This document shows, in pieces, positions 1-64,000 of a stretch of 64,000 nucleotides of DNA. The stretch is from Bradyrhizobium sp. NFR13 (GTDB lineage Bacteria > Pseudomonadota > Alphaproteobacteria > Rhizobiales > Xanthobacteraceae). Made by a program: the position numbers and the translations under genes. Positions within the stretch are counted from its first letter, which is position 1, and each line of letters starts with the position of its first letter. Below the pieces are notes generated by a model. That model had not been told where the DNA came from and did no database searches. It worked only from the letters and a program-made list of their open reading frames with translations. The stretch covers positions 1 to 64,000 of the forward strand of contig NZ_FOTP01000004.1 of assembly GCF_900114605.1 (NCBI RefSeq), in the 5' to 3' direction.

Positions 1-249
1 AGCAAGTGCCCGACGTTCCGCCTGCGGTGTTTTTTCGACTTGCTTGCACTTTGCCTCAGCGAACGATCCGATCACCGAATTAAAGTCCCAAGGCGATGGG
101 AAGGGAGCCTCAAGCACTTGGGCCGGACGCATTTTGATTTGGTCGTCCGTCACACTGTCCAGGGATCTTTCCATCCCAAGGTCGGCCGTCTCCTTGCCAG
201 TGGCAGTGCTGGCGCAGATCCGTCCTGCCCGAAGACAGACGTCACCCAT
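1..249 (-). CDS. Partial hypothetical protein running off the left edge
   Basis: An open frame on the minus strand runs from an ATG at 249 (or, more plausibly, the internal ATG at 174) to base 1 without a stop, so only the N-terminal 58 to 83 residues are visible. The stretch from 174 onward reads like a protein, with acidic and proline-containing segments such as RPAQVLEAPFPSPWDF. The part between 249 and 174 overlaps sequence that looks like common intergenic material. I do not recognise a family. No good ribosome binding site is visible at either ATG. It could be spurious; the missing downstream sequence would decide. Confidence 0.3.
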   Translation of the reverse strand, partial: MGDVCLRAGRICASTATGKETADLGMERSLDSVTDDQIKMRPAQVLEAPFPSPWDFNSVIGSFAEAKCKQVEKTPQAERRALA

Positions 250-704
250 GAACCGCGTAACGCCGCATCTCCGGCGTCCACCGCATCCCACCCCGCGAAC
301 GTGACGATCGCGCTCGCCCCTCTCATCGAGGCCGGACGAAGGGGAATATAATCAAGGTAGGGATGATGTCAACACAAAATAGGAAAAAATGTTGGCCGAC
401 TTCCGGCCGCCTCCAACTCGTCATTCCGGGGCGCGGCCGGCACTTGCCGGACGCGAACCCGGAATCCCAGCATGGGAATCTACAGACAGCGCAAAACACC
501 CCGGGATTCCGGGTTCATGCTCTGCCGGCTTCGCCGGCGACGCACGCCCCGGAATGACGAGAGTGGGTCGGAGCCCCCGAATGACGAGCGGGAGAAGGAA
601 CGCAGTCTTGGGGCACCCCGCCGAAAACTGCGGCTTGCTTCTTTCGCCTCCTGCTGCAATCTGGATGGATCACTGTCAGTCACTCCAATTACGAGATTCC
701 ACGG
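250..704. other. Gene-free stretch before the purine island
   Basis: Apart from the hairpin repeat at 419-560, I see no convincing gene. Short frames here lack family signatures and overlap the repeat. An A/T-richer patch at about 343-392 (containing tataat-like and aaaaaat sequences) could be promoter material, but no partner -35 element can be assigned. No sigma-54 element was found upstream of the DUF3830 gene. Confidence 0.5.
419..560. repeat. Long inverted intergenic repeat, family A (copy 1)
   Basis: Outer arms CGTCATTCCGGGGCG and CGCCCCGGAATGACG are inverted. Internal arms repeat the theme (CCGGAATCCC and GGGATTCCGG; GCCGG...CCGGC around ttcg). The element can fold into one long imperfect hairpin. 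Related copies occur at 6448-6569 and 57601-57754. Elements of this type are scattered through Bradyrhizobium-group genomes. A non-coding role, or a role as a transcription end, is inference. Confidence 0.85.
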
Positions 705-1118
705 ATGAGCCAGCTCAAAGTCCATGTCGGCGACTTCACCTTCGATGCGAAATTCGAGGAGAAGGATGCTCCGAAGACCGTCGCCGCCTTCAAGAAGGCG
801 ATGCCGTTTGTCAGCCAGGCCATCCACGTGCGCTGGAGCGGCGAGGGCGTCTGGATGCCGCTCGGCGATCTCGATTTCGGCGTACCCTATGAGAACCACA
901 CCTCGTTCCCGGCGCCGGGCCACATCATCCTGTATCCGGGCGGCATCAGCGAGACGGAGATCCTGCTGGCCTATAGCGGCGTGCATTTCGCCAGCAAGAT
1001 GGGCCAGCTTGCCGGCAACCATTTCATTACGCTGACATCGAACCTCGAAAACCTCAAGGAAATGGGCAAGACCGTGCTCTGGAAAGGTGCGCAACCCGTT
1101 CGTTTCGAGATGGTGTGA
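705..1118 (+). CDS. DUF3830 family protein
   Basis: A 137-residue cytoplasmic protein without signal peptide or membrane segment. It resembles the DUF3830 family, which has a cyclophilin-like beta-barrel fold and no established reaction. Glycine- and proline-rich turns such as FPAPGHIILYPGG and a central HFASKMGQLAGNHF segment fit that fold. Its stop overlaps the start of the allantoinase gene by four bases, so the two are probably translationally coupled. The coupling and the neighbouring uricase-pathway enzymes suggest a role in purine or ureide metabolism, but this is inference. The family call rests on recognition, not on a search. Confidence 0.75.
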   Translation: MSQLKVHVGDFTFDAKFEEKDAPKTVAAFKKAMPFVSQAIHVRWSGEGVWMPLGDLDFGVPYENHTSFPAPGHIILYPGGISETEILLAYSGVHFASKMGQLAGNHFITLTSNLENLKEMGKTVLWKGAQPVRFEMV

Positions 1119-2053
1119 TGACATCAGGCGATTATCCCCGCGATCTCCGCGGCTACGGCCGCAATCCGCCCGATCCGAAATGGCCGGGCGGCGCGCGCGT
1201 GGCGGTGCAGTTCGTCGTCAATTTCGAAGAGGGCGGCGAGAACAACATCCTGCATGGCGACCGGGCCTCGGAAGCGTTTCTGTCAGATGTGCTGGGCGCA
1301 CAGCCCTGGCCGGGCCAGCGTCATGCCAATATCGAATCCATGTTCGAATATGGCTCGCGCGCCGGCTTCTGGCGGTTGTGGCGGATGTTCACCGAACGCA
1401 ACATGCCGACCACGGTGTTCGGCGTGGCCACGGCGCTGCAGCGCAATCCCGAAATCGTCGCCGCCATGCAGGAGGCGAAATGGGATATCGCCAGCCACAG
1501 TCTGAAGTGGATCGAGCACAAGGACATGTCGGAGCCCGAGGAGCGCTTCGAGATCAATGAGGCGATCCGCGTGCATACCGAGGCGACCGGCGCGCGCCCG
1601 ACCGGCTGGTACACCGGCCGCAGCTCGATCAACACCATTCGCCTGCTGATGGAAGCCGGCGGCTTCAAGTATCTGTGCGATTCCTATGCCGACGATCTGC
1701 CATACTGGATCAAGGGACCCAGCGAACCGCAGCTCATCATTCCCTATACGCTCGATGCCAATGACATGCGTTTCGTCAATCCGCAGGGTTTTGGTGGCGG
1801 CGACGAGTTCTTCACTTACCTGAAGGATTCGTTCGATATGCTGTATGCCGAAGGCGCGACGTCGCCGAAGATGATGACCGTGGGCCTGCATTGCCGCGTC
1901 GTCGGGCGGCCCGGACGTGCGGCCTCGCTGATGCGGTTTCTCGATTACATCGGCAGCTTTGAGCGCGTCTGGGTGCCGTCGCGTCTTGATATCGCCGAGC
2001 ACTGGCACGCCAATCTGAAACATCTCGCCGCCGACGCCCGTGCCATCGGATAG
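1115..2053 (+). CDS. puuE: Allantoinase, polysaccharide-deacetylase type (PuuE)
   Basis: A 312-residue enzyme of the polysaccharide-deacetylase superfamily, in the branch that hydrolyses allantoin to allantoate. The N-terminus (RDLRGYGRNPPDPKWPGGAR) and the following VQFVVNFEEGGE segment are hallmarks of the PuuE branch, as are GWYTGRSS near residue 165 and the late GLHCRVVGRPGRA motif. Unlike the classical amidohydrolase allantoinase it does not carry the HxH dinuclear site. It starts four bases inside the DUF3830 gene and is followed 24 bases later by the gene for the preceding pathway steps. It is therefore part of a 705-2965 operon that converts 5-hydroxyisourate to allantoate. Confidence 0.92.
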   Translation: MMTSGDYPRDLRGYGRNPPDPKWPGGARVAVQFVVNFEEGGENNILHGDRASEAFLSDVLGAQPWPGQRHANIESMFEYGSRAGFWRLWRMFTERNMPTTVFGVATALQRNPEIVAAMQEAKWDIASHSLKWIEHKDMSEPEERFEINEAIRVHTEATGARPTGWYTGRSSINTIRLLMEAGGFKYLCDSYADDLPYWIKGPSEPQLIIPYTLDANDMRFVNPQGFGGGDEFFTYLKDSFDMLYAEGATSPKMMTVGLHCRVVGRPGRAASLMRFLDYIGSFERVWVPSRLDIAEHWHANLKHLAADARAIG

Positions 2054-2077
2054 ACCAGGATTGGGATAGACCCTGTC

Positions 2078-2965
2078 ATGACAGAGAAGACGCTCGACGA
2101 ACTCAACGCCTGCAGCAAAGCGGATTTCGTCGCGGCGTTGGCGAATATCTTCGAATATTCGCCGTGGATCGCGGAGAAGGCTGCGGACAGCCGACCCTTC
2201 ACGGGCGTCAAGCAGTTGTTCGCTGCGATGCGCAAGGTGGTGGAGGAGGCGGCTGCAGGCCAGCGGCTGGCGCTGATCAAGGCGCATCCGGATCTCGCCG
2301 ATAAAACGCAGCGCGGCGATCTCCTGACGGCGGAATCCAATGCCGAGCAGAACAGCGTCGGGCTCGACCGGCTCTCGGAGGCCGAATATGCGGCTTTCGA
2401 TCGCGTCAATAATGCCTATCGCGCGAAGTTCGGCTTCCCCTATATCGTCTGCGTCCGCCGCCACACCAAGGATTCCATCCTCGCGGATTTCGAGAAGCGG
2501 TTGCCGAACGACCCGGCCGCCGAGGTGACCGCATCGGTCGCCGAAATCTGCAAGATCGCGGCGCTGCGTACCGATCTTCTGGTCGACGGGCCGGATCGCC
2601 TGCAGGTCCATGGCCGGCTCTCGACCCATGTGCTGGATACCCATAGCGGTCGGCCTGCAGCGGGGATTTCGGTCGAGCTTGTCGAATTGTCGAAGCTCGG
2701 CGTCAGCCGCGTGATTGCGCGCATGATGACCAATCACGACGGTCGCACCGACGTGCCGCTGATCGGCGGTCGCCCGGTGCCCATCGGACGCTATGAATTG
2801 ACCTTCAAGGTCGGCAGCTATTTTGCCGAACGTACCGTGCCGATGTCCGATCCGCCGTTCCTCGACGAGATCCCGTTGCGGTTTTCGGTCTATGAACCCG
2901 AGGGCCATCTCCACGTGCCGCTGCTGGTGACGCCGTGGAGCTATGGGACGTATCGCGGGAGCTGA
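2078..2965 (+). CDS. Fused OHCU decarboxylase / 5-hydroxyisourate hydrolase
   Basis: A 295-residue two-domain protein. Residues 1-165 form a 2-oxo-4-hydroxy-4-carboxy-5-ureidoimidazoline decarboxylase (UraD) with the conserved HPDL (His70), an EQ pair at 90-91 and the KFGFPYIVCVR segment. Residues 176-295 form a transthyretin-like 5-hydroxyisourate hydrolase (UraH) with LSTHVLDTHSGRPAAG (His184), NHDGR at about 219-223, and the C-terminal tetrapeptide YRGS. The fusion joins the two steps that turn the uricase product into S-allantoin. The order is decarboxylase first, although the hydrolase acts first in the pathway. It sits directly after allantoinase. Separate proteins are common in other bacteria. 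Confidence 0.95.
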   Translation: MTEKTLDELNACSKADFVAALANIFEYSPWIAEKAADSRPFTGVKQLFAAMRKVVEEAAAGQRLALIKAHPDLADKTQRGDLLTAESNAEQNSVGLDRLSEAEYAAFDRVNNAYRAKFGFPYIVCVRRHTKDSILADFEKRLPNDPAAEVTASVAEICKIAALRTDLLVDGPDRLQVHGRLSTHVLDTHSGRPAAGISVELVELSKLGVSRVIARMMTNHDGRTDVPLIGGRPVPIGRYELTFKVGSYFAERTVPMSDPPFLDEIPLRFSVYEPEGHLHVPLLVTPWSYGTYRGS

Positions 2966-3037
2966 GTAACTCGACCCATCCTACATTCGACCCAAACAGG
3001 TCGTCTCATCACAAAACAAAAAATCAGGGAGAACGTC

Positions 3038-3811
3038 ATGCGTGGCATCAATCGCCTGCTGCTGGTCGCGGCATTCACATCCATCACCGCAGCCAGCGCC
3101 TTCGCCTCCGAAGTCCATGTGATGATCTCCGGCGGCTTCACGGCGGCCTATAAGGAACTGGTTCCGCAATTCGAGAAGGCGACGGGTAACACGGTCGTCA
3201 CGGCCTACGGGCCGTCGATGGGCGAGACGCCGCAGGCGATCCCGATGCGGCTGGCACGCGGCGAGCCGGCCGATGTGCTGATCATGGTGGGCTATGCGCT
3301 GGGCGATCTCGTCAGCAAGGGCAAGGTGATCGCCGACAGCCGCGTCGATCTCGCGGATTCGCCGATCGGCGTTGCCGTGAAGGAGGGGGCGCCGAAACCT
3401 GACCTGTCCTCGGCGGATACGCTGAAGGTGGCGCTGCTGAAGACCAGGACCGTGGCCTATTCGGACAGCGCCAGCGGCGTATATGTCAGCAAGGAGATGT
3501 TCGAGAAGCTCGGCATCTCCGACGCCATGAAGGACAAGGCGCGCAAGATCCCCGCGACGCCAGTCGGCGAGATTGTTGCCAGGGGTGAGGCGGAGATCGG
3601 CTTTCAGCAGATCAGCGAATTGAAGCCGGTCAAGGGCATCGAGATCGTCGGCCCGCTGCCGGCGGAGTTGCAGAAGATCACCGTGTTCTCCGCGGGGCTC
3701 GCGAGCAATGCGCCGCAACCCGATGCGGGCAAGGCGCTGATCGCGTTTCTGTCCTCGAAACAGGCCGCGCCTGTGATCGTGGCGAGTGGGCTCGAGCCCA
3801 AGGTGAAATAG
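3038..3811 (+). CDS. ModA-like periplasmic substrate-binding protein
   Basis: A 257-residue secreted protein with an N-terminal signal peptide of about 24 residues ending ASAFAS, followed by a type II periplasmic-binding fold. It resembles molybdate-binding ModA-like proteins (SGGFTAAYKELVPQFEKATG near the mature N-terminus; ARGEPADVLIMV in the middle). A clear ribosome binding site (aggga) precedes the ATG. No permease or ATPase gene is adjacent, so it is an orphan component. Because xanthine dehydrogenase needs a molybdenum cofactor, a link to molybdate supply is tempting, but the ligand is not shown by the sequence and ModA-like proteins also bind other oxyanions or organic acids. Confidence 0.8.
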   Translation: MRGINRLLLVAAFTSITAASAFASEVHVMISGGFTAAYKELVPQFEKATGNTVVTAYGPSMGETPQAIPMRLARGEPADVLIMVGYALGDLVSKGKVIADSRVDLADSPIGVAVKEGAPKPDLSSADTLKVALLKTRTVAYSDSASGVYVSKEMFEKLGISDAMKDKARKIPATPVGEIVARGEAEIGFQQISELKPVKGIEIVGPLPAELQKITVFSAGLASNAPQPDAGKALIAFLSSKQAAPVIVASGLEPKVK

Positions 3812-3848
3812 GATCGTCTGGATTGGCTGCGGGCGACGATCTTTCGTT

Positions 3849-3951
3849 CGTCATGCCCGGGCTTGACCCGGGCATCCACGCCTTGGCCGGAGGAAAGACC
3901 TGGCTGCGAGAAAGTAAGACGTGGATGGCCGGGACAAGCCCGGCCATGACG
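3849..3951. repeat. Inverted intergenic repeat, family B (copy 1)
   Basis: Ends CGTCATGCCCGG and CCGGCCATGACG are inverted, and the element also holds an inner hairpin (GCCCGGGCTTGACCCGGGC). It lies between the converging 3' ends of the ModA-like gene and the NCS2 permease gene. A second copy is at 11554-11639. It may act as a two-way transcription stop or mRNA end; this is inference. Confidence 0.85.
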
Positions 3952-3982
3952 TGGAGAGGGTGCAGTTCTCGCTACGCTGTTC

Positions 3983-5377
3983 TCAATGCGTCGCCGCAGC
4001 GGCTACGCCTGCAGCTTCTGCTTTCGCCGTCTCCGCACTGCTGACGCCGTTGAAGAACGCGTTCAGGATCACAGCGACCAGCGCACATAGAAGAATGCCC
4101 GACTCCAGCAGCGGGTGCAGGTCATGCGGCAGGTTCTTGAAGAAGTTCGGCGACACCAGCGGGATCATGCCGAAGCCGACGGAGATGGCGACCACGAACA
4201 GGTTGCGCTGGTTGGTCTTGAAATCGACCGCGGTGAGGATGCGCGCGCCGGTCGCGGCGACCATGCCGAACATCACTAGGCCGGCGCCGCCGAGCACCAC
4301 CTGCGGCACTGACTCCACCAGCGCAGCCATCTTCGGCAGCAGGCCGAGCACCAGCATGATGCCGCCGCCGGCGATGGTCACCCAGCGCGAGCGCACGCCG
4401 GTGACACCGACGAGACCGACATTCTGCGAGAACGACGTATAGGGGAAGGTGTTGAAGATGCCGCCAAGGAAGGTGCCGACACCATCGGCGCGCAGGCCTT
4501 TGGTCAGCGCGTCCCTGTCGACTTTCCGGTCGGTCATTTCGCCGAGCGCCAGGAACATGCCGAGCGACTCGATCATCACCACGATCATCACGATGCACAT
4601 GGTGACGATCGGGACGAGATGGAATTGCGGCATGCCGAAATGGAACGGCAGCACGATATCGACCCAGCCGGCGGTGCCGACCTTGTCGAAATGCATCACG
4701 CCGAGCAGGCTGGCGAGGACGGCCCCGGCGATGATGCCGAGCAGCACCGAGACATTGGCCAGGAAGCCGGTGCCCCATTTGATCAGGGCGAGGATCACGA
4801 CCAGCACGAAGAGCGCGATGCCGAGCCCCTGCAACTGGCCGTAAGCCGGATTGGGGAACGTGTGCGGAACGCCATCGATGATCTTTGTGAACATGGGTAG
4901 TCCGCCACCAGCCCAGTTGATACCAACGCGCATCAGGGAGATGCCGATCACCATGATGATGGTGCCGGTGACCACAGGCGGAAACAGCGGCAGCAGCCGG
5001 CTGATGAAAGGCGCGACAATGATGCCGAAGATTCCGGCAGCGATGACCGAGCCATAGATGCCGAGCAAGCCTATCTCGGGGGCTGCCGCCATCGACAGCA
5101 TCGGGCCCACCGAGGCGAAGGTGACGCCCATCATGACCGGCAAGCGGATGCCGACGCCGGGAAAGCCGATACACTGGACCAAAGTCGCAAGGCCGCAGGC
5201 GAACAGGTCTGCGGAGATCAGGAAGGCGACGTCCTGCGGTGGCAGCTTCAGGGCGCGGCCGATAATGAGCGGCACGGCCACCGCGCCGGCATACATCACC
5301 AGCACATGCTGCAGGCCCAGCGCGAGCAGGCGCGGCGTCGGTAGCATCTCGTCGACGGGATGGACGCTCACTGTCAT
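3983..5377 (-). CDS. NCS2 family purine (xanthine/urate) permease
   Basis: A 464-residue inner-membrane transporter of the nucleobase:cation symporter-2 family, with about 14 hydrophobic segments. Family landmarks include the N-terminal LALGLQHVLVMYAGAVAVP, a QNVGLVGVTGVRSR signature near residue 320, and GSVIAAGIFG. NCS2 members take up xanthine, urate or uracil with a proton or cation. Location opposite urate oxidase in a uricase-pathway cluster favours urate or xanthine. It is divergent from urate oxidase across about 200 bp, where a near-consensus sigma-54 element faces this gene. The exact substrate cannot be read from sequence alone. Confidence 0.93.
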   Translation of the reverse strand: MTVSVHPVDEMLPTPRLLALGLQHVLVMYAGAVAVPLIIGRALKLPPQDVAFLISADLFACGLATLVQCIGFPGVGIRLPVMMGVTFASVGPMLSMAAAPEIGLLGIYGSVIAAGIFGIIVAPFISRLLPLFPPVVTGTIIMVIGISLMRVGINWAGGGLPMFTKIIDGVPHTFPNPAYGQLQGLGIALFVLVVILALIKWGTGFLANVSVLLGIIAGAVLASLLGVMHFDKVGTAGWVDIVLPFHFGMPQFHLVPIVTMCIVMIVVMIESLGMFLALGEMTDRKVDRDALTKGLRADGVGTFLGGIFNTFPYTSFSQNVGLVGVTGVRSRWVTIAGGGIMLVLGLLPKMAALVESVPQVVLGGAGLVMFGMVAATGARILTAVDFKTNQRNLFVVAISVGFGMIPLVSPNFFKNLPHDLHPLLESGILLCALVAVILNAFFNGVSSAETAKAEAAGVAAAATH

Positions 5378-5429
5378 TGATCTAGCCCTTGCTTAGGTGA
5401 TGAAATATCGTGGCATTATGATCGTCAGA

Positions 5430-5445
5430 TACAAACCTCGTGCCA
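5430..5445 (-). promoter_or_regulatory. Near-consensus sigma-54 promoter for the NCS2 permease
   Basis: Read on the minus strand the sequence is TGGCACG-AGGT-TTGTA: a perfect -24 element, correct spacing, and a -12 element with T in place of the usual C. The expected start lies about 40 bases upstream of the permease ATG at 5377. The single mismatch falls in the critical GC pair, so activity is less certain than for its divergent partner. Confidence 0.5.
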
Positions 5446-5488
5446 GACGCCGCTAAAAACCATTTCGCCCCGGTGGTGTGGCGACCGG

Positions 5489-5504
5489 TGGCACGAAGGT
5501 TGCT
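5489..5504 (+). promoter_or_regulatory. Sigma-54 promoter for urate oxidase
   Basis: TGGCACG-AAGG-TTGCT matches the sigma-54 (RpoN) consensus TGGCACG-N4-TTGCW at every position. Transcription would begin near 5515, about 64 bases upstream of the favoured GTG start. It implies control by an enhancer-binding protein such as NtrC. No obvious NtrC site was found nearby by eye. Confidence 0.75.
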
Positions 5505-5578
5505 CGAAGCGAGCATTGCTCAATATATTGCCCGGCGACCGGGGTTCCCTGGTCGCCAACACGGACTGGAGGTCGCGC

Positions 5579-6418
5579 GTGCCGCTGATCAAGAACAGAT
5601 ATGGAAAAGGCCGTGTCCGCATCATGCGGATCCATCGCGACGGCGACAAGCAGGATGTCAGCCAGCTCAGCATCAAGGCGATGCTGGAAGGCGATTTCGG
5701 CCGGGCCTATACCGACGCCGACAACTCCACCTCGACATCCACGGACACGATCAAGAACATCGTCAATGTGGTGGCGCGGGAGAATACCGCGCTGTCGACC
5801 GAGGAGTTCTGCCAAGTATTGGCGAAACGCTATCTCGACCTGTATCCGCAGGCGAGTTCTGTCAGCATCACTGCGCATGAAACCAAATGGGCGCGCCTCG
5901 CCGTCGATGGTGAGTTGCATCCGCATGCGTTCCTGCTCGACAGCAACGGCAAGCCCACTGTCGAGATTGTCGCGACGCGCGATGGCATGGCCATGAGCTC
6001 GGGCCTCGACAACTTCACCTTCATGAAGTCAACCCAGTCGGGCTGGGAGAACTACTACACCGACAAGTATTCCACGATCCAGCCGACCAATGACCGCATC
6101 TGCGCAACATCGATGGTGGCGTCATGGACATGGTCCGGCAAGCCGGCGAGCTATCCCGCGACCAACAAGAAAATCCTCGACACGCTGCTGAAGGAATTCG
6201 CGACGACCTATAGTCCGAGCGTGCAGAACAGCCTGTATCGTATGGGTGAGAAGGTGCTGGCCGCGGTGCCGGAGATTTCCGAGATCAGCATGGCCTGTCC
6301 GAACATCCACTACATCTTGATGAATCTCTCGGCCTTTGGTGTCGACAACAACAACGACGTGTTCCTGCCGACCGACGAGCCGCATGGGCAGATCGAATGC
6401 ACGGTGGGAAGAGGGTAG
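5579..6418 (+). CDS. Urate oxidase (cofactor-free uricase)
   Basis: A cofactor-independent urate oxidase that converts urate and oxygen to 5-hydroxyisourate, in tunnel-fold (T-fold) tetramers. The start chosen is GTG 5579, which has GGAGGT five bases upstream and gives 279 residues beginning MPLIKNRYGKGRV. The longer frame from TTG 5516 would start at about the predicted transcription start and is disfavoured. Visible family motifs are NRYGKGRVR, STDTIKN (with the active-site Thr), NFTFMKSTQSGW, and the C-terminal NIHYIL...FGVDNNNDVF...PHGQIE. It feeds the fused UraD/UraH protein encoded at 2078-2965. It is divergent from the NCS2 permease and convergent with the xdh genes. Confidence 0.95.
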   Translation: MPLIKNRYGKGRVRIMRIHRDGDKQDVSQLSIKAMLEGDFGRAYTDADNSTSTSTDTIKNIVNVVARENTALSTEEFCQVLAKRYLDLYPQASSVSITAHETKWARLAVDGELHPHAFLLDSNGKPTVEIVATRDGMAMSSGLDNFTFMKSTQSGWENYYTDKYSTIQPTNDRICATSMVASWTWSGKPASYPATNKKILDTLLKEFATTYSPSVQNSLYRMGEKVLAAVPEISEISMACPNIHYILMNLSAFGVDNNNDVFLPTDEPHGQIECTVGRG

Positions 6419-6447
6419 CTTGCGTTCGCGTATCTGCCTCTTGGTCA

Positions 6448-6569
6448 TCATTCCGGGGCGCGGGCGCATCTACGCGCACGCGAACCCGGAATCTTAGGGT
6501 GGCTGAACACTACGGGATTCCGGGTTCGCACTTTCGCGGCTTCGCCGCTTCAGCACGCCCCGGAATGAC
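6448..6569. repeat. Long inverted intergenic repeat, family A (copy 2)
   Basis: TCATTCCGGGGCG at the left and CGCCCCGGAATGA at the right are inverted, with GAACCCGGAATC and GATTCCGGGTTC as inner arms. It fills the junction between the converging urate oxidase and xanthine dehydrogenase genes. It shares its layout with 419-560 and 57601-57754. Confidence 0.85.
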
Positions 6570-6608
6570 AGCGTTGATTCGACGTCTGCACTAGGCGAGG
6601 CTCACCCC

Positions 6609-9215
6609 TTACTTCCCGAACTTCCTCTGCAATTCCGGAAATAACCGGTCCGGTTTGAACGGCACCTGCGTGAAGCGGATGCCGGTGGCGTCGAACAGCG
6701 CGTTGCCCATCGCCGCGGCGACAGGGTTATACGGGCTCTCGCTCATCGACTTCGCACCCAATGGCCCGATCGCATCATAGGTGTCGGCGAAATACACTTC
6801 GGTGCGCGGCACGTCCGCGAAGGACGGCAAATGATAGTCGCGGAACTTCGGATTGACGACGCGGCCGCTGCCGTCGATCACCATCTCCTCATAGAGCGTC
6901 GCCCCCAGCGACTGCGCGACGCCGCCTTCGATCTGGCCGCGGAGCTGCATCGGATTGGCGACGGCGCCAGCGTCTGCGGCCTGTACGCTCTTGAGGATCT
7001 TGATCGCTCCGGTCCCCTTGTTCACCGCCACGCGAAATCCCTGGACGTTGAAGGCGACCGAACGCGGGGTGCCGCCTGACGTTCCGGTGGCGCTGCGCGC
7101 GTTGCTGTCCGCCTTCATCGCCTCCACCAGCTTTTGCGCGGCGTCATGGGTGGCTTTGCCAGCGACGAATGTGCCGGCGCTGCCATAGGCGCCGGTGTCG
7201 TGCCCGCCGTTCCGCGTATCCGACTGGTGGAGATGAATCTGATCGACAGTGCAGCCAAGCGTCGTGGCGGCGATCTGCCGATGCACCGTCGCGGTGCCGT
7301 TGCCGAATTCGGCGGTGCCGACCGTGAGGTCGTAACCGCCGTCGTCACGTTTGGCGATGACGACTTCGGCGATATGCCCCTGCGGCGGCACGGTGTCGAT
7401 CATGGTGAGTGCGATGCCATCGCCGATCAGCCAGTCGTCATCGAGATCGTACTTGGTCTTCGCCTGCATCGCCTGCTCGACGAGGTCGAGGCACTGGTCG
7501 AGGCCGTAACTTCCGATCAGCACATCGTCATAATGCGTGCCGGCGGGCGACAGCATGGCATCGCCGGGCTTGATGACGTTGTGCCGGCGGAAATCATACG
7601 GGCTGATGCCGAGCTGCGTGGCGAGATTGTCGATGGCCGCTTCCACCGCGAACAGCGTTTGCGGCAGGCCGTAGCCGCGAAACGCACCGGCCGGCACCGT
7701 GTTGGTATAGGCAACCACGGCATCGACCTTCTTGTTGGCGCAGTTATAGACGCCGAGCGACTCACCGCAGGCGTGAAACAGCACCGGGCCCGCGTGATTG
7801 CCATAGGCGCCGGTGTTGGAGAGCACGTCGAGCTGCAGCGCGGTGAGCTTGCCGTGCTTGTCGGCGCCGGCCTTGACCGTGACGCGCATCGGATGCCGCG
7901 TCGATGTGGCGATGAATTGCTCCTCGCGGGTCAGTTCCCATTTCACCGGGCGGCCGGTCTTGAGCGCGGCCAGCGCGAGAATGTCCTCGACGAACATTTC
8001 CTGCTTGCCGCCGAAGCCGCCGCCGACGCGTTCGCAGAACACGCGGACCTTGTCGGAGGGAAGGTCATACAATTGAGCCAGCGCGCGGCGTGTCAGGAAT
8101 GGCGTCTGCGTGCTCGAGCGAATATTGAGGATGCCGTCGGCATCGAGCCAGGCCATGCCGCCATGGGTCTCGAGATGGCCGTGCTGCACGCGTTGCGTGG
8201 TGAAGGTGCCCTCATAGGTGACGGCCGACGACGCCAGCGCTGCCGCGACATCGCCGAATTCGCCGTGTGTTTCGGCGATGACGTTGCGTGCCGCATTGCT
8301 GACACGATGCACCGGCCTCTTGTCGGGATGAATGACCGGCGCGCCGGGCGCGATGGCCGCTGCGGGATCGAATACCGCGGGCAGGATGTCATAGACAACG
8401 TCGATGCGGCGGCAAGCTTCCTCCGCGATCGCTTCGCTGTCTGCGACCACGGCCGCGACTTTCTGGCCAATGAAACGCACGGTGTCGTCGAGGATCCGTG
8501 TATCCTCGGGATCCATTGCATCGATCTCGTGACGCGCGGTCGAGAACAGCGTGGCCGGCGCATCGGCATGTGTCAGTACCGCATGCACACCCGGCATCGC
8601 CTGCGCCGCTGATGCATCGATCGACACGATGCGGGCATGGGGATGTGGCGAGCGCAGCATCTTGATATGCAGCAAGTCGTCCATGGTGACGTCAAATGTG
8701 TAGCGCGCCTTGCCCGTCACCACCTGGAGACCGGCGGGGGCGGGCAGGCTGCGGCCGAAGGCGGTGCCGGGCCCGGCGTTTTCCACATTGCACTTGCCGT
8801 CGAGTGCGTCCTCGATCGTGCGATAGCCTGTGCAGCGACACAGATTACCCTTCAATGACGCGCCGAGATCCGCACGCTGCGCCTGATTGAGCGAGGCGCA
8901 GGTCACGATCATGCCCGCTGTGCAGAAGCCGCACTGGAATCCCTGTGCGTCCAGGAACGCCTGCTGCATCGGATGGATGCCACCTTCGGACGCGAGACCT
9001 TCGATGGTGGTGACGGCATGACCTTCGGCACGAAAGGCCGGGATAATGCAGCTATGCACCGGCTCGCCATCGAGCAGCACGGTGCAGGCGCCGCAGTCGC
9101 CGGCATCGCAGCCTTTCTTGACGCCGAAATGACCGAGCTGGCGCAGGAATGTGCGCAGGCATTGGCCGGCTTGCGGCTGCTCCGGAAAGCTGTGGCCGTT
9201 GATCTCGAAGCTCAT
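6609..9215 (-). CDS. Xanthine dehydrogenase, fused 2Fe-2S and molybdopterin subunit
   Basis: An 868-residue molybdenum hydroxylase oxidising hypoxanthine/xanthine to urate. Residues 1-150 are the iron-sulfur part: a ferredoxin-like cluster (Cys36, 41, 44, 56) and the helical cluster (Cys95, 98, 126, 128; CGFCTAG and CRCTGYR). Residues from about 155 form the molybdopterin domain with [21 protein letters not shown] and, near the C-terminus, GAKSMSESP, whose Glu occupies the catalytic position usually found in GVGEAP. The FAD domain is not in this chain but encoded by the upstream gene, which overlaps by four bases. Fusing small and large subunits while leaving FAD separate is uncommon. Purine specificity is inferred from the neighbourhood. 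Confidence 0.9.
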
Positions 9216-10033
9216 GGCTTGAAGCCCTGCAGCTCGGTACGGATTTCTTCCGCGAGCCGCAGCGTCATCTGCTTGCGCCAGGCCGGCTTGCCGTGAACGT
9301 CATCGTGATAGAGGTTGTCCGGAATTCGATCGAGGATCGCTTCTTCGAGCGTGTCGGTATCGGGAAGTGTTGGGAGCGCGATACGAACAGGACGCTTCGT
9401 CGATGCCGTGATCGTTAGCCGCAAGCCGTCCTCATCAAGGCTTCCTATCAGCAGCGCAGCAGATCGCCCGACCGGCGTCAGCGAGATCTGCCGGAACGCG
9501 GAGCGGCGCTTGAACGCTGCAAGAGGAATGGCAATGCTGCGCAGGAGATCGCCCGGCATCAGCACATTGCTTTGATCGCCGGTGACGAAGTCCACCACGT
9601 CGATCGTGTCTGCGCTGCCATCGGCCTTCCAGATCGTGCAGACACCATCGAGCGCGGCGGTGAGCGCGATCATCGGGCCGGCCGGCAGCGACATGCAGAG
9701 ATTGCCGCCGACCGTTGCGGTCTTCCAGATATTGAAAGAAGCGAGAAAGGCGCGGCAACATTGATTGATAAGCGGTGACGCGATCCAGTCAGGAGGGCAG
9801 GGCAGCGCGTCGAGCTGTGCGACTGTGCAGGTCGCAGCGATCTGTAATTCGCTGTCGGTGACGGTGAGGGCCGGCCATTTGAGATCGGTGAGGTCGATCA
9901 GCCGCGTCAGGTGGGTCTGCGGTTCGGAAAAAAGCCAGGTGCCCCCGGCGAGCCATGCATCCCCGGCAGTCCATGTCGGTAGCTGTTCCCGCGCCGTAGG
10001 GCGGGCAACGGACGTGACCGTATTCAAATCCAT
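9212..10033 (-). CDS. Xanthine dehydrogenase FAD-binding subunit
   Basis: A 273-residue FAD-binding subunit of the molybdopterin dehydrogenase family (XdhB/CoxM type). It carries the two flavin loops expected: AGGTWLF near residue 30 and TVGGNLCMSLPAGPMIA near residue 107, followed by a C-terminal CO-dehydrogenase flavoprotein-like domain. It passes electrons from the iron-sulfur clusters of the downstream fused subunit to NAD or another acceptor. Its stop overlaps the downstream start (ATGA), implying coupled translation and a two-chain enzyme. It begins the minus-strand operon and is divergent from 8-oxoguanine deaminase. Confidence 0.9.
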   Translation of the reverse strand: MDLNTVTSVARPTAREQLPTWTAGDAWLAGGTWLFSEPQTHLTRLIDLTDLKWPALTVTDSELQIAATCTVAQLDALPCPPDWIASPLINQCCRAFLASFNIWKTATVGGNLCMSLPAGPMIALTAALDGVCTIWKADGSADTIDVVDFVTGDQSNVLMPGDLLRSIAIPLAAFKRRSAFRQISLTPVGRSAALLIGSLDEDGLRLTITASTKRPVRIALPTLPDTDTLEEAILDRIPDNLYHDDVHGKPAWRKQMTLRLAEEIRTELQGFKP

Positions 10034-10087
10034 AGGGCGGTTATGCTTTCACTCGGCAATGACCCCTTGAAGTATCATTGTGAACCT

Positions 10088-10103
10088 TGCAAGACCGACG
10101 CCA
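10088..10103 (-). promoter_or_regulatory. Sigma-54-like promoter for the xdh operon
   Basis: On the minus strand the sequence is TGGCGTC-GGTC-TTGCA. The invariant GG and GC are ten bases apart, the -12 element is perfect and TGGC of the -24 element is kept. It lies about 55 bases upstream of the FAD subunit ATG. An embedded CTTGCAAG palindrome (10086-10093) overlaps it. Confidence 0.45.
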
Positions 10104-10143
10104 AGTCGCCGACAATTGCAGAACAAATTGAAGTATTCGTGGC

Positions 10144-10159
10144 TGGTCCCTGAATTGCA
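10144..10159 (+). promoter_or_regulatory. Sigma-54-like promoter for 8-oxoguanine deaminase
   Basis: TGGTCCC-TGAA-TTGCA has the invariant GG and GC at the right spacing and a perfect -12 element; the -24 element keeps only TGG and one further base. The ATG is at 10191. It pairs with the element at 10088-10103 on the other strand, making this the second divergent sigma-54-like region of the island. Confidence 0.42.
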
Positions 10160-10190
10160 AGGTCGGGTCCGTGACCGAAGGAGATGAGCC

Positions 10191-11540
10191 ATGACAGAAA
10201 CGCAGGCCACATGGATCAAGGATCCCCTCGGCATTTTCGCCGAAGGGGCCGAGCGCGGCATTGTCGTCAGGAATGGCCGGATTGTCGAACTGGTGCCGGC
10301 CGGCGGCCAGCCGGCCACGGTGGATATCGCAACTTATGATGCCAGCACCCATGTGGTGCTGCCGGGGCTGATCAATACGCACCATCATTTCTACCAGACG
10401 CTCACGCGCGCCTTGCCAGCGGCGCTGGATCGCGAGCTGTTTCCCTGGCTGCAGGCGCTCTATCCGGTCTGGGCGCGGCTGACGCCTGAGAATCTCCATC
10501 TCGGCGTCAGCGTGGCGATGTCCGAACTGCTGCTGTCGGGCTGCACGACGACCACCGATCACCACTACGTGTTTCCGGCCGGCCTCGAAGCGTCCGTCGA
10601 TATCGAAGTGGCGGTGGCGCAGCGGCTCGGCATGCGCGTGCTGCTGACGCGGGGATCGATGAACCGCTCGGTGAAAGACGGCGGTTTGCCCCCGGACAGT
10701 GTAGTGCAGGACGAGGACACGATCCTGGCTGATAGCGAGCGCGTGGTGGCGAAATTCCACCAGCGCGGCGAAGACGCCATGGTGCAGATCGCGCTGGCGC
10801 CGTGCTCGCCTTTCTCGGTAACGACGTCGCTGATGGCAAGCACGGCGGCGCTTGCGGACAAGCTCGATGTCCGCCTGCATACGCATCTCGGCGAGACCGA
10901 GGACGAGAACCGCTATTGCGAGGAGATCTATGGCTGCCGTCCGCTGGATTATCTGGAGCAGACCGGCTGGCTGAACAAGCGCACCTGGCTGGCGCATGGC
11001 ATCCATTTCAATGGGGCTGAGATGCTGCGGCTCGGCAAGGCCGGCACTACCATCAGTCATTGTTCCTGCAGCAACCAGTTGCTGGCTTCGGGGTGCTGTC
11101 CGGTCTGCGAAATGGAAGACGCCGGCGTCGGGATCGGCCTCGGTGTCGATGGCTCGGCGTCGAATGACGGATCGAATTTGATGCAGGAAGTCCGCGCAGC
11201 GTTTCTGTTGCAGCGGGCGCGTTACGGCGTCGGGCGTGTCAGCCACAAGGATGCGCTGCGCTGGGCGACGAAGGGTTCAGCAGCGTGCGTTGGGCGGCCG
11301 GAGCTCGGCGAGATCGCGGTCGGCAAGATGGCGGATCTGGCGCTGTTCAAGCTCGACGAGCTGCGCTTCTCCGGCCATGGCGATCCGCTGGCGGCGCTGG
11401 TGCTGTGCGGCGCGCATCGTGCGGACCGCGTGATGGTGGGCGGCGCGTGGCGCGTGATCGATGGCGCTATCCCGGGTCTGGATGTCGGTGACCTGATACG
11501 CCGGCATAGTGCTGCGGCGAAGGCGATGCAGGCGGGTTAG
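10191..11540 (+). CDS. 8-oxoguanine deaminase (amidohydrolase family)
   Basis: A 449-residue cytoplasmic metal-dependent deaminase of the TRZ/ATZ amidohydrolase group. It closely resembles 8-oxoguanine deaminases, which convert 8-oxoguanine to urate and often sit beside uricase-pathway genes. Metal and catalytic motifs are NTHHHFYQTLTRA near residue 60, HTHLGETEDE near 228, the HC of ISHCSCSNQLLASG near 287, and GLGVDGSASND near 320. A strong ribosome binding site (aaggaga) precedes the ATG. Divergent from the xdh operon. Its product, urate, enters at the uricase step and bypasses xanthine dehydrogenase. Guanine or another aminohydrolase substrate remains possible. Confidence 0.88.
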   Translation: MTETQATWIKDPLGIFAEGAERGIVVRNGRIVELVPAGGQPATVDIATYDASTHVVLPGLINTHHHFYQTLTRALPAALDRELFPWLQALYPVWARLTPENLHLGVSVAMSELLLSGCTTTTDHHYVFPAGLEASVDIEVAVAQRLGMRVLLTRGSMNRSVKDGGLPPDSVVQDEDTILADSERVVAKFHQRGEDAMVQIALAPCSPFSVTTSLMASTAALADKLDVRLHTHLGETEDENRYCEEIYGCRPLDYLEQTGWLNKRTWLAHGIHFNGAEMLRLGKAGTTISHCSCSNQLLASGCCPVCEMEDAGVGIGLGVDGSASNDGSNLMQEVRAAFLLQRARYGVGRVSHKDALRWATKGSAACVGRPELGEIAVGKMADLALFKLDELRFSGHGDPLAALVLCGAHRADRVMVGGAWRVIDGAIPGLDVGDLIRRHSAAAKAMQAG

Positions 11541-11553
11541 ATCATCCTCAGTC

Positions 11554-11639
11554 GTCATGCCCGGCCTTGTGCCCGGCATCCACGTTTTTACTTCCAGGCC
11601 AGAGAGACGTGGATGGCCGGGACAAGCCCGGCCATGACG
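11554..11639. repeat. Inverted intergenic repeat, family B (copy 2)
   Basis: CGTCATGCCCGG at the left and CCGGCCATGACG at the right are inverted; the inner sequence CATCCACG/CGTGGATG also pairs. It lies between the converging ends of 8-oxoguanine deaminase and the BMP lipoprotein-family gene, and resembles the copy at 3849-3951. Confidence 0.85.
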
Positions 11640-11646
11640 GAGTGAC

Positions 11647-12726
11647 TCACTTCCCCGGAATCTTGTCGTCGATACCCTTCACATAGAAGTTCATGCCGAG
11701 CACCTGGCCGGGGTCCAGCGCGTCGCCGCCCTTGCATTCCACTTCCTTGCCGTCCTGGCCCAACACCGGGCATTTGAACGGCTTCAGCGTGCCGGCAATG
11801 ATGGCGGCTTCGGTGTCCATGGCCATCTTCTTCACGTCATCCGGCATGTTGGTATAGGGCGCCATGACCACCATCTTCTCTTTCAGGCCGGCCCAGGTGT
11901 CTTCCGACTTCCAGGTGCCGTCGAGCGCCGCCTTGACGCGTTCGACGTAATACGGACCCCAGTTGTTGGTGACGGCGGTGAGCTGTGTCTTCGGCCCGAA
12001 CTTGATCATGTCGGAGTCCTGGCCGAAGGCGAGGGCGCCGCGTTCGGAGGCGACCTGCATGGCGGCTGGCGAGTCCGTGTGCTGCATGATCACGTCGGCG
12101 CCCTGATCGAGCAACGCCTTGGCGGCATCGGCTTCCTTGCCGGGATCGAACCAGGTGTTGACCCAGATGATCTTGATCTTGATGTCCGGATTGATCTTCT
12201 GCGCGGCGAGCATGGTGGCGTTGATGCCGGAGATCACTTCCGGGATCGGGAACGAGCCGATGTAACCGAGCACGCCCTTCTTCGACATCTTGGCGGCGAT
12301 CTGGCCCTGGATGTAGCGCCCTTCGAAGAAGCGGCCGGAATAGCTCGACATGTTCTTGTCGCGCTTGAAGCCGGTGGCGTGTTCGAACATCACCTTGGGA
12401 TGGCGCTTGGCGACCTTCAGCGTCGGGTCCATGTAACCGAACGATGTGGTGAAGATCAGCTGGTTGCCGGCGCGCGCGAGCTGTTCGATGGAGCGCTCGG
12501 AGTCAGGACCTTCGCTGACGTTTTCGAGATAGGTGGTCTCGATCTTGTCGCCGAATTCCTTGACGAGCATCTGGCGGCCGACTTCGTGCTGATAGGTCCA
12601 GCCGAAATCTCCGACCGGGCCGATATAGACGAACCCGACTTTCAGCTTGTCGGCAGCGACGGCTGCACCCAGTCCGAGGCCGGTGGCCAGCAGCATGGCG
12701 GCCGCTGCAAGTGCTTTCCTGTTCAT
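11647..12726 (-). CDS. BMP family ABC transporter substrate-binding protein
   Basis: A 359-residue periplasmic protein of the basic-membrane-protein (PnrA/BmpA) family, whose members bind purine nucleosides. A signal peptide of about 24 residues ends AAVAA, and the mature N-terminus DKLKVGFVYIGPVGDFGWTYQH is the family hallmark (the VGDFGW loop contacts ligand). No lipobox cysteine is seen, so it is soluble periplasmic rather than a lipoprotein. It is the last gene of a four-gene operon with two permeases and an ATPase. Purine-nucleoside or base uptake is inferred from the family and the catabolic genes around it. Confidence 0.92.
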   Translation of the reverse strand: MNRKALAAAAMLLATGLGLGAAVAADKLKVGFVYIGPVGDFGWTYQHEVGRQMLVKEFGDKIETTYLENVSEGPDSERSIEQLARAGNQLIFTTSFGYMDPTLKVAKRHPKVMFEHATGFKRDKNMSSYSGRFFEGRYIQGQIAAKMSKKGVLGYIGSFPIPEVISGINATMLAAQKINPDIKIKIIWVNTWFDPGKEADAAKALLDQGADVIMQHTDSPAAMQVASERGALAFGQDSDMIKFGPKTQLTAVTNNWGPYYVERVKAALDGTWKSEDTWAGLKEKMVVMAPYTNMPDDVKKMAMDTEAAIIAGTLKPFKCPVLGQDGKEVECKGGDALDPGQVLGMNFYVKGIDDKIPGK

Positions 12727-12776
12727 ACGCGTCTCCTGTCTGTCGAAAGATGTTCTGTCGTGCGTCGTCGAATTTA

Positions 12777-13694
12777 CTAGCGGTCAGGTACGAACACGGT
12801 GCCGAGTGCGGCCGGCGCCGTGGAGCCGCCGCTGCGGGTGCGCGAGATCAGCACCAGCACGACGACCGTGGCGAGATAGGGCAGGGCGGACATCAGTTGC
12901 GAGGGCACGCCGACGCCCCAGCCTTGCGCATGCAGTTGCAAGATCGAGACCGCGCCGAACAGATAGGCGCCAATGACCAGCCGGCCCGGCAGCCACGAGG
13001 CGAACACCACCAGCGCCAGCGCGATCCAGCCGCGGCCGGCGGTCATGCCGGGCACGAAGAACGGCGTATAGGCGAGCGGCAGATAGGCACCGGCGAGACC
13101 CGCGCAGCCGCCGCCGAACATCACGGCGAGGGTCCGGATTTTCAGCACGGGATAGCCAAGCGCGTGGGCGGAGACGTGATTGTCGCCGATGGCGCGCAGG
13201 ATCAGTCCGGCACGGGTGCGATAGAGGAAGTACCAGATCGCGACGATCAGCGCGATCGAGACATAGACGAAGCCATCCTCGCCGAACAGGATCTTGCCGA
13301 CAAAGGGGAGTGTGGTCAGGCCGGGAATGTACAGACGTGGCGCGGTGCTGATGCGCTCGCCGACAAAGCCGGCGCCGATCAGGCCGGAGACGCCGATGCC
13401 CAGGATGGTCAGCGCCAGACCCGTGGCGACCTGATTGACGGCGAGACCGAGCGTCATCAGCGCGAACACCAGCGACAGTGCGATGCCGGCGAAAATCCCG
13501 CACAGCGCGCCGATGAGCGTCGAGCCGGTGGCCCAGGCTCCAGCGAAGCCGCAGGCGGCGCCGACGATCATCATGCCTTCGACGCCGAGATTGAGTACGC
13601 CAGCGCGCTCCACCAGGAGCTCACCGGAGGCGGCGAGCAGCAGCGGTGTCGACGCCGCGAGCACGGCAAGGATGATGGCCTCAAGCAGCTCCAT
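12777..13694 (-). CDS. ABC transporter permease, nucleoside type (second permease)
   Basis: An integral membrane permease of the BPD_transp_2 superfamily (NupQ/YufQ-like) with about eight to ten hydrophobic segments and the signature ERAGVLNLGVEGMM near residue 30, typical of nucleoside-type permeases. I place the start at ATG 13694 (MELLEAIILA, 305 residues), because an upstream extension to 13763 would only read through the end of the first permease gene in another frame. The start overlaps that gene by 14 bases. It forms the translocation pore with the product of 13681-14772. Confidence 0.9.
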   Translation of the reverse strand: MELLEAIILAVLAASTPLLLAASGELLVERAGVLNLGVEGMMIVGAACGFAGAWATGSTLIGALCGIFAGIALSLVFALMTLGLAVNQVATGLALTILGIGVSGLIGAGFVGERISTAPRLYIPGLTTLPFVGKILFGEDGFVYVSIALIVAIWYFLYRTRAGLILRAIGDNHVSAHALGYPVLKIRTLAVMFGGGCAGLAGAYLPLAYTPFFVPGMTAGRGWIALALVVFASWLPGRLVIGAYLFGAVSILQLHAQGWGVGVPSQLMSALPYLATVVVLVLISRTRSGGSTAPAALGTVFVPDR

Positions 13695-14772
13695 CGGCGG
13701 CCTTTCGCTGCGGCATGATGAGCCTGATCCTGTACAGAATGAGACTGTCGCAGGCGAGCACATAGAACAGCAGGATGCCCTGGAACACCTTGGTGATATC
13801 GAGTGGGATCTTCATGGCGATCTGCGCTTGCTCCCCGCCGATAAATGTCAGCGCCAGGAAAAGCCCTGCAATTAGTATTCCAACCGGGTTGAGCCGTCCG
13901 AGAAATGCAACGATGATCGCGGTGAAGCCATAGCCTGGCGAGATGCCGGGCTGCAGATGGCCGACCGGGCCGGCGACCTCGATGATCCCGGCGAGACCCG
14001 CCAGTGCGCCGGAGATGGCGAACGTCAGCAGCACGAGCTGGTTCGACGAGAAGCCGCCGAAGCGCGCTGCCCGCGGTGCCGCGCCGACCACGCGGATCTC
14101 AAAACCCTTGATGGTGCGGCCGAGCAGGACAGCGGCGGCAACGACAATCACCAGCGCGATCACCGTGCCGAGATGCAGCCGCCCGCCCTCGAGCAGCAAG
14201 GGCACTGTGGCGACCGGATCGAATTCGGCCGTGGTCGGGAAGTTGAAGCCGGCGGGATCGCGCCATGGACCGCGGACGAGATAGTCCAGCAGCAGGTCGG
14301 CCACATAGACCAGCATCAGGCTGACCAGAATTTCACTGGCGCCGAACCGCACCTTGCAGATCGCCGGGATCAACGCATAGAGCGCGCCTGCGATAGCGCC
14401 GAGCAGCAGCATCGCGGGCAGCACCCAGGCGCCGGCATCGGTGCCGTGGGTCTTCACAGCAAGCCAGCTCCCGGCTACCGCGCCGACGAGGAATTGCCCC
14501 TCCGCGCCGATGTTCCAGACATTGGCGAGATAACAGAGCGACAGACCGATGGCGATCATCACCAGCGGTGCGGCTTTCACCGCAAGCTCCTGCAATGAAT
14601 AGGCGTCGGTGAGCGGCGTGATGAAATAGACGTTGAGCGCGGCGATCGGATTCTTGCCGATGATCACGAACAGGATGCTCATGGTCACGATGGTGAGCCC
14701 GATGGCGATGAGCGGCGATATGAGTGCGATGACGGTCGATCGCTCCGCGCGCTTCTCAAGCACCAACTGCAT
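13681..14772 (-). CDS. ABC transporter permease, nucleoside type (first permease)
   Basis: A 363-residue inner-membrane permease (NupP/YufP-like). Hydrophobic helices are evident from residue 14 onward. Family segments include KAAPLVMIAIGLSLCYLANVWNIGAEGQF (residues about 65-95) and a late GYGFTAIIVAFLGRLNP. It overlaps the ATPase gene by 17 bases at its start and the second permease by 14 bases at its end, so the operon is tightly coupled. It pairs with the second permease and the BMP-type binding protein for nucleoside import. Confidence 0.9.
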   Translation of the reverse strand: MQLVLEKRAERSTVIALISPLIAIGLTIVTMSILFVIIGKNPIAALNVYFITPLTDAYSLQELAVKAAPLVMIAIGLSLCYLANVWNIGAEGQFLVGAVAGSWLAVKTHGTDAGAWVLPAMLLLGAIAGALYALIPAICKVRFGASEILVSLMLVYVADLLLDYLVRGPWRDPAGFNFPTTAEFDPVATVPLLLEGGRLHLGTVIALVIVVAAAVLLGRTIKGFEIRVVGAAPRAARFGGFSSNQLVLLTFAISGALAGLAGIIEVAGPVGHLQPGISPGYGFTAIIVAFLGRLNPVGILIAGLFLALTFIGGEQAQIAMKIPLDITKVFQGILLFYVLACDSLILYRIRLIMPQRKAADGAA

Positions 14773-16324
14773 CGGGCACGTCCTTTGGCGTGAGTGCGCT
14801 ACCGCCCATCAGCAAGCCCAGCGTTTCCCTGTCCGCATCGGCCGTCATCAATGGCTCGGAGAGACGGCCGTGGAACATCACAGCGATGCGGTCGGCGATA
14901 TCAGCGAGTTCGTCAAGGTCCTGGCTGGTAACGAGGATGGCCGCGCCCGCGGCCGCGAGATCGAGCAGCGCCTGACGGATCACGGCGGCAGCGCCGGCAT
15001 CGACGCCCCATGTCGGCTGGCTGACCACGAGCACGACGGGATTGCGCAGGATCTCGCGGCCGACGATGAATTTCTGCAGGTTGCCGCCGGAAAGGCTGGC
15101 GGCTTCCGGATCGCGCTTGGCCTTGCGCACGTCGAAACTCTCGGTAGCGCGATCGACGGTCGCGAGCGTCGCCGCCGTATTGATGAAACCGTTGTGCACC
15201 ATGCCTGACGCAGCATGGCCGGTGAGCAGCGCGTTTTCCGACAGCCGCATGCGCGGCGCCGTGCCGTGGCCGAGCCGTTCCTCCGGTACGAAGGCCGCGC
15301 CGAGCTTGCGGCGCGCAGTAATCGACAAATGTCCGGCGGCGTGGCCGTCGATGACGATGGTGCCGGGATCCCTGGATAGTCGCTCGCCCGACAGCGCCGC
15401 GAAGAATTCATCCTGGCCGTTGCCGGCGACGCCTGCAATGCCGAGAATTTCGCCGCCCTTCAGCTCCAGCGAGATGTTCTTCAGATGCACGCCATGTGGT
15501 TCGTCGGGCGCGAGGCTGAGATCGTTGACCACGAGCCGAGGCACCGTGGTTTGCCTGTGAGCGACGGCTTTGACCTGCTTGATCTCGGTGCCGACCATCA
15601 TGCGCGCCAATGATGCGGCAGTTTCCTCGCGCGGCAGGCAGGTCGAGATTTTCTTGCCGCCGCGCAGGATGGTGGCGGTGTCGCAGAGCCGCTTCACTTC
15701 GTCGAGCTTGTGGCTGATATAAAGGATCGCGCGGCCTTCCGACTTCAGGCGTTCGAGCACGACGAAGAGCTGATCGGCTTCCTGCGGCGTCAGCACGGCG
15801 GTGGGCTCGTCGAGGATCAGGAATTTCGGATTCTGCATCAGCACGCGCACGATCTCGATACGCTGGCGTTCGCCGACGGAGAGCTGCCAGACCTCGCGCT
15901 TCGGATCGAGCGGCAGGCCATATTGCTGCGACACCTGTTCGAGGCGCGCCGACATCGCCTTGAAGGATTCCTTGCCATCAAGCCCGAGCGCGACGTTCTC
16001 GGCGACGGTCAGATTGTCGAACAGCGAGAAATGCTGGAACACCATGCCGATGCCGCGCGCGCGTGCATCATGCGGGCCGGCAAGCACCATCTTCTCGCCC
16101 TGCCAGAGCATCTCGCCCTCGCTTGGCTGGATCAGGCCATAGATGGTTTTGACGAGCGTGGATTTGCCGGCGCCGTTCTCGCCGAGCAGCGCGTGAATTT
16201 CCTGCGGACGGATCGCGATGTCGATGGCGTCATTGGCAAGGAAACTGCCATAGCGCTTGGTCAGACCGATGGTCTGCAGAAGCACTGTCCCCGAACGCGC
16301 GTGTCCCGATCCCGAATCCAACAT
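14756..16324 (-). CDS. ABC transporter ATPase, duplicated domains, nucleoside type
   Basis: A 522-residue protein with two ABC domains (NupO/RbsA-like). Domain 1 has intact Walker A (GENGAGKST), signature (LSVGERQRIEI) and Walker B (FLILDEPTA). Domain 2 is degenerate: GVAGNGQDE replaces Walker A and VVSQPT replaces the DEPT of Walker B, although LSGGNLQKF is kept. Such asymmetry is usual for this subfamily. It powers uptake through the two downstream permeases. The start at 16324 is the first ATG; an internal GTG about 14 codons later is an alternative. It is the first gene of the operon, with a 590-bp gene-free region upstream. Confidence 0.92.
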   Translation of the reverse strand: MLDSGSGHARSGTVLLQTIGLTKRYGSFLANDAIDIAIRPQEIHALLGENGAGKSTLVKTIYGLIQPSEGEMLWQGEKMVLAGPHDARARGIGMVFQHFSLFDNLTVAENVALGLDGKESFKAMSARLEQVSQQYGLPLDPKREVWQLSVGERQRIEIVRVLMQNPKFLILDEPTAVLTPQEADQLFVVLERLKSEGRAILYISHKLDEVKRLCDTATILRGGKKISTCLPREETAASLARMMVGTEIKQVKAVAHRQTTVPRLVVNDLSLAPDEPHGVHLKNISLELKGGEILGIAGVAGNGQDEFFAALSGERLSRDPGTIVIDGHAAGHLSITARRKLGAAFVPEERLGHGTAPRMRLSENALLTGHAASGMVHNGFINTAATLATVDRATESFDVRKAKRDPEAASLSGGNLQKFIVGREILRNPVVLVVSQPTWGVDAGAAAVIRQALLDLAAAGAAILVTSQDLDELADIADRIAVMFHGRLSEPLMTADADRETLGLLMGGSALTPKDVPDAVGA

Positions 16325-16917
16325 TCGCTACTCACGCGTGAAAAGGATGTTTGCGGCAAGTGTGTGCCGGATTGGAATGCAGCGTAAATCTCGAATAAGC
16401 GCCAGCGCCTGCCTTATTTTTGGACTGGATCGCTTTCTTGGGCGATTCCTGTCGGCGCAATCGCATGAGCCTCGGGCTTTTCATTGATTGAATGAAGTTT
16501 ATTCGACTTTCGAATTGTATACTTGACCTGAAGTGTTGCAGTTCTGGTACACATGCAGCGAATTCGAGAGCCAGATTTTCTCGTGTGTTGAGAAGTTGGG
16601 CAGCGATTTTCTTGCGCTGCAAACACCAAATCACGGCGTGAATTCGCCACCGGAGCTTGGCTTGGAAACCTGCGACAGAACGTCGCGAAACGCCAATCTT
16701 TACAACCTCTAAGCGCGCGTCTCGCATGAGCCGGCATGGTGTCATTTCACCGCTCTGAAAACACGATGCTTCAAGCATAAAATACTGATTTCGCTAGGCA
16801 ACCCTGATGAAATCGATGGCAACTACTGGAAAAAGTTGAGGCTTCTCCCCCGGACTGATTGCAACAACTCTCGCGCGAGACGCACGCAATCATTGTCAAC
16901 AGGTGGGGGTCATTCCA
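16325..16917. other. Gene-free, A/T-richer region between the nucleoside ABC operon and the channel gene
   Basis: Nearly 600 bases between two divergent genes with no credible open frame; base composition by eye is lower in G+C than in the flanks. It holds a GTATAC hexamer at 16517-16522 and a loose GG-N10-GC match at 16545-16560, but no strong sigma-54 element. Promoters for both flanking genes, and perhaps a small RNA, are expected here but cannot be assigned. Confidence 0.5.
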
Positions 16918-17964
16918 ATGTTCAATCGTTTCCGAGCAATCGCAGCCGCGACGTTGCTGTCGCTAACGGCCATGGTGCCGACGGGCTCGGCGGGTGCCGC
17001 CGACATGGCGTCCATGCCGGTCAAGGCAAAGCCGATCCCGGATCTGCCGTTCTTCCTGCTGATCGATAACCGTTTCACCTATGCCTATCAGTGGGGGGCG
17101 GTCGACCCCGGCGTCACCGCCAAGACCACCAAGCAGGTCTTTGCGTTTACGCATTTCGACGTGTGGACCTACGGTACGAACTTCTTCAACATCGGCCTCG
17201 AAAAGGCTGGCAAGGACAGCCCGGCCAATCCGTGCGCCGATCCGCTGCGTCCGATGACCGGTTGCGAAGGCGCGACCGAAATCTATGGGCTCATCCGCAG
17301 CACGATCGGCTTCAACGAGGTCTTCAACACCAAGGCCTTCTCGATGGGGCCGCTGCGCAACGTGTCGTTCGTCATCGGTGCGGATGGCAGCACTGAAAAC
17401 CGGTTCTTCTCCGCATCTAAACGCGACGTCGTGACCGGTCTGCAGTTCGCTTTCGACCTTCCCTACAAGGGCTTCTTCAACGTCAATCCGCTGCTCTACT
17501 ATGAATTCGCCAATCGCAGCACGTTCACTCAGTGCGGCTATGCCGGTGCGCCCGGCCAGATCCCCGGCGTGTCCTGTAACATCGATGGCAACCGCCAGTT
17601 CAACCCGACCTGGGCCGTTGAACTCAACTACTACATGGATCTCGGCTTCCTGCCGCCGAGCATGGACTATTTCGCGATCAGCGGCCGCGCCGGCTTCTAC
17701 GGGCCGAAAGGTTCGGAGAACGGCCAGATCATCGGCACGGCCACCAAGATGGAGATCAACGCCGAACCGATCCGTCTGACCTTCGACGCCAGCAAGGCGA
17801 TCTGGGGACCGAAATACACTCACAATGTCGACGTGTGGGTGGCCTATCGGCTTTGGAGGAACAAGTTCGGCCTGGATGAGAATGCCAGCCTGCCTTGCAC
17901 CACCTTCGCGCCGGGTTCCTGCCGCGAGGACTCGCTGTATTCGGGCATCACCGTCAAGTTCTGA
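16918..17964 (+). CDS. Tsx-like nucleoside-specific outer-membrane channel
   Basis: A 348-residue outer-membrane protein resembling the nucleoside-specific channel (Tsx) family. The ATG at 16918 has a gggg ribosome binding site and begins a signal peptide (MFNRFRAIAAATLLSLTAM, cleavage near AGAA). Alternating aromatic/hydrophobic beta strands follow (FTHFDVWTYGTNFFNIGLE; VELNYYMDLGF), and the chain ends YSGITVKF with the terminal Phe used for outer-membrane assembly. Two cysteine pairs in loop regions may form disulfides. Its location beside the nucleoside ABC operon supports a role in letting nucleosides cross the outer membrane. A terminator follows at 17990-18018. Confidence 0.8.
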   Translation: MFNRFRAIAAATLLSLTAMVPTGSAGAADMASMPVKAKPIPDLPFFLLIDNRFTYAYQWGAVDPGVTAKTTKQVFAFTHFDVWTYGTNFFNIGLEKAGKDSPANPCADPLRPMTGCEGATEIYGLIRSTIGFNEVFNTKAFSMGPLRNVSFVIGADGSTENRFFSASKRDVVTGLQFAFDLPYKGFFNVNPLLYYEFANRSTFTQCGYAGAPGQIPGVSCNIDGNRQFNPTWAVELNYYMDLGFLPPSMDYFAISGRAGFYGPKGSENGQIIGTATKMEINAEPIRLTFDASKAIWGPKYTHNVDVWVAYRLWRNKFGLDENASLPCTTFAPGSCREDSLYSGITVKF

Positions 17965-17989
17965 TCTGGCCTGATATCGATACGAAAAC

Positions 17990-18018
17990 GGCGCCGCATG
18001 AATTGCGGCGCCATTTTC
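17990..18018 (+). terminator. Bidirectional rho-independent terminator
   Basis: A perfect nine-base stem, GGCGCCGCA and TGCGGCGCC, with a TGAAT loop, followed by ATTTTC on the plus strand and by GTTTTCG on the minus strand. It separates the channel gene from the converging deaminase gene and could stop both. Confidence 0.8.
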
Positions 18019-18031
18019 ATGTCGACACGAT

Positions 18032-18529
18032 CTAGCCTTGCTGTGCCCAGAAATTCTCGTGCTGCGCGGCTGCCTCGTCCTCCAGCAGGGGGCCGACGAC
18101 CTCGATGCTCTTCTGTCCTGCTGCAAACACGTTGCGGCAAGGCAGATCCAGCGTGGGATTTTCCGGATGGTCGCCAGTGATCGCCTTGAGCCTGGCTTCG
18201 CCGAGCCCATAAACCAGCCGTCCAATGCCGACCCAATAGATCGCGCCGGCGCACATGGCGCAGGGTTCGGCCGACGAATACAGCGTGAAGGTCTTCAGCT
18301 CGGTCTCGTCATAGGCAATCGAGGCCTCCGTGCACAGCAGCCGCTCTGCATGGGCGGTGCCGTCATGAGAGGGCATGAAGGCGTTACCGGCCTCCATCAG
18401 GACCTTGCCGTGCGCATCGACCAGGATTGCACCGAACGGATGGTTGCCGCGCTCCATGGCCTTGCGTGCAGCGTCGAAAGAAAGCCTGAGAAGGGCTTCA
18501 TCCCTGCTCGACGAGTCTTGCTTGGCCAT
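18032..18529 (-). CDS. Nucleoside/purine deaminase (CDA fold, guanine-deaminase-like)
   Basis: A zinc deaminase of the cytidine-deaminase-like superfamily. I choose ATG 18529 (MAKQDSSSRDE, 165 residues), preceded by ggag; the longer frame to 18613 lacks support. The zinc site is HAE near residue 56 and PCAMC near residue 88, and NHPFGAILVD is typical of guanine deaminase/tRNA adenosine deaminase relatives. Given the surrounding genes, guanine to xanthine is the likely reaction, supplying xanthine dehydrogenase. A short-chain deaminase acting on another base cannot be excluded. It is divergent from the M20 hydrolase gene. Confidence 0.85.
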   Translation of the reverse strand: MAKQDSSSRDEALLRLSFDAARKAMERGNHPFGAILVDAHGKVLMEAGNAFMPSHDGTAHAERLLCTEASIAYDETELKTFTLYSSAEPCAMCAGAIYWVGIGRLVYGLGEARLKAITGDHPENPTLDLPCRNVFAAGQKSIEVVGPLLEDEAAAQHENFWAQQG

Positions 18530-18596
18530 CAGGGGCTCCTGTCGTCCGGATGTCGAAATCTGCCAGTTTTCCGCGAGGCCAGGCGCGGATTCGCCT

Positions 18597-18612
18597 TGGC
18601 ACGCTGGCCGCA
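18597..18612 (+). promoter_or_regulatory. Sigma-54-like promoter for the M20 hydrolase operon
   Basis: TGGCACG-CTGG-CCGCA has a perfect -24 element and the invariant GC at the right distance; the two T residues of the -12 element are replaced by CC. The predicted start is about 50 bases before the ATG at 18674. Fits the sigma-54 pattern of the other purine genes. Confidence 0.5.
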
Positions 18613-18673
18613 CTAGTATTTGCGACCTAAATCGTTCAAGTCCCGGCCGGGCCTACGGTCTGAACAAAGAAGC

Positions 18674-19942
18674 ATGATTGCGATGGAAGAGAAAGTCGTC
18701 GGAGCTTCCGGCCAATCGCTCGGCGGCGAGATCGTCGAACGCATCAACGCGCTGGCTGCGATTTCGGAAGTGCCAGGCAACATCACGCGAATATTCCTTA
18801 CGCCGGAACATCGTGCGGCCGCTGAACTGATCATCGGCTGGATGCAGGCAGCCGGTATGCGGGCGCGTGTCGATGCGATCGGCAATGTCTGCGGACGCTA
18901 TGAAGGCGAGCGGCCCGGTCTGCCATGTCTGATGCTCGGCTCGCATTACGACACCGTGCGCGATGCCGGCCGCTGGGACGGGCCACTCGGGGTCATCACG
19001 GCGATTTCCTGCGTCGGCGATCTCAATCGCCGTGGCCTGCGCCTGCCATTCGCCATCGAGATTGCCGCCTTTGCTGATGAAGAGGGCGTGCGCTTCGCCT
19101 CCACACTGCTCGGCAGCCGCGCGGTGGCCGGGACTTTTGTCGAGAGCGTGCTCGGCGGCCGCGACAAGGCGGGCATCTCGATGCGCGAGGCGATGATCAG
19201 TTTCGGCCTCGATCCCGATCACATCGGCGCCGCAGCGCGCGCGCCCGGCGAATTGCTCGCCTATCTCGAACTGCATATCGAGCAGGGCCCCGTGCTCGAA
19301 GCACAGAAGCTTCCGGTGGGTGTCGTGACTGCCATTTCCGGTGCGACGCGTCTCGCTGTCGAATTGCACGGCATGGCCGGTCATGCCGGCACGGTACCCA
19401 TGGCGATGCGGCGCGATGCATTGGTGGGCGCTGCCGAATGTATCGTTGCGATCGAGGAGTTCTGCCAGTCGGATCGCGGCGGCCTTGTCGGCACCGTCGG
19501 CTATATCAATGCGATGCCGGGGGCGACCAATGTCATTCCCGGGCTGGTATCGTTCACCATGGATATCCGATCGCCGAAGGATTCCTATCGCAAACTCGCG
19601 ATCACCGACATGGTGCGCGAGATCGAGTCGATCGCCAAACAGCGCAAGCTCGATCTGCAGATCAATATCACCCATGAGAATCGCACGGTGCCGTGTGCGC
19701 CGTGGCTGCAGAAGCAGATCGCCGATGCAATTACTGCCGAGGGTTATCGTGCGTTCGAGCTGCCGAGCGGGGCCGGCCATGATGGCATGGCGATGACCGA
19801 TATTGCCGATGTGGCGATGCTGTTCGTGCGCTGTCGCGGCGGCATCAGCCACAATCCTGCCGAGCATGTGGACGATGCGGATGTCGAGGTCGGCGCGCGC
19901 GTATTGTTGCGCGTGATCGAGAATTTCAAGCCGAAGGCCTGA
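18674..19942 (+). CDS. Allantoate amidohydrolase-like M20 metallohydrolase
   Basis: A 422-residue enzyme of the M20/carbamoylase family, which includes allantoate amidohydrolase, ureidoglycolate hydrolase-type enzymes and N-carbamoyl-L-amino-acid hydrolase. Metal-site motifs are GSHYDTV near residue 95, FADEEGVRF near 133, [12 protein letters not shown] near 198 and the late HNPAE. The dimerisation domain contains [11 protein letters not shown]. The start is ATG 18674 or 18683; upstream frame lacks a binding site. As allantoinase is nearby, allantoate is the likely substrate, releasing ammonia. The next gene begins five bases after its stop. The family is hard to assign to one substrate from sequence alone. 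Confidence 0.82.
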
Positions 19943-19946
19943 TGCG

Positions 19947-20822
19947 ATGGCAGATTTTCACGGCGTGTTTCCCTATCTCGTCTCGCCCGCCGACGACGAG
20001 GGGCGTATCCGCACCGATGTGCTGGGCCGCCTGTGCGGCGATCTCGTCAGCGCGGGCGTGCATGGCCTGACGCCGCTCGGCTCGACTGGCGAATTCGCCT
20101 ATCTCAACCGCGAGCAGCGCAAGACCGTGGTGCAGACCACGATCGATGCGGCAGGCGGGCGCGTGCCGGTGGTGGCAGGCGTGGCATCGACCTCGACGGT
20201 GGATGCGGTGGCGCAGGCGAAGTCGTATCAGAAGCTCGGCGCCAACGGCATCCTGGCCATTCTCGAAGCGTATTTTCCGCTCAAGGATGCGCAGATCGAA
20301 TCCTATTTCCGCGCCATCGCCGATGCCGTCGATATTCCCGTGGTGATCTACACCAATCCGCAATTCCAGCGTTCGGATCTGACGCTCGACGTTGTGGCGC
20401 GGCTCGCCGAGCATCCGCGCATCCAGTATATCAAGGATGCCTCCACCAATACCGGCCGGCTGTTGTCGATCATCAACCGCTGCGGCGACAAACTGAAGGT
20501 GTTTGCCGCCTCGGCGCATATTCCGTCAGCCGTCATGCTGATTGGCGGCGTCGGCTGGATGGCGGGCCCGGCCTGCGTCGTGCCGAAGCAGAGCGTCGAG
20601 CTTTACAATCTCTGCAAGGCGCATCGCTGGGACGAGGCTATGGTGTTGCAGCGGCGGATGTGGCGGCTCAACGAGGCCTTCGCGCGCTATAACCTCGCCG
20701 CCTGCATCAAGACGGGCCTCACGATCCAGGGCTATGAAGTCGGCGACCCCGTGGCCCCGCAGCCGGCTCTGACCGCGGACGAGCGCAAGGCGATCGAGGC
20801 CGTTTTGCAGGATGTCGGCTGA
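19947..20822 (+). CDS. Dihydrodipicolinate synthase family aldolase/lyase
   Basis: A 291-residue TIM-barrel protein of the DapA/N-acetylneuraminate lyase superfamily. It has the family motif [13 protein letters not shown] near residue 40, the Tyr of IYTNPQF near 135 and the Schiff-base lysine in IQYIKDAS near 160. These class I enzymes act on pyruvate or other 2-oxo acids. Genuine lysine-pathway DapA is unlikely given the location directly after the M20 hydrolase in the same operon. The substrate is unknown; a catabolic 2-oxo-acid lyase or decarboxylase/hydratase is plausible. Confidence 0.85.
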
Positions 20823-20965
20823 TCGGTTTGTCGGCAACAGGATGGGCAAAAAGGGCCGTCCCCGCATGCGCATCCGGAGTTCAGCCCTGTGCGGCTGGCC
20901 TGTTGGCTCACGCGGTATTTCTGGGCTAGAACGGCTCCAGCCAGTTTGCACCTGAAGGACGTCTG

Positions 20966-23293
20966 ATGAACATTCTGCCCGGCAATATGCGCTTCGGCGC
21001 GGGTCTTTCTCCCAAGCGTCTCGAAGATCAAAGACTTCTCACCGGGCAGGGCAAATTCATCGACGACAAGCCGGAAGACGGTGCGCTGTGGCTGCATCTG
21101 CTGCGCTCACCGCATGCCCATGCGAAGATCACCGCCATCGACGTCACCGCCGCCAAGGCGATGCCCGGTGTCGAGGCGATCTACACCGGCGCGGATCTCG
21201 TGGCCGACGATGTCGGCACGCTGCCGACGCTGCCGATCTTCAAGCGTCCTGACGGCTCGGCAGCGACCTTCCCGCCGCGCCGGCTGCTCGCGCATGAGGT
21301 GGTGCGGTTCGCGGGCGAAGCAGTGGCGGCGATCGTCGCCACGTCGCGCGCCGCTGCCCAGCTGGCGGCCGAGGCGATCGACATCAGCTATGACGTCCTG
21401 CCTGCGGTGGTTGATCCCGTCGAGGCGATGAAGCCCGGTGCGGCGGTGGTCTGGCCGGACGCACCGGACAATATCGTTGCAGCCACCAGCTATGGCGATC
21501 CTGCCAAGGTGGAGGCTGCTTTTGTCGCCGCCAAGCATACGGTGTCGCTGGACATCGTGAGCCAGCGTCTCGTGCCATCGGCCATGGAGCCGCGCTCAAC
21601 CATCGCGGAAGTCGACAAGAAGTCCGGCAAGCTGACCCTGTACGTGCAGTCGCAGACCCCGGCATCGACCCGCGATATCCTTGCCGATGCGGTGCTCAAG
21701 CGTCCGAAGGAATCGATCCGCGTGGTGGTGGGCGACATCGGCGGCGGGTTCGGTCAGAAAACGAGCTTGTATCCCGAAGACGGCGTCGTCGCCTATGTGG
21801 CCGTGAAGCTGAACAAGACGATCCGCTGGCGCGGCGATCGCACCGACGAATTCGTCGGCGGGACGCATGGCCGCGATCTGACGTCGACGGCAGAACTCGC
21901 GCTTGATGCCAAGGGGCGGATCCTGGCCTATCGTGTGCGTTCGATCGGCGGCACCGGTGCCTATATGTCGGCGACCGCTGTCATCATTCCGCTGGTGCTG
22001 GGGCCGTTCGTGCAGACCGGCGTCTATGACCTGCAGAACGTGCATTACGACATCAAGGCCGTCATCACGCATACGGCACCGGTCGGTGCTTATCGCGGCG
22101 CCGGCAGACCGGAAGCCGTCTTCATCATCGAGCGCTTGATGGATGCCGCCGCACGGCAGATGGGCATGGATCCGCGGGCGATCCGCAAGGTGAATTACAT
22201 CAAGCCGACGCAGTTTCCCTACAAGAACGCCGTCGGCCAGACCTATGACAGCGGCGCCTTTGCGCACATGCTCGACCGCGCCACCGAATTGTCGGATTGG
22301 GACGGCTTCGCCGCGCGCAAGAAAGCGGCGAAGAAGAAAGGTCTTCTCTATGGCCGCGGGCTGACCAGCTACATCGAATGGACCGGCGGCCCGGGCACCA
22401 CCGAGAAGGTCAGTCTGCGCGCGACGGCCAATGGCCGCGTCATCCTGCATTCCGGCACCATGGCGATGGGGCAGGGCCTGCAGACCGCCTATTCGCAGCT
22501 TGTCTCTGAAGCGCTTGGCATTGGCATCGACAAGATCGATGTGATCCAGGGCGATACCGATGTGATCGTCGGCATGGGCAGCGTCGGTTCGCGTTCGTTG
22601 TTCGTCGGCGGCACTGCCGCCGTGGTGTCGGCAGCCGACATGATCGCCAAGGCGCGTGAGAAGGCGGCCAACATGCTCGAAGCTTCGGTGGAGGACATCG
22701 AGTATTCCGCAGGCTTCCTCACCGTCGTCGGCACCGACAAGCGCGTCGGTCTGTTCGAGATCGCGAAGGCCGAAGACGGTGAACAGCTCAGCGTCGAGTC
22801 CACCGGCGTGGCGGACGGCCCGACCTGGCCGAACGGAACGCATATCTGCGAGGTCGAGATCGATCCGGAGACCGGCATCACCAATGTCGTTCGCTACACC
22901 ACGGTCGACGATGTCGGCGTGGCGGTGAATCCGATGCTGGTGACCGGCCAGATCCACGGCGGCGTGGCGCAGGGCATCGGCCAGGCGCTGTTCGAGAACG
23001 TTCATTACGACGAGGACGGCCAGCTCATCACCGCCAGCTATCAGGACTATTGCATTCCGCGCGCCGGTGACCTGCCACCCCTGTCAGTGACCTTGGATGG
23101 CTCGGCACCCTGCGTCACCAATCCGATCGGCTCGAAGGGCTGCGGCGAATCTGGCGCGATCGGTGGTCCGCCCTGCATCGTCAATGGCGTGCTGGATGCC
23201 CTGCAACCACTGGGCATCACGCAGCTCAATACGCCGCTTTCGCCCATCAAGGTGTGGGAAGCGATCAGGAGCGCAAGCGCAACGCATGGCTGA
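20966..23293 (+). CDS. Molybdenum hydroxylase large subunit (CoxL/XdhA-like), orphan
   Basis: A 775-residue molybdopterin-binding subunit of the xanthine dehydrogenase/aldehyde oxidase family. Cofactor motifs are GGGFGQKT near residue 259, GAYRGAGRPEAVF near 372 and GSKGCGESGAIG near 720, whose Glu is the catalytic base. The active-site loop of true form I CO dehydrogenase (AYxCSFR) is absent, so CO oxidation is unlikely. No small iron-sulfur or FAD subunit gene is adjacent, so partners must be encoded elsewhere. It may act on an aldehyde or N-heterocycle. It follows the DapA-like gene by 143 bases and precedes an alcohol dehydrogenase. Confidence 0.88.
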   Translation: MNILPGNMRFGAGLSPKRLEDQRLLTGQGKFIDDKPEDGALWLHLLRSPHAHAKITAIDVTAAKAMPGVEAIYTGADLVADDVGTLPTLPIFKRPDGSAATFPPRRLLAHEVVRFAGEAVAAIVATSRAAAQLAAEAIDISYDVLPAVVDPVEAMKPGAAVVWPDAPDNIVAATSYGDPAKVEAAFVAAKHTVSLDIVSQRLVPSAMEPRSTIAEVDKKSGKLTLYVQSQTPASTRDILADAVLKRPKESIRVVVGDIGGGFGQKTSLYPEDGVVAYVAVKLNKTIRWRGDRTDEFVGGTHGRDLTSTAELALDAKGRILAYRVRSIGGTGAYMSATAVIIPLVLGPFVQTGVYDLQNVHYDIKAVITHTAPVGAYRGAGRPEAVFIIERLMDAAARQMGMDPRAIRKVNYIKPTQFPYKNAVGQTYDSGAFAHMLDRATELSDWDGFAARKKAAKKKGLLYGRGLTSYIEWTGGPGTTEKVSLRATANGRVILHSGTMAMGQGLQTAYSQLVSEALGIGIDKIDVIQGDTDVIVGMGSVGSRSLFVGGTAAVVSAADMIAKAREKAANMLEASVEDIEYSAGFLTVVGTDKRVGLFEIAKAEDGEQLSVESTGVADGPTWPNGTHICEVEIDPETGITNVVRYTTVDDVGVAVNPMLVTGQIHGGVAQGIGQALFENVHYDEDGQLITASYQDYCIPRAGDLPPLSVTLDGSAPCVTNPIGSKGCGESGAIGGPPCIVNGVLDALQPLGITQLNTPLSPIKVWEAIRSASATHG

Positions 23294-23300
23294 GACCCTG

Positions 23301-23382
23301 TAGGATGGGTGGAGCGTCGTCGCGAAACCCATCATGATTGAGTTCTATGCGATGGGTTTCGTTTCGCTCTACCCGTCCTGCG
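23301..23382. repeat. Inverted intergenic repeat, family D
   Basis: TAGGATGGGTGGAGCG at the left and CGCTCTACCCGTCCTG at the right are inverted, with inner arms GAAACCCATC and GATGGGTTTC. It lies between the orphan molybdenum hydroxylase and alcohol dehydrogenase genes. A distinct family from A, B and C in this window; similar elements are common in Bradyrhizobium genomes. Confidence 0.8.
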
Positions 23383-23417
23383 GATAACAAGAAACTTCAA
23401 CCGGGAGAGAAAACACA

Positions 23418-24485
23418 ATGAAGAGCTTCAAGGTTCTCGAATTCAACGAACCGCTCGGTGAGGTCGACGAGCAGACCCCGCAGCCGACCGGCACGCAGGT
23501 GCTGATCCGCGTGAAGGCTGCTGGCGTCTGCCATAGCGACCTGCATATCTGGGAAGGCGGCTATGAACTCGGCCACGGACGCAAGAAGCTGTCGCTGAAA
23601 GATCGCGGGATCACGCTGCCGCGCACTATGGGTCACGAGACCGTCGGCGAAGTCATTGCCTTCGGTCCGGACGCGCCCCAGGAAGCTGGCGGCGTCAAGA
23701 TTGGCGATATCGCACTGGCCTATCCGTGGATCGGCTGCGGCAAATGCGCGGTCTGTCTCGCCGGCGATGAAAATCTCTGCCTCGCGCCGCGCTGCCTCGG
23801 CGTGCATTGTGACGGCGGTTACTCGGATCACCTCATGGTGCCGCATCCGCGCTATCTGATCGATCTCAAGGGCATGGATCCGGTCATTGCCGCGCCTTAC
23901 GCCTGCTCGGGCGTCACCACCTATAGCGCGTTGAAGAAGATCGAGAGCGATCTCGGCAATCCGATCGTGATCTTCGGCGCTGGCGGCCTTGGCTTGATGG
24001 CGCTTGAACTGTTGAAGGCGATGGGCGGCAAGGGCGCTATCGTGGTCGACATCGACGCCAAGAAGCGCGAAGCGGCCATCAAGGCGGGTGCACTCGCAGC
24101 CGTGGACGGCAATGCGCCCGATGCGCTGGCGCAGCTCGCGCAGGCGACGGGGCAGCCGATCCTGTCGGTGATCGACCTCGTTGGTAACGCGCAGACGACG
24201 CAGCTCGGCTTCGACGTACTCTCCAAGGGCGGCAAGCTGATCATGGTCGGCCTGTTCGGTGGCGGCGCCACCTGGGCGCTGCCGCTGATTGCCATGAAGG
24301 CGCTGACCATCCAGGGGAGCTATGTCGGCAATCTACGCGAGACCAAGGAATTGCTCGAGCTGGTGCGCACCAAGAAGGTGCAGCCGATCCCGACGACCCC
24401 TATGCCGCTCGCAAAGGCCAATGCGGCGTTGAACGACCTGAAAGACGGCAAGCTGGTCGGTCGCGCGATCCTCACGCCGGCGTAA
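23418..24485 (+). CDS. Zinc-dependent alcohol dehydrogenase
   Basis: A 355-residue medium-chain dehydrogenase. Catalytic zinc ligands appear in GVCHSDLH (Cys36) and GHETVGE; structural zinc ligands in CGKCAVCLAGDENLC. The Rossmann motif GAGGLGLMAL is followed by VVDID, whose acidic residue favours NAD over NADP. A good ribosome binding site (gggagag) precedes the ATG. It oxidises an alcohol to an aldehyde, which could be a substrate of the preceding molybdenum hydroxylase; that link is inference from position. A strong terminator follows. Confidence 0.9.
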   Translation: MKSFKVLEFNEPLGEVDEQTPQPTGTQVLIRVKAAGVCHSDLHIWEGGYELGHGRKKLSLKDRGITLPRTMGHETVGEVIAFGPDAPQEAGGVKIGDIALAYPWIGCGKCAVCLAGDENLCLAPRCLGVHCDGGYSDHLMVPHPRYLIDLKGMDPVIAAPYACSGVTTYSALKKIESDLGNPIVIFGAGGLGLMALELLKAMGGKGAIVVDIDAKKREAAIKAGALAAVDGNAPDALAQLAQATGQPILSVIDLVGNAQTTQLGFDVLSKGGKLIMVGLFGGGATWALPLIAMKALTIQGSYVGNLRETKELLELVRTKKVQPIPTTPMPLAKANAALNDLKDGKLVGRAILTPA

Positions 24486-24511
24486 GGTTGAAGCATTCGT
24501 TCTGACATCGA

Positions 24512-24539
24512 GAAGCGGCCTTCGGGCCGCTTCTTTTTT
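24512..24539 (+). terminator. Rho-independent terminator after the alcohol dehydrogenase
   Basis: A perfect nine-base stem, GAAGCGGCC and GGCCGCTTC, with a stable TTCG tetraloop, followed by six T residues. It ends the plus-strand transcript before the converging dctA gene. Confidence 0.93.
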
Positions 24540-24552
24540 GTCCCGAAGGCAA

Positions 24553-25875
24553 TTAGCCAGCCGTTACATCCACGAGCTCTTCGCCATCCAACACACGCTT
24601 CGCCTTGGCATGGTCGAGATCGCCTTCCCATGCGCCGACCACGACGGTGGCAACGCAGTTGCCGATCAGGTTGCCGAGCGCGCGGGCCATGCCGATGAAC
24701 CAGTCCACCGACAGCACCAGCACAAGGCCGATGGCGGGAATGCTCGGCACGGCATTCAGCGTCGCGGCAAGGATCACGATCGCTGAGCCCGGTACGCCGT
24801 GGGCGCCCTTCGACGTCACCAGCGAGACGCCCAGCACCAGCATGAGATCGCCGAAGGACAGGGGTGTGTTCGTGGCCTGCGCGATGAACACCACGGCCAG
24901 CGTCAGATAGATCGAGAACGCGTCGAGATTGAACGAGTATCCGGTCGGGATCACGAGGCCGACCACATTGTCCTTGACGCCGAGCCGTTCGAGTTTGCGC
25001 ATGACCTGGGGCAGCACTGCATCCGATGACGCGGTGGCGAGCACAATGGTGAGTTCCTCGCGCAGATAGTTCAGGAATTTAATGATGTTCAGCCCGGCCA
25101 GCGCCATCACGCCGCCGAGTATGGCGAAGACGAAGATCGCCACTGAGACATAGAACAGCACCACCAGCGAGACGAGTTGCTTCAGCGATCCAACGCCATA
25201 GCGTCCGACGGTATAGGCGACGGCGCCGAGCACACCGATCGGGGCGAGGCGTACGATCAATCCCATGGCGCGGAACAGAACGGTCGACACGGCATCGATG
25301 AAACTGGAGATGCGTTCGCCCTTCTCGCCGCCGACCAGCGCCAGGCTGGTGCCGAAGAGGATGGCGAAGAACAGCACCTGCAGAACGTCGTTTCGCGCCA
25401 GAGCGTCGAACGAGGTGGTCGGAATGATATTGAGCAGGAAACTGCCGATACCGCCGCCCTGCAGCTTGTGCGCGTTGTCGGCGACCGTAGTGAGGGCCTT
25501 GCCGTCAAGCGAGGCCGGATTGATGTTCATGCCATGGCCCGGGCCGAACAGATAGGCCAGCACCAGGCCGACAATGAGTGCCAGCGTGGTCATGGCCTCG
25601 AAATAGATCAGCGCCTTGACGCCAACCCTGCCGACCTTCTTGAGGTCGCCGGCACCCGCAATGCCATGCACCACCACACAGAACACGATAGGGGCCACAA
25701 TCATGGAGATCAGTTTGAGGAAGGCGTCGCTGAATACCTTCAGGCCGACGGCGAAGTCCGGCACGGCGATGCCAAGGACGATGCCGAGCAGCAGGGCGAC
25801 GAGCACCTGCACGAAGAGCGACTGATAGAGAGGCTTGCGGATTGGTTCGATGGCGGTAATCGTAGCCGTAGACAT
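24553..25875 (-). CDS. dctA: C4-dicarboxylate transporter DctA
   Basis: A 440-residue sodium or proton:dicarboxylate symporter of the DAACS family, importing succinate, fumarate and malate across the inner membrane. The N-terminal region has PLYQSLFVQVLVALLLGI. Later come the re-entrant serine-rich loop ATASSDAVLPQVM near residue 285 and GYSFNLDAFSIYL near 320, both typical of DctA. Length matches the family. Its promoter region contains a perfect sigma-54 element, as for rhizobial dctA controlled by DctB/DctD, but those regulators are not in this window. Confidence 0.93.
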   Translation of the reverse strand: MSTATITAIEPIRKPLYQSLFVQVLVALLLGIVLGIAVPDFAVGLKVFSDAFLKLISMIVAPIVFCVVVHGIAGAGDLKKVGRVGVKALIYFEAMTTLALIVGLVLAYLFGPGHGMNINPASLDGKALTTVADNAHKLQGGGIGSFLLNIIPTTSFDALARNDVLQVLFFAILFGTSLALVGGEKGERISSFIDAVSTVLFRAMGLIVRLAPIGVLGAVAYTVGRYGVGSLKQLVSLVVLFYVSVAIFVFAILGGVMALAGLNIIKFLNYLREELTIVLATASSDAVLPQVMRKLERLGVKDNVVGLVIPTGYSFNLDAFSIYLTLAVVFIAQATNTPLSFGDLMLVLGVSLVTSKGAHGVPGSAIVILAATLNAVPSIPAIGLVLVLSVDWFIGMARALGNLIGNCVATVVVGAWEGDLDHAKAKRVLDGEELVDVTAG

Positions 25876-25907
25876 GGTTCGCTCCCCCTGAGGTTCACGA
25901 ATATTCC

Positions 25908-25923
25908 AGCAACAACCGTGCCA
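25908..25923 (-). promoter_or_regulatory. Sigma-54 promoter for dctA
   Basis: Read on the minus strand: TGGCACG-GTTG-TTGCT, a perfect match to the sigma-54 consensus. It ends about 33 bases upstream of the dctA ATG. DctA genes of rhizobia are known to be sigma-54/DctD dependent. Confidence 0.8.
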
Positions 25924-26039
25924 CCGCCAGGCGCAGACGCGTAAAACCTCGCCGCGGTTACGGCGAGCTCTTTTCGTGTCGAGGGGGGATTGAAATCGAG
26001 CCAGTCGGCAGCCGGGTCGCTCCGGCGGCCATGCGACGA

Positions 26040-26414
26040 TTACTTCTCTTCTTCGTCGGCAATCGCTTCCATCAGGACGACCATCTGGCGCTGGACCGTC
26101 TGGCTCTTGATGCGGCTGTAAGCACGAAGCAAGCGGAGGCTGAAAGCGCTATCGAGGAACAGCAGGCTTTCCACTTCGCGGCTCTTGCCATCGCCATCGT
26201 AGAAGAAGGTGACCGGCACATCGAGCGCCGTCGCAATCTGCTGAAGACGCGCAGCGCCAACGCGATTGACACCCTTTTCATACTTCTGAACCTGCTGGAA
26301 ACTGACGCCCAGCTTTTCGCCCAAATCCGCCTGTGAAATTTTCTGTTCAACACGACGCAGACGGATCCTCTTGCCCATCTCAATGTCGGGTTTGCCGGCG
26401 CTACGTTGCTTCAT
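26040..26414 (-). CDS. XRE-family helix-turn-helix regulator
   Basis: A 124-residue DNA-binding protein. Residues 16-70 form an HTH_XRE domain (RIRLRRVEQKISQADLGEKL followed by GVSFQQVQKYEKG). The C-terminal half is helical and acidic, ending EAIADEEEK. Proteins of this size and layout are widespread in alphaproteobacteria and often occur in several copies. The ATG at 26414 is preceded by A/T-rich sequence. No target can be named; a 620-bp gene-free region lies upstream. Confidence 0.9.
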   Translation of the reverse strand: MKQRSAGKPDIEMGKRIRLRRVEQKISQADLGEKLGVSFQQVQKYEKGVNRVGAARLQQIATALDVPVTFFYDGDGKSREVESLLFLDSAFSLRLLRAYSRIKSQTVQRQMVVLMEAIADEEEK

Positions 26415-27036
26415 TCGTCACCATTCAGCTTGTTTGAATAAGGGAGTTTGGTTTTATTTTCTTGGTTGGAGCTTCTTAGCCCGAGAGCCCTTAAAGCTAA
26501 CTTTCAAAGGCATCTCTGTTATACACATCGTCATGACGACTAGGATGGCTGAAATCGTCGCGATACGCGAATTGGTCGATACGTAATCGCGCGGGTCATC
26601 CAATCGTACAAAAAACCTTGCGGTATTCAGTTGCTACTTCGCATTGCTTGCAAACGAACACTGCACTTCAATTTCTATCGCTACGGGCCTTGTAGTGGAA
26701 GCGAAAGTACAAGTTGGTCATCATGCTATACACACGTGACTTGCCTGACGCACGCAGGATAACTGAGAGTCGTTCGCATTCGTAAGCTGCAAATCTCTGG
26801 TATGCAGGATTCCATGCGATTTCCCGCTGCAATTTCGCACTTTACGATCTGCTGTGTAGCACCGCCATGATATCACAATTCCGTGGGTGGTTGTTGCTAC
26901 GTTCGATGCGCACCGGAAGTTTCATTCCAAATTCTCACTGAGAGAGAATTTCATTTGATTCGTGCTCGATGTGCTGAACGCGACCAGAGCCCGGTGGTAT
27001 GTGCCGACTGTGCAATATTGATCATGTCGTTCGTTA
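26415..27036. other. Gene-free, A/T-richer region
   Basis: About 620 bases with no credible coding frame on either strand and visibly lower G+C than the surroundings. It contains an inverted repeat (AAATTCTC at 26929-26936 and GAGAATTT at 26944-26951, seven-base loop) not followed by a T tract. The XRE promoter must lie at the left end. It could hold a small RNA or be relic DNA. Confidence 0.5.
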
Positions 27037-28293
27037 CTAAACATTGCTGTCGGTAATCGCGGAGTAGAGCATGGTGCGCAGTTCGCGCCGGATCGGATAG
27101 GCGCTCGATGGCAACAGCTGCGTCATGAAGATTGCGATCAGCTGCTCGGCCGGATCTATCAGGAATGCCGTGCTTGCCGCGCCGCCCCACGCATACTCAC
27201 CGGCGCTGCCGGGGATCATGGTCTTGGCCGGATTCATCGTCACTGAAAATCCGAGTCCGAAGCCGATGCCGGCATAGCTCGCTTCACTGAACATCGACTT
27301 TGACATTTCGGTGAGATCGCGGCCGCCAGGCAGGTGGTTGCTGGTCATCAATGCGATGGTCTTTGGGGACAGCAAACGCACGTCGCCAAGCACGCCGCCA
27401 TTGAGCAGTGCGCGGCAGAAGGTGAGATAGTCTGACGTCGTTGAGCACAAGCCGCCGCCGCCAGAGATCATCGAGGGCGGAGACAGGAATGAACTCGTCG
27501 TGGGATCGTCCTGCAAGGTGAAGCCACCCTTGCCATCGGCGGCGTAGCAGGCAGCGAAGCGATGCGCCTTGTCGGAAGGCACAAAGAAGCCGGTATCGGT
27601 CATACCGAGCGGATCGAAGATGCGCTCCTGCAGAAATTGTTCGAATGGTTTCCCGGTGATCTTCCCTACGAGATAGCCGATCACATCGGTCGAGACAGAA
27701 TAATTCCACGCGTCGCCTGGCGAGAACTCCAGAGGGATTTTGGCGAGATCTGAAATCATTGACGTCAGCGTACCGGATTTTTCGACCTCGCCGATCTTGA
27801 GCGCACGATAGGCGGCATCGACATTGGTGCGCTGCTGGAATCCGTAAGTGAATCCGGACGTGTGACGCAGCAGGTCGATGATCTGCATCGGACGGGCCGG
27901 TGGCTTCGTCAGGAATGGCGCCGTCACGCCAGCCTGGAATACGCCGAGATTTGCCCATTCGGGAATATATTTGTGAACGGGCTCATCGAGCGCGACACGT
28001 CCTTCCTCCACCAGCATCATGAAGGCGACCGTCGTGATCGGCTTGGTCATCGAATAGATGCGGAAGATCGTATCGTTCTTGACCGGAATCTGTCGTTCGA
28101 CATCCGCAAAGCCCTGCGCCGTGCTGTGCACGATTTCGCCACGGCGATAGATCAGCAGCCGTGTGCCGGGAAAGCGGCCGGCATCGACATAGCGCTGCTT
28201 GAGATGTGCTTCGAGGCGGGCCAGCGCGGCGGTCGACATGCCGACCTGTTCGGGTGATGCAGACGAAGGGCTCAGGCTTTGGGACGACGGCAT
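27037..28293 (-). CDS. Serine hydrolase, class C beta-lactamase/family VIII esterase type
   Basis: A 418-residue penicillin-recognising serine hydrolase. The nucleophile motif SxxK is SMTK at about residue 80 (FRIYSMTKPITT), and the second-site tyrosine is in WNYSVSTD near residue 180. No clear signal peptide is visible, which favours a cytoplasmic esterase over a periplasmic beta-lactamase. Length fits family VIII carboxylesterases (EstB-like). It is divergent from the intradiol dioxygenase gene, with about 150 bases between. The natural substrate is unknown. Confidence 0.88.
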   Translation of the reverse strand: MPSSQSLSPSSASPEQVGMSTAALARLEAHLKQRYVDAGRFPGTRLLIYRRGEIVHSTAQGFADVERQIPVKNDTIFRIYSMTKPITTVAFMMLVEEGRVALDEPVHKYIPEWANLGVFQAGVTAPFLTKPPARPMQIIDLLRHTSGFTYGFQQRTNVDAAYRALKIGEVEKSGTLTSMISDLAKIPLEFSPGDAWNYSVSTDVIGYLVGKITGKPFEQFLQERIFDPLGMTDTGFFVPSDKAHRFAACYAADGKGGFTLQDDPTTSSFLSPPSMISGGGGLCSTTSDYLTFCRALLNGGVLGDVRLLSPKTIALMTSNHLPGGRDLTEMSKSMFSEASYAGIGFGLGFSVTMNPAKTMIPGSAGEYAWGGAASTAFLIDPAEQLIAIFMTQLLPSSAYPIRRELRTMLYSAITDSNV

Positions 28294-28445
28294 TGCAACA
28301 TCACTCCGATGTGTGGACGCGGTTCGTTTCTATGGATGAAAGTCAGTCGCTGTCCATATGGGTTTGTAGCATCGCGAGCTTACGCGAAGCTCTGTTTCGT
28401 GTATCGTTAAAGCTGCAATTGCTTAGCGTTGCTCAGGATGGAATT

Positions 28446-29357
28446 ATGACCCAATTCAATGACACTGAACTCACTGCGGCCGTCATCCAGAGCTTCGACA
28501 AGACGTCCGATCCGCGCACGAAATTCCTGCTGCAAGAACTCGTGAAGTCATTGCACGATTATGTGCGCAAGACCGATCTCACCTTCGGTGAATGGGAAGT
28601 GGCGATCGATTTCCTGACCCGCACGGGCCACAAATGCACGCCGATCCGGCAGGAGTTCATTTTGCTTTCTGACGTGCTGGGCGTCTCGATGCTGGTCGAT
28701 GCCGTCAATCACAGGGAGCGTGAGGGGGCCACACAGACGACGGTGCTCGGACCGTTCTATGTCGGCGAGCATCCGGTGATGGCGCATGGCGCCGATATCT
28801 CTCCGGGCCTCACGGGTGAGCGGATGTTCGTGCAGAGCCGCGTCACCGATCTCGATGGCAAGCCGCTGGCCGGCGTGCCGGTCGATATCTGGCATGCCGA
28901 TGATGACGGTTTCTACGACTCGCAGAAGGCCAGCTATGCCACACAAGGCCCGTCGTCGCGCGCGCGCTTTATCACCGACAGCGATGGCCGGCTGTTTTTC
29001 CGCACTATTCTGCCATGCAGCTATCCGATCCCGACCGATGGTCCGGCCGGAGATCTTGTGCTCAAGACGGGACGTCATCCGATGCGTCCGGCGCATGTGC
29101 ACTTTCTCGTCGCGGCTCCCGGCTATGAACCGCTGATTACCCACGTCTTCATCGAGGGCGACGAATATCTCGACTCCGATGTGGTGTTCGGCGTGAAGGA
29201 CGATCTGATCGCCACCGTCGAGAAGCGCAGCGATGCCTTGATGCCTGATGGTCGGCCTGCCACGGGGGCGTGGCATCTGATGACCTATAATTTCCGGATG
29301 AAGCCGGGCGAGGGCACGATTCCGCAGCCGATGATGCCGGAAAAGGCTGGGGCGTAA
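28446..29357 (+). CDS. Intradiol ring-cleavage dioxygenase (hydroxyquinol/catechol 1,2-dioxygenase)
   Basis: A non-haem iron(III) dioxygenase that splits catechol-type rings between the hydroxyls. I place the start at ATG 28446 (303 residues; agga upstream) rather than the far upstream frame opening. The N-terminal 110 residues are the helical dimer-linker domain. The catalytic domain follows, with metal-ligand candidates Tyr in LGPFYVGEHP, Tyr in DDDGFYD and two His in RPAHVHFLV. Similarity of the linker and PTDGPAGDLV segments points to hydroxyquinol 1,2-dioxygenase. No maleylacetate reductase is adjacent, so the pathway is incomplete here. Confidence 0.9.
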   Translation: MTQFNDTELTAAVIQSFDKTSDPRTKFLLQELVKSLHDYVRKTDLTFGEWEVAIDFLTRTGHKCTPIRQEFILLSDVLGVSMLVDAVNHREREGATQTTVLGPFYVGEHPVMAHGADISPGLTGERMFVQSRVTDLDGKPLAGVPVDIWHADDDGFYDSQKASYATQGPSSRARFITDSDGRLFFRTILPCSYPIPTDGPAGDLVLKTGRHPMRPAHVHFLVAAPGYEPLITHVFIEGDEYLDSDVVFGVKDDLIATVEKRSDALMPDGRPATGAWHLMTYNFRMKPGEGTIPQPMMPEKAGA

Positions 29358-29385
29358 GCGATCCCAGGCTATCTGCGATCTGCGG

Positions 29386-29901
29386 TCAGGTCGCGCTCCA
29401 GTCGCGTTGGGAGAGTTCCTGCAGCGACTCCAGGAAGAATTGATCGAACAGGAACGGTGCGTCGCCGTGTGCGGCCGATGGCGCGATGAGGGGGACCATG
29501 CCCAACAGCACGCGGCCGAGTTCGCCGATGTGCTCGGCAAAGGCCTCGAGCCCGCTGCGATCAGAACTCTCGACGACGGCGTGGAGTGCGTCTCTGGCCT
29601 GTGCGATCTGGTGATCGACATCGTGGACGGTACGATCGAGCGCATCGATATCGACATCCACGGTGACAGTGTTGTCTTTGGCCGGAGTCAGCGCGTCTTC
29701 AAGAGCGCTCTTTCGGAACATATGAAGTTGCCGCGAGACATCCTCGAAATGACCGAGCGCGGCTGCCGCATTCGCTTCGAGATCGCTTTTGCCCTGAGAC
29801 AGGATCGCCGCGGCGGATACCACGGCGGCAGCTTTCAGGGTGCTCAGCGCCTTTTGCAGCAATGCGAGGGCGGGGTCAGTGATCACCGGAATGGTCGGCA
29901 T
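29386..29901 (-). CDS. Hypothetical alpha-helical protein
   Basis: An open frame giving about 171 residues from ATG 29901 (or 191 from 29961). The protein is rich in Ala, Leu, Asp and His, apparently all helical, without signal peptide or membrane spans; the C-terminal part contains GMVPLIAPSAAHGDAPFLFD. I do not recognise a family. A competing frame on the opposite strand (29407-29937) is of similar length but reads less like a protein. No strong ribosome binding site is visible. It converges with the dioxygenase gene with only 28 bases between stops. Confidence 0.5.
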   Translation of the reverse strand: MPTIPVITDPALALLQKALSTLKAAAVVSAAAILSQGKSDLEANAAAALGHFEDVSRQLHMFRKSALEDALTPAKDNTVTVDVDIDALDRTVHDVDHQIAQARDALHAVVESSDRSGLEAFAEHIGELGRVLLGMVPLIAPSAAHGDAPFLFDQFFLESLQELSQRDWSAT

Positions 29902-29961
29902 GAGGCGGTCCGTTCGCAAGAAATTGGACCCGGTTGATAGCACCGATCCGGCCGCCGGCAC

Positions 29962-30317
29962 GCCGACGGGCTTGGCAAAATAGTACCTCGTAACTCACTG
30001 CCTATTCCGCGTGCGTCGCACAATAAATAAGCGTCCCGCAAATTTTCGATGCGCGTGGTTCCCGGCGCTGGCTCCGCTGTCTTTAAGTAAGTGGCTGCAA
30101 TTAGTAGAAATTTCCATCTGGCAGCGATTGGCACGAACTTTGAATAGTTCTTAGCGACGCCATTGTAGCCGTCACCATCAATCACCAGTCAGCATTGCCA
30201 TCATGGGGCCTCCCCCAGACGCGCCGCTATGTCCGTACGCCTTCGACCGAGGTGCGCTGTGACGAGGGGCCGATGACGATGCAGGCGATTCGAGGCGCGA
30301 AAGGACGACATCAGCAC
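29962..30317. other. Upstream region of the nitrate-assimilation operon
   Basis: About 350 bases without a credible gene. It holds the sigma-54-like element at 30129-30144 and the leader of the first transporter gene. I did not recognise a clear NasR/NasT-type antitermination hairpin pair by eye, although such leaders are known for nitrate-assimilation genes. Confidence 0.5.
30129..30144 (+). promoter_or_regulatory. Sigma-54-like promoter for the nitrate operon
   Basis: TGGCACG-AACT-TTGAA: perfect -24 element and spacing, but A replaces the usual C of the -12 GC pair. The expected start is near 30155, well upstream of the first gene. The imperfect -12 makes it a candidate only; NtrC control of nitrate assimilation is well known in rhizobia. 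Confidence 0.42.
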
Positions 30318-31628
30318 ATGACGAAGTCAGAGACCAACAAGCCGGGCCGCAAGATCAGCCGCCGTCAGCTTCTGAAAGCCGGCGCGGGAACCGCTGCCTT
30401 GCTCGCGGCTGCCAAGCTCAACTTCCCCGCCGGGGCGTTCGCACAGGGGGCTGGTCCTGAAGTGAAGGGCGCCAAGCTCGGCTTCATCGCACTGACCGAT
30501 GCGGCGCCGCTGTTTATCGCCAAGGAGAAGGGCATCTTCGCCAAATACGGACTGCCGGACACAGAAGTCTTGAAGCAGGCGTCGTGGGGCACCACGCGCG
30601 ATAACCTCGTCCTCGGCTCCGAAGGCAATGGTATCGATGGCGCGCATATCCTGACGCCGATGCCGTACCTGATCTCGTCCGGCAAGGTGACGCAGAACAA
30701 CGTGCCGACGCCGATGTATATTCTGGCGCGGCTCAACCTGAACGGCCAGAGCATCTCGGTCGGCAAGGAATATGCGGATCTCAAGATCGGTCTCGACACC
30801 AAGCCGTTCAAGGATGCGATCGACAAGAAGAAAGCCTCCGGCAAGTCCGTGAAGGCCGCGATGACTTTCCCAGGCGGTACCCACGATCTCTGGATTCGAT
30901 ACTGGCTCGCTGCCGGCGGCATCGATCCCGACAAGGACATCGAAACCATCGTGGTGCCGCCGCCGCAGATGGTCGCCAACATGAAGGTTGGCACCATGGA
31001 TTGCTTCTGCGTCTGCGAGCCATGGAATCTGCAGCTCATCCACCAGAACATCGGCTACACCGCGCTGACCACCGGCGAACTCTGGAACAAGCATCCCGAG
31101 AAGTCGCTCGGCCTGCGCGCCGCCTGGGTCGACAAGAATCCGAAGGCTGCCAAGGCGCTGCTGATGGCCGTCATGGAAGCGCAACAGTTTTGCGAGAAGG
31201 CCGAGAACCGCGACGAGGTTGCCGCCATCAATGCCAAGCGCCAGTGGATCAACTGCCCTGTGGAAGACGTCACCGACCGCGTCAAAGGCAAGTTTGATTA
31301 CGGCACCGGTCGCGTGGTCGAGAACTCGCCGCATATCATGAAGTTCTGGGACGACTTCGCCTCCTATCCCTATCAGAGCCACGATCTCTGGTTCATGACC
31401 GAAGACATTCGTTGGGGCAAATACGAAGCGGGCTTCGACAGCAAGGCGCTGATCGCGAAGGTCAATCGCGAAGACCTCTGGAAGGAAGCCGCCAAGGAGA
31501 TGGGCGTCACCACGATGCCGACCTCGACGTCACGCGGCAAGGAGACCTTCTTCGATGGCAAGGTGTTCGATCCTGAAAACCCTGCCGCCTATCTGAAATC
31601 GCTCGCCATCAAGCGCGTCGAAGTCTGA
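30318..31628 (+). CDS. nrtA: Nitrate ABC transporter substrate-binding protein (NrtA type)
   Basis: A periplasmic binding protein of the NrtA/CmpA family (436 residues from ATG 30318). The N-terminus is a twin-arginine signal (KISRRQLLKAG, cleavage near AFAQG), implying export in folded form. The mature protein begins with GAKLGFIALTDAAPLFIAKE, a family hallmark, and has FPGGTHDLWIRYWLA. An alternative ATG at 30273 has a better ribosome binding site and would add 15 residues. It is the first gene of the nitrate operon and binds nitrate, perhaps also nitrite or cyanate. Confidence 0.93.
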   Translation: MTKSETNKPGRKISRRQLLKAGAGTAALLAAAKLNFPAGAFAQGAGPEVKGAKLGFIALTDAAPLFIAKEKGIFAKYGLPDTEVLKQASWGTTRDNLVLGSEGNGIDGAHILTPMPYLISSGKVTQNNVPTPMYILARLNLNGQSISVGKEYADLKIGLDTKPFKDAIDKKKASGKSVKAAMTFPGGTHDLWIRYWLAAGGIDPDKDIETIVVPPPQMVANMKVGTMDCFCVCEPWNLQLIHQNIGYTALTTGELWNKHPEKSLGLRAAWVDKNPKAAKALLMAVMEAQQFCEKAENRDEVAAINAKRQWINCPVEDVTDRVKGKFDYGTGRVVENSPHIMKFWDDFASYPYQSHDLWFMTEDIRWGKYEAGFDSKALIAKVNREDLWKEAAKEMGVTTMPTSTSRGKETFFDGKVFDPENPAAYLKSLAIKRVEV

Positions 31629-31663
31629 GACCTGGATCTCGGACCGGTGCAGGCAAGGCTGAA

Positions 31664-32575
31664 ATGACGGAGATCAGTGCGATGAACATGCAAGTTATCA
31701 AGACCGAGCCGGCAACGGCACTGGCGAAACCGCCGGTGGCCAGCGTCGCACTGGCTCCCAAGCAGGCTCCGAACTACGACAAGTACATCAAGGCAGCCAA
31801 GGACGCCGCAGCACGGATTATTCCGCCGCTGATCGTCTTCGCGCTGCTGATGGTGTTCTGGGAGTTGCTGTGCCGGCGTGCAGGGTCGACCCTGCCGCCG
31901 CCATCCAAGGTCTATCAGGACACCAAGGAACTGATTTTCGATCCGTTCTTCGATCGCGGCGGTATTGATAAGGGCCTGTTCTGGCATCTGTCCGCGAGTC
32001 TTCAGCGCGTCGCCTTTGGATATTCGCTCGCGGCTGTTGTCGGCATCGCTCTTGGCACGCTGGTCGGTCAGTCCGTCTGGGCGATGCGTGGGCTCGATCC
32101 GATCTTCCAGGTGCTGCGGACCATTCCGCCGCTGGCTTGGCTGCCGCTGGCACTCGCGGCCTTCCGCGACGGTCAGCCCTCGGCGATCTTCGTGATCTTC
32201 ATCACCTCGATCTGGCCGATCATCATCAACACGGCTGTCGGTATCCGGAATATTCCGCAGGACTATCGCAACGTCGCCGCTGTCGTGCAGCTCAATCCGC
32301 TAGAATTTTTCTGGAAAGTCATGCTGCCATCCGCAGCGCCCTACATCTTCACCGGTCTGCGCATCGGCATCGGCCTGTCGTGGCTCGCCATCATCGCGGC
32401 CGAGATGCTGATCGGCGGCGTTGGCATCGGCTTCTTTATCTGGGACGCCTGGAATTCCTCACATATCAGCGAGATCATTCTGGCGCTGTTCTATGTCGGT
32501 ATCATCGGCTTCGTGCTCGATCGCATGATCGCCGGGCTCGGCAAGCTCGTCACCCACGGCACGTCTGTCAGCTAA
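31664..32575 (+). CDS. nrtB: Nitrate ABC transporter permease (NrtB type)
   Basis: A 303-residue inner-membrane permease of the BPD_transp_1 family with six or so helices after a cytoplasmic N-terminus of about 45 residues. The ATPase-contact EAA-type loop appears near residue 205-225 (VAAVVQLNPLEFFWKVMLP). Segments such as RTIPPLAWLPLALAAF are typical of NrtB. It follows nrtA by 36 bases and precedes the ATPase gene by 24 bases. The start at 31664 has aagg upstream; ATG 31682 is an alternative. Confidence 0.93.
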   Translation: MTEISAMNMQVIKTEPATALAKPPVASVALAPKQAPNYDKYIKAAKDAAARIIPPLIVFALLMVFWELLCRRAGSTLPPPSKVYQDTKELIFDPFFDRGGIDKGLFWHLSASLQRVAFGYSLAAVVGIALGTLVGQSVWAMRGLDPIFQVLRTIPPLAWLPLALAAFRDGQPSAIFVIFITSIWPIIINTAVGIRNIPQDYRNVAAVVQLNPLEFFWKVMLPSAAPYIFTGLRIGIGLSWLAIIAAEMLIGGVGIGFFIWDAWNSSHISEIILALFYVGIIGFVLDRMIAGLGKLVTHGTSVS

Positions 32576-32599
32576 GTTGGTCAGCTAAGGAGAGATATC

Positions 32600-33394
32600 A
32601 TGACGCCATATCTGAAGCTCGACCACGTCGACAAGGTCTTCACCCGCGGCAAGGTCTCGTCGGAGGTGTTGAAGGACATCAACCTCAACCTCGGCAAGGG
32701 TGAATACGTCTCCATTATCGGGCATTCCGGTTGCGGCAAGTCGACGATGCTCAACATCATCGCCGGCCTGACGCGTGCAACGATCGGCGGGGTGATTCTT
32801 GAAGATCGCGAAGTCAATTCGCCGGGCCCCGATCGCGCCGTGGTGTTCCAGAACCACAGTCTGCTGCCGTGGCTGACGGTTTATCAGAATGTCCGTCTTG
32901 GCGTGGACAAGGTATTTGCCAAGACCAAGTCTCGTGCCGAGCGCGATGAATGGACGATGCACAATCTCAATCTCGTGCAGATGACGCATGCCAAGGACAA
33001 GCGCCCCTCGGAAATCTCCGGCGGCATGAAGCAGCGCGTCGGCATCGCCCGCGCGCTCGCGATGGAGCCGAAGGTGCTGTTGCTCGACGAACCGTTCGGT
33101 GCGCTCGACGCACTGACCCGCGCCCATTTGCAGGACTCGGTCATGGCACTGCATCAGAAGCTCGGCAATACCATCGTCATGATCACCCATGACGTGGACG
33201 AGGCCGTACTGTTGTCGGACCGCATCGTCATGATGACCAACGGGCCATCAGCGACCATCGGCGAAGTCCTGGACGTGCCATTGCCGCGGCCGCGCCAGCG
33301 TCTCGAACTGGCGAGTAACCCGGTCTATCTCGATTGCCGCAAGCGGGTGCTCGAATTCCTGTATGAGCGCCACAAATTCGTCGAAGCCGCGTAA
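32600..33394 (+). CDS. nrtC: Nitrate ABC transporter ATPase (NrtD/NasD type)
   Basis: A 264-residue single-domain ABC ATPase. Walker A is GHSGCGKST near residue 40, the signature ISGGMKQRVGIARAL near 138, Walker B VLLLDEPFGALDAL near 155 and the switch His in THDVDEA. It lacks the C-terminal NrtA-like regulatory domain of cyanobacterial NrtC, so it equals NrtD/NasD in domain content; published symbols vary. It energises nitrate uptake with the two upstream products. A strong ribosome binding site (aaggaga) precedes it. Confidence 0.92.
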   Translation: MTPYLKLDHVDKVFTRGKVSSEVLKDINLNLGKGEYVSIIGHSGCGKSTMLNIIAGLTRATIGGVILEDREVNSPGPDRAVVFQNHSLLPWLTVYQNVRLGVDKVFAKTKSRAERDEWTMHNLNLVQMTHAKDKRPSEISGGMKQRVGIARALAMEPKVLLLDEPFGALDALTRAHLQDSVMALHQKLGNTIVMITHDVDEAVLLSDRIVMMTNGPSATIGEVLDVPLPRPRQRLELASNPVYLDCRKRVLEFLYERHKFVEAA

Positions 33395-33468
33395 GCGTCC
33401 TATTACGTCTTGACTTACGAGGGTAAACCGAATGAATGCGGTGGATGCATTTCGGATAGCTTCAGATC

Positions 33469-33894
33469 ATGAGTCGCTCGATAGGCCTGACGCGCGAGGA
33501 AGTCATGCGCGTGCAATCCTCATTCGATCAGATGTGGCCGAACTCCTCGGTCATGGTGGATCTGTTTTATGCGCGGCTGTTCGAGACAGTGCCGGAAACG
33601 CGCCCGCTGTTTCGCGGCGACATGGCGCAGCTGAAGCACAAGTTCATCGCAACGCTCGCGGTGATAGTCGGCAGCCTCGACAATATCACAGGTCTGTTGT
33701 CGGTGATCGGCAAGCTCGCGAAAGACCATGTGCACTATGGCGTAGAGGCAGCGCATTACGATTCTGTCGGCGAAGCGCTGTTCTGGAGTCTGGAGCAGGG
33801 GCTTGGCGAGCGGTGGACACCCGAGGTCGAAGCCTCGTGGCACAAGGTCTACAATTTCCTCGCGGAGCGCATGATTTCTGCGGCCTATCACTAG
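33469..33894 (+). CDS. Single-domain bacterial globin (first of two)
   Basis: A 141-residue haemoglobin-fold protein. The proximal haem ligand is His87 in LAKDHVHYGV, and the distal position E7 is probably Gln54. FRGDM at 48-52 and HYDSVGEAL are shared with other bacterial haemoglobins. No reductase domain is attached. Globins in nitrate-assimilation clusters (for example Bjgb of Bradyrhizobium) protect against nitric oxide. An alternative start at 33505, with a better ribosome binding site, would shorten it by 12 residues. A second globin gene follows 85 bases later. Confidence 0.9.
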   Translation: MSRSIGLTREEVMRVQSSFDQMWPNSSVMVDLFYARLFETVPETRPLFRGDMAQLKHKFIATLAVIVGSLDNITGLLSVIGKLAKDHVHYGVEAAHYDSVGEALFWSLEQGLGERWTPEVEASWHKVYNFLAERMISAAYH

Positions 33895-33979
33895 AACCAC
33901 ATCGCATTTTTTCGCGCGCTGAACATTTGCTCACGCGGCGCGACACACAAGCTCACCTTCCACTGCAAGGAGAGTTAGC

Positions 33980-34405
33980 ATGAATGCGTCCGACGTCACT
34001 CTGGTTCAGGATAGTTTCAAGAAAGTCGCGCCGATTTCCGATGTGGCTGCGGAATTGTTCTACGGCCGTCTCTTCGAGGTTGCCCCGCAAGTGAAGCCGA
34101 TGTTTCGCGGCGACATGAAGGAGCAGGGTCGCAAATTGATGGCAACGCTTGGTGTCGTCGTCACCGGCCTGACGCGACTCGAAACCGTGCTGCCTGCAGC
34201 GAGCGCGCTCGCCAAGCAGCACGTGGCCTATGGCGTGAAGGCCGAACACTATCCGATCGTCGGCGGTGCGCTGCTGTGGACCCTGGAGAAGGGCCTCGGC
34301 GACGCCTGGACGCCCGAACTCGCCGCAGCCTGGACCGCAGCCTATGGCACGCTGTCCGGCTACATGATTTCTGAAGCCTACGGCACAGCGCAGGCGGCCG
34401 AGTAA
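33980..34405 (+). CDS. Single-domain bacterial globin (second of two)
   Basis: A 141-residue globin paralogous to the one before it. Proximal His81 in LAKQHVAYGV; distal Gln49 in EQGRKLMATL. The pattern HYPIVGGALLWTLEKGLGDAWTP is typical of flavohaemoglobin-like and Vitreoscilla-like globins, though no flavin domain is present. A strong ribosome binding site (aaggaga) precedes the ATG. The reductase partner could be the flavoprotein encoded nine bases downstream. Expected roles are nitric oxide removal or electron delivery during nitrate assimilation; this is inference from family and location. Confidence 0.92.
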   Translation: MNASDVTLVQDSFKKVAPISDVAAELFYGRLFEVAPQVKPMFRGDMKEQGRKLMATLGVVVTGLTRLETVLPAASALAKQHVAYGVKAEHYPIVGGALLWTLEKGLGDAWTPELAAAWTAAYGTLSGYMISEAYGTAQAAE

Positions 34406-34414
34406 GGATATGAC

Positions 34415-35632
34415 GTGAGCGAGCCGCTGGTCATCATTGGTAACGGAATGGCAGCGGCTCGGCTCGTGGACGAGCTGGCGAAATGCGCGCTCGGTCGATA
34501 CGCCATCGCCGTCATCGGAGACGAACCGCGGCTCGCCTACAATCGCGTATTGCTGTCGTCGGTATTGGCGGGTGAGGCGACATCCCAGGAGATCGAGCTG
34601 AAGCCTGCTGCCTGGTGGCGCGACCGCGGCGTCACGCTGAAATACGGCGCAACGGCGACGGCCATCGATATGGCCGCGCGCGAGGTCACGACATCGACCG
34701 GCAAGCGTGTGCCGTTCTCAAAGCTGGTCATCGCCACCGGTTCATCCGCACTGCGGCTGCCGGTGCCCGGTGGTGATCTCAAGGGCGTGCATGTGTTCCG
34801 CGACAGCCGCGATGTGGACCTGCTGCTCGCACTTGCCGCGCAGAAGAAGCGTGTCGTCGTGGTCGGTGGCGGCCTGCTGGGTCTCGAAGCTGCCTATGGT
34901 CTCGCCAAGGCGGGCGCTGACGTCACACTGATCCATCTGATGGACCGGCTGATGGAACGCCAGCTCGATGCACCTGCAGCGAACCTCCTGAAAACGCTGG
35001 TCGAGCGCAAGGGCGTCAGGATTTTGCTCAATGCCAATACGGCGCGTATTCATGGCAGCGATTGTGTCGAGAGCGTCGAACTCGCCGATGGCCGCGCGCT
35101 TGATGCCGATGCGGTGATCTTTGCGGCCGGTATCCGGCCCAACACATCGCTTGCCAGGGATGCGGAAATCCCGATCAATCGCGGCATTGTCGTCAACGAC
35201 CAGATGGCAACCGGCACCGACGACGTCTTCGCACTCGGCGAATGCGCAGAGCATCGCGGCACCTGCTATGGCCTCGTCGAGCCTGCCTACGAACAGGCCA
35301 GGGTGTTGGCGCGCCATCTCGCGGGCAAGGATGCTGCCTATACGGGCAGCGTGCTCTCTACCAATCTCAAGGTCTCCGGCGTCAGCGTTTTCTCCGCTGG
35401 AGATTTCATGGCGGGCGAAGGCAGCGAGACGCTGCTGCTCAATGATGTCCGCCGCGGCACCTACAAGAAGCTGGTGATTTCTGACGGTGCGCTCACTGGC
35501 GCCGTGCTGGTCGGCGATACGCAGGATGCGCTGTGGTATCTTGAGCTGATCCGCAGCGGCGCTGATATTTCCGATATCCGCGCCGAGATGATGTTCGGCC
35601 GCGCACTCGCTGTTCGCGCGGAGGCGGCGTGA
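34415..35632 (+). CDS. FAD/NAD(P)-dependent oxidoreductase for nitrate reductase
   Basis: A 405-residue pyridine-nucleotide-disulfide-type oxidoreductase related to the FAD domain of NirB and to NasB-type electron-transfer subunits. The start is GTG 34415 with aagga upstream. Nucleotide-binding glycine motifs occur at the N-terminus (VIIGNGMAAARLVDEL, FAD) and near residue 145 (VVVGGGLLGLEAAYGLA, NADH), and the FAD-contact motif is DDVFALGECAEH near 270. Its stop overlaps the nitrate reductase start (tgatg), so translation is coupled. It most likely passes electrons from NADH to the nitrate reductase, and possibly to the globins. Confidence 0.88.
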   Translation: MSEPLVIIGNGMAAARLVDELAKCALGRYAIAVIGDEPRLAYNRVLLSSVLAGEATSQEIELKPAAWWRDRGVTLKYGATATAIDMAAREVTTSTGKRVPFSKLVIATGSSALRLPVPGGDLKGVHVFRDSRDVDLLLALAAQKKRVVVVGGGLLGLEAAYGLAKAGADVTLIHLMDRLMERQLDAPAANLLKTLVERKGVRILLNANTARIHGSDCVESVELADGRALDADAVIFAAGIRPNTSLARDAEIPINRGIVVNDQMATGTDDVFALGECAEHRGTCYGLVEPAYEQARVLARHLAGKDAAYTGSVLSTNLKVSGVSVFSAGDFMAGEGSETLLLNDVRRGTYKKLVISDGALTGAVLVGDTQDALWYLELIRSGADISDIRAEMMFGRALAVRAEAA

Positions 35633-38340
35633 TGAACGCGGTTGATCCGCATTTGCACACCACGCGCACCACATGCCCTTACTGCGGTGTCGGTTGCGGC
35701 GTGCTGGCGACGCCGGACGGCAACGGCGGCGCAGCGATTGCGGGCGATCCCGCGCATCCCGCCAATCTCGGCCGACTCTGCTCGAAGGGATCGGCACTCG
35801 GCGAAACGCTGAGCCTCGACGAGCGTCTGCTGCATCCGATGATGCGGGGCGACGACGGCGAGATGGTGCAGGTCGCCTGGAGCGATGCGCTGGATCATGT
35901 CGCCGAGGGATTTCAGAAGGTCGTCGCCGAACATGGCCCGAGTGCCGTGGCATTTTATCTCTCCGGCCAATTGCTGACCGAGGATTACTACGTCGCCAAC
36001 AAGCTGATGAAGGGCTTTCTCGGCAGCGCCAATGTCGATACCAATTCGCGGCTCTGCATGGCGTCATCAGTCGCTGGCCACAAGCGTGCGTTTGGCGCCG
36101 ATACGGTGCCGGGGTGCTACGAGGATCTCGACCAGGCAGATCTGCTGGTGCTGGTCGGCTCCAATGCCGCGTGGTGCCATCCGGTGCTGTATCAGCGCAT
36201 GCTGGCCAACAAGCAGACGCGGGGCGCACGGATCGTCGTGATCGATCCACGCCGCACCGACACGGTCGGCGATGACGATCTGTTTCTCGGCCTGAAGCCC
36301 GGCACTGATACTGCGTTGTTCAGCGGGCTGTTCGCCTATCTCGCCGATAATGGGGCGCTCGATCGCAGCTATATCGATGAGCATACGTCAGGCTTTGACG
36401 ACGCGCTGGCGCGGGCTAGAACCATCGCCGGCAGCGTGGCGGCGACAGCAAAGGCGACCGGACTCGACGAGATCGATGTCGCGACCTTCTTCCAGATGTT
36501 CAAGGCGACGCCGCGTGTGGTCACGCTGTATTCGCAGGGCGTGAATCAGTCGGCGCAGGGCACCGACAAGGTCAATGCGATCCTCAACTGCCATCTGGCC
36601 ACCGGCCGCATCGGTAAGACCGGCGCGTCGCCGTTCTCGCTGACCGGCCAGCCGAATGCCATGGGCGGCCGCGAGGTCGGCGGCCTCGCCAACCAGCTCG
36701 CAGCCCATATGGGCTTCACGCCTGTCGATATCGACCGTGTGCGCCGGTTCTGGAAGGCACCGCATATCGCCACCCATGAAGGCCTCAAGGCTGTGCAGAT
36801 GTTCGAAGCCATCGGCCGTGGCGAGATCAAGGCGTTGTGGGTGATGGGCACCAATCCCGCGGTGTCGCTCCCGGACGCCGATGCCGTGCGCGCGGCGCTG
36901 AGCAAGCTCGATCTGTTCGTGGTGTCGGAGAATGTGCGATCCAACGATACCGTCAACGCGGGAGCCCATGTGTTGCTGCCCGCGCTGGCTTGGGGCGAGA
37001 AGTCCGGCACGGTGACGAATTCCGAACGCCGCGTGTCGCGGCAGCGCTCGTTCCTGCGCGCCCCTGGCGAGGCGCGACCGGACTGGTGGGCGCTGAGTGA
37101 AGTCGCCAAGCGCCTGGGTTATGGCGCGTCATTTGCCTACACATCGGCCGCCGAGATTTTTCGCGAGCACGCGGCGCTTTCGGCCTTCGAGAACAATGGC
37201 AACCGCGATTTCGATATCGGCGGATTGATGAAGGTCTCGGATGAGGCCTTCGACACCATGGCCCCGGTGCAATGGCCGGTGCGTCAGGGGACCACGAAGC
37301 CGCAGGCGCGTTTCTTTGCCGATGGCCAATTCTACGCCAATGACCGGCGTGCGCGTTTCATCGCGCCGGAGGCGCCGGAGCTGCGCACGCAGGTGTCGAT
37401 CGAGCGCCCGCTACGTTTGAACACTGGCCGCGTTCGCGATCAGTGGCACACGATGACGCGCACGGGCCTCAGCCCGCGGCTCGGCCAGCATATTCCGGAG
37501 CCCTTCGTCGAGATCCATCCCGACGATGCTGCGCAGTTCGCCGTTGTCGATGGCGGCCATGCGCGGCTGACCACCGATTATGGCGAATGCGTGCTGAAAG
37601 TCCTTGTCAGCGAACGCCAGCAGCGCGGCATGCTGTTCGCGCCAATCCACTGGAACGACGAGACCGCGGGTTTCGCGCGTGTCGGCGGACTTGTGGCGCC
37701 GATCACCGACCCATTCTCCGGTCAGCCCGAGAACAAGGCGACGCCGGTGGCGATCGCACCTGCGGTGTTTGCGCAGCGTGGCTTCGTGCTGTCGCGTAGT
37801 CCGCTGGAGATGCCGTTCGGCGTGCAATGGGCGCGCGTCGCGGTCACGGGCGGCGTCGGTTATCTGCTCTCGGACAATACCGATGTCGAGACCTGGCAGA
37901 ACTGGCTGAAGCCGTTGCTGGTCGATGATGTCGCTGAATACGAAGACGCGGGCCAAGGTGTGTATCGCGCGGTGTCGTTCAAGGATGACGGGATCGAGAC
38001 CTGTCTGTTCATCGGCCCGACGGAGGGGGCGCTCTCCTGGGATGCCGTGAAGGAATTGTTCGCCGCCGAGACCGTCAGCGACGACCAGCGCCGTACGCTG
38101 CTCTCTGGAAAGTCCGCCGATGGTGCTGCGAGTGCAGGGCCCATCGTCTGTGCCTGTTTCGGCGTTGGCCGCAACACCATCTGCGACGCAATTGTAGCAG
38201 GGGCTGGAACCGCGGCGGAAATCGGCACCAGGCTCAAGGCCGGCACCAATTGCGGCTCGTGCATTCCGGAGCTCAAGCGCCTGATTGCCGCGAGCGAAAC
38301 GGCGCCGGATCAGCAGCGCAAGGTGGCGGCTGCGAATTGA
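35632..38340 (+). CDS. nasA: Assimilatory nitrate reductase catalytic subunit
   Basis: A 902-residue cytoplasmic molybdopterin (bis-MGD) enzyme reducing nitrate to nitrite. The N-terminal 4Fe-4S site is Cys15, 18, 22 and 50 (CPYCGVGC; RLCSKG). The molybdenum ligand is the Cys in SRLCMASSV near residue 140. Residues about 838-885 form a BFD-like 2Fe-2S domain (CACFGVG ... GTNCGSC), usual in NADH-dependent assimilatory enzymes. Named nasA or nasC depending on organism. No signal peptide, as expected for the assimilatory type. No nitrite reductase follows; a repeat separates it from the next block. Confidence 0.94.
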   Translation: MNAVDPHLHTTRTTCPYCGVGCGVLATPDGNGGAAIAGDPAHPANLGRLCSKGSALGETLSLDERLLHPMMRGDDGEMVQVAWSDALDHVAEGFQKVVAEHGPSAVAFYLSGQLLTEDYYVANKLMKGFLGSANVDTNSRLCMASSVAGHKRAFGADTVPGCYEDLDQADLLVLVGSNAAWCHPVLYQRMLANKQTRGARIVVIDPRRTDTVGDDDLFLGLKPGTDTALFSGLFAYLADNGALDRSYIDEHTSGFDDALARARTIAGSVAATAKATGLDEIDVATFFQMFKATPRVVTLYSQGVNQSAQGTDKVNAILNCHLATGRIGKTGASPFSLTGQPNAMGGREVGGLANQLAAHMGFTPVDIDRVRRFWKAPHIATHEGLKAVQMFEAIGRGEIKALWVMGTNPAVSLPDADAVRAALSKLDLFVVSENVRSNDTVNAGAHVLLPALAWGEKSGTVTNSERRVSRQRSFLRAPGEARPDWWALSEVAKRLGYGASFAYTSAAEIFREHAALSAFENNGNRDFDIGGLMKVSDEAFDTMAPVQWPVRQGTTKPQARFFADGQFYANDRRARFIAPEAPELRTQVSIERPLRLNTGRVRDQWHTMTRTGLSPRLGQHIPEPFVEIHPDDAAQFAVVDGGHARLTTDYGECVLKVLVSERQQRGMLFAPIHWNDETAGFARVGGLVAPITDPFSGQPENKATPVAIAPAVFAQRGFVLSRSPLEMPFGVQWARVAVTGGVGYLLSDNTDVETWQNWLKPLLVDDVAEYEDAGQGVYRAVSFKDDGIETCLFIGPTEGALSWDAVKELFAAETVSDDQRRTLLSGKSADGAASAGPIVCACFGVGRNTICDAIVAGAGTAAEIGTRLKAGTNCGSCIPELKRLIAASETAPDQQRKVAAAN

Positions 38341-38357
38341 GCGTGAGCCTTTCAGCC

Positions 38358-38445
38358 GTCATTGCGAGGAGCGAAGCGACGCGGCAATCCAGAGGGCCCC
38401 AAGCGAAGACTGGATTGCTTCGTCGCAAGGGCTCCTCGCAATGAC
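38358..38445. repeat. Inverted intergenic repeat, family C
   Basis: GTCATTGCGAGGAGC at the left and GCTCCTCGCAATGAC at the right are perfectly inverted, with GCAATCCAG/CTGGATTGC as inner arms. It lies between the converging nitrate reductase and sugar-permease genes. This is a widespread palindromic family in alphaproteobacteria. Confidence 0.88.
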
Positions 38446-38462
38446 GTGGAGGGGCCCTTGCG

Positions 38463-39275
38463 TCACTTCACCGCGCCCGCGGTCAGTCCGGCCACGATCT
38501 GCCTTTGTGCAAACATCGTCAGCAGCAGCACCGGGAACGTCACGATCAGGGCGGCCGCCGCCAGCGGGCCCCAGCTCAACTGATCGAACGAGATCATGTT
38601 GTAGACCGCGACCGGCAGTGTCCGCGTTTCCCGTCCCGCCAGCACGATGCCGAACACGAAATTGTTCCAGGAGAAGATCACCGAGAGGATGAAGGCAACG
38701 GCGATGCCGGAGCGCGCAATCGGCAGCGCGACGTGGCGGAAAACCTGCCAGCGGGTGGCGCCGTCGATGATGGCGGATTCTTCGAGCTCCATCGGCGTCG
38801 TCTCGAAATAGCCGATCATGATCCAGATCACGATCGGCACGGTGACCACGAGATGGATGATGATCTGCGGCCACAGCGTACCGAGCAGGCCGAGCCATTG
38901 GAACAGCAGGAATAGCGGGATCAGATAGGACAGGCCGGGCGTGATGCGCGCGATCAGGATGACGATGGCCGATTTGCGCGCGCGCATGCGCGCGATGCCG
39001 TAACCGGCAGGAACGCCGATGACGAGAGCGAACAAGGTCGCCGAGCCGGTGACGATCAGCGTGTTGAAGAAATAGGTCATGAATCGCTTGGATTCGATGA
39101 CGGCGGCGTAATTGCCCCAATTGATGCGGTCGGGGATGAAGACCGGCGGATAGGAGGCGTTGTCGATCTCGAATTTCAGCGACAGCGACAGCATCCAGAG
39201 GAAGAACAGTACCGCCGGTGAAACGATCACTATGAAGGCGAAGGTCAGGCCGAGTTTGTTGAGAAAGTCCCGCAT
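38463..39275 (-). CDS. Sugar-type ABC transporter permease (MalG type)
   Basis: A 270-residue inner-membrane permease with six helices. The EAA loop, which contacts the ATPase, is in MELEESAIIDGATRWQVFRH near residues 167-186. It ends with GLTAGAVK, typical of carbohydrate-uptake-1 family permeases. It starts two bases after the end of the MalF-type gene. No ATPase gene is found in this block, so a shared MalK/UgpC-type ATPase encoded elsewhere is needed. The substrate is unknown. Confidence 0.92.
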   Translation of the reverse strand: MRDFLNKLGLTFAFIVIVSPAVLFFLWMLSLSLKFEIDNASYPPVFIPDRINWGNYAAVIESKRFMTYFFNTLIVTGSATLFALVIGVPAGYGIARMRARKSAIVILIARITPGLSYLIPLFLLFQWLGLLGTLWPQIIIHLVVTVPIVIWIMIGYFETTPMELEESAIIDGATRWQVFRHVALPIARSGIAVAFILSVIFSWNNFVFGIVLAGRETRTLPVAVYNMISFDQLSWGPLAAAALIVTFPVLLLTMFAQRQIVAGLTAGAVK

Positions 39276-39277
39276 GA

Positions 39278-40237
39278 TCAGGCGCTGCCTCCGGCTTCGT
39301 TCCAGTGGGTGCGCTGGCGCAGATGCAAGAGCGCACCGGCGAGGGCGACGATGAGCGCGAAGAATACGACCACGATCGCGGAGGCGTAACCGACGTCGTA
39401 ATAGACGAAAGCGACGCTGTAGAGATAGAGGTTGATGGTTTCCGAGGCGCTGCCGGGGCCGCCTTGCGTGATGGCGAAGATGATGTCGAAACTCTTCACG
39501 GCGTCGATCATGCGGATCATCGCCGCGATGAACAGGAAGGGCATGATCATCGGCAACGAGATGTAGCGGAAGGTCTGCCAGGGAGTCGCGCCGTCGATCT
39601 GGGCGCTTTCATAGGGCTCGGTCGGAATGGCGCTGAGGCCGCCGAGCACGATCAACATGACCAGCGGCGTCCATTGCCACGTCTCCACCAGCACCAGCGA
39701 CGGGATCGCGGTGGCGGGATGGAACACCCAGAGCGACGGTGGCAGGCCGAACAGCGACAGCAGATAGTTCAGCACGCCGAGCTGCGGGTGGAACATCATC
39801 GTCCACACCAGGGCGATGGCAACAGGCGTCGCCATCATCGGCAGGATGAAGAGCCCGCGGAAGAAACCACGCAGCGGAAACTTGTTGTTGAAGATCACCG
39901 CCGCCAATGTACCGAGGATCAGCGGCAGCGCGACCGACAGCGTCGTATAGACCAGAGTGTGCCCCACGGATTCCACGAAACGCGCATCGCTCGGCAATCT
40001 AAGATAATTGGCGAAGCCAACGAAAGTCGGCGCCTGGCCGACCTTCCATTCGTGCAGGCTCATCCAGATCGTATAGACCCACGGGAAGATGATGACCGCC
40101 ATGACGACGATCATCGCTGGAATTACGAACGGCCAATAGGAAATTGGCCGCCACTCGTTCTTCTTCGCAGTCGCCGTTTCGGCCGCGACCGTTGCGGTCG
40201 TTTTGGCGACTGCCTTTCCCGCTGTCAGTTCACTCAC
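39278..40237 (-). CDS. Sugar-type ABC transporter permease (MalF type)
   Basis: A 319-residue permease with six helices after a charged cytoplasmic N-terminus. The start is GTG 40237, which overlaps the stop of the binding-protein gene as GTGA; the longer frame to 40426 lies inside that gene in a shadow frame and reads as Arg-rich nonsense. The EAA loop lies in YESAQIDGATPWQTFRYISL near residue 210. With the MalG-type protein it forms the membrane channel. Confidence 0.9.
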   Translation of the reverse strand: MSELTAGKAVAKTTATVAAETATAKKNEWRPISYWPFVIPAMIVVMAVIIFPWVYTIWMSLHEWKVGQAPTFVGFANYLRLPSDARFVESVGHTLVYTTLSVALPLILGTLAAVIFNNKFPLRGFFRGLFILPMMATPVAIALVWTMMFHPQLGVLNYLLSLFGLPPSLWVFHPATAIPSLVLVETWQWTPLVMLIVLGGLSAIPTEPYESAQIDGATPWQTFRYISLPMIMPFLFIAAMIRMIDAVKSFDIIFAITQGGPGSASETINLYLYSVAFVYYDVGYASAIVVVFFALIVALAGALLHLRQRTHWNEAGGSA

Positions 40238-41556
40238 GATTTTTCGCTGCGCTCCAGAATCGGCCGGAACTGTTCGTGGGCCTTCTTCAGCTCGGTAGCC
40301 GGATCCGCGCCTGCCAAAGTCGCAGTCACAGCGGCGCCGACAAGGTCGCGGAATTCGGCGACAGGCACGATGACCGGCAGGCCGAGCTTGCTGATCTTGG
40401 CCGAGGCGATCACCGAATCCAGCCACTCCTGGTTCTTCACGCCCTTGCGCACCGTCTCGTCATTGAGGATCGAATTGCGGAACGGCACGCCGCCGCCGCT
40501 CTGCAACAGCCGGGCGCCCATGGTCTTCGACACCGCCCACTGGCAATAGAGATAGGCGGCTTCCTTCTTGGTGCTGGTCTTGGCGATGCCGATGCCGTCG
40601 CCATAGGCGGCGGAGAATTGCCCCTTCGGTCCGGCGGGCACGACGGTGTAGCCAATCTTGCCGACCACGCGCGACGCATTGGGATCCTCGATGGGCGGCG
40701 CCCAGCCGACACCGTCGATCCACATGGCCGCGCGGCCCTGCGTCAGCGACGCCATCGACTCCATCCAGTTGAAGCCGGCGACGCCGGGAGGTGCCGTTTT
40801 GGTGAGGAGGCGCTGATACATCTTGGTCGCTTCGATCGCCTCGGGCCCATCGGTCAGGATGTTGCCCTTGGCGTCGAGGAATTCGCCGCCATAGTTCAGG
40901 AAGAAGTTGGTCCACAGCGTCATGTTGGCATTGCGTAAGCCCCGGCCGGTGAAGCCATAGATGCCGTTGGCGGGATCGTTGAGTTTTTCTGCAGCTACCG
41001 CCATCTCATCCATGGTCTTCGGAACTGCGACGCCCTTCTTGGCGAACATTTCCTTGTTGTAGTACAGGATGAAGTAATCCACCGACCACGGCAGCGAATG
41101 CATCTCGCCCTTGTCGTTCTGCGCGAATTGCAGACCGCCGGCGGAGAAGTCTTCCACTTTCAGGTCCGGCGCGGTCAGGTTCGGATCCTTCATGAATCCG
41201 GTGAGATCGGCGAGCCAGCCGGCCTTTTCGAACTGGCGCTTCTGGACGTGATAGCTGACATGCACGACGTCGAAGCTGGGCTTGCCGGAGGTGAGCTCGA
41301 TCACGGCCTTCTGGCGCTGCTGCTGCTCCGGGATCACTTCAGATTCGACTTTGATGCCGGTCAATTCCGTGAATTCGGAGGCGTATTTCTGCAGCAGTTC
41401 GCCGCGCGGACCCTTGATCAGATTGGCTTCAATCGTGGTGCCTGCGTACTTCTTCCAGGCGGGATCGGCGAAAGCTGGAATGCCGGTGAGGCCAAGCGCG
41501 CTGGTGGCGAGCGCCCCCTGCACAAAGGCACGACGTGTCGGGCCGTAAAAAGCCAT
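40234..41556 (-). CDS. Sugar-type ABC transporter substrate-binding protein
   Basis: A 440-residue periplasmic binding protein of extracellular family 1. The N-terminus has a twin-arginine-like signal (TRRAFVQGALATSALG, cleavage near AFA). The mature protein contains FTELTGIKVESEVIPEQQQRQ and KPSFDVVHVSY, typical of the family, and late segments AAYLYCQWAVSK. It is coupled to the MalF-type permease by a four-base overlap. An IclR regulator and two dehydrogenases lie upstream in the same orientation and may act on the imported compound. The substrate cannot be predicted. Confidence 0.92.
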   Translation of the reverse strand: MAFYGPTRRAFVQGALATSALGLTGIPAFADPAWKKYAGTTIEANLIKGPRGELLQKYASEFTELTGIKVESEVIPEQQQRQKAVIELTSGKPSFDVVHVSYHVQKRQFEKAGWLADLTGFMKDPNLTAPDLKVEDFSAGGLQFAQNDKGEMHSLPWSVDYFILYYNKEMFAKKGVAVPKTMDEMAVAAEKLNDPANGIYGFTGRGLRNANMTLWTNFFLNYGGEFLDAKGNILTDGPEAIEATKMYQRLLTKTAPPGVAGFNWMESMASLTQGRAAMWIDGVGWAPPIEDPNASRVVGKIGYTVVPAGPKGQFSAAYGDGIGIAKTSTKKEAAYLYCQWAVSKTMGARLLQSGGGVPFRNSILNDETVRKGVKNQEWLDSVIASAKISKLGLPVIVPVAEFRDLVGAAVTATLAGADPATELKKAHEQFRPILERSEKS

Positions 41557-41728
41557 GTGTCATCCTCCCTCGAGCCGCCTTGACCGGCGGTGATTTTATG
41601 GTCGCTCCCCGTGGACCGGAGATGCGCCTAAGGGATCGTAACACGATGGACTGGGGCGACAAGGCCACGCGTCGGGTTGTCAGACAACTTTGCACGCTGC
41701 GCGCTTCTTACTCAGATCGTTGCGTCGC

Positions 41729-42514
41729 TCAGTCCTTAACGTCGCGACCAAGTCGACGCGAGATCGCATTGGTGCAATCGAGCAGGGCCTTGGCGATCGG
41801 GCTGTTCCAGTTGACGTCGAATGTGCCCACCGCGCCCATGGCGGTCACGGCCAGGACTACCGCGCCGCTGTGGTCGAACACTGGCGCCGAGAATGCGTTG
41901 ACGCCGCGCAGGGGTTCGCCGACGGCGCGAGCCAGCCCGCGCGTGCGGATGTCAGCGAGGATCTTGTCGATGGCGGGGCCTTTTATCTCGCGGTTCGGGT
42001 CGTAGCCGATCGAGAGCCGATCGAGATCTTCCGTGAGGGCGGCATTGATGGTCGCAGGTGGCATGAACGCCGCGAAGACGCGCCCGGTCGCCGTTTCGAG
42101 CAAGGATACCGTGGAGCCCACGCGCATCGCGATGTGCACGGGATGGCTGGGTTCTTCCAGCCGTACCACGGTCGGTCCGTGGGTCCCCCAGATCGCCAGC
42201 GAGACGGAGTGGTCGATCGTACCCGCGAGAGCGGTAATGGCCGGCGTTGCGACACGGACGGCCGACAGGCGACGCAGCGTCACGATGCCGAGTTCGAGGG
42301 CGAGTGCACCGAATTCATAACGGCCGGTGGACGGGTCCTGCTCGATCAGGCCGATGCGGGAGAAACTGGCGAGATAGGGATGCGCCTTGGCCGGCGACAT
42401 GCCGGCCTCGCGCGCCAGATCCCGCAGCATCATCGGTTCACCGTTGCGCACCAGCGCTTGCAGCAATTCACCCCCGACCTCGATCGACTGAATACCGCGA
42501 CTCTCTTTAGCCAT
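41729..42514 (-). CDS. IclR family transcriptional regulator
   Basis: A 261-residue regulator. Residues 8-70 form the winged helix-turn-helix (SIEVGGELLQALVRNGEPMM; REAGMSPAKAHPYLASF), and residues 80-255 the effector-binding GAF-like domain, with AFSAPVFDHSGAVVLAVTAMG near 210-230. It lies 27 bases after the SDR gene and 172 bases before the binding-protein gene, all on the same strand. It probably controls this transport and oxidation block in response to an aromatic or sugar-acid-type effector; the effector is not known. Confidence 0.92.
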   Translation of the reverse strand: MAKESRGIQSIEVGGELLQALVRNGEPMMLRDLAREAGMSPAKAHPYLASFSRIGLIEQDPSTGRYEFGALALELGIVTLRRLSAVRVATPAITALAGTIDHSVSLAIWGTHGPTVVRLEEPSHPVHIAMRVGSTVSLLETATGRVFAAFMPPATINAALTEDLDRLSIGYDPNREIKGPAIDKILADIRTRGLARAVGEPLRGVNAFSAPVFDHSGAVVLAVTAMGAVGTFDVNWNSPIAKALLDCTNAISRRLGRDVKD

Positions 42515-42541
42515 GCTTGCCCCAAACCAGTGCCGCGGACA

Positions 42542-43312
42542 CTACACGGCTAGGAAGCCTCCATCCACTGGCAAGGTCGCACCCGTGACATAGGAGGCCA
42601 TGGAAGAGGCGAGGAAGACCACGGGGCCGATCAGCTCATCGGGCTGGCCGACGCGCCCCAGTGGCGTGCGGCCGAGGAAACCGGCCAGCCGCGCGGGATC
42701 GTTGCGTGTCGCTTCGGTCATGGCCGTCTCGATCACGCCCGGCGCGATAGCATTGACGCGCACGCCGTCTTTGGCAACTTCGCGCGCCAGCGCCTGCGTC
42801 AGAAGCTTTACGCCGCCCTTGGAGGGCGAATAGCCGAGCGTATCGGCGACCCCGACGAAAGAGGCGATGGAGCCAAGATTGATCACGCTGCCGCGTCGCG
42901 CACGCAAGGCCGGCAGAAACGCATGGGTCACATTGAATACGCCATTGAGATTGACGTCGAGCACGCGCCGCCAGTTCTCCACCGCGCGTTCGGAATCGAT
43001 GCCTTCACGAATGATGATGCCGGCATTGTTGATCAGGATCGAGATGTCGCCGGCACTCGCTTTGACAGTCTGTGCGAGCCGTCGGCAGGCATCGACATCC
43101 GTAACATCGAGATGATGATGCCACGACGGCCGTCCGGTTGCTGCGATCTCGCCCGCCGTGCGCAAGGCGCCATCGCGGTCGATATCGGTCACGATGATAT
43201 CGGCGCCATGTGCAGCCAGACCCAGCGCAATCGCACGACCGTTGCCAGCGGCAGCACCCGTTATGAGCGCCAATTGACCCTTCAGCAGATCGGGGGCGAA
43301 GCTGGCCATCAT
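42542..43312 (-). CDS. Short-chain dehydrogenase/reductase
   Basis: A 256-residue classical SDR. The cofactor motif is TGAAAGNGRAIALG near residue 18, with NNAG at about 92; the catalytic Ser and the YSPSKGG motif (Tyr, Lys) lie near 155. TDIDRDG after the second strand favours NAD. The C-terminal half resembles gluconate/3-oxoacyl reductase types. Its start overlaps the stop of the flavoprotein gene by four bases (ATGA), so the two enzymes are probably made together and may oxidise the same molecule in sequence. Confidence 0.9.
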   Translation of the reverse strand: MMASFAPDLLKGQLALITGAAAGNGRAIALGLAAHGADIIVTDIDRDGALRTAGEIAATGRPSWHHHLDVTDVDACRRLAQTVKASAGDISILINNAGIIIREGIDSERAVENWRRVLDVNLNGVFNVTHAFLPALRARRGSVINLGSIASFVGVADTLGYSPSKGGVKLLTQALAREVAKDGVRVNAIAPGVIETAMTEATRNDPARLAGFLGRTPLGRVGQPDELIGPVVFLASSMASYVTGATLPVDGGFLAV

Positions 43313-45036
43313 GCGGCCTTGACCGGCGTGCCGGCGAGATGACGGCCGGCGATATAGCCGAAGGTCAGCGCGGGACCGAGCGTAATGCCGGCGCCGGGAT
43401 AATTACCGCCCATGATGCTCGCCATATCGTTGCCGGCCGCATAGAGGCCATTGATGACCTGACCGCCGGCATCGAGTGCGCGTGCCTGCGCATCGGTCCT
43501 GATGCCGGCATAAGTACCGAGATCGCCGATCACCATCTTGATGGCATAGAACGGCCCCTGTTCGATGGGGGCAACGCAGGGGTTGGGTCCATGGTTCGCG
43601 TCGCCCTGGTAGCGATTGTAAGCGCGCGAGCCCTTGCCATAGGCGGGATCGCGGCCTTCGGCGGCGGTGTTGTTGAATTGCGCGACAGTGGTGGCGAAAC
43701 CGCTGGCGTCGATGCCGGCCTTGCCGGCGAGTTCCTCGAGCGTGTTGCCTTTGATGAGATAGCCTGAGTTCAGATATTGGCCGATGGGCATGGGGAAGGG
43801 CGGCACGGCGCCGAGCCCGTATTGTCGCAAGGCGCGGTGGTCGCAAACAAGCCAGGCCGCGACCTCCTCGCCGGGCTTCGCCGCTTTCATCATCTGCTGG
43901 ACGAAGGCGTGATAGGAATTGCCCTCATTGGCGAAGCGGGCGCCGTCGCGCATCACGGCGATCACGCCTGGTTTGGCACGATCGATGAAGTGCGGCATCA
44001 CGCCCTTGCTGCCGTCCTTGCGATGGGTGACGGAGACCGGCACCCAGGCAGCGGCATTCGGCAGCGAGTCCTCGACGCGCCCGCCGGCGGACTCGGCGAG
44101 GCGAAGACCATCGCCGGTATTGCCGGTTGGGCCCGGCGAAGTGTGCTCTCGGCCGGTCGGCGCATGCGGAAACATCGCCTTGCGCCGTTCGATGTCATGC
44201 GGGAAGCCGCCGCATGCGAGCACCACGCCGCGGCGTGCGAAGATGCGGACGCGCCTGCCGTTGCGCTCGATGATGGCGCCGCGAACCGCGCCGTTTTCCA
44301 TGATCAGTTCGCGGACCGGCGATGACAGCCACAGCGGAATCTTGAGGTCGAAGGCCGATTTGGCGAGCCGGCCAGCGAGAGCGTTGCCATTGGTCAGCGT
44401 CATGCCACGGCCATAGCGCAGCACGTTCATGAAATGCTTCGACAGCCGCTTGGCGACATAGACCGCCGAGGTCAGCGATTTGGTCGCGCGCATGAAGTGG
44501 ATGATGTCCTTGCCGGAGCCGAGCATGATGCCGAACACCGTCAGTTCGGGCAGTGGCGCTCCGATGTCCTTGATGTGATCGCCAAGCTCGCGCCCGTCGA
44601 ACGGCCGCGCCACCATGGAGCGGCCACCCTGTTTGCCGCCGGGCGCTTCGGCATCGTAATCGGGGAAGGTCAGCGGCATGTCGAAGCGCACCGCTGTCTT
44701 GGAAGTGAAGAAATCCACCGCTTCCGGTCCCGCGGCGAGAAACGCATCGACGCGCGCGGCGTCAAAGCTGTTGCCGGCTTCATGGCGCAGATAGGTGCGC
44801 GCCTCGTCCGGGCTTTCATTGATGCCCCAGGCGCGCGCCAGCGACGTGCCGGGGATCCATAGCCAGCCACCGGAGCGCGCAGTCGTGCCACCGAACCGCG
44901 GCTCCTTTTCGACGATCAGAACATCGAGTCCGCTATGCTTGGCGGTGATCGCCGCCGACATGCCGGAGCATCCGGAGCCTGCGACCAGCACGTCGCATTC
45001 GTAGAGCTCGATATTCGCCTTGGGATCAACAGCCAT
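43309..45036 (-). CDS. FAD-dependent dehydrogenase (fumarate reductase/3-ketosteroid dehydrogenase type)
   Basis: A 575-residue flavoprotein of the FAD_binding_2 family. The N-terminal dinucleotide fold is VLVAGSGCSGMSAAITAKHSG followed by VEKEPRFGGTTARSGG; a C-terminal FAD-contact motif is NYPGAGITLGPALTFGYIAGR. It resembles 3-oxosteroid 1-dehydrogenase-like and tricarballylate-type dehydrogenases that introduce a C=C bond. It has no signal peptide. It starts six bases after the end of the binding-protein gene and is coupled to the SDR. The natural substrate is unknown; steroid activity should not be assumed. Confidence 0.88.
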   Translation of the reverse strand: MAVDPKANIELYECDVLVAGSGCSGMSAAITAKHSGLDVLIVEKEPRFGGTTARSGGWLWIPGTSLARAWGINESPDEARTYLRHEAGNSFDAARVDAFLAAGPEAVDFFTSKTAVRFDMPLTFPDYDAEAPGGKQGGRSMVARPFDGRELGDHIKDIGAPLPELTVFGIMLGSGKDIIHFMRATKSLTSAVYVAKRLSKHFMNVLRYGRGMTLTNGNALAGRLAKSAFDLKIPLWLSSPVRELIMENGAVRGAIIERNGRRVRIFARRGVVLACGGFPHDIERRKAMFPHAPTGREHTSPGPTGNTGDGLRLAESAGGRVEDSLPNAAAWVPVSVTHRKDGSKGVMPHFIDRAKPGVIAVMRDGARFANEGNSYHAFVQQMMKAAKPGEEVAAWLVCDHRALRQYGLGAVPPFPMPIGQYLNSGYLIKGNTLEELAGKAGIDASGFATTVAQFNNTAAEGRDPAYGKGSRAYNRYQGDANHGPNPCVAPIEQGPFYAIKMVIGDLGTYAGIRTDAQARALDAGGQVINGLYAAGNDMASIMGGNYPGAGITLGPALTFGYIAGRHLAGTPVKAA

Positions 45037-45042
45037 GAGACC

Positions 45043-46248
45043 TTACTTCTTCAGCAATGGGCATTTCGATTCAGAGACGGGCCGGAACGCGTCATCGCCC
45101 TTCACGGTCTTGACGATGTCGAGATAGTCCCAGGGCTCCTTGGACTCCGACGGCTTCTTGACGCGGGCCAGATACATGTCGCGGATGACACGGCCGTCCT
45201 CACGCAGTTTGCCGCCGTGGACGAAGGTGTCCTCGATGGGCAGTTCGCCCATCTTGGCCATCACCTTGGCCGGATCGTCGGTGCCGGCGACCTTGATGGC
45301 CTTGAGGTAATGCAGGACCGAGCCGTAGACGCCGGCCTGGATCATGGTTGGCATCACCTTGGTGCGTTCGAAGAATTTCTTCGACCAGGCGCGCGTCTTG
45401 TCATCCATGTTCCAGTAGGACGCAGTGGTGAGGTAGGTGCCCTGCGCGGCATCGAGTCCGATCGCATGCACATCCGTGTCGAACATCAGCAGACCGACCA
45501 GCTTCTGGCCGCCTTTGACGAGCCCGAATTCGCCGGACTGCTTGATCGAGTTGTCGGTGTCCTGGCCGGCATTGGCGAAGGCAACGACTTCCGCCTTCGA
45601 GCTTTGCGCCTGCAATGCGAAGGACGAGAAATCGGCAGTATTGGTCGGATGGCGAACACCGCCCAGCACCGTGCCGCCGCTCGCCTTGATGAAGCGCGTG
45701 GCGTCCTGTTCAAGCTGATTGCCGAAGGCGTAGTCGGCCGTGATGAAGAACCATGACTTGCCGCCGCCGGCGACCACAGCAGAGGCTGTCACCTTCGCAA
45801 GCGCATAGGTGTCGTAGGTGAAGTGGACCGTGTTGGGGCTGCACAGCTCGTCCGTCAGCGTGCTTGCGCCGGGGCCGGACAAGAGCGCGATCTTGTTGCG
45901 GTCTTTTGCGAGGTTATGAACCGCGATGGCGATGGCTGAGTTCGGGATGTCGACCACGGCATCGACCTTGCCGGCATCGAACCAGTTGCGGGCGATCTGG
46001 ATACCGACGTCAGACTTCATCTGGTGATCGGCGCTGACGATCTCGATCGGCTTGCCGAGCACCGTTGGGCCGAATTCCTCGAGCGCCATCTTGGCGGCTT
46101 CGACCGAGCCGGGGCCGCTGTTGTCGCGCCCCCAGCTCGAGAGGTCGGTGAGAACACCAATGCGAACGACGTCGTCGGAGACCTGAGCGGAAGCGGTGGA
46201 TGTCCAAAGCGTGAGCGCGGCTGCGCACACCAGGAACTGGCGTGTCAT
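45043..46248 (-). CDS. Branched-chain amino-acid-type ABC substrate-binding protein
   Basis: A 401-residue periplasmic binding protein of the LivJ/Peripla_BP_6 family with a 21-residue signal peptide (ending STASA). The mature N-terminus VSDDVVRIGVLTDLSSWGRDNSG and later SADHQMKSDVGIQIA fit the family, whose members bind amino acids, amides or aromatic acids. No LivHMGF-type permease or ATPase is adjacent, so it is an orphan. It heads a five-gene co-directional block that includes the flavoprotein, SDR and IclR regulator. Confidence 0.9.
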   Translation of the reverse strand: MTRQFLVCAAALTLWTSTASAQVSDDVVRIGVLTDLSSWGRDNSGPGSVEAAKMALEEFGPTVLGKPIEIVSADHQMKSDVGIQIARNWFDAGKVDAVVDIPNSAIAIAVHNLAKDRNKIALLSGPGASTLTDELCSPNTVHFTYDTYALAKVTASAVVAGGGKSWFFITADYAFGNQLEQDATRFIKASGGTVLGGVRHPTNTADFSSFALQAQSSKAEVVAFANAGQDTDNSIKQSGEFGLVKGGQKLVGLLMFDTDVHAIGLDAAQGTYLTTASYWNMDDKTRAWSKKFFERTKVMPTMIQAGVYGSVLHYLKAIKVAGTDDPAKVMAKMGELPIEDTFVHGGKLREDGRVIRDMYLARVKKPSESKEPWDYLDIVKTVKGDDAFRPVSESKCPLLKK

Positions 46249-46444
46249 CTGTTTCTCTCCCCAATGCGGCCTCGTGTCGGGCCAGTCATTCTCTGTTTTT
46301 CGACAAATTAGATATTGGCGAAAAGGTTTGTCAATAGCGAATTCGCGCGTGGAAAGGTGTGAGCACGCGCCGCGATGCCGTGCGTGCGGTGCGGTATCAG
46401 ACTGATTGGAGCAGCGGTCGAACTACGCGACGGTCACGTCGTGG

Positions 46445-47368
46445 CTATTGCCGCCTGTGGCTCGCATTCACCGCAATTGCCGCAGCCGCGGTACGGTTCT
46501 CGACGCCAAGTTTGGCGTAGATCTGCTCAAGATGCTTGTCGACGGTGCGGGGGCTAAGGCCAAGAATTTGCGCGATATCGCGGTTGCTCTTGCCCTTGCT
46601 GAGCCAGGACAGCACTTCACCCTCGCGGCCGGTGAGGCCCAGCTCCTTGCTGAACTCGGCGGGGGCGGTTGGCGCGTTTTCCTTGGCGAGCCGGAGTAGG
46701 AATTCGTCGGAGCCGACTTTCCCCATATATTGCAGACGCAGCAGCTCGTTGCTCGGAAAGCCCGATGACGGTGCCGGCTTGGCGCCCGGCCGCTGCATCT
46801 GCTCGAGCCACTGCATCATGACTGGTGGCAGCAGCAATTCATCATTGGGGGCGGCGATCAGGTGATCGCTGAGCAATTTCTGCGCCTGCGGCGTCGCCCA
46901 CAGGATATTGCCCTTGCCGCTCACCGCGAGAAGGAAACGCCCGGAGACATCCAGCGCCGTGCGTGCGCTTTGCGTCAGCCGCGCATTGGCGAGATGCACG
47001 CGGATGCGCGCCAGCATTTCCTCGATGATGATCGGCTTCGTGACGTAATCGACGCCGCCCGCCTCAAGGCCGCGCACGATGTGTTCGGTCTCGGACAGCC
47101 CGGTCATGAAAATCACGGGCACGTCGCCGAGACCCGCATCGCGCTTCAGCCGGCGGCAGGTCTCGAAGCCGTCGATCCCCGGCATGACGGCATCCAGCAG
47201 GATGATATCCGGCGTGATCTGTTCGACAATGCGCATGGCCGCAGCGCCGTCCATGGCCACCATCACGGTCATGCCGGCGCCGTCCAAGGCATCAGTTAGC
47301 AGCCGCAATGTTTCCGGCGAGTCATCTACCACCAGCGCGACGTCGCGTTTTTTCGATTCAGTGGTCAT
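46445..47368 (-). CDS. LuxR-type response regulator paired with the transporter-kinase
   Basis: A 307-residue response regulator. The receiver domain (residues 8-125) has acidic Asp15/Asp16, phosphoacceptor Asp59 (IILLDAVMPG) and Lys111. Residues about 130-225 form a PAS-like middle region (GRFLLAVSGKGNILWATPQA). Residues 240-300 form a LuxR/FixJ-type helix-turn-helix (LTGREGEVLSWLSKGKSNRD; LGLSPRTVDKHLEQIYAKLG). Its start overlaps the kinase gene by 11 bases, so the pair is co-translated. It probably binds DNA when phosphorylated; the palindrome at 50826-50843 is a candidate target. Confidence 0.93.
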   Translation of the reverse strand: MTTESKKRDVALVVDDSPETLRLLTDALDGAGMTVMVAMDGAAAMRIVEQITPDIILLDAVMPGIDGFETCRRLKRDAGLGDVPVIFMTGLSETEHIVRGLEAGGVDYVTKPIIIEEMLARIRVHLANARLTQSARTALDVSGRFLLAVSGKGNILWATPQAQKLLSDHLIAAPNDELLLPPVMMQWLEQMQRPGAKPAPSSGFPSNELLRLQYMGKVGSDEFLLRLAKENAPTAPAEFSKELGLTGREGEVLSWLSKGKSNRDIAQILGLSPRTVDKHLEQIYAKLGVENRTAAAAIAVNASHRRQ

Positions 47369-50300
47369 AGGTGTACAGCGTCTTCAAAGTGGCCATGTAT
47401 TGATCGAGGTCGAAACGGTCGATCAGCGAACGCATCTGGGCGACGAAGTCGGCATGTTCGGGGTGTTCATTGCCGATCTCGTCGAGCTTCAACTGGATGG
47501 CACGAATGTGCCCCATCTGCCCGAGGCTAATGAGTTCCTCTACATGATGAACGGGCGGCCGGGTGCCGCTATTCGGCGTCCATTGCGGCAGCGGTGCCAC
47601 TTCGTCGCGTTCGTATTGCCATTCGATCTTCAGGAGTTGTCCGATCTGTTCGAGCAGTCGCGGCAGTTCGATCGGCTTCATGAGGTAGCCGTCATGGAAT
47701 GGCTGGGCGAGCGGCGCGCCATGGGCTTCCAGCGCGCTGGCCGAGACCATCAGGATGCGCGCCTGATGGTGACCCGATGATCGCAGCTTTTCGGCGACGG
47801 TCCAGCCATCCATGCCGGCCATGGAGATGTCGAGCAGGAACAGGTCGGGACGGCAATGCTGGGCGAGGCTGAGACAGGCCTGGCCATCCGGCGCGCTGAG
47901 CAGGATGAAGCCGAGCGGCGTCAGCACCTGACGCAAGAGGTCGCGCTGGGTCGGATCGTCGTCGGTCACAAGAATGGTCTTGCGCGCGCCGTGATAGCCA
48001 TAGATCGGCGCGTCCACCGGCGCGATGCGCGTGGGATTGGTCACCTCGGAGAGCAGCATCTTGACGCGGAATGTGCTGCCGGTGCCGACCTCGCTGGAGA
48101 CGCGGATATCGCCGCCCATGACGCCGGCCAGCAGTTTGGAGATGGTGAGGCCGAGGCCCGTGCCCGTATGCGGCTGCGCGGCGCCGAGTGCGCCGCGCTC
48201 GAAAGGTGCGAAGATGCGTTCCAGATCGTCCGGCCGGATACCCGGGCCGGTGTCGATGATCTCGAATTCGGCGACCGGACTGCGATAATGGATCACGAAC
48301 TGCACGCTGCCTACTTGCGTGAACTTGATGGCGTTGGAGAGCAGGTTGATCAGGATCTGGCGCAGACGTTTCTCATCGGCATAGACGACGGTGGGCAGGA
48401 TGTTTGGCCGCCGAAATACGAAGTCGATGCCCTTGGCTGCGGCCTGCAGGCGGAACATGCCGACCAGCTGATCGAGGAAGTCGGTGAGGCGGACCTCGTC
48501 GCGCGACAGATAGAGGCGCCCGGCCTCGATCTTGGAAATATCCAGAATGCCGTCGATCAGGCCGGAGAGATGATCGGCGCTGCGTTTCACAACGCGGACT
48601 TGATCGCGCGGCCGCGTCTGCAGGCTGTCGTCCTGCTCCAGGAGCTGCGCATAGCCCGATATGGCGTTGAGCGGCGAGCGCAGCTCGTGGCTCAGGCCGA
48701 CGACGTAACGGCTCTTGGCGAGGTTGGCAGATTCTGCGACTTCCTTGGCGCGTTGCAATTCGGCGTCGGTGCGCTTATGGGCGTCGATTTCCTGCATCAG
48801 CAGGGTGGTCTGCCGCTTGGTCTCGGCTTCGGCAGCGCGGCGACTTTGCTTGGCCAGCACGAACAGCCATGCCACCACGCCGATGATGATCGCCAGCGCG
48901 AAGAACACTTTCCACAGGACTTCGGAGACCTGCGCACTATCCCCCGGAGCTGCGGCGGAGGTTTGCAGATAGATGAGTCCCAGCGTCAGACCGACGAGGC
49001 CGGCAGCCATCACGAACACGCCGAGATAATGTCCGAGTTGCGAATTCAGCCGCGCCAGAACCGGCTCCGGCAGCAATTTGCCGAATGTCGCCGACATCTG
49101 CGCGTCGATCCGCGCATGCGGCTTGCAGAGATCGTGGCAGCGGGCATCGAGCGAGCAGCACAGTGAGCAGATCGGACCAGCATAGGCCGGGCAGTGGGCC
49201 ATGTCCTCGGGCTCGAAGGAATGTTCGCAGATACAGCACTGGATCGTCGCCATGTTCTGCCAGGCCCGTTTCGGCTTGCGGGCGATGTAGTATTTTCCGC
49301 CCGTGGCAAAGGCGATGATGGGGGCGGTGGCGAGTGCGGTGATCAACGCCACGAATGGCGATAGCGCCTTGGCCGTGGGGCCGAACAATCCATAGAAGGC
49401 GCTGACCGACATCACCGTGGCGGCGAGCATGGCGCCGACGCCGACCGGGTTGATGTCGTAGAGATGCGCGCGCTTGAACTCCATCTGCTGCGGGCGCAGC
49501 CCGAGCGGCTTGTTGATGACCAGATCGGCGACCAGCGCGCCGACCCATGCAATCGCAACGTTGGAATACAACGCCAGCGTCTGCTCCAGCGCCTTGTAGA
49601 CGCCGATCTCCATCAGCAGCAGCGCAACGAGCACGTTGAACACCAGCCAGACCACGCGGCCGGGATGACTGTGTGTGAGACGCGAGAAGAAATTCGACCA
49701 GGCGATCGAGCCGGCATAGGCGTTGGTGACGTTGATCTTGAGCTGCGACAGGATCACGAAGGTGCCGGTTAAAGCCAGCGCTAGATCGGGCTGGGACAGC
49801 ACATAGCGAAACGCTTCGAGATACATATGCGCGGGTTCGGCGGCGTGTTCGGCCGAGACGCCATGCGTGAGCGCGAAATAAGCAAGGAACGAGCCGGCCA
49901 GCAGTTTGACCGCGCCGACGATGATCCAGCCCGGGCCCGCGCATAGCAGCGCCACCCACCAGCTCGCACGCGAGCTGCGGCGGTCGCGCGGCAGAAAGCG
50001 CAGGAAGTCGACCTGCTCACCGATCTGGGCGACCAGCGAGAACACGACGGATGCGGCAGTGCCGAACAGCAGGAGATCCAGATGACCGGCGGCGCTGCCG
50101 TGCTCGCCGGGAAATTTTGTCCATGCCACGAAGGAATCGCGGCTCGCATAGGCTATCGCCGCGAAGGGCAGCAGGTTGAGCACCAGCCAGATCGGCTGGG
50201 TCCAGAGCTGGAAACGGCTGATCAGCGTGATGCCGTGAGTCACCAGCGGGATGATGACCACGGCCGATATCAGGTAGCCGATCGGGCGCGGAATATCGAA

Positions 50301-50732
50301 ACACATCTCCAGCGCGGAGGCGAGAATGACGGCCTCGATGGCGAAAAAGATGAAGGTGAACGACGCGTAGATCAGCGACGTGACCGTCGAGCCGATATAG
50401 CCGAAGCCGGCGCCGCGGGTGAGGAGGTCGATATCGATGCCGCATTTGGCGGCGTGATAGGCGATCGGCAATCCGCAGCAGAAGATGATGACGCTGACCA
50501 CGAGGATCGCCGCGGTGGCGTTGGTCATGCCGTAATTGATGGTGATGGTGCCGCCGATGGCCTCGAGAGCCAGAAACGAAATGGCGCCGAGGGCCGTATT
50601 GGCGACCCGCGCGGCGGACCAGCGCCGGGCGCTCTTCGCCGTAAAGCGGAGTGCGTAATCTTCCAGGGTCTGGTTGGCGACCCATTGATTGTACTGGCGT
50701 CTGACGCGGTCGATACGCTGCCGCCCTGCCAC
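47358..50732 (-). CDS. NCS1 transporter-fused hybrid sensor histidine kinase
   Basis: A 1124-residue membrane protein from GTG 50732 (aggag upstream; the longer frame to 50882 has no site and would run through the divergent promoter). Residues about 20-490 form a complete NCS1 purine/cytosine permease-like transporter (NQTLEDYALRF; RVANTALGAISFLALEAIGG; about 12 helices). Then comes a cysteine-rich, zinc-ribbon-like patch (Cys499, 500, 502, 514, 522, 525, 526, 532, 536), two more helices (about 570-590, 606-627), a coiled coil, HisKA (His682 in SHELRSPLNA), HATPase (GTGLGLTISK), a receiver (Asp968 in LLDISM, Lys1019) and a C-terminal helical tail. It probably senses a transported or bound nitrogen compound. 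Confidence 0.93.
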   Translation of the reverse strand: MAGRQRIDRVRRQYNQWVANQTLEDYALRFTAKSARRWSAARVANTALGAISFLALEAIGGTITINYGMTNATAAILVVSVIIFCCGLPIAYHAAKCGIDIDLLTRGAGFGYIGSTVTSLIYASFTFIFFAIEAVILASALEMCFDIPRPIGYLISAVVIIPLVTHGITLISRFQLWTQPIWLVLNLLPFAAIAYASRDSFVAWTKFPGEHGSAAGHLDLLLFGTAASVVFSLVAQIGEQVDFLRFLPRDRRSSRASWWVALLCAGPGWIIVGAVKLLAGSFLAYFALTHGVSAEHAAEPAHMYLEAFRYVLSQPDLALALTGTFVILSQLKINVTNAYAGSIAWSNFFSRLTHSHPGRVVWLVFNVLVALLLMEIGVYKALEQTLALYSNVAIAWVGALVADLVINKPLGLRPQQMEFKRAHLYDINPVGVGAMLAATVMSVSAFYGLFGPTAKALSPFVALITALATAPIIAFATGGKYYIARKPKRAWQNMATIQCCICEHSFEPEDMAHCPAYAGPICSLCCSLDARCHDLCKPHARIDAQMSATFGKLLPEPVLARLNSQLGHYLGVFVMAAGLVGLTLGLIYLQTSAAAPGDSAQVSEVLWKVFFALAIIIGVVAWLFVLAKQSRRAAEAETKRQTTLLMQEIDAHKRTDAELQRAKEVAESANLAKSRYVVGLSHELRSPLNAISGYAQLLEQDDSLQTRPRDQVRVVKRSADHLSGLIDGILDISKIEAGRLYLSRDEVRLTDFLDQLVGMFRLQAAAKGIDFVFRRPNILPTVVYADEKRLRQILINLLSNAIKFTQVGSVQFVIHYRSPVAEFEIIDTGPGIRPDDLERIFAPFERGALGAAQPHTGTGLGLTISKLLAGVMGGDIRVSSEVGTGSTFRVKMLLSEVTNPTRIAPVDAPIYGYHGARKTILVTDDDPTQRDLLRQVLTPLGFILLSAPDGQACLSLAQHCRPDLFLLDISMAGMDGWTVAEKLRSSGHHQARILMVSASALEAHGAPLAQPFHDGYLMKPIELPRLLEQIGQLLKIEWQYERDEVAPLPQWTPNSGTRPPVHHVEELISLGQMGHIRAIQLKLDEIGNEHPEHADFVAQMRSLIDRFDLDQYMATLKTLYTYDH

Positions 50733-50825
50733 TACCTCGCTCCTGACCCTGTTAAACTTAGAAGACCCGCCAACTACGCATGTTTGCGTGCTGGAAAAAC
50801 CTACGTCGGCATTTTGCGGTGCAGT

Positions 50826-50843
50826 ATACGCGATCTCGCGTAT
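50826..50843. promoter_or_regulatory. Perfect palindrome, candidate operator
   Basis: ATACGCGA-TC-TCGCGTAT: two perfect eight-base arms around a two-base spacer. It sits in the 176-bp region between the divergent kinase (GTG 50732) and urtA (ATG 50909) genes. No T tract follows, so a terminator is unlikely. Position and symmetry fit a dimeric regulator such as the co-encoded LuxR-type protein; this is inference. Confidence 0.6.
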
Positions 50844-50908
50844 CCGGGTAGCGCTCAAGTTCAGCAATGCTTGCCTCACCAATAAGCGTCCAAACCAGTG
50901 GGGTTGTC

Positions 50909-52168
50909 ATGTCAGACGAGAAGAAACCGGGCCTGCAGTCGCCGTTACGGCGCAAATTGCTGATGGGAATGGCCGCGTTGCCAGCGATGTCCATGCTTCC
51001 GCGCACATCTTTTGCGCAGGCACCGGCCACCTCGGCCATCAACACCACGGGCCTTGCGGTCACCGATACGGAAGTCACCGTCGGTATCCTGCACTCGGTC
51101 ACCGGTACCATGGCCATCTCGGAAACCGGCTCGGTGCAGGCTGAAAAGCTCGCCATCGACCAGATCAACGCCATGGGCGGCGTGCTCGGCCGCAAGATCA
51201 AATTCATCCAGGAAGACGGTGCATCGGACTGGCCGACCTTCGCCGAAAAGGCCAAGAAGCTGCTGGTCAATGACAAGGTCGCGGCCATCATGGGCTGCTG
51301 GACCTCGGCCTCCCGCAAGGCCGTGTTGCCGGTCATGGAACAGTATAACGGCATGCTGTACTATCCGACCTTCTATGAAGGTCTCGAGCAGTCCAAGAAC
51401 GTCATCTACACCGGTCAGGAAGCGACGCAGCAGATCCTCGCCGGTCTCGACTGGGTCTCCAAGACCAAGAATGGCAAGAGCTTCTACCTGATCGGCTCGG
51501 ATTATATCTGGCCGCGCACGTCGATGAAGATCGCCCGCAAGCACATCGAGGGCAAGCTCGGCGGCAAGGTCTCGGGCGAAGAATACTTCCCGCTCGGCCA
51601 CACCCAGTTCAACTCGGTCATCAACAAGATCAAGCTGACCAAGCCGGACGTGATCTATGCCGCGGTTGTCGGCGGCTCCAACGTCGCCTTCTACAAGCAG
51701 CTCAAGGCGGCTGGCATCGACCTGTCGAAGCAGACCATGCTGACCATCTCGGTCACCGAGGACGAAATCGACGGTATCGGTGGCGAGAACATCGCGGGCG
51801 CCTATGCCTGTATGAAGTACTTCCAGTCACTCGATAATCCGAACAACAAGGAATTCGTCGCCGCCTTCAAGAAGATGTGGGGCGAGAAGACCGTGATCGG
51901 CGACGTGACGCAGGCTGCCTATCTCGGCCCGTGGCTGTGGAAAATGACGGTCGAAAAGGCCGGCTCGTTCGATGTCGACAAGATCGCCGCGGCTTCCGCC
52001 GGCATCGAGTTCACCAAGGCGCCGGAAGGCTACGTCAAGATCCATCCAAACCACCATCTGTGGTCGAAGGCCCGCGTCGGGCAGGCGCAGCTCGATGGCC
52101 AGTTCAAGGTGGTCTACGAGACGCCCGAACTGATCGAGCCGGATCCGTTCCCGAAGGGCTACCAGTAA
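50909..52168 (+). CDS. urtA: Urea ABC transporter substrate-binding protein UrtA
   Basis: A 419-residue periplasmic protein of the UrtA/FmdD group in the Peripla_BP_5/6 family. The ATG at 50909 is preceded by gggg; the signal region contains LRRKLLMGMAALPAM and ends SFAQA, a twin-arginine-like arrangement. Diagnostic segments are TVGILHSVTGTMAISE near the mature N-terminus, CWTSASRKAVLPVME, YYPTFYEG and the late PNHHLWSKARVGQ. It binds urea or short-chain amides. It heads urtABCDE-fmdAB, divergent from the transporter-kinase. Confidence 0.95.
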   Translation: MSDEKKPGLQSPLRRKLLMGMAALPAMSMLPRTSFAQAPATSAINTTGLAVTDTEVTVGILHSVTGTMAISETGSVQAEKLAIDQINAMGGVLGRKIKFIQEDGASDWPTFAEKAKKLLVNDKVAAIMGCWTSASRKAVLPVMEQYNGMLYYPTFYEGLEQSKNVIYTGQEATQQILAGLDWVSKTKNGKSFYLIGSDYIWPRTSMKIARKHIEGKLGGKVSGEEYFPLGHTQFNSVINKIKLTKPDVIYAAVVGGSNVAFYKQLKAAGIDLSKQTMLTISVTEDEIDGIGGENIAGAYACMKYFQSLDNPNNKEFVAAFKKMWGEKTVIGDVTQAAYLGPWLWKMTVEKAGSFDVDKIAAASAGIEFTKAPEGYVKIHPNHHLWSKARVGQAQLDGQFKVVYETPELIEPDPFPKGYQ

Positions 52169-52301
52169 GCCTTCCTCCCAAGCGCCGCGTGATCGCCGCG
52201 CCCCACCTCTCCCTGGCGCGGACGACCTATCCGCGCAAGACGACCCCGCGTCGCGTCTCCACGCGCGGCGCGGGACCCTTTCCCTGACGGAGGACGGATC
52301 G

Positions 52302-53228
52302 ATGTTCGGCGACTATTCCATTGGTGACCTTGGCGCCATCTTTGCGATGCAGGGCTTTGCCGGCCTGATCCTGTTCTCGGTCTATGTGCTGATGGCCCTC
52401 GGTCTCGCGATCATCTTCGGCCAGATGGGCGTCATCAACATGGCCCATGGCGAATTCATGATCCTGGGCGCCTACGTCACCTGGATGACGTCGAGCTTCT
52501 TCCAGTCGCATCTCCCGTCGCTGTTCTCCGGCTACTTCTTTGTCGCCATGATCCTTGCCTTCATTGCCTCCGGTAGCTTGGGGATGCTGGTCGAATGGGG
52601 GCTGATACGGCATCTCTACAAGCGCCCGCTCGATACACTGCTGGCGACCTGGGGCCTCAGCCTGATCCTGCAGCAGGCCTATCGTTCGGTATTCGGTGCG
52701 CGCGAAGTCGGTGTCGAGTTGCCGCAGTGGATGATGGGCTCGAAGCAGGTCACCGACACGATCGAAGTGCCGATCAACGGCATCTTCGTGATGTGCCTGA
52801 CGCTGGCCATCACGATGGTCGTCGCCTGGATCATGTTCAAGTCGCGCTGGGGCAAGCAGGTGCGCGCCGTGGTGCAGAACCGCGTGATGGCTGGTGCCGT
52901 CGGCATCAATACCGAGAAAGTCGACCGCTACACCTTCGGCCTCGGCTGCGGCATCGCCGGGATCGCAGGCTCGGCCTTTACGATGATCGGCTCCACCGGT
53001 CCGACCTCGGGTCAGCTCTACATTGTCGATACGTTCCTCGTCGTGGTGTTCGGCGGCGCGGCCAGCCTGTTCGGCACAATCGCCTCGGCCTTCACCATCT
53101 CCCAGGCGCAGTCGACCATGGAGTTCTTCATGTCCGGCTCGATGGCCAAGGTGCTGACGCTGCTGACCATCGTGGCGATCCTGATGATCCGGCCGCAGGG
53201 CCTGTTCGCCCTCAAGGTCCGCAAGTAA
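52302..53228 (+). CDS. urtB: Urea ABC transporter permease UrtB
   Basis: A 308-residue inner-membrane permease of the LivH type with about eight helices. Typical segments are MALGLAIIFGQMGVINMAHGE near residue 28 and TWGLSLILQQAYRSVFG near 111, the latter characteristic of UrtB. A strong ribosome binding site (ggagga) precedes the ATG. It pairs with UrtC. It lies 133 bases after urtA; no terminator is evident in that gap. Confidence 0.94.
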   Translation: MFGDYSIGDLGAIFAMQGFAGLILFSVYVLMALGLAIIFGQMGVINMAHGEFMILGAYVTWMTSSFFQSHLPSLFSGYFFVAMILAFIASGSLGMLVEWGLIRHLYKRPLDTLLATWGLSLILQQAYRSVFGAREVGVELPQWMMGSKQVTDTIEVPINGIFVMCLTLAITMVVAWIMFKSRWGKQVRAVVQNRVMAGAVGINTEKVDRYTFGLGCGIAGIAGSAFTMIGSTGPTSGQLYIVDTFLVVVFGGAASLFGTIASAFTISQAQSTMEFFMSGSMAKVLTLLTIVAILMIRPQGLFALKVRK

Positions 53229-53259
53229 GCGCGCATAGAAAGAGCAGGGCATCATCACC

Positions 53260-54405
53260 ATGATCAATTCACGCTTCTTCAACCGCTCGGAACTGATCGG
53301 TTTCCTGTCGCTGCTGTTGTTGCTCGCGGTGATCCTGCCGCTGTTTCTCGACGTGTTCCGTCTCAACCTCGTCGCCAAATATCTGACCTATGCCTTCGTC
53401 GCCATCGGCCTTGTGATGTGCTGGGGCTATGGCGGCATTCTCAGTCTCGGCCAGGGCGTGTTTTTCGGCCTCGGCGGCTACTGCATGGCGATGTTCCTGA
53501 AGCTGGAGGCGTCGAGCGTCGAGAACACCAAGATCCAGTCGACCCCCGGCATTCCGGATTTCATGGACTGGAACCAGATCACGTCGCTGCCGATGTTCTG
53601 GAAGCCGTTCCACTCGCTGCCGCTGACCATCATCGCCATCCTCGTGGTGCCGACGCTGCTGGCCTTCATCATCGGCGCTGCGATGTTCAAGCGCCGCGTC
53701 GGCGGCGTCTATTTCGCCATCATCACCCAGGCCATCGCGGCCATCGCTACCATCCTGATCATCGGTCAGCAGGGCTATACCGGCGGCATCAATGGCATGA
53801 CCGACCTGCGCACGCTGAACGGATGGGATATCCGCACCGACCACGCCAAGGTCATTCTCTACTTCTTCGAAGTATTCGTACTGTTCGCCTGTATCATCGC
53901 GGCGCAGTTCATCCGGCTGACCAAGCTCGGCCGCATCCTGGTGGCGATGCGCGAGCAGGAAGACCGCGTGCGCTTCTCCGGCTACAGCGTCGCCAATTTC
54001 AAGATCTTCGCCTTCTGTGCCGCGGCGATGTTCGCCGCGATCGGCGGCGCCATGTTCACGCTGCAGATCGGTTTCATGTCGCCATCCTTCGTCGGCATCG
54101 TGCCGTCGATCGAAATGGTCATCTACACCGCCGTCGGTGGCCGCATGTCGATCTTCGGCGCCGTCTACGGCACACTGCTGGTGAACTACGCCAAGACCAT
54201 GCTCTCGGAATCATTCCCCGAACTCTGGCTGTTCGGCCTTGGCGGTCTGTTCATCGCAGTGGTGCTGTTCTTCCCGAATGGTCTGTCAGGCATTTGGCGC
54301 GATCACGTGGCGCGCCATGTGGACCGGCTGTTCGCCATGCGCTCGTCGGCATCGCGCAAAGCCTGGGCCAGCAAATCCGTCGCCGACGGCGCACCGGCAG
54401 AGTAG
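53260..54405 (+). CDS. urtC: Urea ABC transporter permease UrtC
   Basis: A 381-residue LivM-type permease with about ten helices. UrtC features are MCWGYGGILSLGQGVFFGLGGYCMAMFLK near residue 47, the extracytoplasmic insertion around SVENTKIQSTPGIPDFM, and INGMTDL near 183. The C-terminus has a basic cytoplasmic tail. It follows urtB by 31 bases and precedes urtD by 10. With UrtB it forms the urea or amide channel. Confidence 0.94.
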   Translation: MINSRFFNRSELIGFLSLLLLLAVILPLFLDVFRLNLVAKYLTYAFVAIGLVMCWGYGGILSLGQGVFFGLGGYCMAMFLKLEASSVENTKIQSTPGIPDFMDWNQITSLPMFWKPFHSLPLTIIAILVVPTLLAFIIGAAMFKRRVGGVYFAIITQAIAAIATILIIGQQGYTGGINGMTDLRTLNGWDIRTDHAKVILYFFEVFVLFACIIAAQFIRLTKLGRILVAMREQEDRVRFSGYSVANFKIFAFCAAAMFAAIGGAMFTLQIGFMSPSFVGIVPSIEMVIYTAVGGRMSIFGAVYGTLLVNYAKTMLSESFPELWLFGLGGLFIAVVLFFPNGLSGIWRDHVARHVDRLFAMRSSASRKAWASKSVADGAPAE

Positions 54406-54415
54406 GGGACAGGTC

Positions 54416-55171
54416 ATGCTTATCGGACATCAGCCCAAGGATTTCCTGCTCGCGGTGGAAGGGCTCACCGTTTCCTTCGACGGCTTCAAGGCAGTCAATG
54501 ATCTGTCCTTCTATGTAGAGGAGAACGAAATCCGCGTGATCATTGGCCCCAACGGCGCCGGAAAGACCACGGTGCTCGACCTGATCTGCGGCAAGACCAA
54601 AGCCACCTCGGGTTCGGTTCAGTTTCGCGGCACGGAGCTGACCAAGCTGAAGGAAAACCAGATCGTGCAGGCCGGCGTCGGCCGCAAGTTCCAGACGCCG
54701 TCGGTCTACGAGGATCTCACGGTGTTCGAGAATCTGGAGATCTGCTATCCGCGCGGCCGCTCGGTGTTCGGCTCGCTGATGTTCAAGCGCGACGCCGCGG
54801 TGAAGGAGCGCGTCGAGGAAGTCGCCGAGATGATCTTCCTCAAGGATCGCCTCAATATGTATGCGGACGTGCTGTCGCATGGCCAGAAGCAGTGGCTCGA
54901 GATCGGCATGCTGCTGATTCAGGACCCGGATCTTCTGATGCTCGACGAGCCCGTCGCCGGCATGAGCGTCAGCGAGCGGATCAAGACGGCGGAGCTGTTG
55001 AACACGATCATCAAGAACCGCTCGGTGCTGGTGATCGAACACGACATGAAATTCGTCGAGGACATCGCCCACAAGGTGACCGTGCTGCATCAGGGACAGA
55101 TCCTGTCCGAAGGCACCATGGAGAAGGTTCAGAACGATCCCAAGGTCATCGAAGTCTATCTGGGTCATTGA
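54416..55171 (+). CDS. urtD: Urea ABC transporter ATPase UrtD
   Basis: A 251-residue LivG-type ATPase from ATG 54416 (aggtc upstream); the longer open frame inside urtC is not used. Walker A is GPNGAGKTT near residue 44, the signature region is LSHGQKQWLEIGMLL (the usual SGG is replaced by SHG, as in UrtD proteins), Walker B is LLMLDEPVAGM, and the switch His is in IEHDM. UrtD-type ATPases are recognised by this variant signature. Confidence 0.94.
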   Translation: MLIGHQPKDFLLAVEGLTVSFDGFKAVNDLSFYVEENEIRVIIGPNGAGKTTVLDLICGKTKATSGSVQFRGTELTKLKENQIVQAGVGRKFQTPSVYEDLTVFENLEICYPRGRSVFGSLMFKRDAAVKERVEEVAEMIFLKDRLNMYADVLSHGQKQWLEIGMLLIQDPDLLMLDEPVAGMSVSERIKTAELLNTIIKNRSVLVIEHDMKFVEDIAHKVTVLHQGQILSEGTMEKVQNDPKVIEVYLGH

Positions 55172-55181
55172 GGAGATCATC

Positions 55182-55871
55182 ATGCTCGCGATCAACGATC
55201 TCCACGTCGCTTACGGCCAGAGCGAAGTTCTGCACGGCCTGAATGTCTCGGTGCAGCCCAACGAAATCGTGGCCATCATGGGCCGCAATGGCATGGGCAA
55301 GACCACTCTGATGAAATCGCTCATGGGCATCGTCCCGACCAAGTCGGGCTCGGTGATCATGGAAGGCAAGGAGCTGGGCGCGCTGAAGAGCTATGAGCGC
55401 GTCGCGCGTGGCCTCGCTTACGTGCCGCAGGGCCGGATGATCTTCTCCCATATGACGGTGAAGGAGAATATCGAGACAGGCCTCGTCGCCTCCGGCGAGA
55501 AGGAGGTGCCGGGCGATCTCTATGAGCTGTTCCCGGTGCTGCTGGAGATGAAAGGCCGCCGCGGCGGCAATCTCTCCGGCGGTCAGCAGCAGCAACTTGC
55601 CATCGCCCGCGCGCTCGCCACCAAGCCGAAGGTGCTGTTGCTGGACGAGCCCACCGAAGGCATCCAGCCATCGATCATCAAGGACATGGCCCGCACGTTG
55701 AAGCACATCCGCGACACCAAGGGCCTGTCGATCATTGTGTCCGAACAGGTGCTGAGCTTTGCGCTCGATGTCGCCGACCGCGTGCTGGTGATCGAGAACG
55801 GTGAGATCGTTCGCGACGAAGCCCGCGAGGGCATCGATGCCGCGCAGATCGCCAAGTACCTGTCCGTCTAA
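55182..55871 (+). CDS. urtE: Urea ABC transporter ATPase UrtE
   Basis: A 229-residue LivF-type ATPase. Walker A is GRNGMGKTT near residue 36, the signature LSGGQQQQLAIARAL near 131 and Walker B VLLLDEPTEGIQPSI. The GRNGMGKTTLMKSLMG sequence is typical of UrtE. It follows urtD by 10 bases with ggag in between. Completes the five-component transporter. Confidence 0.94.
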   Translation: MLAINDLHVAYGQSEVLHGLNVSVQPNEIVAIMGRNGMGKTTLMKSLMGIVPTKSGSVIMEGKELGALKSYERVARGLAYVPQGRMIFSHMTVKENIETGLVASGEKEVPGDLYELFPVLLEMKGRRGGNLSGGQQQQLAIARALATKPKVLLLDEPTEGIQPSIIKDMARTLKHIRDTKGLSIIVSEQVLSFALDVADRVLVIENGEIVRDEAREGIDAAQIAKYLSV

Positions 55872-55920
55872 TTCACCACGCGTCCAACCACCAAGACCAG
55901 TAACCGAAGGGGAGCATTGA

Positions 55921-57150
55921 ATGCCAGATACACTGATCAAGGTCGACCTTACGCAATCGGCCTACGACAACGACATGATTCACAACCGCTGGCATTCGGA
56001 CATTCCCATGGTCGCATGGGTCAATCCCGGCGATGATTTCATCGTCGAGACCTATGACTGGACCGGCGGCTTCATCAAGAACAACGACAGCGCCGACGAC
56101 GTGCGCGACATCGATCTGTCGATCGTGCACTTCCTGTCCGGCCCGATCGGCGTCAAGGGCGCCGAGCCTGGCGATCTTCTCGTTGTGGATCTGCTCGATG
56201 TGGGCCCGATGAAGGATAGCCTCTGGGGCTTCAATGGCTTCTTCTCCAAGAAGAACGGCGGCGGTTTCCTGACGGATCACTTTCCGGAAGCGCAGAAGTC
56301 GATCTGGGACTTCAAAGGCATGTACACCTCGTCGCGCCACATCCCGGGCGTGAACTTCGCCGGCCTGATCCATCCCGGTCTGATCGGCTGTCTGCCCGAT
56401 CCGAAGCTGCTCGCCACCTGGAACGAGCGTGAGACCGCACTGATCGCAACCAATCCGGAGCGTGTGCCTGGCCTCGCCAATCCGCCATTCGGCCCGACCG
56501 CGCATATGGGACGCATGAAAGGTGAAGCCCGTGACAAGGCTGCTGCCGAAGGCGCTCGCACCGTGCCGCCGCGCGAGCATGGCGGCAATTGCGACATCAA
56601 GGACCTGTCGCGCGGCTCGAAAGTGTATTTCCCGGTCTATGTGCCCGGTGGCGGCCTCTCCATGGGCGACCTGCACTTCAGCCAAGGCGACGGCGAAATC
56701 ACCTTCTGCGGGGCCATCGAGATGGCCGGCTGGCTGCATATCAAGGTCGATGTCATCAAGGACGGTGTGTCGAAATACGGCATCAAGAATCCGGTGTTCA
56801 AGCCGTCGCCGATGACGCCGAATTACAACGACTTCCTGATCTTCGAAGGCATCTCGGTGGATGAGGCCGGCAAGCAGCATTATCTCGATGTACATATCGC
56901 CTATCGTCAGGCCTGTCTGAATGCCATCGAATATCTGAAGAAGTTCGGCTATTCCGGCGCGCAGGCCTATTCGATCCTCGGCACCGCGCCGGTGCAGGGC
57001 CACATCTCCGGGGTCGTCGACGTACCCAACGCCTGCGCCACGCTGTGGCTGCCGACGCAGATCTTCGACTTCGATATCAATCCGTCCTCGGCGGGGCCGG
57101 TCAAGCACATCAAGGGCGACATCCAGATGCCGCTCTCGCCGGACAAGTAA
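55921..57150 (+). CDS. fmdA: Formamidase (acetamidase/formamidase family)
   Basis: A 409-residue cytoplasmic amidohydrolase of the FmdA/AmdA family, which hydrolyses formamide (or acetamide) to ammonia and the acid. Family segments are NRWHSDIPMVAWVNPGDDF near residue 22, FLSGPIGVKGAEPGDLLVV near 75, EHGGNCDIKDLSRGSKVYFP near 219 and MGDLHFSQGDGE near 250. A strong ribosome binding site (aaggggag) precedes the ATG. Its location after urtE suggests that the transporter imports amides as well as, or instead of, urea. No urease gene is in this window. Confidence 0.94.
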   Translation: MPDTLIKVDLTQSAYDNDMIHNRWHSDIPMVAWVNPGDDFIVETYDWTGGFIKNNDSADDVRDIDLSIVHFLSGPIGVKGAEPGDLLVVDLLDVGPMKDSLWGFNGFFSKKNGGGFLTDHFPEAQKSIWDFKGMYTSSRHIPGVNFAGLIHPGLIGCLPDPKLLATWNERETALIATNPERVPGLANPPFGPTAHMGRMKGEARDKAAAEGARTVPPREHGGNCDIKDLSRGSKVYFPVYVPGGGLSMGDLHFSQGDGEITFCGAIEMAGWLHIKVDVIKDGVSKYGIKNPVFKPSPMTPNYNDFLIFEGISVDEAGKQHYLDVHIAYRQACLNAIEYLKKFGYSGAQAYSILGTAPVQGHISGVVDVPNACATLWLPTQIFDFDINPSSAGPVKHIKGDIQMPLSPDK

Positions 57151-57162
57151 CGCGGTCAACTC

Positions 57163-57201
57163 GGCTGCGGGGTTGGCGTCACGACCCCGCAGCCCCTTTT
57201 T
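57163..57201 (+). terminator. Rho-independent terminator after fmdA
   Basis: Stem GGCTGCGGGGT and ACCCCGCAGCC (eleven perfect pairs) with a ten-base loop, followed by CC and five T residues. It lies between fmdA and fmdB, so fmdB may be read through only in part or have its own promoter. Confidence 0.85.
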
Positions 57202-57228
57202 CTGATGTGTGAACGAGAGTGAAGCGCC

Positions 57229-57570
57229 ATGCCGGTCTATGAATATCTCTGCGACGATTGCGGCCCCTTCACCGACATGCGGCCGATGGCGGAATGCGAT
57301 GATCCTCAGGACTGTCCGCATTGCGCGACACAGGCGCCGCGCGTGATCCTGACCGCGCCCGCCTTCTTCTGCATGCCCTCCGACAAACGCAAGGCCCACG
57401 CTACCAATGAGCGCAGCCGCAATGCGCCGAAGACATCGGCGGAGTACAAGGCCTCCCATGGAGCCGGCTGCGGTTGCTGTTCCGGGAAGAAGCCGTCGCG
57501 ATTGGTCAAGAAGACGGCAACCGGCGCCAAGAGTTTCCCGACCGCGCGGCCGTGGATGATCAGCCACTGA
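57229..57570 (+). CDS. fmdB: FmdB family zinc-ribbon protein
   Basis: A 113-residue small protein beginning MPVYEYLCDDCGPFTDMRPM, the hallmark of the FmdB/CxxC_CXXC_SSSS family. Zinc ligands are CDDC and CPHC; a second cysteine-rich patch, CGCC, occurs near residue 82. FmdB of Methylophilus was described as a putative regulator of formamidase; the true function is unsettled. It follows fmdA across a terminator and likely belongs to the same functional unit. Confidence 0.9.
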   Translation: MPVYEYLCDDCGPFTDMRPMAECDDPQDCPHCATQAPRVILTAPAFFCMPSDKRKAHATNERSRNAPKTSAEYKASHGAGCGCCSGKKPSRLVKKTATGAKSFPTARPWMISH

Positions 57571-57600
57571 CGGTGCCGGCGACTTCATTCGCCCCACGCC

Positions 57601-57754
57601 GTCATTCCGGGGCGCAGCCGGCTCTTGCCGGATGCGAACCCGGAACATCGATGTGTTCCTCACCTCTATCCACCGGCACGTGAGAGGTGATGAACATGTC
57701 GGGGTTCCGGGTTCACGCCTATCCGCTCCGCGGCCCGACGCGCCCCGGAATGAC
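57601..57754. repeat. Long inverted intergenic repeat, family A (copy 3)
   Basis: GTCATTCCGGGGCGC at the left and GCGCCCCGGAATGAC at the right are perfectly inverted; GAACCCGGAAC/GTTCCGGGTTC form inner arms. Separates fmdB from the aldo/keto reductase gene. Longer than the other two copies because of an insert near the loop. The rest of the 57571-57854 gap shows nothing else. Confidence 0.85.
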
Positions 57755-57854
57755 GAGTTTGGGGGGCCATTCGGCGCTCCCGCGACATCGTAGTCCCAAT
57801 GCGCTATCGTCCACTTCCGCGCGCCTTACTGCCGCGGGCAGGCGGAGGCGCATG

Positions 57855-58694
57855 ATGCGACACAATCCATTCGGCCACACCACGCGCGACGTCTCGGTCA
57901 TCGGGCAGGGCACCTGGTATATCGACCACGGTGACCGGGCTGCGGCGGTCAGGGCGCTACGGGCCGGCCTCGATGCCGGCATGAGCCACATCGACACTGC
58001 CGAAATGTATGGTGACGCCGAGCTCGTGATTGCAGAGGCCATCGCTGACCGCCGCGACGAGGTGTTTCTGGTCTCCAAGGTGCTGCCGAGCAACGCGTCG
58101 CGGAAGGGCACCATCGCCGCCTGCGAGCGCTCGCTGAAGCGGCTGGGGACCGACCGGCTCGATTGCTACCTGCTGCACTGGCGCGGTCAGGTTCCGCTTG
58201 CCGAGACTGTCGCCGCCTTCGGAGAGTTGAAGGCGGCCGGCAAGATTGCCTCCTGGGGTGTCAGCAACTTCGATGTCGACGATCTCAACGAGCTGTCGAA
58301 ACTCGCAGGCAAGGGCGCCATCGCCTGCAATCAGGTGCTTTATCATTTGCAGGAGCGCGCCATCGAACACCGCGTGATCCCGTGGTGCGAGAGCCACGGC
58401 GTCGCCGTCGTGGCCTATTCGCCGTTCGGTCATAATGATTTCCCGTCGATGCGCTCGCCGGGCGGCAAAATCCTGCAGCAGATCGCCGATGCCCATCAGG
58501 CCACGCCGAGGCAGGTGGCGCTGGCCTTCCTGATCCGCCAGCCGTCGGTCTTCGCGATTCCGAAGGCGTCGTCGGCCGCCCACGCCGCGGGCAATGCCGC
58601 GGCTAGCGCGTTGACGCTCAGCGCGGCCGAACTGGCCGATATCGAAAAGGTATTCCCGCGCGGTCGCGAGCCCTCCAGCCTGCCGATGCTGTAG
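57855..58694 (+). CDS. Aldo/keto reductase
   Basis: A 279-residue (beta/alpha)8 NADPH-dependent oxidoreductase. I choose ATG 57855 (six bases after GGAGG) over the adjacent ATG 57852; the long upstream open frame runs through the repeat. Catalytic residues visible are Asp in SHIDTAEMYG (with Tyr four residues on), Lys in VSKVLP and His in LLHWRG. The late IPKASS motif holds the cofactor phosphate site. The sequence resembles AKR-type oxidoreductases of unknown substrate. It is followed by an EamA transporter 188 bases on. Confidence 0.9.
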   Translation: MRHNPFGHTTRDVSVIGQGTWYIDHGDRAAAVRALRAGLDAGMSHIDTAEMYGDAELVIAEAIADRRDEVFLVSKVLPSNASRKGTIAACERSLKRLGTDRLDCYLLHWRGQVPLAETVAAFGELKAAGKIASWGVSNFDVDDLNELSKLAGKGAIACNQVLYHLQERAIEHRVIPWCESHGVAVVAYSPFGHNDFPSMRSPGGKILQQIADAHQATPRQVALAFLIRQPSVFAIPKASSAAHAAGNAAASALTLSAAELADIEKVFPRGREPSSLPML

Positions 58695-58882
58695 GGCATG
58701 CGGCAAAATCGATGCTGCGCTGCACGCTGGCCGCTGATGCGTCGACCGGCATAGGCTTTTTTGCCTGCCTGCATATCCGTGTCCTGATATCGGCAGTTGT
58801 CCCGGCCTCGTGATCGTCGTTTTGTGAGGACCATTCGATTCGGCTCGCATGCACCGACGAGCCCGCATATTGGTCCCCGCTC

Positions 58883-59836
58883 GTGACAAGCCATGTTCCG
58901 CCGCCGAAGACTGCTGCCCCTGTATCGGCTCATCGCCATACCGACCGGCCGCTGCACGGCATTCTGATGATCATTTGCTCGACGGCGTTTCTGGCATCGT
59001 CGGACGCGATGGCGAAGTATCTGTCGCGCACCGGCATGCCATCGGTGGAGATCGCCTGGATCCGCTTTCTGGTGTTCGTCGTGATCTTGCTGCCGATCGT
59101 GTTGGCGCCGGCCTCGGGCAATCCGATGCGCTCGGCGCGGCCGCTGCTGCAGGTGTTTCGCGGGCTGGGCCTGTTATGTTCGTCGATCTTTTTCATCATG
59201 GCGCTCGGTTATCTCCCGATCGCGGAAGCGACCGCAACCGGCTTCATCTCGCCGCTGTTCGTCACCGGACTATCGGTTCTGTTCCTCGGTGAGAAGGTCG
59301 GCCTGCGCCGCTGGACTGCCACCATCGCCGGGCTCGTAGGCGTGCTGATCATCGTGCGGCCGGGCACTGCGGCGTTTCAACCCGGTACCATCTTTCCGAT
59401 TATTTCGGCGCTGGGCTGGGCGACCGCATTGGTGCTGACGCGCAAAATCAGCGGTGCCGATCGTGCCATCACCACGATGGCGTTCTCGGCGATCACCGGC
59501 TTTCTCGTGCTCAGCGTCATCGTGCCGTTCTACTGGATTGCGCCGAGCTGGACACAGATCGCCCTCGGTGTTGGCATCGGCGTCGCCGCTACTGTCGGCC
59601 ACTGGATCGTGGTGCTCGCTTTTCGTTTTGCGGACGCGTCCGTGCTGGCGCCATTCTCCTATGTGCAACTGGTGTGGGTGACGCTGATTGGATTCTTCGT
59701 GTTTGGCGAAGCGCCCGATGCCGTCACTTTCGCCGGTGCTGCAATCATCATTGCCAGCGGCGTCTATACTGCACATCGCGAGCGCGTGCGCCGCGCGCAG
59801 GTCACCGCACCGGCGGAACCTTATCCGAGCGCCTGA
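58883..59836 (+). CDS. EamA/DMT family permease
   Basis: A 317-residue inner-membrane protein with ten helices in two EamA repeats (about residues 27-155 and 165-300). The first repeat begins MIICSTAFLASSDAMAKYLSR; FLGEKVGLRRW ends the helix-4 region, and the second repeat contains FRFADASVLAPFSYVQLVW and FGEAPDA. The start is GTG 58883. Drug/metabolite transporters of this type export amino acids or other metabolites; the substrate is unknown. Confidence 0.9.
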   Translation: MTSHVPPPKTAAPVSAHRHTDRPLHGILMIICSTAFLASSDAMAKYLSRTGMPSVEIAWIRFLVFVVILLPIVLAPASGNPMRSARPLLQVFRGLGLLCSSIFFIMALGYLPIAEATATGFISPLFVTGLSVLFLGEKVGLRRWTATIAGLVGVLIIVRPGTAAFQPGTIFPIISALGWATALVLTRKISGADRAITTMAFSAITGFLVLSVIVPFYWIAPSWTQIALGVGIGVAATVGHWIVVLAFRFADASVLAPFSYVQLVWVTLIGFFVFGEAPDAVTFAGAAIIIASGVYTAHRERVRRAQVTAPAEPYPSA

Positions 59837-60084
59837 TGACGAGCTGTTGATCGAAACAGGTCGTCCCCATTGCCCGATTTTCCCTGAGCCATGGCGCTTG
59901 CGGTGGATACATCCGAATGTGTTGCATATCTTTCCGCAAACATGGACGATGATACGCGGGCATATTTCGGGCTTTATCGTGGCTTAAGAATAGTGCTCTT
60001 CCGTGCAATTTTTCCGTGAGTTTTAAACATTCCGAATGTTGCGCGCACTATGCTTTCGATATCTCGTCAGATGTTGGTATCTTT

Positions 60085-62499
60085 ATGCTACGAGTCTGGA
60101 ATTGCATCGAGTTGCAGCATGACTGGCGGCAGATCCTGCTGGCGGCAGCAGTGTGTTTTCTCACTAGCCTTGCTGCCGTCAACCTGTTCACGCGTGCGCG
60201 CACTGCATTGCCCGAGACGCGCCTTGCGTGGTTGATCACCGCAGGCGCGGTCACCGGCTTCGGCACATGGGCGACGCATTTCATCGCGATGCTCGCATAC
60301 ACGCCTGGTTTCGAACTTCGCTACGATCTCATCATCACCGCCTGTTCGCTCGTCGCCTCTGCAGTGATGACCACGGCCGGCTTCGCCATCGCGCTGTTTA
60401 ATCCAACCAGGCGGAACGCGCTGGCCGGCGGCGCGGTGATCGGCCTCGGCATCGCCTGCATGCACTATATGGGCATGGCGTCGCTGCGCATCCCCGCCAT
60501 CATCCAGTGGATGCCGGACCTCGTGACGGCGTCGGTCGTCGGCGGCATGGTGATTGGTGCGCTGGCGCTCCTCGTCGCCCAGACCGCCGACCGGCCCGGC
60601 AAGCTGCTCGTTGCCGCACTCCTTCTGACGCTCGCGATCTGCGTACATCACTTCGTTGCCATGGGCGCGATCGATCTGACCTACAGCGCCGCAGCCGCTG
60701 AGAACCAAAGTCTGCTGTCGCCGATCGAGCTGTCGCTGGCCATTGCGGCCTTCACCGCCGCCGTGGTGATTGCAGGCCTCATCATTGCCATAACAGATCA
60801 GCGCAGCCGCCGCAGCATGGGCAAGCGCAATCTGCAGCTCGATGCGGCACTCAACAATATGGAGCAGGGGCTATGCATGTATAGCGCCGATGGCATGCTC
60901 GAATTGTGGAACGAGAGCTACATGCGCATGTACAATATCCCGCCGGCCAAGATGTTCACCGGTGCGACCGAGGATCAGGTGCTGGCGATGCGCGCAGCAG
61001 CTGGCACGCTGTTCGTCGATATGGATAGTTATGAGATGAAGATGCGCGCGGCGCTCGCGGATCGCGTGCCGAGCAGCCAGACCGCCGAGTTGCCTGACGG
61101 ACGCACGATCAACCTGCGTTACCGGCCGATGAAGAATGGCGGCTGGGTCGCGACCCACGCCGACATCACCGACCGCAAACTCAGCGAAGCGCGGATCGTG
61201 CATCTCGCGCGGCACGATCCGATCACCGATCTGCCCAATCGTGTTGCCTTTAACGAACATCTGACCCGCGTCTTCAGCGAGGCCTCAGCGGGACATGGCT
61301 CCTTCGCCATCGCGCGGATCGATATCGATCGCTTCAGAGAGACGAATGACGTATACGGCCAGGCCACCGGCGACGCCGTGCTGGCCGAGTTGGCGAAGCG
61401 GCTGGCGCAAGCCTGCAACGGTGCATTTCTGGCACGGCCGAGTGGCGATGTCTTCTCGATCGTGTCTCATCTCGGCGCGGAGTCGCAAACAGCGGAAGAC
61501 CTCTGCGCGCGGTTGTCGGGCATTCTCGACAATACGTTTCAGATCGACGGCAAGCATATCAATGTTCGCTGCAGTATCGGCATCTCCGTCTATCCGCAGG
61601 ATGGCCAGAATATCGAAGCTCTCATTGCGCATGCGGATCTGGCGCTCGACCGCGCCAAGGCCGAGGAACGCGGCACCATCCGCTTCTTCGAGGCTGCGAT
61701 GGATCAGCACATCCGCGAGAAGCGACTGTTGCAACGTGATCTCGCTGTTGCGATCGAGAACAGGCAATTCCAGCTCTATTTTCAGCCGCAGGCGACCGCC
61801 GAGGGCGCTGTCGTTGCCTTTGAAGTTCTGCTGCGCTGGCGACATCCCGAGCGCGGCATGATCTCGCCGACGATCTTCATTCCGCTGGCGGAGGAGGCCG
61901 GTCTGATTGGCGCTATCGACGAATGGGTGGTGCGGGAAGCCTGCCGCGAGGCGGCGACCTGGGTCAATCCGCTGTCAATCGCCATCAATCTGTCGCCGGT
62001 CAACTTTCAGCGCGGCGATGTACCTGGGATGCTCGCCGCTATCCTCGCGGAAACCGGTCTCAGCCCGAAGCGGGTCGAGATCGAGATTACCGAGGGCGTG
62101 CTGATTGACGATTTTGCTGGCGCCATCGCGATCCTGCACGCCATCAAGGAACTGGGCGTTCGCGTTGCCATGGACGATTTTGGCACGGGTTATTCGAGCC
62201 TGAGCTATCTGCAGGCTTTCCCCTTCGACAAGATCAAGATCGACCAGACCTTTGTGGCCAAGATCGAGGACAATCCGCAGTCCGCGGCTATCGTCCACGC
62301 CATTATCGGGCTCGGTCGCTCGTTGAAGCTCCCGGTGATCGCCGAGGGCGTCGAGACCATTGCCCAAATGTCGTTTCTTGCGAGTGAAGGCTGCGCGGAA
62401 ATCCAGGGCTTCCTGATCGGCCGGCCGCAGCCGATTGCGCATTATCAAAGCGTCGTGGCCAATGCCGGCGGTGGCATTGCAGTGAAGCGCGCCAGCTAG
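60085..62499 (+). CDS. MHYT-PAS-GGDEF-EAL cyclic-di-GMP protein
   Basis: An 804-residue membrane signalling protein. I choose ATG 60085 (MLRVWNCIELQHDW matches family starts) over GTG 60016. Residues 8-235 are the seven-helix MHYT sensor with metal-type motifs THFIAM (64-69), MHYMGM (126-131) and VHHFVAMG (188-194). A PAS-like region (250-365) follows. The GGDEF domain has SGDVF at 453-457, so diguanylate cyclase activity is unlikely. The EAL domain (555-790) keeps Glu580 (as EVL), Asn635, Glu670, DDFGTGYSS (697-705), Lys718 and Glu754, so phosphodiesterase activity is plausible. Confidence 0.92.
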   Translation: MLRVWNCIELQHDWRQILLAAAVCFLTSLAAVNLFTRARTALPETRLAWLITAGAVTGFGTWATHFIAMLAYTPGFELRYDLIITACSLVASAVMTTAGFAIALFNPTRRNALAGGAVIGLGIACMHYMGMASLRIPAIIQWMPDLVTASVVGGMVIGALALLVAQTADRPGKLLVAALLLTLAICVHHFVAMGAIDLTYSAAAAENQSLLSPIELSLAIAAFTAAVVIAGLIIAITDQRSRRSMGKRNLQLDAALNNMEQGLCMYSADGMLELWNESYMRMYNIPPAKMFTGATEDQVLAMRAAAGTLFVDMDSYEMKMRAALADRVPSSQTAELPDGRTINLRYRPMKNGGWVATHADITDRKLSEARIVHLARHDPITDLPNRVAFNEHLTRVFSEASAGHGSFAIARIDIDRFRETNDVYGQATGDAVLAELAKRLAQACNGAFLARPSGDVFSIVSHLGAESQTAEDLCARLSGILDNTFQIDGKHINVRCSIGISVYPQDGQNIEALIAHADLALDRAKAEERGTIRFFEAAMDQHIREKRLLQRDLAVAIENRQFQLYFQPQATAEGAVVAFEVLLRWRHPERGMISPTIFIPLAEEAGLIGAIDEWVVREACREAATWVNPLSIAINLSPVNFQRGDVPGMLAAILAETGLSPKRVEIEITEGVLIDDFAGAIAILHAIKELGVRVAMDDFGTGYSSLSYLQAFPFDKIKIDQTFVAKIEDNPQSAAIVHAIIGLGRSLKLPVIAEGVETIAQMSFLASEGCAEIQGFLIGRPQPIAHYQSVVANAGGGIAVKRAS

Positions 62500-62843
62500 C
62501 GCATTTGATAGTTTAACGCCGCATTTTTCGTAGTTCTGTGATGATTGGATACGGTTGAGATCTTCTCATCCGTTGATAATCGCAGTGCTGTGCGATGCAC
62601 CCAGCCTAAAATTCTTGTCAAATGAACTGAAACCCACCCGCGCATTCGTGATTGATCGTGAAGTCCCGTTCAGGTTGTTGAGTCCGATTTCAACAATACT
62701 TGGATGTTGCTTTGCACCTAAGTTGTGGCTGTTACGGAAAGTGACGCGGCGAATAAACGAGTGGTCGTTTCCAGTGCGTGGAGACGCGCGATCGACCTCA
62801 CTGTTGTCGAGGCTGATGCAACGGGTCTTGGAGCTGTCTTCCC
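62500..62843. other. Gene-free region upstream of the AraC-type regulator
   Basis: About 340 bases of lower G+C than the flanks. A 98-codon open frame (62555-62851) is present but has no recognisable family signature and overlaps the start of the regulator. Promoter elements for the regulator are expected but not identified. Confidence 0.45.
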
Positions 62844-63794
62844 ATGTATGAGATGAGTTCGTCTAAGCCGTTTGCGGGCGACAGAATTGCAAGCGGCTCT
62901 GAGTTTTGCGGCGCTGAGTACACAAGCGCAACGGAAGCTCTTGGACTGCAGGTCTTCTGCCCACATCCATTGTTATCGGACATCGTCGAAGACATCTGGG
63001 ATTGGGATCTTCCCGATGGCTCCGCTGCACAGAGCATGACGGTACAATTGGCTCCCAGCGCCTATGGCGTTCTGGTGATGCAGTACCGCGCTCCCTTGAG
63101 CGCTGACTGGACCTTTGGGAGTGAAAAGGTCATGCGCGTCTGCCAGCGGCATGTCGCGGTGAAAATGCGGACCGGCATCGTGACGGTGCGTCCGGTCGGT
63201 CCGATCGGCGCTGTCATCATTCGCGTCAAACCGGAGGCGTCGGAGCGCATCAGTCAGTTGCCGTTCTCCGAATTTCGCGATCAGAAGATCGAGCTGTGTC
63301 ACATCTTTCGTAGAAGCGCATTGATGCAGATCGAGCGGGACCTGGCGCAGGCTCCGGACGCCGAGGCGCGGGTTGCGCTTGTGGAGGAATTCTTGCTGCG
63401 CCATATGCGGCCGGCGCGGCCACCCAGCCTGCTGGCTCAGGCGGCATCCAGCCTGCGGTTTGATCCATCGATATCGGTGAGCGATCTGGCGAGCCATCTG
63501 GATATCAGCGTCCGGCATTTGTCGCGTGGCTTCAAGGCGGCATTCGGCGTCGGCCCCAAGCAGTTCGCGCGCCTCGTGCGCGTGGAGAAAGCGGTCGCAG
63601 CCCGGCGCGAAGGCTGTGGCTGGAGCGATATCGCGCAGTCCTGCGGCTTCGCCGATCAGGCGCATTTGATCCATGATTTCCAGGCGATCATCGGCACTGC
63701 TCCCGAAGAAATTTTCCATCCACCTGGAATGAAAACGCTCCGGCCTCCGAATTCATCGCGGGGGCGGCTGTTCTTCAATCTGTTCATCGATTAG
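62844..63794 (+). CDS. AraC family transcriptional regulator
   Basis: A 316-residue regulator. The C-terminal AraC/XylS DNA-binding domain spans about residues 200-295, with helix 1 motif VSDLASHLDISVRHLSRGFKA and the second helix-turn-helix GWSDIAQSCGFADQAHLIHD. The N-terminal 190 residues are an unassigned sensor region containing MTVQLAPSAYGVLVMQYRAP, similar to regulators carrying a DUF6597-like sensor. No neighbouring target is obvious. The start could also be an internal ATG a few codons downstream. Confidence 0.88.
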   Translation: MYEMSSSKPFAGDRIASGSEFCGAEYTSATEALGLQVFCPHPLLSDIVEDIWDWDLPDGSAAQSMTVQLAPSAYGVLVMQYRAPLSADWTFGSEKVMRVCQRHVAVKMRTGIVTVRPVGPIGAVIIRVKPEASERISQLPFSEFRDQKIELCHIFRRSALMQIERDLAQAPDAEARVALVEEFLLRHMRPARPPSLLAQAASSLRFDPSISVSDLASHLDISVRHLSRGFKAAFGVGPKQFARLVRVEKAVAARREGCGWSDIAQSCGFADQAHLIHDFQAIIGTAPEEIFHPPGMKTLRPPNSSRGRLFFNLFID

Positions 63795-63921
63795 CCCCAT
63801 GCTTCTTTATATGCTGATCGCGACTCTGCTGCATTGCGTGAGCGTTTTGCGCCTGCAAGGCATCGGTATTCGTGCGTCGTCCTATATCGAAGCGACTCGC
63901 CGATTGAGAAGGAGAGGCGCC

Positions 63922-64000
63922 ATGAAGGCAAGAGTCGTGCGGTTACCTGAGGCCGTCGTAGGTTGCGGCAAGGATCTCCATTGGTTCGAGACCACGCCGG
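63922..64000 (+). CDS. Partial gene at the right edge
   Basis: An ATG at 63922 preceded by aaggag starts an open frame that runs off the window after 26 codons (MKARVVRLPEAVVGCGKDLH...). Too short to recognise. The ribosome binding site, at correct spacing, is the main reason to believe it is a real gene start. Confidence 0.5.
   Translation, partial: MKARVVRLPEAVVGCGKDLHWFETTP

Follow-up and report, generated by a model that had tools for sequence, protein, structure and literature searches.

A hybrid sensor kinase of predicted NCS1 fold facing a urea/amide transport and formamidase operon in Bradyrhizobium

A hybrid histidine kinase of Bradyrhizobium sp. NFR13, whose N-terminal domain is predicted to adopt the NCS1 transporter fold, faces a urea transport and formamidase operon, urtABCDE-fmdA-fmdB. 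We consider this kinase to be, with fair probability, a transporter-derived receptor for a small carboxamide, whose partner regulator controls the operon via a palindrome. We infer the ligand, the sign of the response and the route of the phosphorelay.

Organization of the locus

The locus lies in a 64,000-nucleotide stretch of DNA, which we refer to as the window (Table 1). The start of the kinase gene is 176 bp from urtA, and the coordinates and NCBIfam assignments agree with the operon described in the earlier note. All five subunits of the Urt urea ABC transporter score above the curated NCBIfam cut-offs and FmdA passes the equivalog cut-off for formamidase. urtA could also start at 50867, where there is an in-frame ATG. 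The regulator combines a REC domain with a GerE helix-turn-helix, identified by Pfam, as in LuxR/NarL-type response regulators, and its gene does overlap that of the kinase by 11 bp (47358–47368). A relative of this regulator was found in 195 of 197 long-kinase loci, counted over locus sets that overlap.

Table 1 Features of the kinase locus and domains of the kinase.
Feature	Position	Strand	Basis or remark
Response regulator, REC + GerE/LuxR	46445–47368	-	307 aa; Pfam; Asp59 predicted phospho-acceptor
Hybrid sensor kinase, predicted NCS1 fold	47358–50732	-	1124 aa; GTG start
Kinase, NCS1-like domain	about residues 20–485		predicted model and Foldseek
Kinase, Cys-rich ribbon	residues 499–536
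Kinase, TM hairpin	residues 565–649
Kinase, HisKA	residues 673–738		His682; Pfam
Kinase, HATPase_c	residues 786–893		Pfam
Kinase, REC	residues 920–1030		Asp968; Pfam
Kinase, C-terminal tail	about 90 residues
Perfect 18-bp palindrome, ATACGCGATCTCGCGTAT	50826–50843	.	predicted operator of the response regulator
urtA, substrate-binding protein	50909–52168	+	TIGR03407, 544 bits (cut-off 492.75)
urtB, permease	52302–53228	+	TIGR03409, above cut-off
urtC, permease	53260–54405	+	TIGR03408, above cut-off
urtD, ATPase	54410–55171	+	TIGR03411, above cut-off
urtE, ATPase	55182–55871	+	TIGR03410, above cut-off
fmdA, formamidase	55921–57150	+	NF045496, 766 bits (cut-off 500); PF03069
fmdB, FmdB-type zinc-ribbon protein, RPWMISH tail	57229–57570	+	NF053663 and TIGR02605, above cut-off

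A predicted NCS1 fold fused to a complete hybrid kinase

The C-terminal half of the protein is a complete hybrid kinase, with the three Pfam modules and the catalytic residues His682 and Asp968 all present. The N-terminal half is less easily recognized. Neither PF02133 nor any other Pfam family matched the N-terminal domain up to E = 10, with residues 1–640 free of Pfam matches, and phmmer against the PDB returned one unrelated match (E 0.59). However, an AlphaFold2 model of residues 1–650 (pLDDT 81.6, pTM 0.81) has a 12-TM LeuT-type fold nearest to Mhp1 and CodB, which account for the top five Foldseek matches in the PDB (E 1.7e-8 to 6.5e-7, TM score of 0.69–0.77 on the target). The sodium/iodide symporter NIS, of the SLC5 family, ranked eighth (E 3.8e-5), with NCS1 first. 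Profiles pointed the same way. Profile A2, which includes kinase-free relatives, found CodB at E 3e-10 and aligned to NCS1 in hhalign at 96.6% (E 5e-10), while profile A1 alone reached a probability of 52% (E 1.4e-4). In a set of eight sequences that included distant kinase-free homologs, three matched PF02133 (best E 1.8e-7). The predicted fold and the profiles built with kinase-free relatives both class the N-terminal domain as NCS1-like; the full permease-like domain proposed earlier thus stands on the model and the profiles, but not on Pfam or phmmer.

The segment between transporter and kinase consists of a Cys ribbon (Cys499, 502, 514, 522, 525, 526, 532 and 536), which is strongly conserved, and a TM hairpin formed by the two extra helices that the earlier note had seen, at residues 565–594 and 596–649. 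The earlier note had listed the cysteine patch by itself. It is indeed present, but kinase-free relatives also carry it, and so we assign it to the transporter module and reject the idea of a linker or sensor specific to the kinase.

We also read the neighbors of kinase-free relatives. On an Acinetobacter plasmid one directly precedes a urease cluster, on a Methylovirgula plasmid another lies between a regulator and amiE, with fmdA also in the locus, and a distant relative (31% identity) adjoins hydantoinase genes.

The predicted ligand pocket

In a comparison of 141 copies, residues E133, Q236, E239, Q240, K332, N334 and N337 are invariant, and the predicted pocket residues are identical in amide-labeled and urea-labeled copies, from which we take the ligand to be probably urea or a small amide. 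NCS1 nucleobase carriers have an aromatic sandwich of a Trp on TM3 and a Phe or Trp on TM6 (PMC9379551). In our alignment to Mhp1, these positions change from W117 to F129 and from W220 to L233, the latter assignment resting on one alignment, since TM6 is gapped in another. Q121 becomes E133, and the Na2 Ser/Thr pair on TM8 (S312/T313) is replaced by K332/I333. Because the sandwich and Na2 residues are replaced and the neighboring genes concern urea and amides, a purine or cytosine is an unlikely ligand and a hydantoin a less likely one, a refinement of the earlier list of ligands. Candidate residues for amide versus urea specificity, with Y92, T336, V275 and F129 among the best columns, proved to be mainly the mark of one rhizobial clade. 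These columns do not recur in independent urea-labeled groups among the 141 copies, and hence we claim no specificity determinant.

The same residues bear on whether the domain still transports. It could be a coupled transceptor that moves urea or amide, probably not through the usual Na+ site, with the kinase reading turnover rather than occupancy. There are kinase-free relatives (43% and 53% identical) that lie by urease or amidase genes, where a genuine transporter would be expected, and the SLC5 domain of CbrA is described as able to mediate histidine uptake (PMC13022988). However, the Na2 pair is lost to K332/I333, and the adjoining UrtABCDE pump makes transport by the sensor redundant. 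We regard coupling to turnover as somewhat unlikely and favor a receptor that responds to occupancy.

Linkage to urea and amide genes across genomes

The earlier note had suggested a search for this architecture across genomes with a table of its neighbors, and the linkage to urt/fmd or urease genes was found almost without exception; the lack of conserved linkage that the note had named as a refutation was therefore not observed. Urt-like, fmdA and/or urease genes lie near 84 of 87 other kinase loci in the order sample. The same gene classes occur at 31 of the 32 phylum-level loci that lie outside the order, and at 77 of 78 loci of the genome_contigs set. Linkage was counted within the stretch read around each kinase, and the misses lie at contig ends. 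The 6.2-Mb genome of this strain holds three UrtA-like places, the window's included (at least 34% identity over more than half of the protein), and two clear urease alpha genes; thus a chance urtA or urease neighbor in 20 kb is expected at roughly 2%, letting one genome stand for all and leaving fmdA out.

The arrangement with urt-fmd seen at this locus is one of several. Some kinases adjoin urt genes of a second type, either accompanied by urease or not, and others adjoin only urease. A shorter kinase, which lacks REC, has fmdA 2–4 kb downstream. Four sampled genomes carry one kinase copy by fmdA and another by urease, which provides pairs for comparison. Of the 398 genomes sampled from the phylum, 52 contain relatives, as do 533 plasmid records, among which Klebsiella accounts for 342.

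A sensor that responds to nitrogen status, or to a product such as ammonium, would also account for this linkage. The cue could be nitrogen limitation, ammonium, pH, or a metal or redox signal received by the Cys ribbon, with the urt, fmd and urease genes merely targets of nitrogen scavenging. The strong conservation of the ribbon is in keeping with this, as is the release of ammonium by urease and formamidase. In Sinorhizobium meliloti, SMb20602-20605 presumably form the operon facing its kinase. In a tolC mutant their expression drops along with that of amtB and nitrate-transport genes, a nitrogen-type co-expression (PMC2912261), and global nitrogen control may therefore dominate. However, the ribbon is also found in kinase-free transporters and is thus not specific to kinase input, and the substrates of the recurrent neighbors are carboxamides rather than ammonium or nitrate. 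Such a cue is unlikely in our assessment. Although the regulator and kinase modules are textbook by Pfam, an ordinary hybrid kinase standing by urt-fmd by coincidence, its N-terminus only a membrane anchor, is very improbable given the linkage counts (84 of 87 loci); several polar core positions, invariant in 141 copies, also speak against it.

A palindrome conserved upstream of urtA

Between kinase and urtA lies a perfect 18-bp palindrome, of which 0.02 are expected in the window. It is the sole exact copy in the 6.2-Mb genome; with one mismatch there are two places, versus seven for the reversed control, no commoner than chance. Across 165 intergenic regions, the best palindrome score is most often 14 of 16, versus 9 in base-composition shuffles. 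We examined held-out kinase loci, unused in deriving the motif. A UrtA-like gene is present in 23 of them, and in 19 of these 23 the highest-scoring site of the whole stretch lies at most 160 bp upstream of that gene, being the sole best in 18 of the 19. Where other genes separate palindrome and kinase, the palindrome stays with urtA (16 of 19 held-out loci); the site was at urtA in 14 of 14 hand-picked loci with displaced urtA, against the 19 of 23 for all held-out loci. The four held-out loci with no site at urtA are L127, L210, L264 and L268. Within 450 bp of the kinase, no good site was found in the urease-linked loci L242, L244, L247, L258, L266, L270 and L273 (8–11 of 16) or in eight short-kinase loci with flanks (8–10 of 16), random 450-bp stretches scoring mostly 8–10. 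Among 297 genomes, 84 are kinase-positive and 44 of these contain a strict form of the motif, compared with 5 of the 213 kinase-negative ones. On this sequence evidence, the palindrome is likely the operator of the response regulator, and its conservation at the urtA promoter fits a LuxR-type regulator acting on the urt-fmd operon. If this reading is right, the predicted operator could serve as a reporter.

Proposed mechanism

We propose that the kinase acts as a receptor derived from a transporter and may be a true transceptor. The ligand of the NCS1-fold domain would be a small carboxamide, with urea, formamide and close short-chain amides the likeliest candidates, and occupancy would alter the conformation of the transporter fold. 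This change may pass through the zinc-ribbon-like module and the two-helix membrane hairpin to the dimerization helices of the kinase. Phosphate would then move from His682 to Asp59 of the regulator, directly or via Asp968 of the attached receiver. The regulator would bind the palindrome and control, most likely activate, urtABCDE-fmdA-fmdB, such that the uptake system and formamidase are made when substrate is present.

A broader reading is quite possible, if short of probable: that these proteins form a widespread, undescribed family of NCS1-fold transceptor-kinases that are direct receptors for urea and small amides, whose pocket is a reduced version of the nucleobase ureide motif, with a lysine replacing the transport-site Na+, their own operator code (ATACGTCA-NN-TGACGTAT), and repeated rewiring between formamidase and urease clusters.

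Comparison with known systems

The amide/urea ABC system FmdDEF and formamidase FmdA of Methylophilus follow the same logic of transport plus formamidase; we know of no transporter-kinase as their regulator. To our knowledge, a two-component receptor has yet to be described for urea or formamide; if our reading is right, the kinase would be one. It would also place another transporter fold among those turned into kinase sensors. Our literature search found no NCS1 kinase among open-license papers, and the legend of a urea-gene figure in a genome paper names a hybrid histidine kinase and LuxR regulator, the transporter domain going unmentioned in that legend (PMC13296017).

CbrA, CrbS and RpuS likewise fuse a LeuT-type transporter domain to a histidine kinase in nutrient sensing, with a partner regulator that controls uptake or catabolic genes, as described in PMC13022988, PMC9100948 and PMC5715377. 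These have the SLC5 fold and a STAC domain before the kinase, whereas the present kinase is nearest NCS1, not SLC5, by Foldseek, has the Cys-rich ribbon and TM hairpin, free of Pfam matches, where STAC would lie, and presumably senses a different ligand class. The ammonium transporter-kinase fusion of Kuenenia similarly uses a transporter domain as sensor of a small nitrogen compound, but is described with an Amt fold and ammonium as ligand (PMC5764959). Mhp1 and CodB share the predicted fold of the N-terminal domain, and N337 aligns to N318 of Mhp1 once a one-residue gap is allowed, but they lack the fused kinase and Cys ribbon. The metformin transporter MetT, likened here by description only, is likewise an NCS1 protein for an acyclic nitrogen compound, reported as likely proton-coupled; it is described as a transporter accompanied by hydrolase genes of its own, with no mention of a kinase (PMC13390362). 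Relative to these systems, the present kinase adds a new, NCS1-fold variant to the transporter-fused sensor kinases.

Architecture of the kinase locus

The genes described in the earlier note, a hybrid sensor kinase with a transporter-like N-terminus, a REC-LuxR regulator and urtABCDE-fmdA-fmdB, are all present in the window, each where it had been placed. The regulator and kinase genes overlap by 11 bp and 176 bp separate the kinase gene from urtA. The urtA–E and fmdA products exceed curated NCBIfam cut-offs, fmdB encodes a FmdB/RPWMISH zinc-ribbon protein, and the kinase motif set is complete (His682, N and G boxes, REC Asp968). On the minus strand beside the regulator, 43309-46248 holds a periplasmic binding protein gene (Peripla_BP_6) and an ORF that by eye resembles a flavoprotein.

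Features of the kinase locus (window coordinates)
Feature	Position	Strand	Description
Regulator	46445-47368	-	Asp59; LuxR helix-turn-helix
Kinase	47358-50732	-	1124 aa; GTG start
Palindrome ATACGCGATCTCGCGTAT	50826-50843		perfect, 18 bp; in the kinase/urtA gap

An NCS1-like domain fused to a kinase

The proposed N-terminal NCS1 domain gained nothing from Pfam, with zero matches up to E=10, or from phmmer, which returned no meaningful relative from the PDB, whereas structure prediction and profiles support it. Residues 1-650 were modelled with AlphaFold2 from 35 sequences (pLDDT 81.6, pTM 0.81), and Mhp1 and CodB made up the top five PDB matches to the model. A family profile that included kinase-free relatives, homologues of the transporter-like domain without kinase modules, found CodB at E 3e-10 and aligned with NCS1 permeases at 96.6%, against 52% without the most distant relatives. 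PF02133 was matched by three of the eight members of the set holding these relatives. Together the structure model, the profiles and these matches indicate an NCS1 fold for the kinase N-terminus. A single PF02133 protein is encoded elsewhere in the Bradyrhizobium genome, on contig C10.

Cysteines of the patch that follows, C500 excepted, are invariant in 35 aligned fused proteins. The patch is whole in a Methylovirgula kinase-free relative (L128, 549 aa), partly kept in an Acinetobacter one (L125, 535 aa) and residual in two distant ones; a Rhodococcus relative has no patch cysteines. Since kinase-free relatives carry it, whole or partly, the patch is part of the transporter module. Beyond it the model has helices 565-594 and 596-649, each hydrophobic enough to span a membrane, the second heading towards HisKA.

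Distribution and genomic neighbourhood

The earlier note had suggested checking this architecture against urt/fmd neighbours, and the linkage was borne out. Searching 297 Rhizobiales genomes with kinase residues 1-640 found relatives in 84; the 91 matches were 88 kinases, including that of the window, and three weak matches. A UrtA-like gene (≥34% identity), fmdA or urease genes lay in the stretch read at 84 of the other 87 kinases. Of the misses, two (L047, L097) have only 0.4-0.6 kb of contig left upstream of the kinase, the expected place of urt. The third (L089), on a contig of 5.9 kb, has its N-terminus cut off and shows no fmdA in the 3.7 kb that follow the kinase; the distance from kinase to fmdA start is 2.1-3.9 kb in the eight short-kinase relatives of L089. 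The family occurs in 52 of 398 genomes sampled across Pseudomonadota, and outside the order such neighbours accompany 31 of the 32 kinases whose loci were read (kinase-free L253 excluded), the miss being a 4.8-kb contig. From a genome-contig search we used the best 80 of at least 587 confirmed relatives: two run into a contig end, though urtA is visible in both, and such neighbours are present at 77 of the remaining 78, the sole miss (L151) being cut upstream. These sets share genomes, so their counts are not additive. A regulator relative is present at 195 of 197 long-kinase loci.

Four wirings were seen: window-type urtABCDE with fmdA(B), often with amiE; another urt operon (UrtA ~38% identical to that of the window), accompanied at some loci by urease genes in the stretch; urease genes lacking a divergent urt operon, observed outside the order; and a short kinase of ~880-900 aa, too short to accommodate a REC domain, with fmdA 2-4 kb downstream (L081-L088; no palindrome near the kinase). 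Two kinases, one linked to fmdA and the other to urease genes, occur together in each of four genomes (G435, G493, G513, G636); in three others (G165, G282, G286) an fmdA-linked copy is paired with a second-urt copy. We labelled loci amide (fmdA or window-type urtA) or urea (urease or second-type urt, which we infer to belong with urea), excluding others. On a quick 158-row tree the label changes at least six times, an approximate figure since many branches are weak.

Among kinase-free relatives, the Acinetobacter plasmid protein (L125, 7950-9557; annotated ‘hypothetical protein’) directly precedes ureEFG-D-ABC and is a candidate urea transporter. The Methylovirgula plasmid relative (L128, 14685-16331; 53% identical) lies near amiE, right after a kinase and regulator, with weak palindrome-like sites (12/16) before a urtA-like stretch and amiE. 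The Rhodococcus relative (31% identical) is beside hydantoinase and PucR genes. Matches also occur in 342 Klebsiella plasmid records; the one inspected (L124, NZ_CP103587.1, 7909-29905) is conjugative, with the kinase facing urtABCDE. The next gene there is annotated formamidase, though nearer AmiE (36%) than FmdA; in the vicinity are creatininase fragments and another acetamidase/formamidase-ABC-ANTAR cluster.

A predicted operator at urtA

The palindrome ATACGCGATCTCGCGTAT, a predicted regulator site, matches once in the window against 0.02 expected and has no other exact match in the 6.2-Mb genome; with one mismatch it occurs at two places against seven for a reversed control, leaving the exact match alone telling. 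A 16-position consensus, ATACGTCA-NN-TGACGTAT, reached ≥12/16 in 147 of 165 divergent urtA/kinase regions, the same regions from which it was derived and many of them close kin, and in 5 of 825 base-composition shuffles. A UrtA-like gene accompanies the kinase at 23 held-out loci. In 19 of these the best site anywhere in the stretch lies ≤160 bp upstream of the inferred start of that gene, as sole best in 18; L127 has no site at its urtA-like gene. Where the divergent urtA is displaced by >0.8 kb, 16 of 19 held-out loci retain the site at urtA (L165 tied); in L210, L264 and L268 it is not at urtA. Outside the order, L260 and L267 have it in front of a urtA-like gene that is 6-10 kb away from the kinase. 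Close to the kinase, no good site was found at seven non-Rhizobiales loci with urease linkage or at eight short-kinase loci with flanks. The site thus follows urtA, which is the likely target of the predicted operator.

Within Rhizobiales, 44 of the 84 genomes with the kinase contain the strict form TACGTCRNNYGACGTA, against 5 of the 213 with no kinase match (Fisher p 1.5e-23, kinship ignored); those five are G037, G068, G135, G215 and G235. The palindrome of the window departs from this strict form. Beside the palindrome (50733-50908 and relatives), GCACCGC recurs at offset 21 (31/156 regions with a site) and the half-site GACGTA at offset 36 (29/156).

Predicted binding pocket and possible local cue

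The pocket was read from alignments throughout. Mhp1 W117, Q121 and N318 align with kinase F129, E133 and N337 (the last via a one-residue gap), the Na2 residues S312 and T313 with K332 and I333, and, by the CodB alignment since the multiple alignment is gapped there, W220 with L233. The Mhp1 numbers W117, W220, S312 and T313 agree with counted alignments. With the aromatic sandwich and Na2 pair lost, the alignments argue against a nucleobase carrier, and a lysine may stand in place of sodium at Na2. PMC9379551 describes a substrate role for Mhp1 N318 and Q121, with CodB equivalents. E133, Q236, E239, Q240, K332, N334 and N337 do not vary among the copies compared, 81 with the amide label and 60 with the urea label after removal of near-duplicates and of unlabelled or short rows; a shared small-carboxamide ligand would be the simplest reading.

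The kinase occurs once in its own genome. Contig C16 carries another UrtA-like gene (40%), with urease alpha encoded ~7 kb away and no kinase of the family there. The organism thus keeps its urea breakdown apart from the urt-fmd cluster of the window, and this separation favours a local cue of formamide or short amides, or of urea together with amides.

Relation to known sensor kinases

Transporter-fused kinases of the SLC5 type (CbrA, CrbS, RpuS) and the Amt type are already known. Searches of the open-licence literature listed neither an NCS1-kinase fusion nor a two-component system whose receptor recognises urea or formamide. The comparative genomics strongly backs a predicted NCS1-kinase family.
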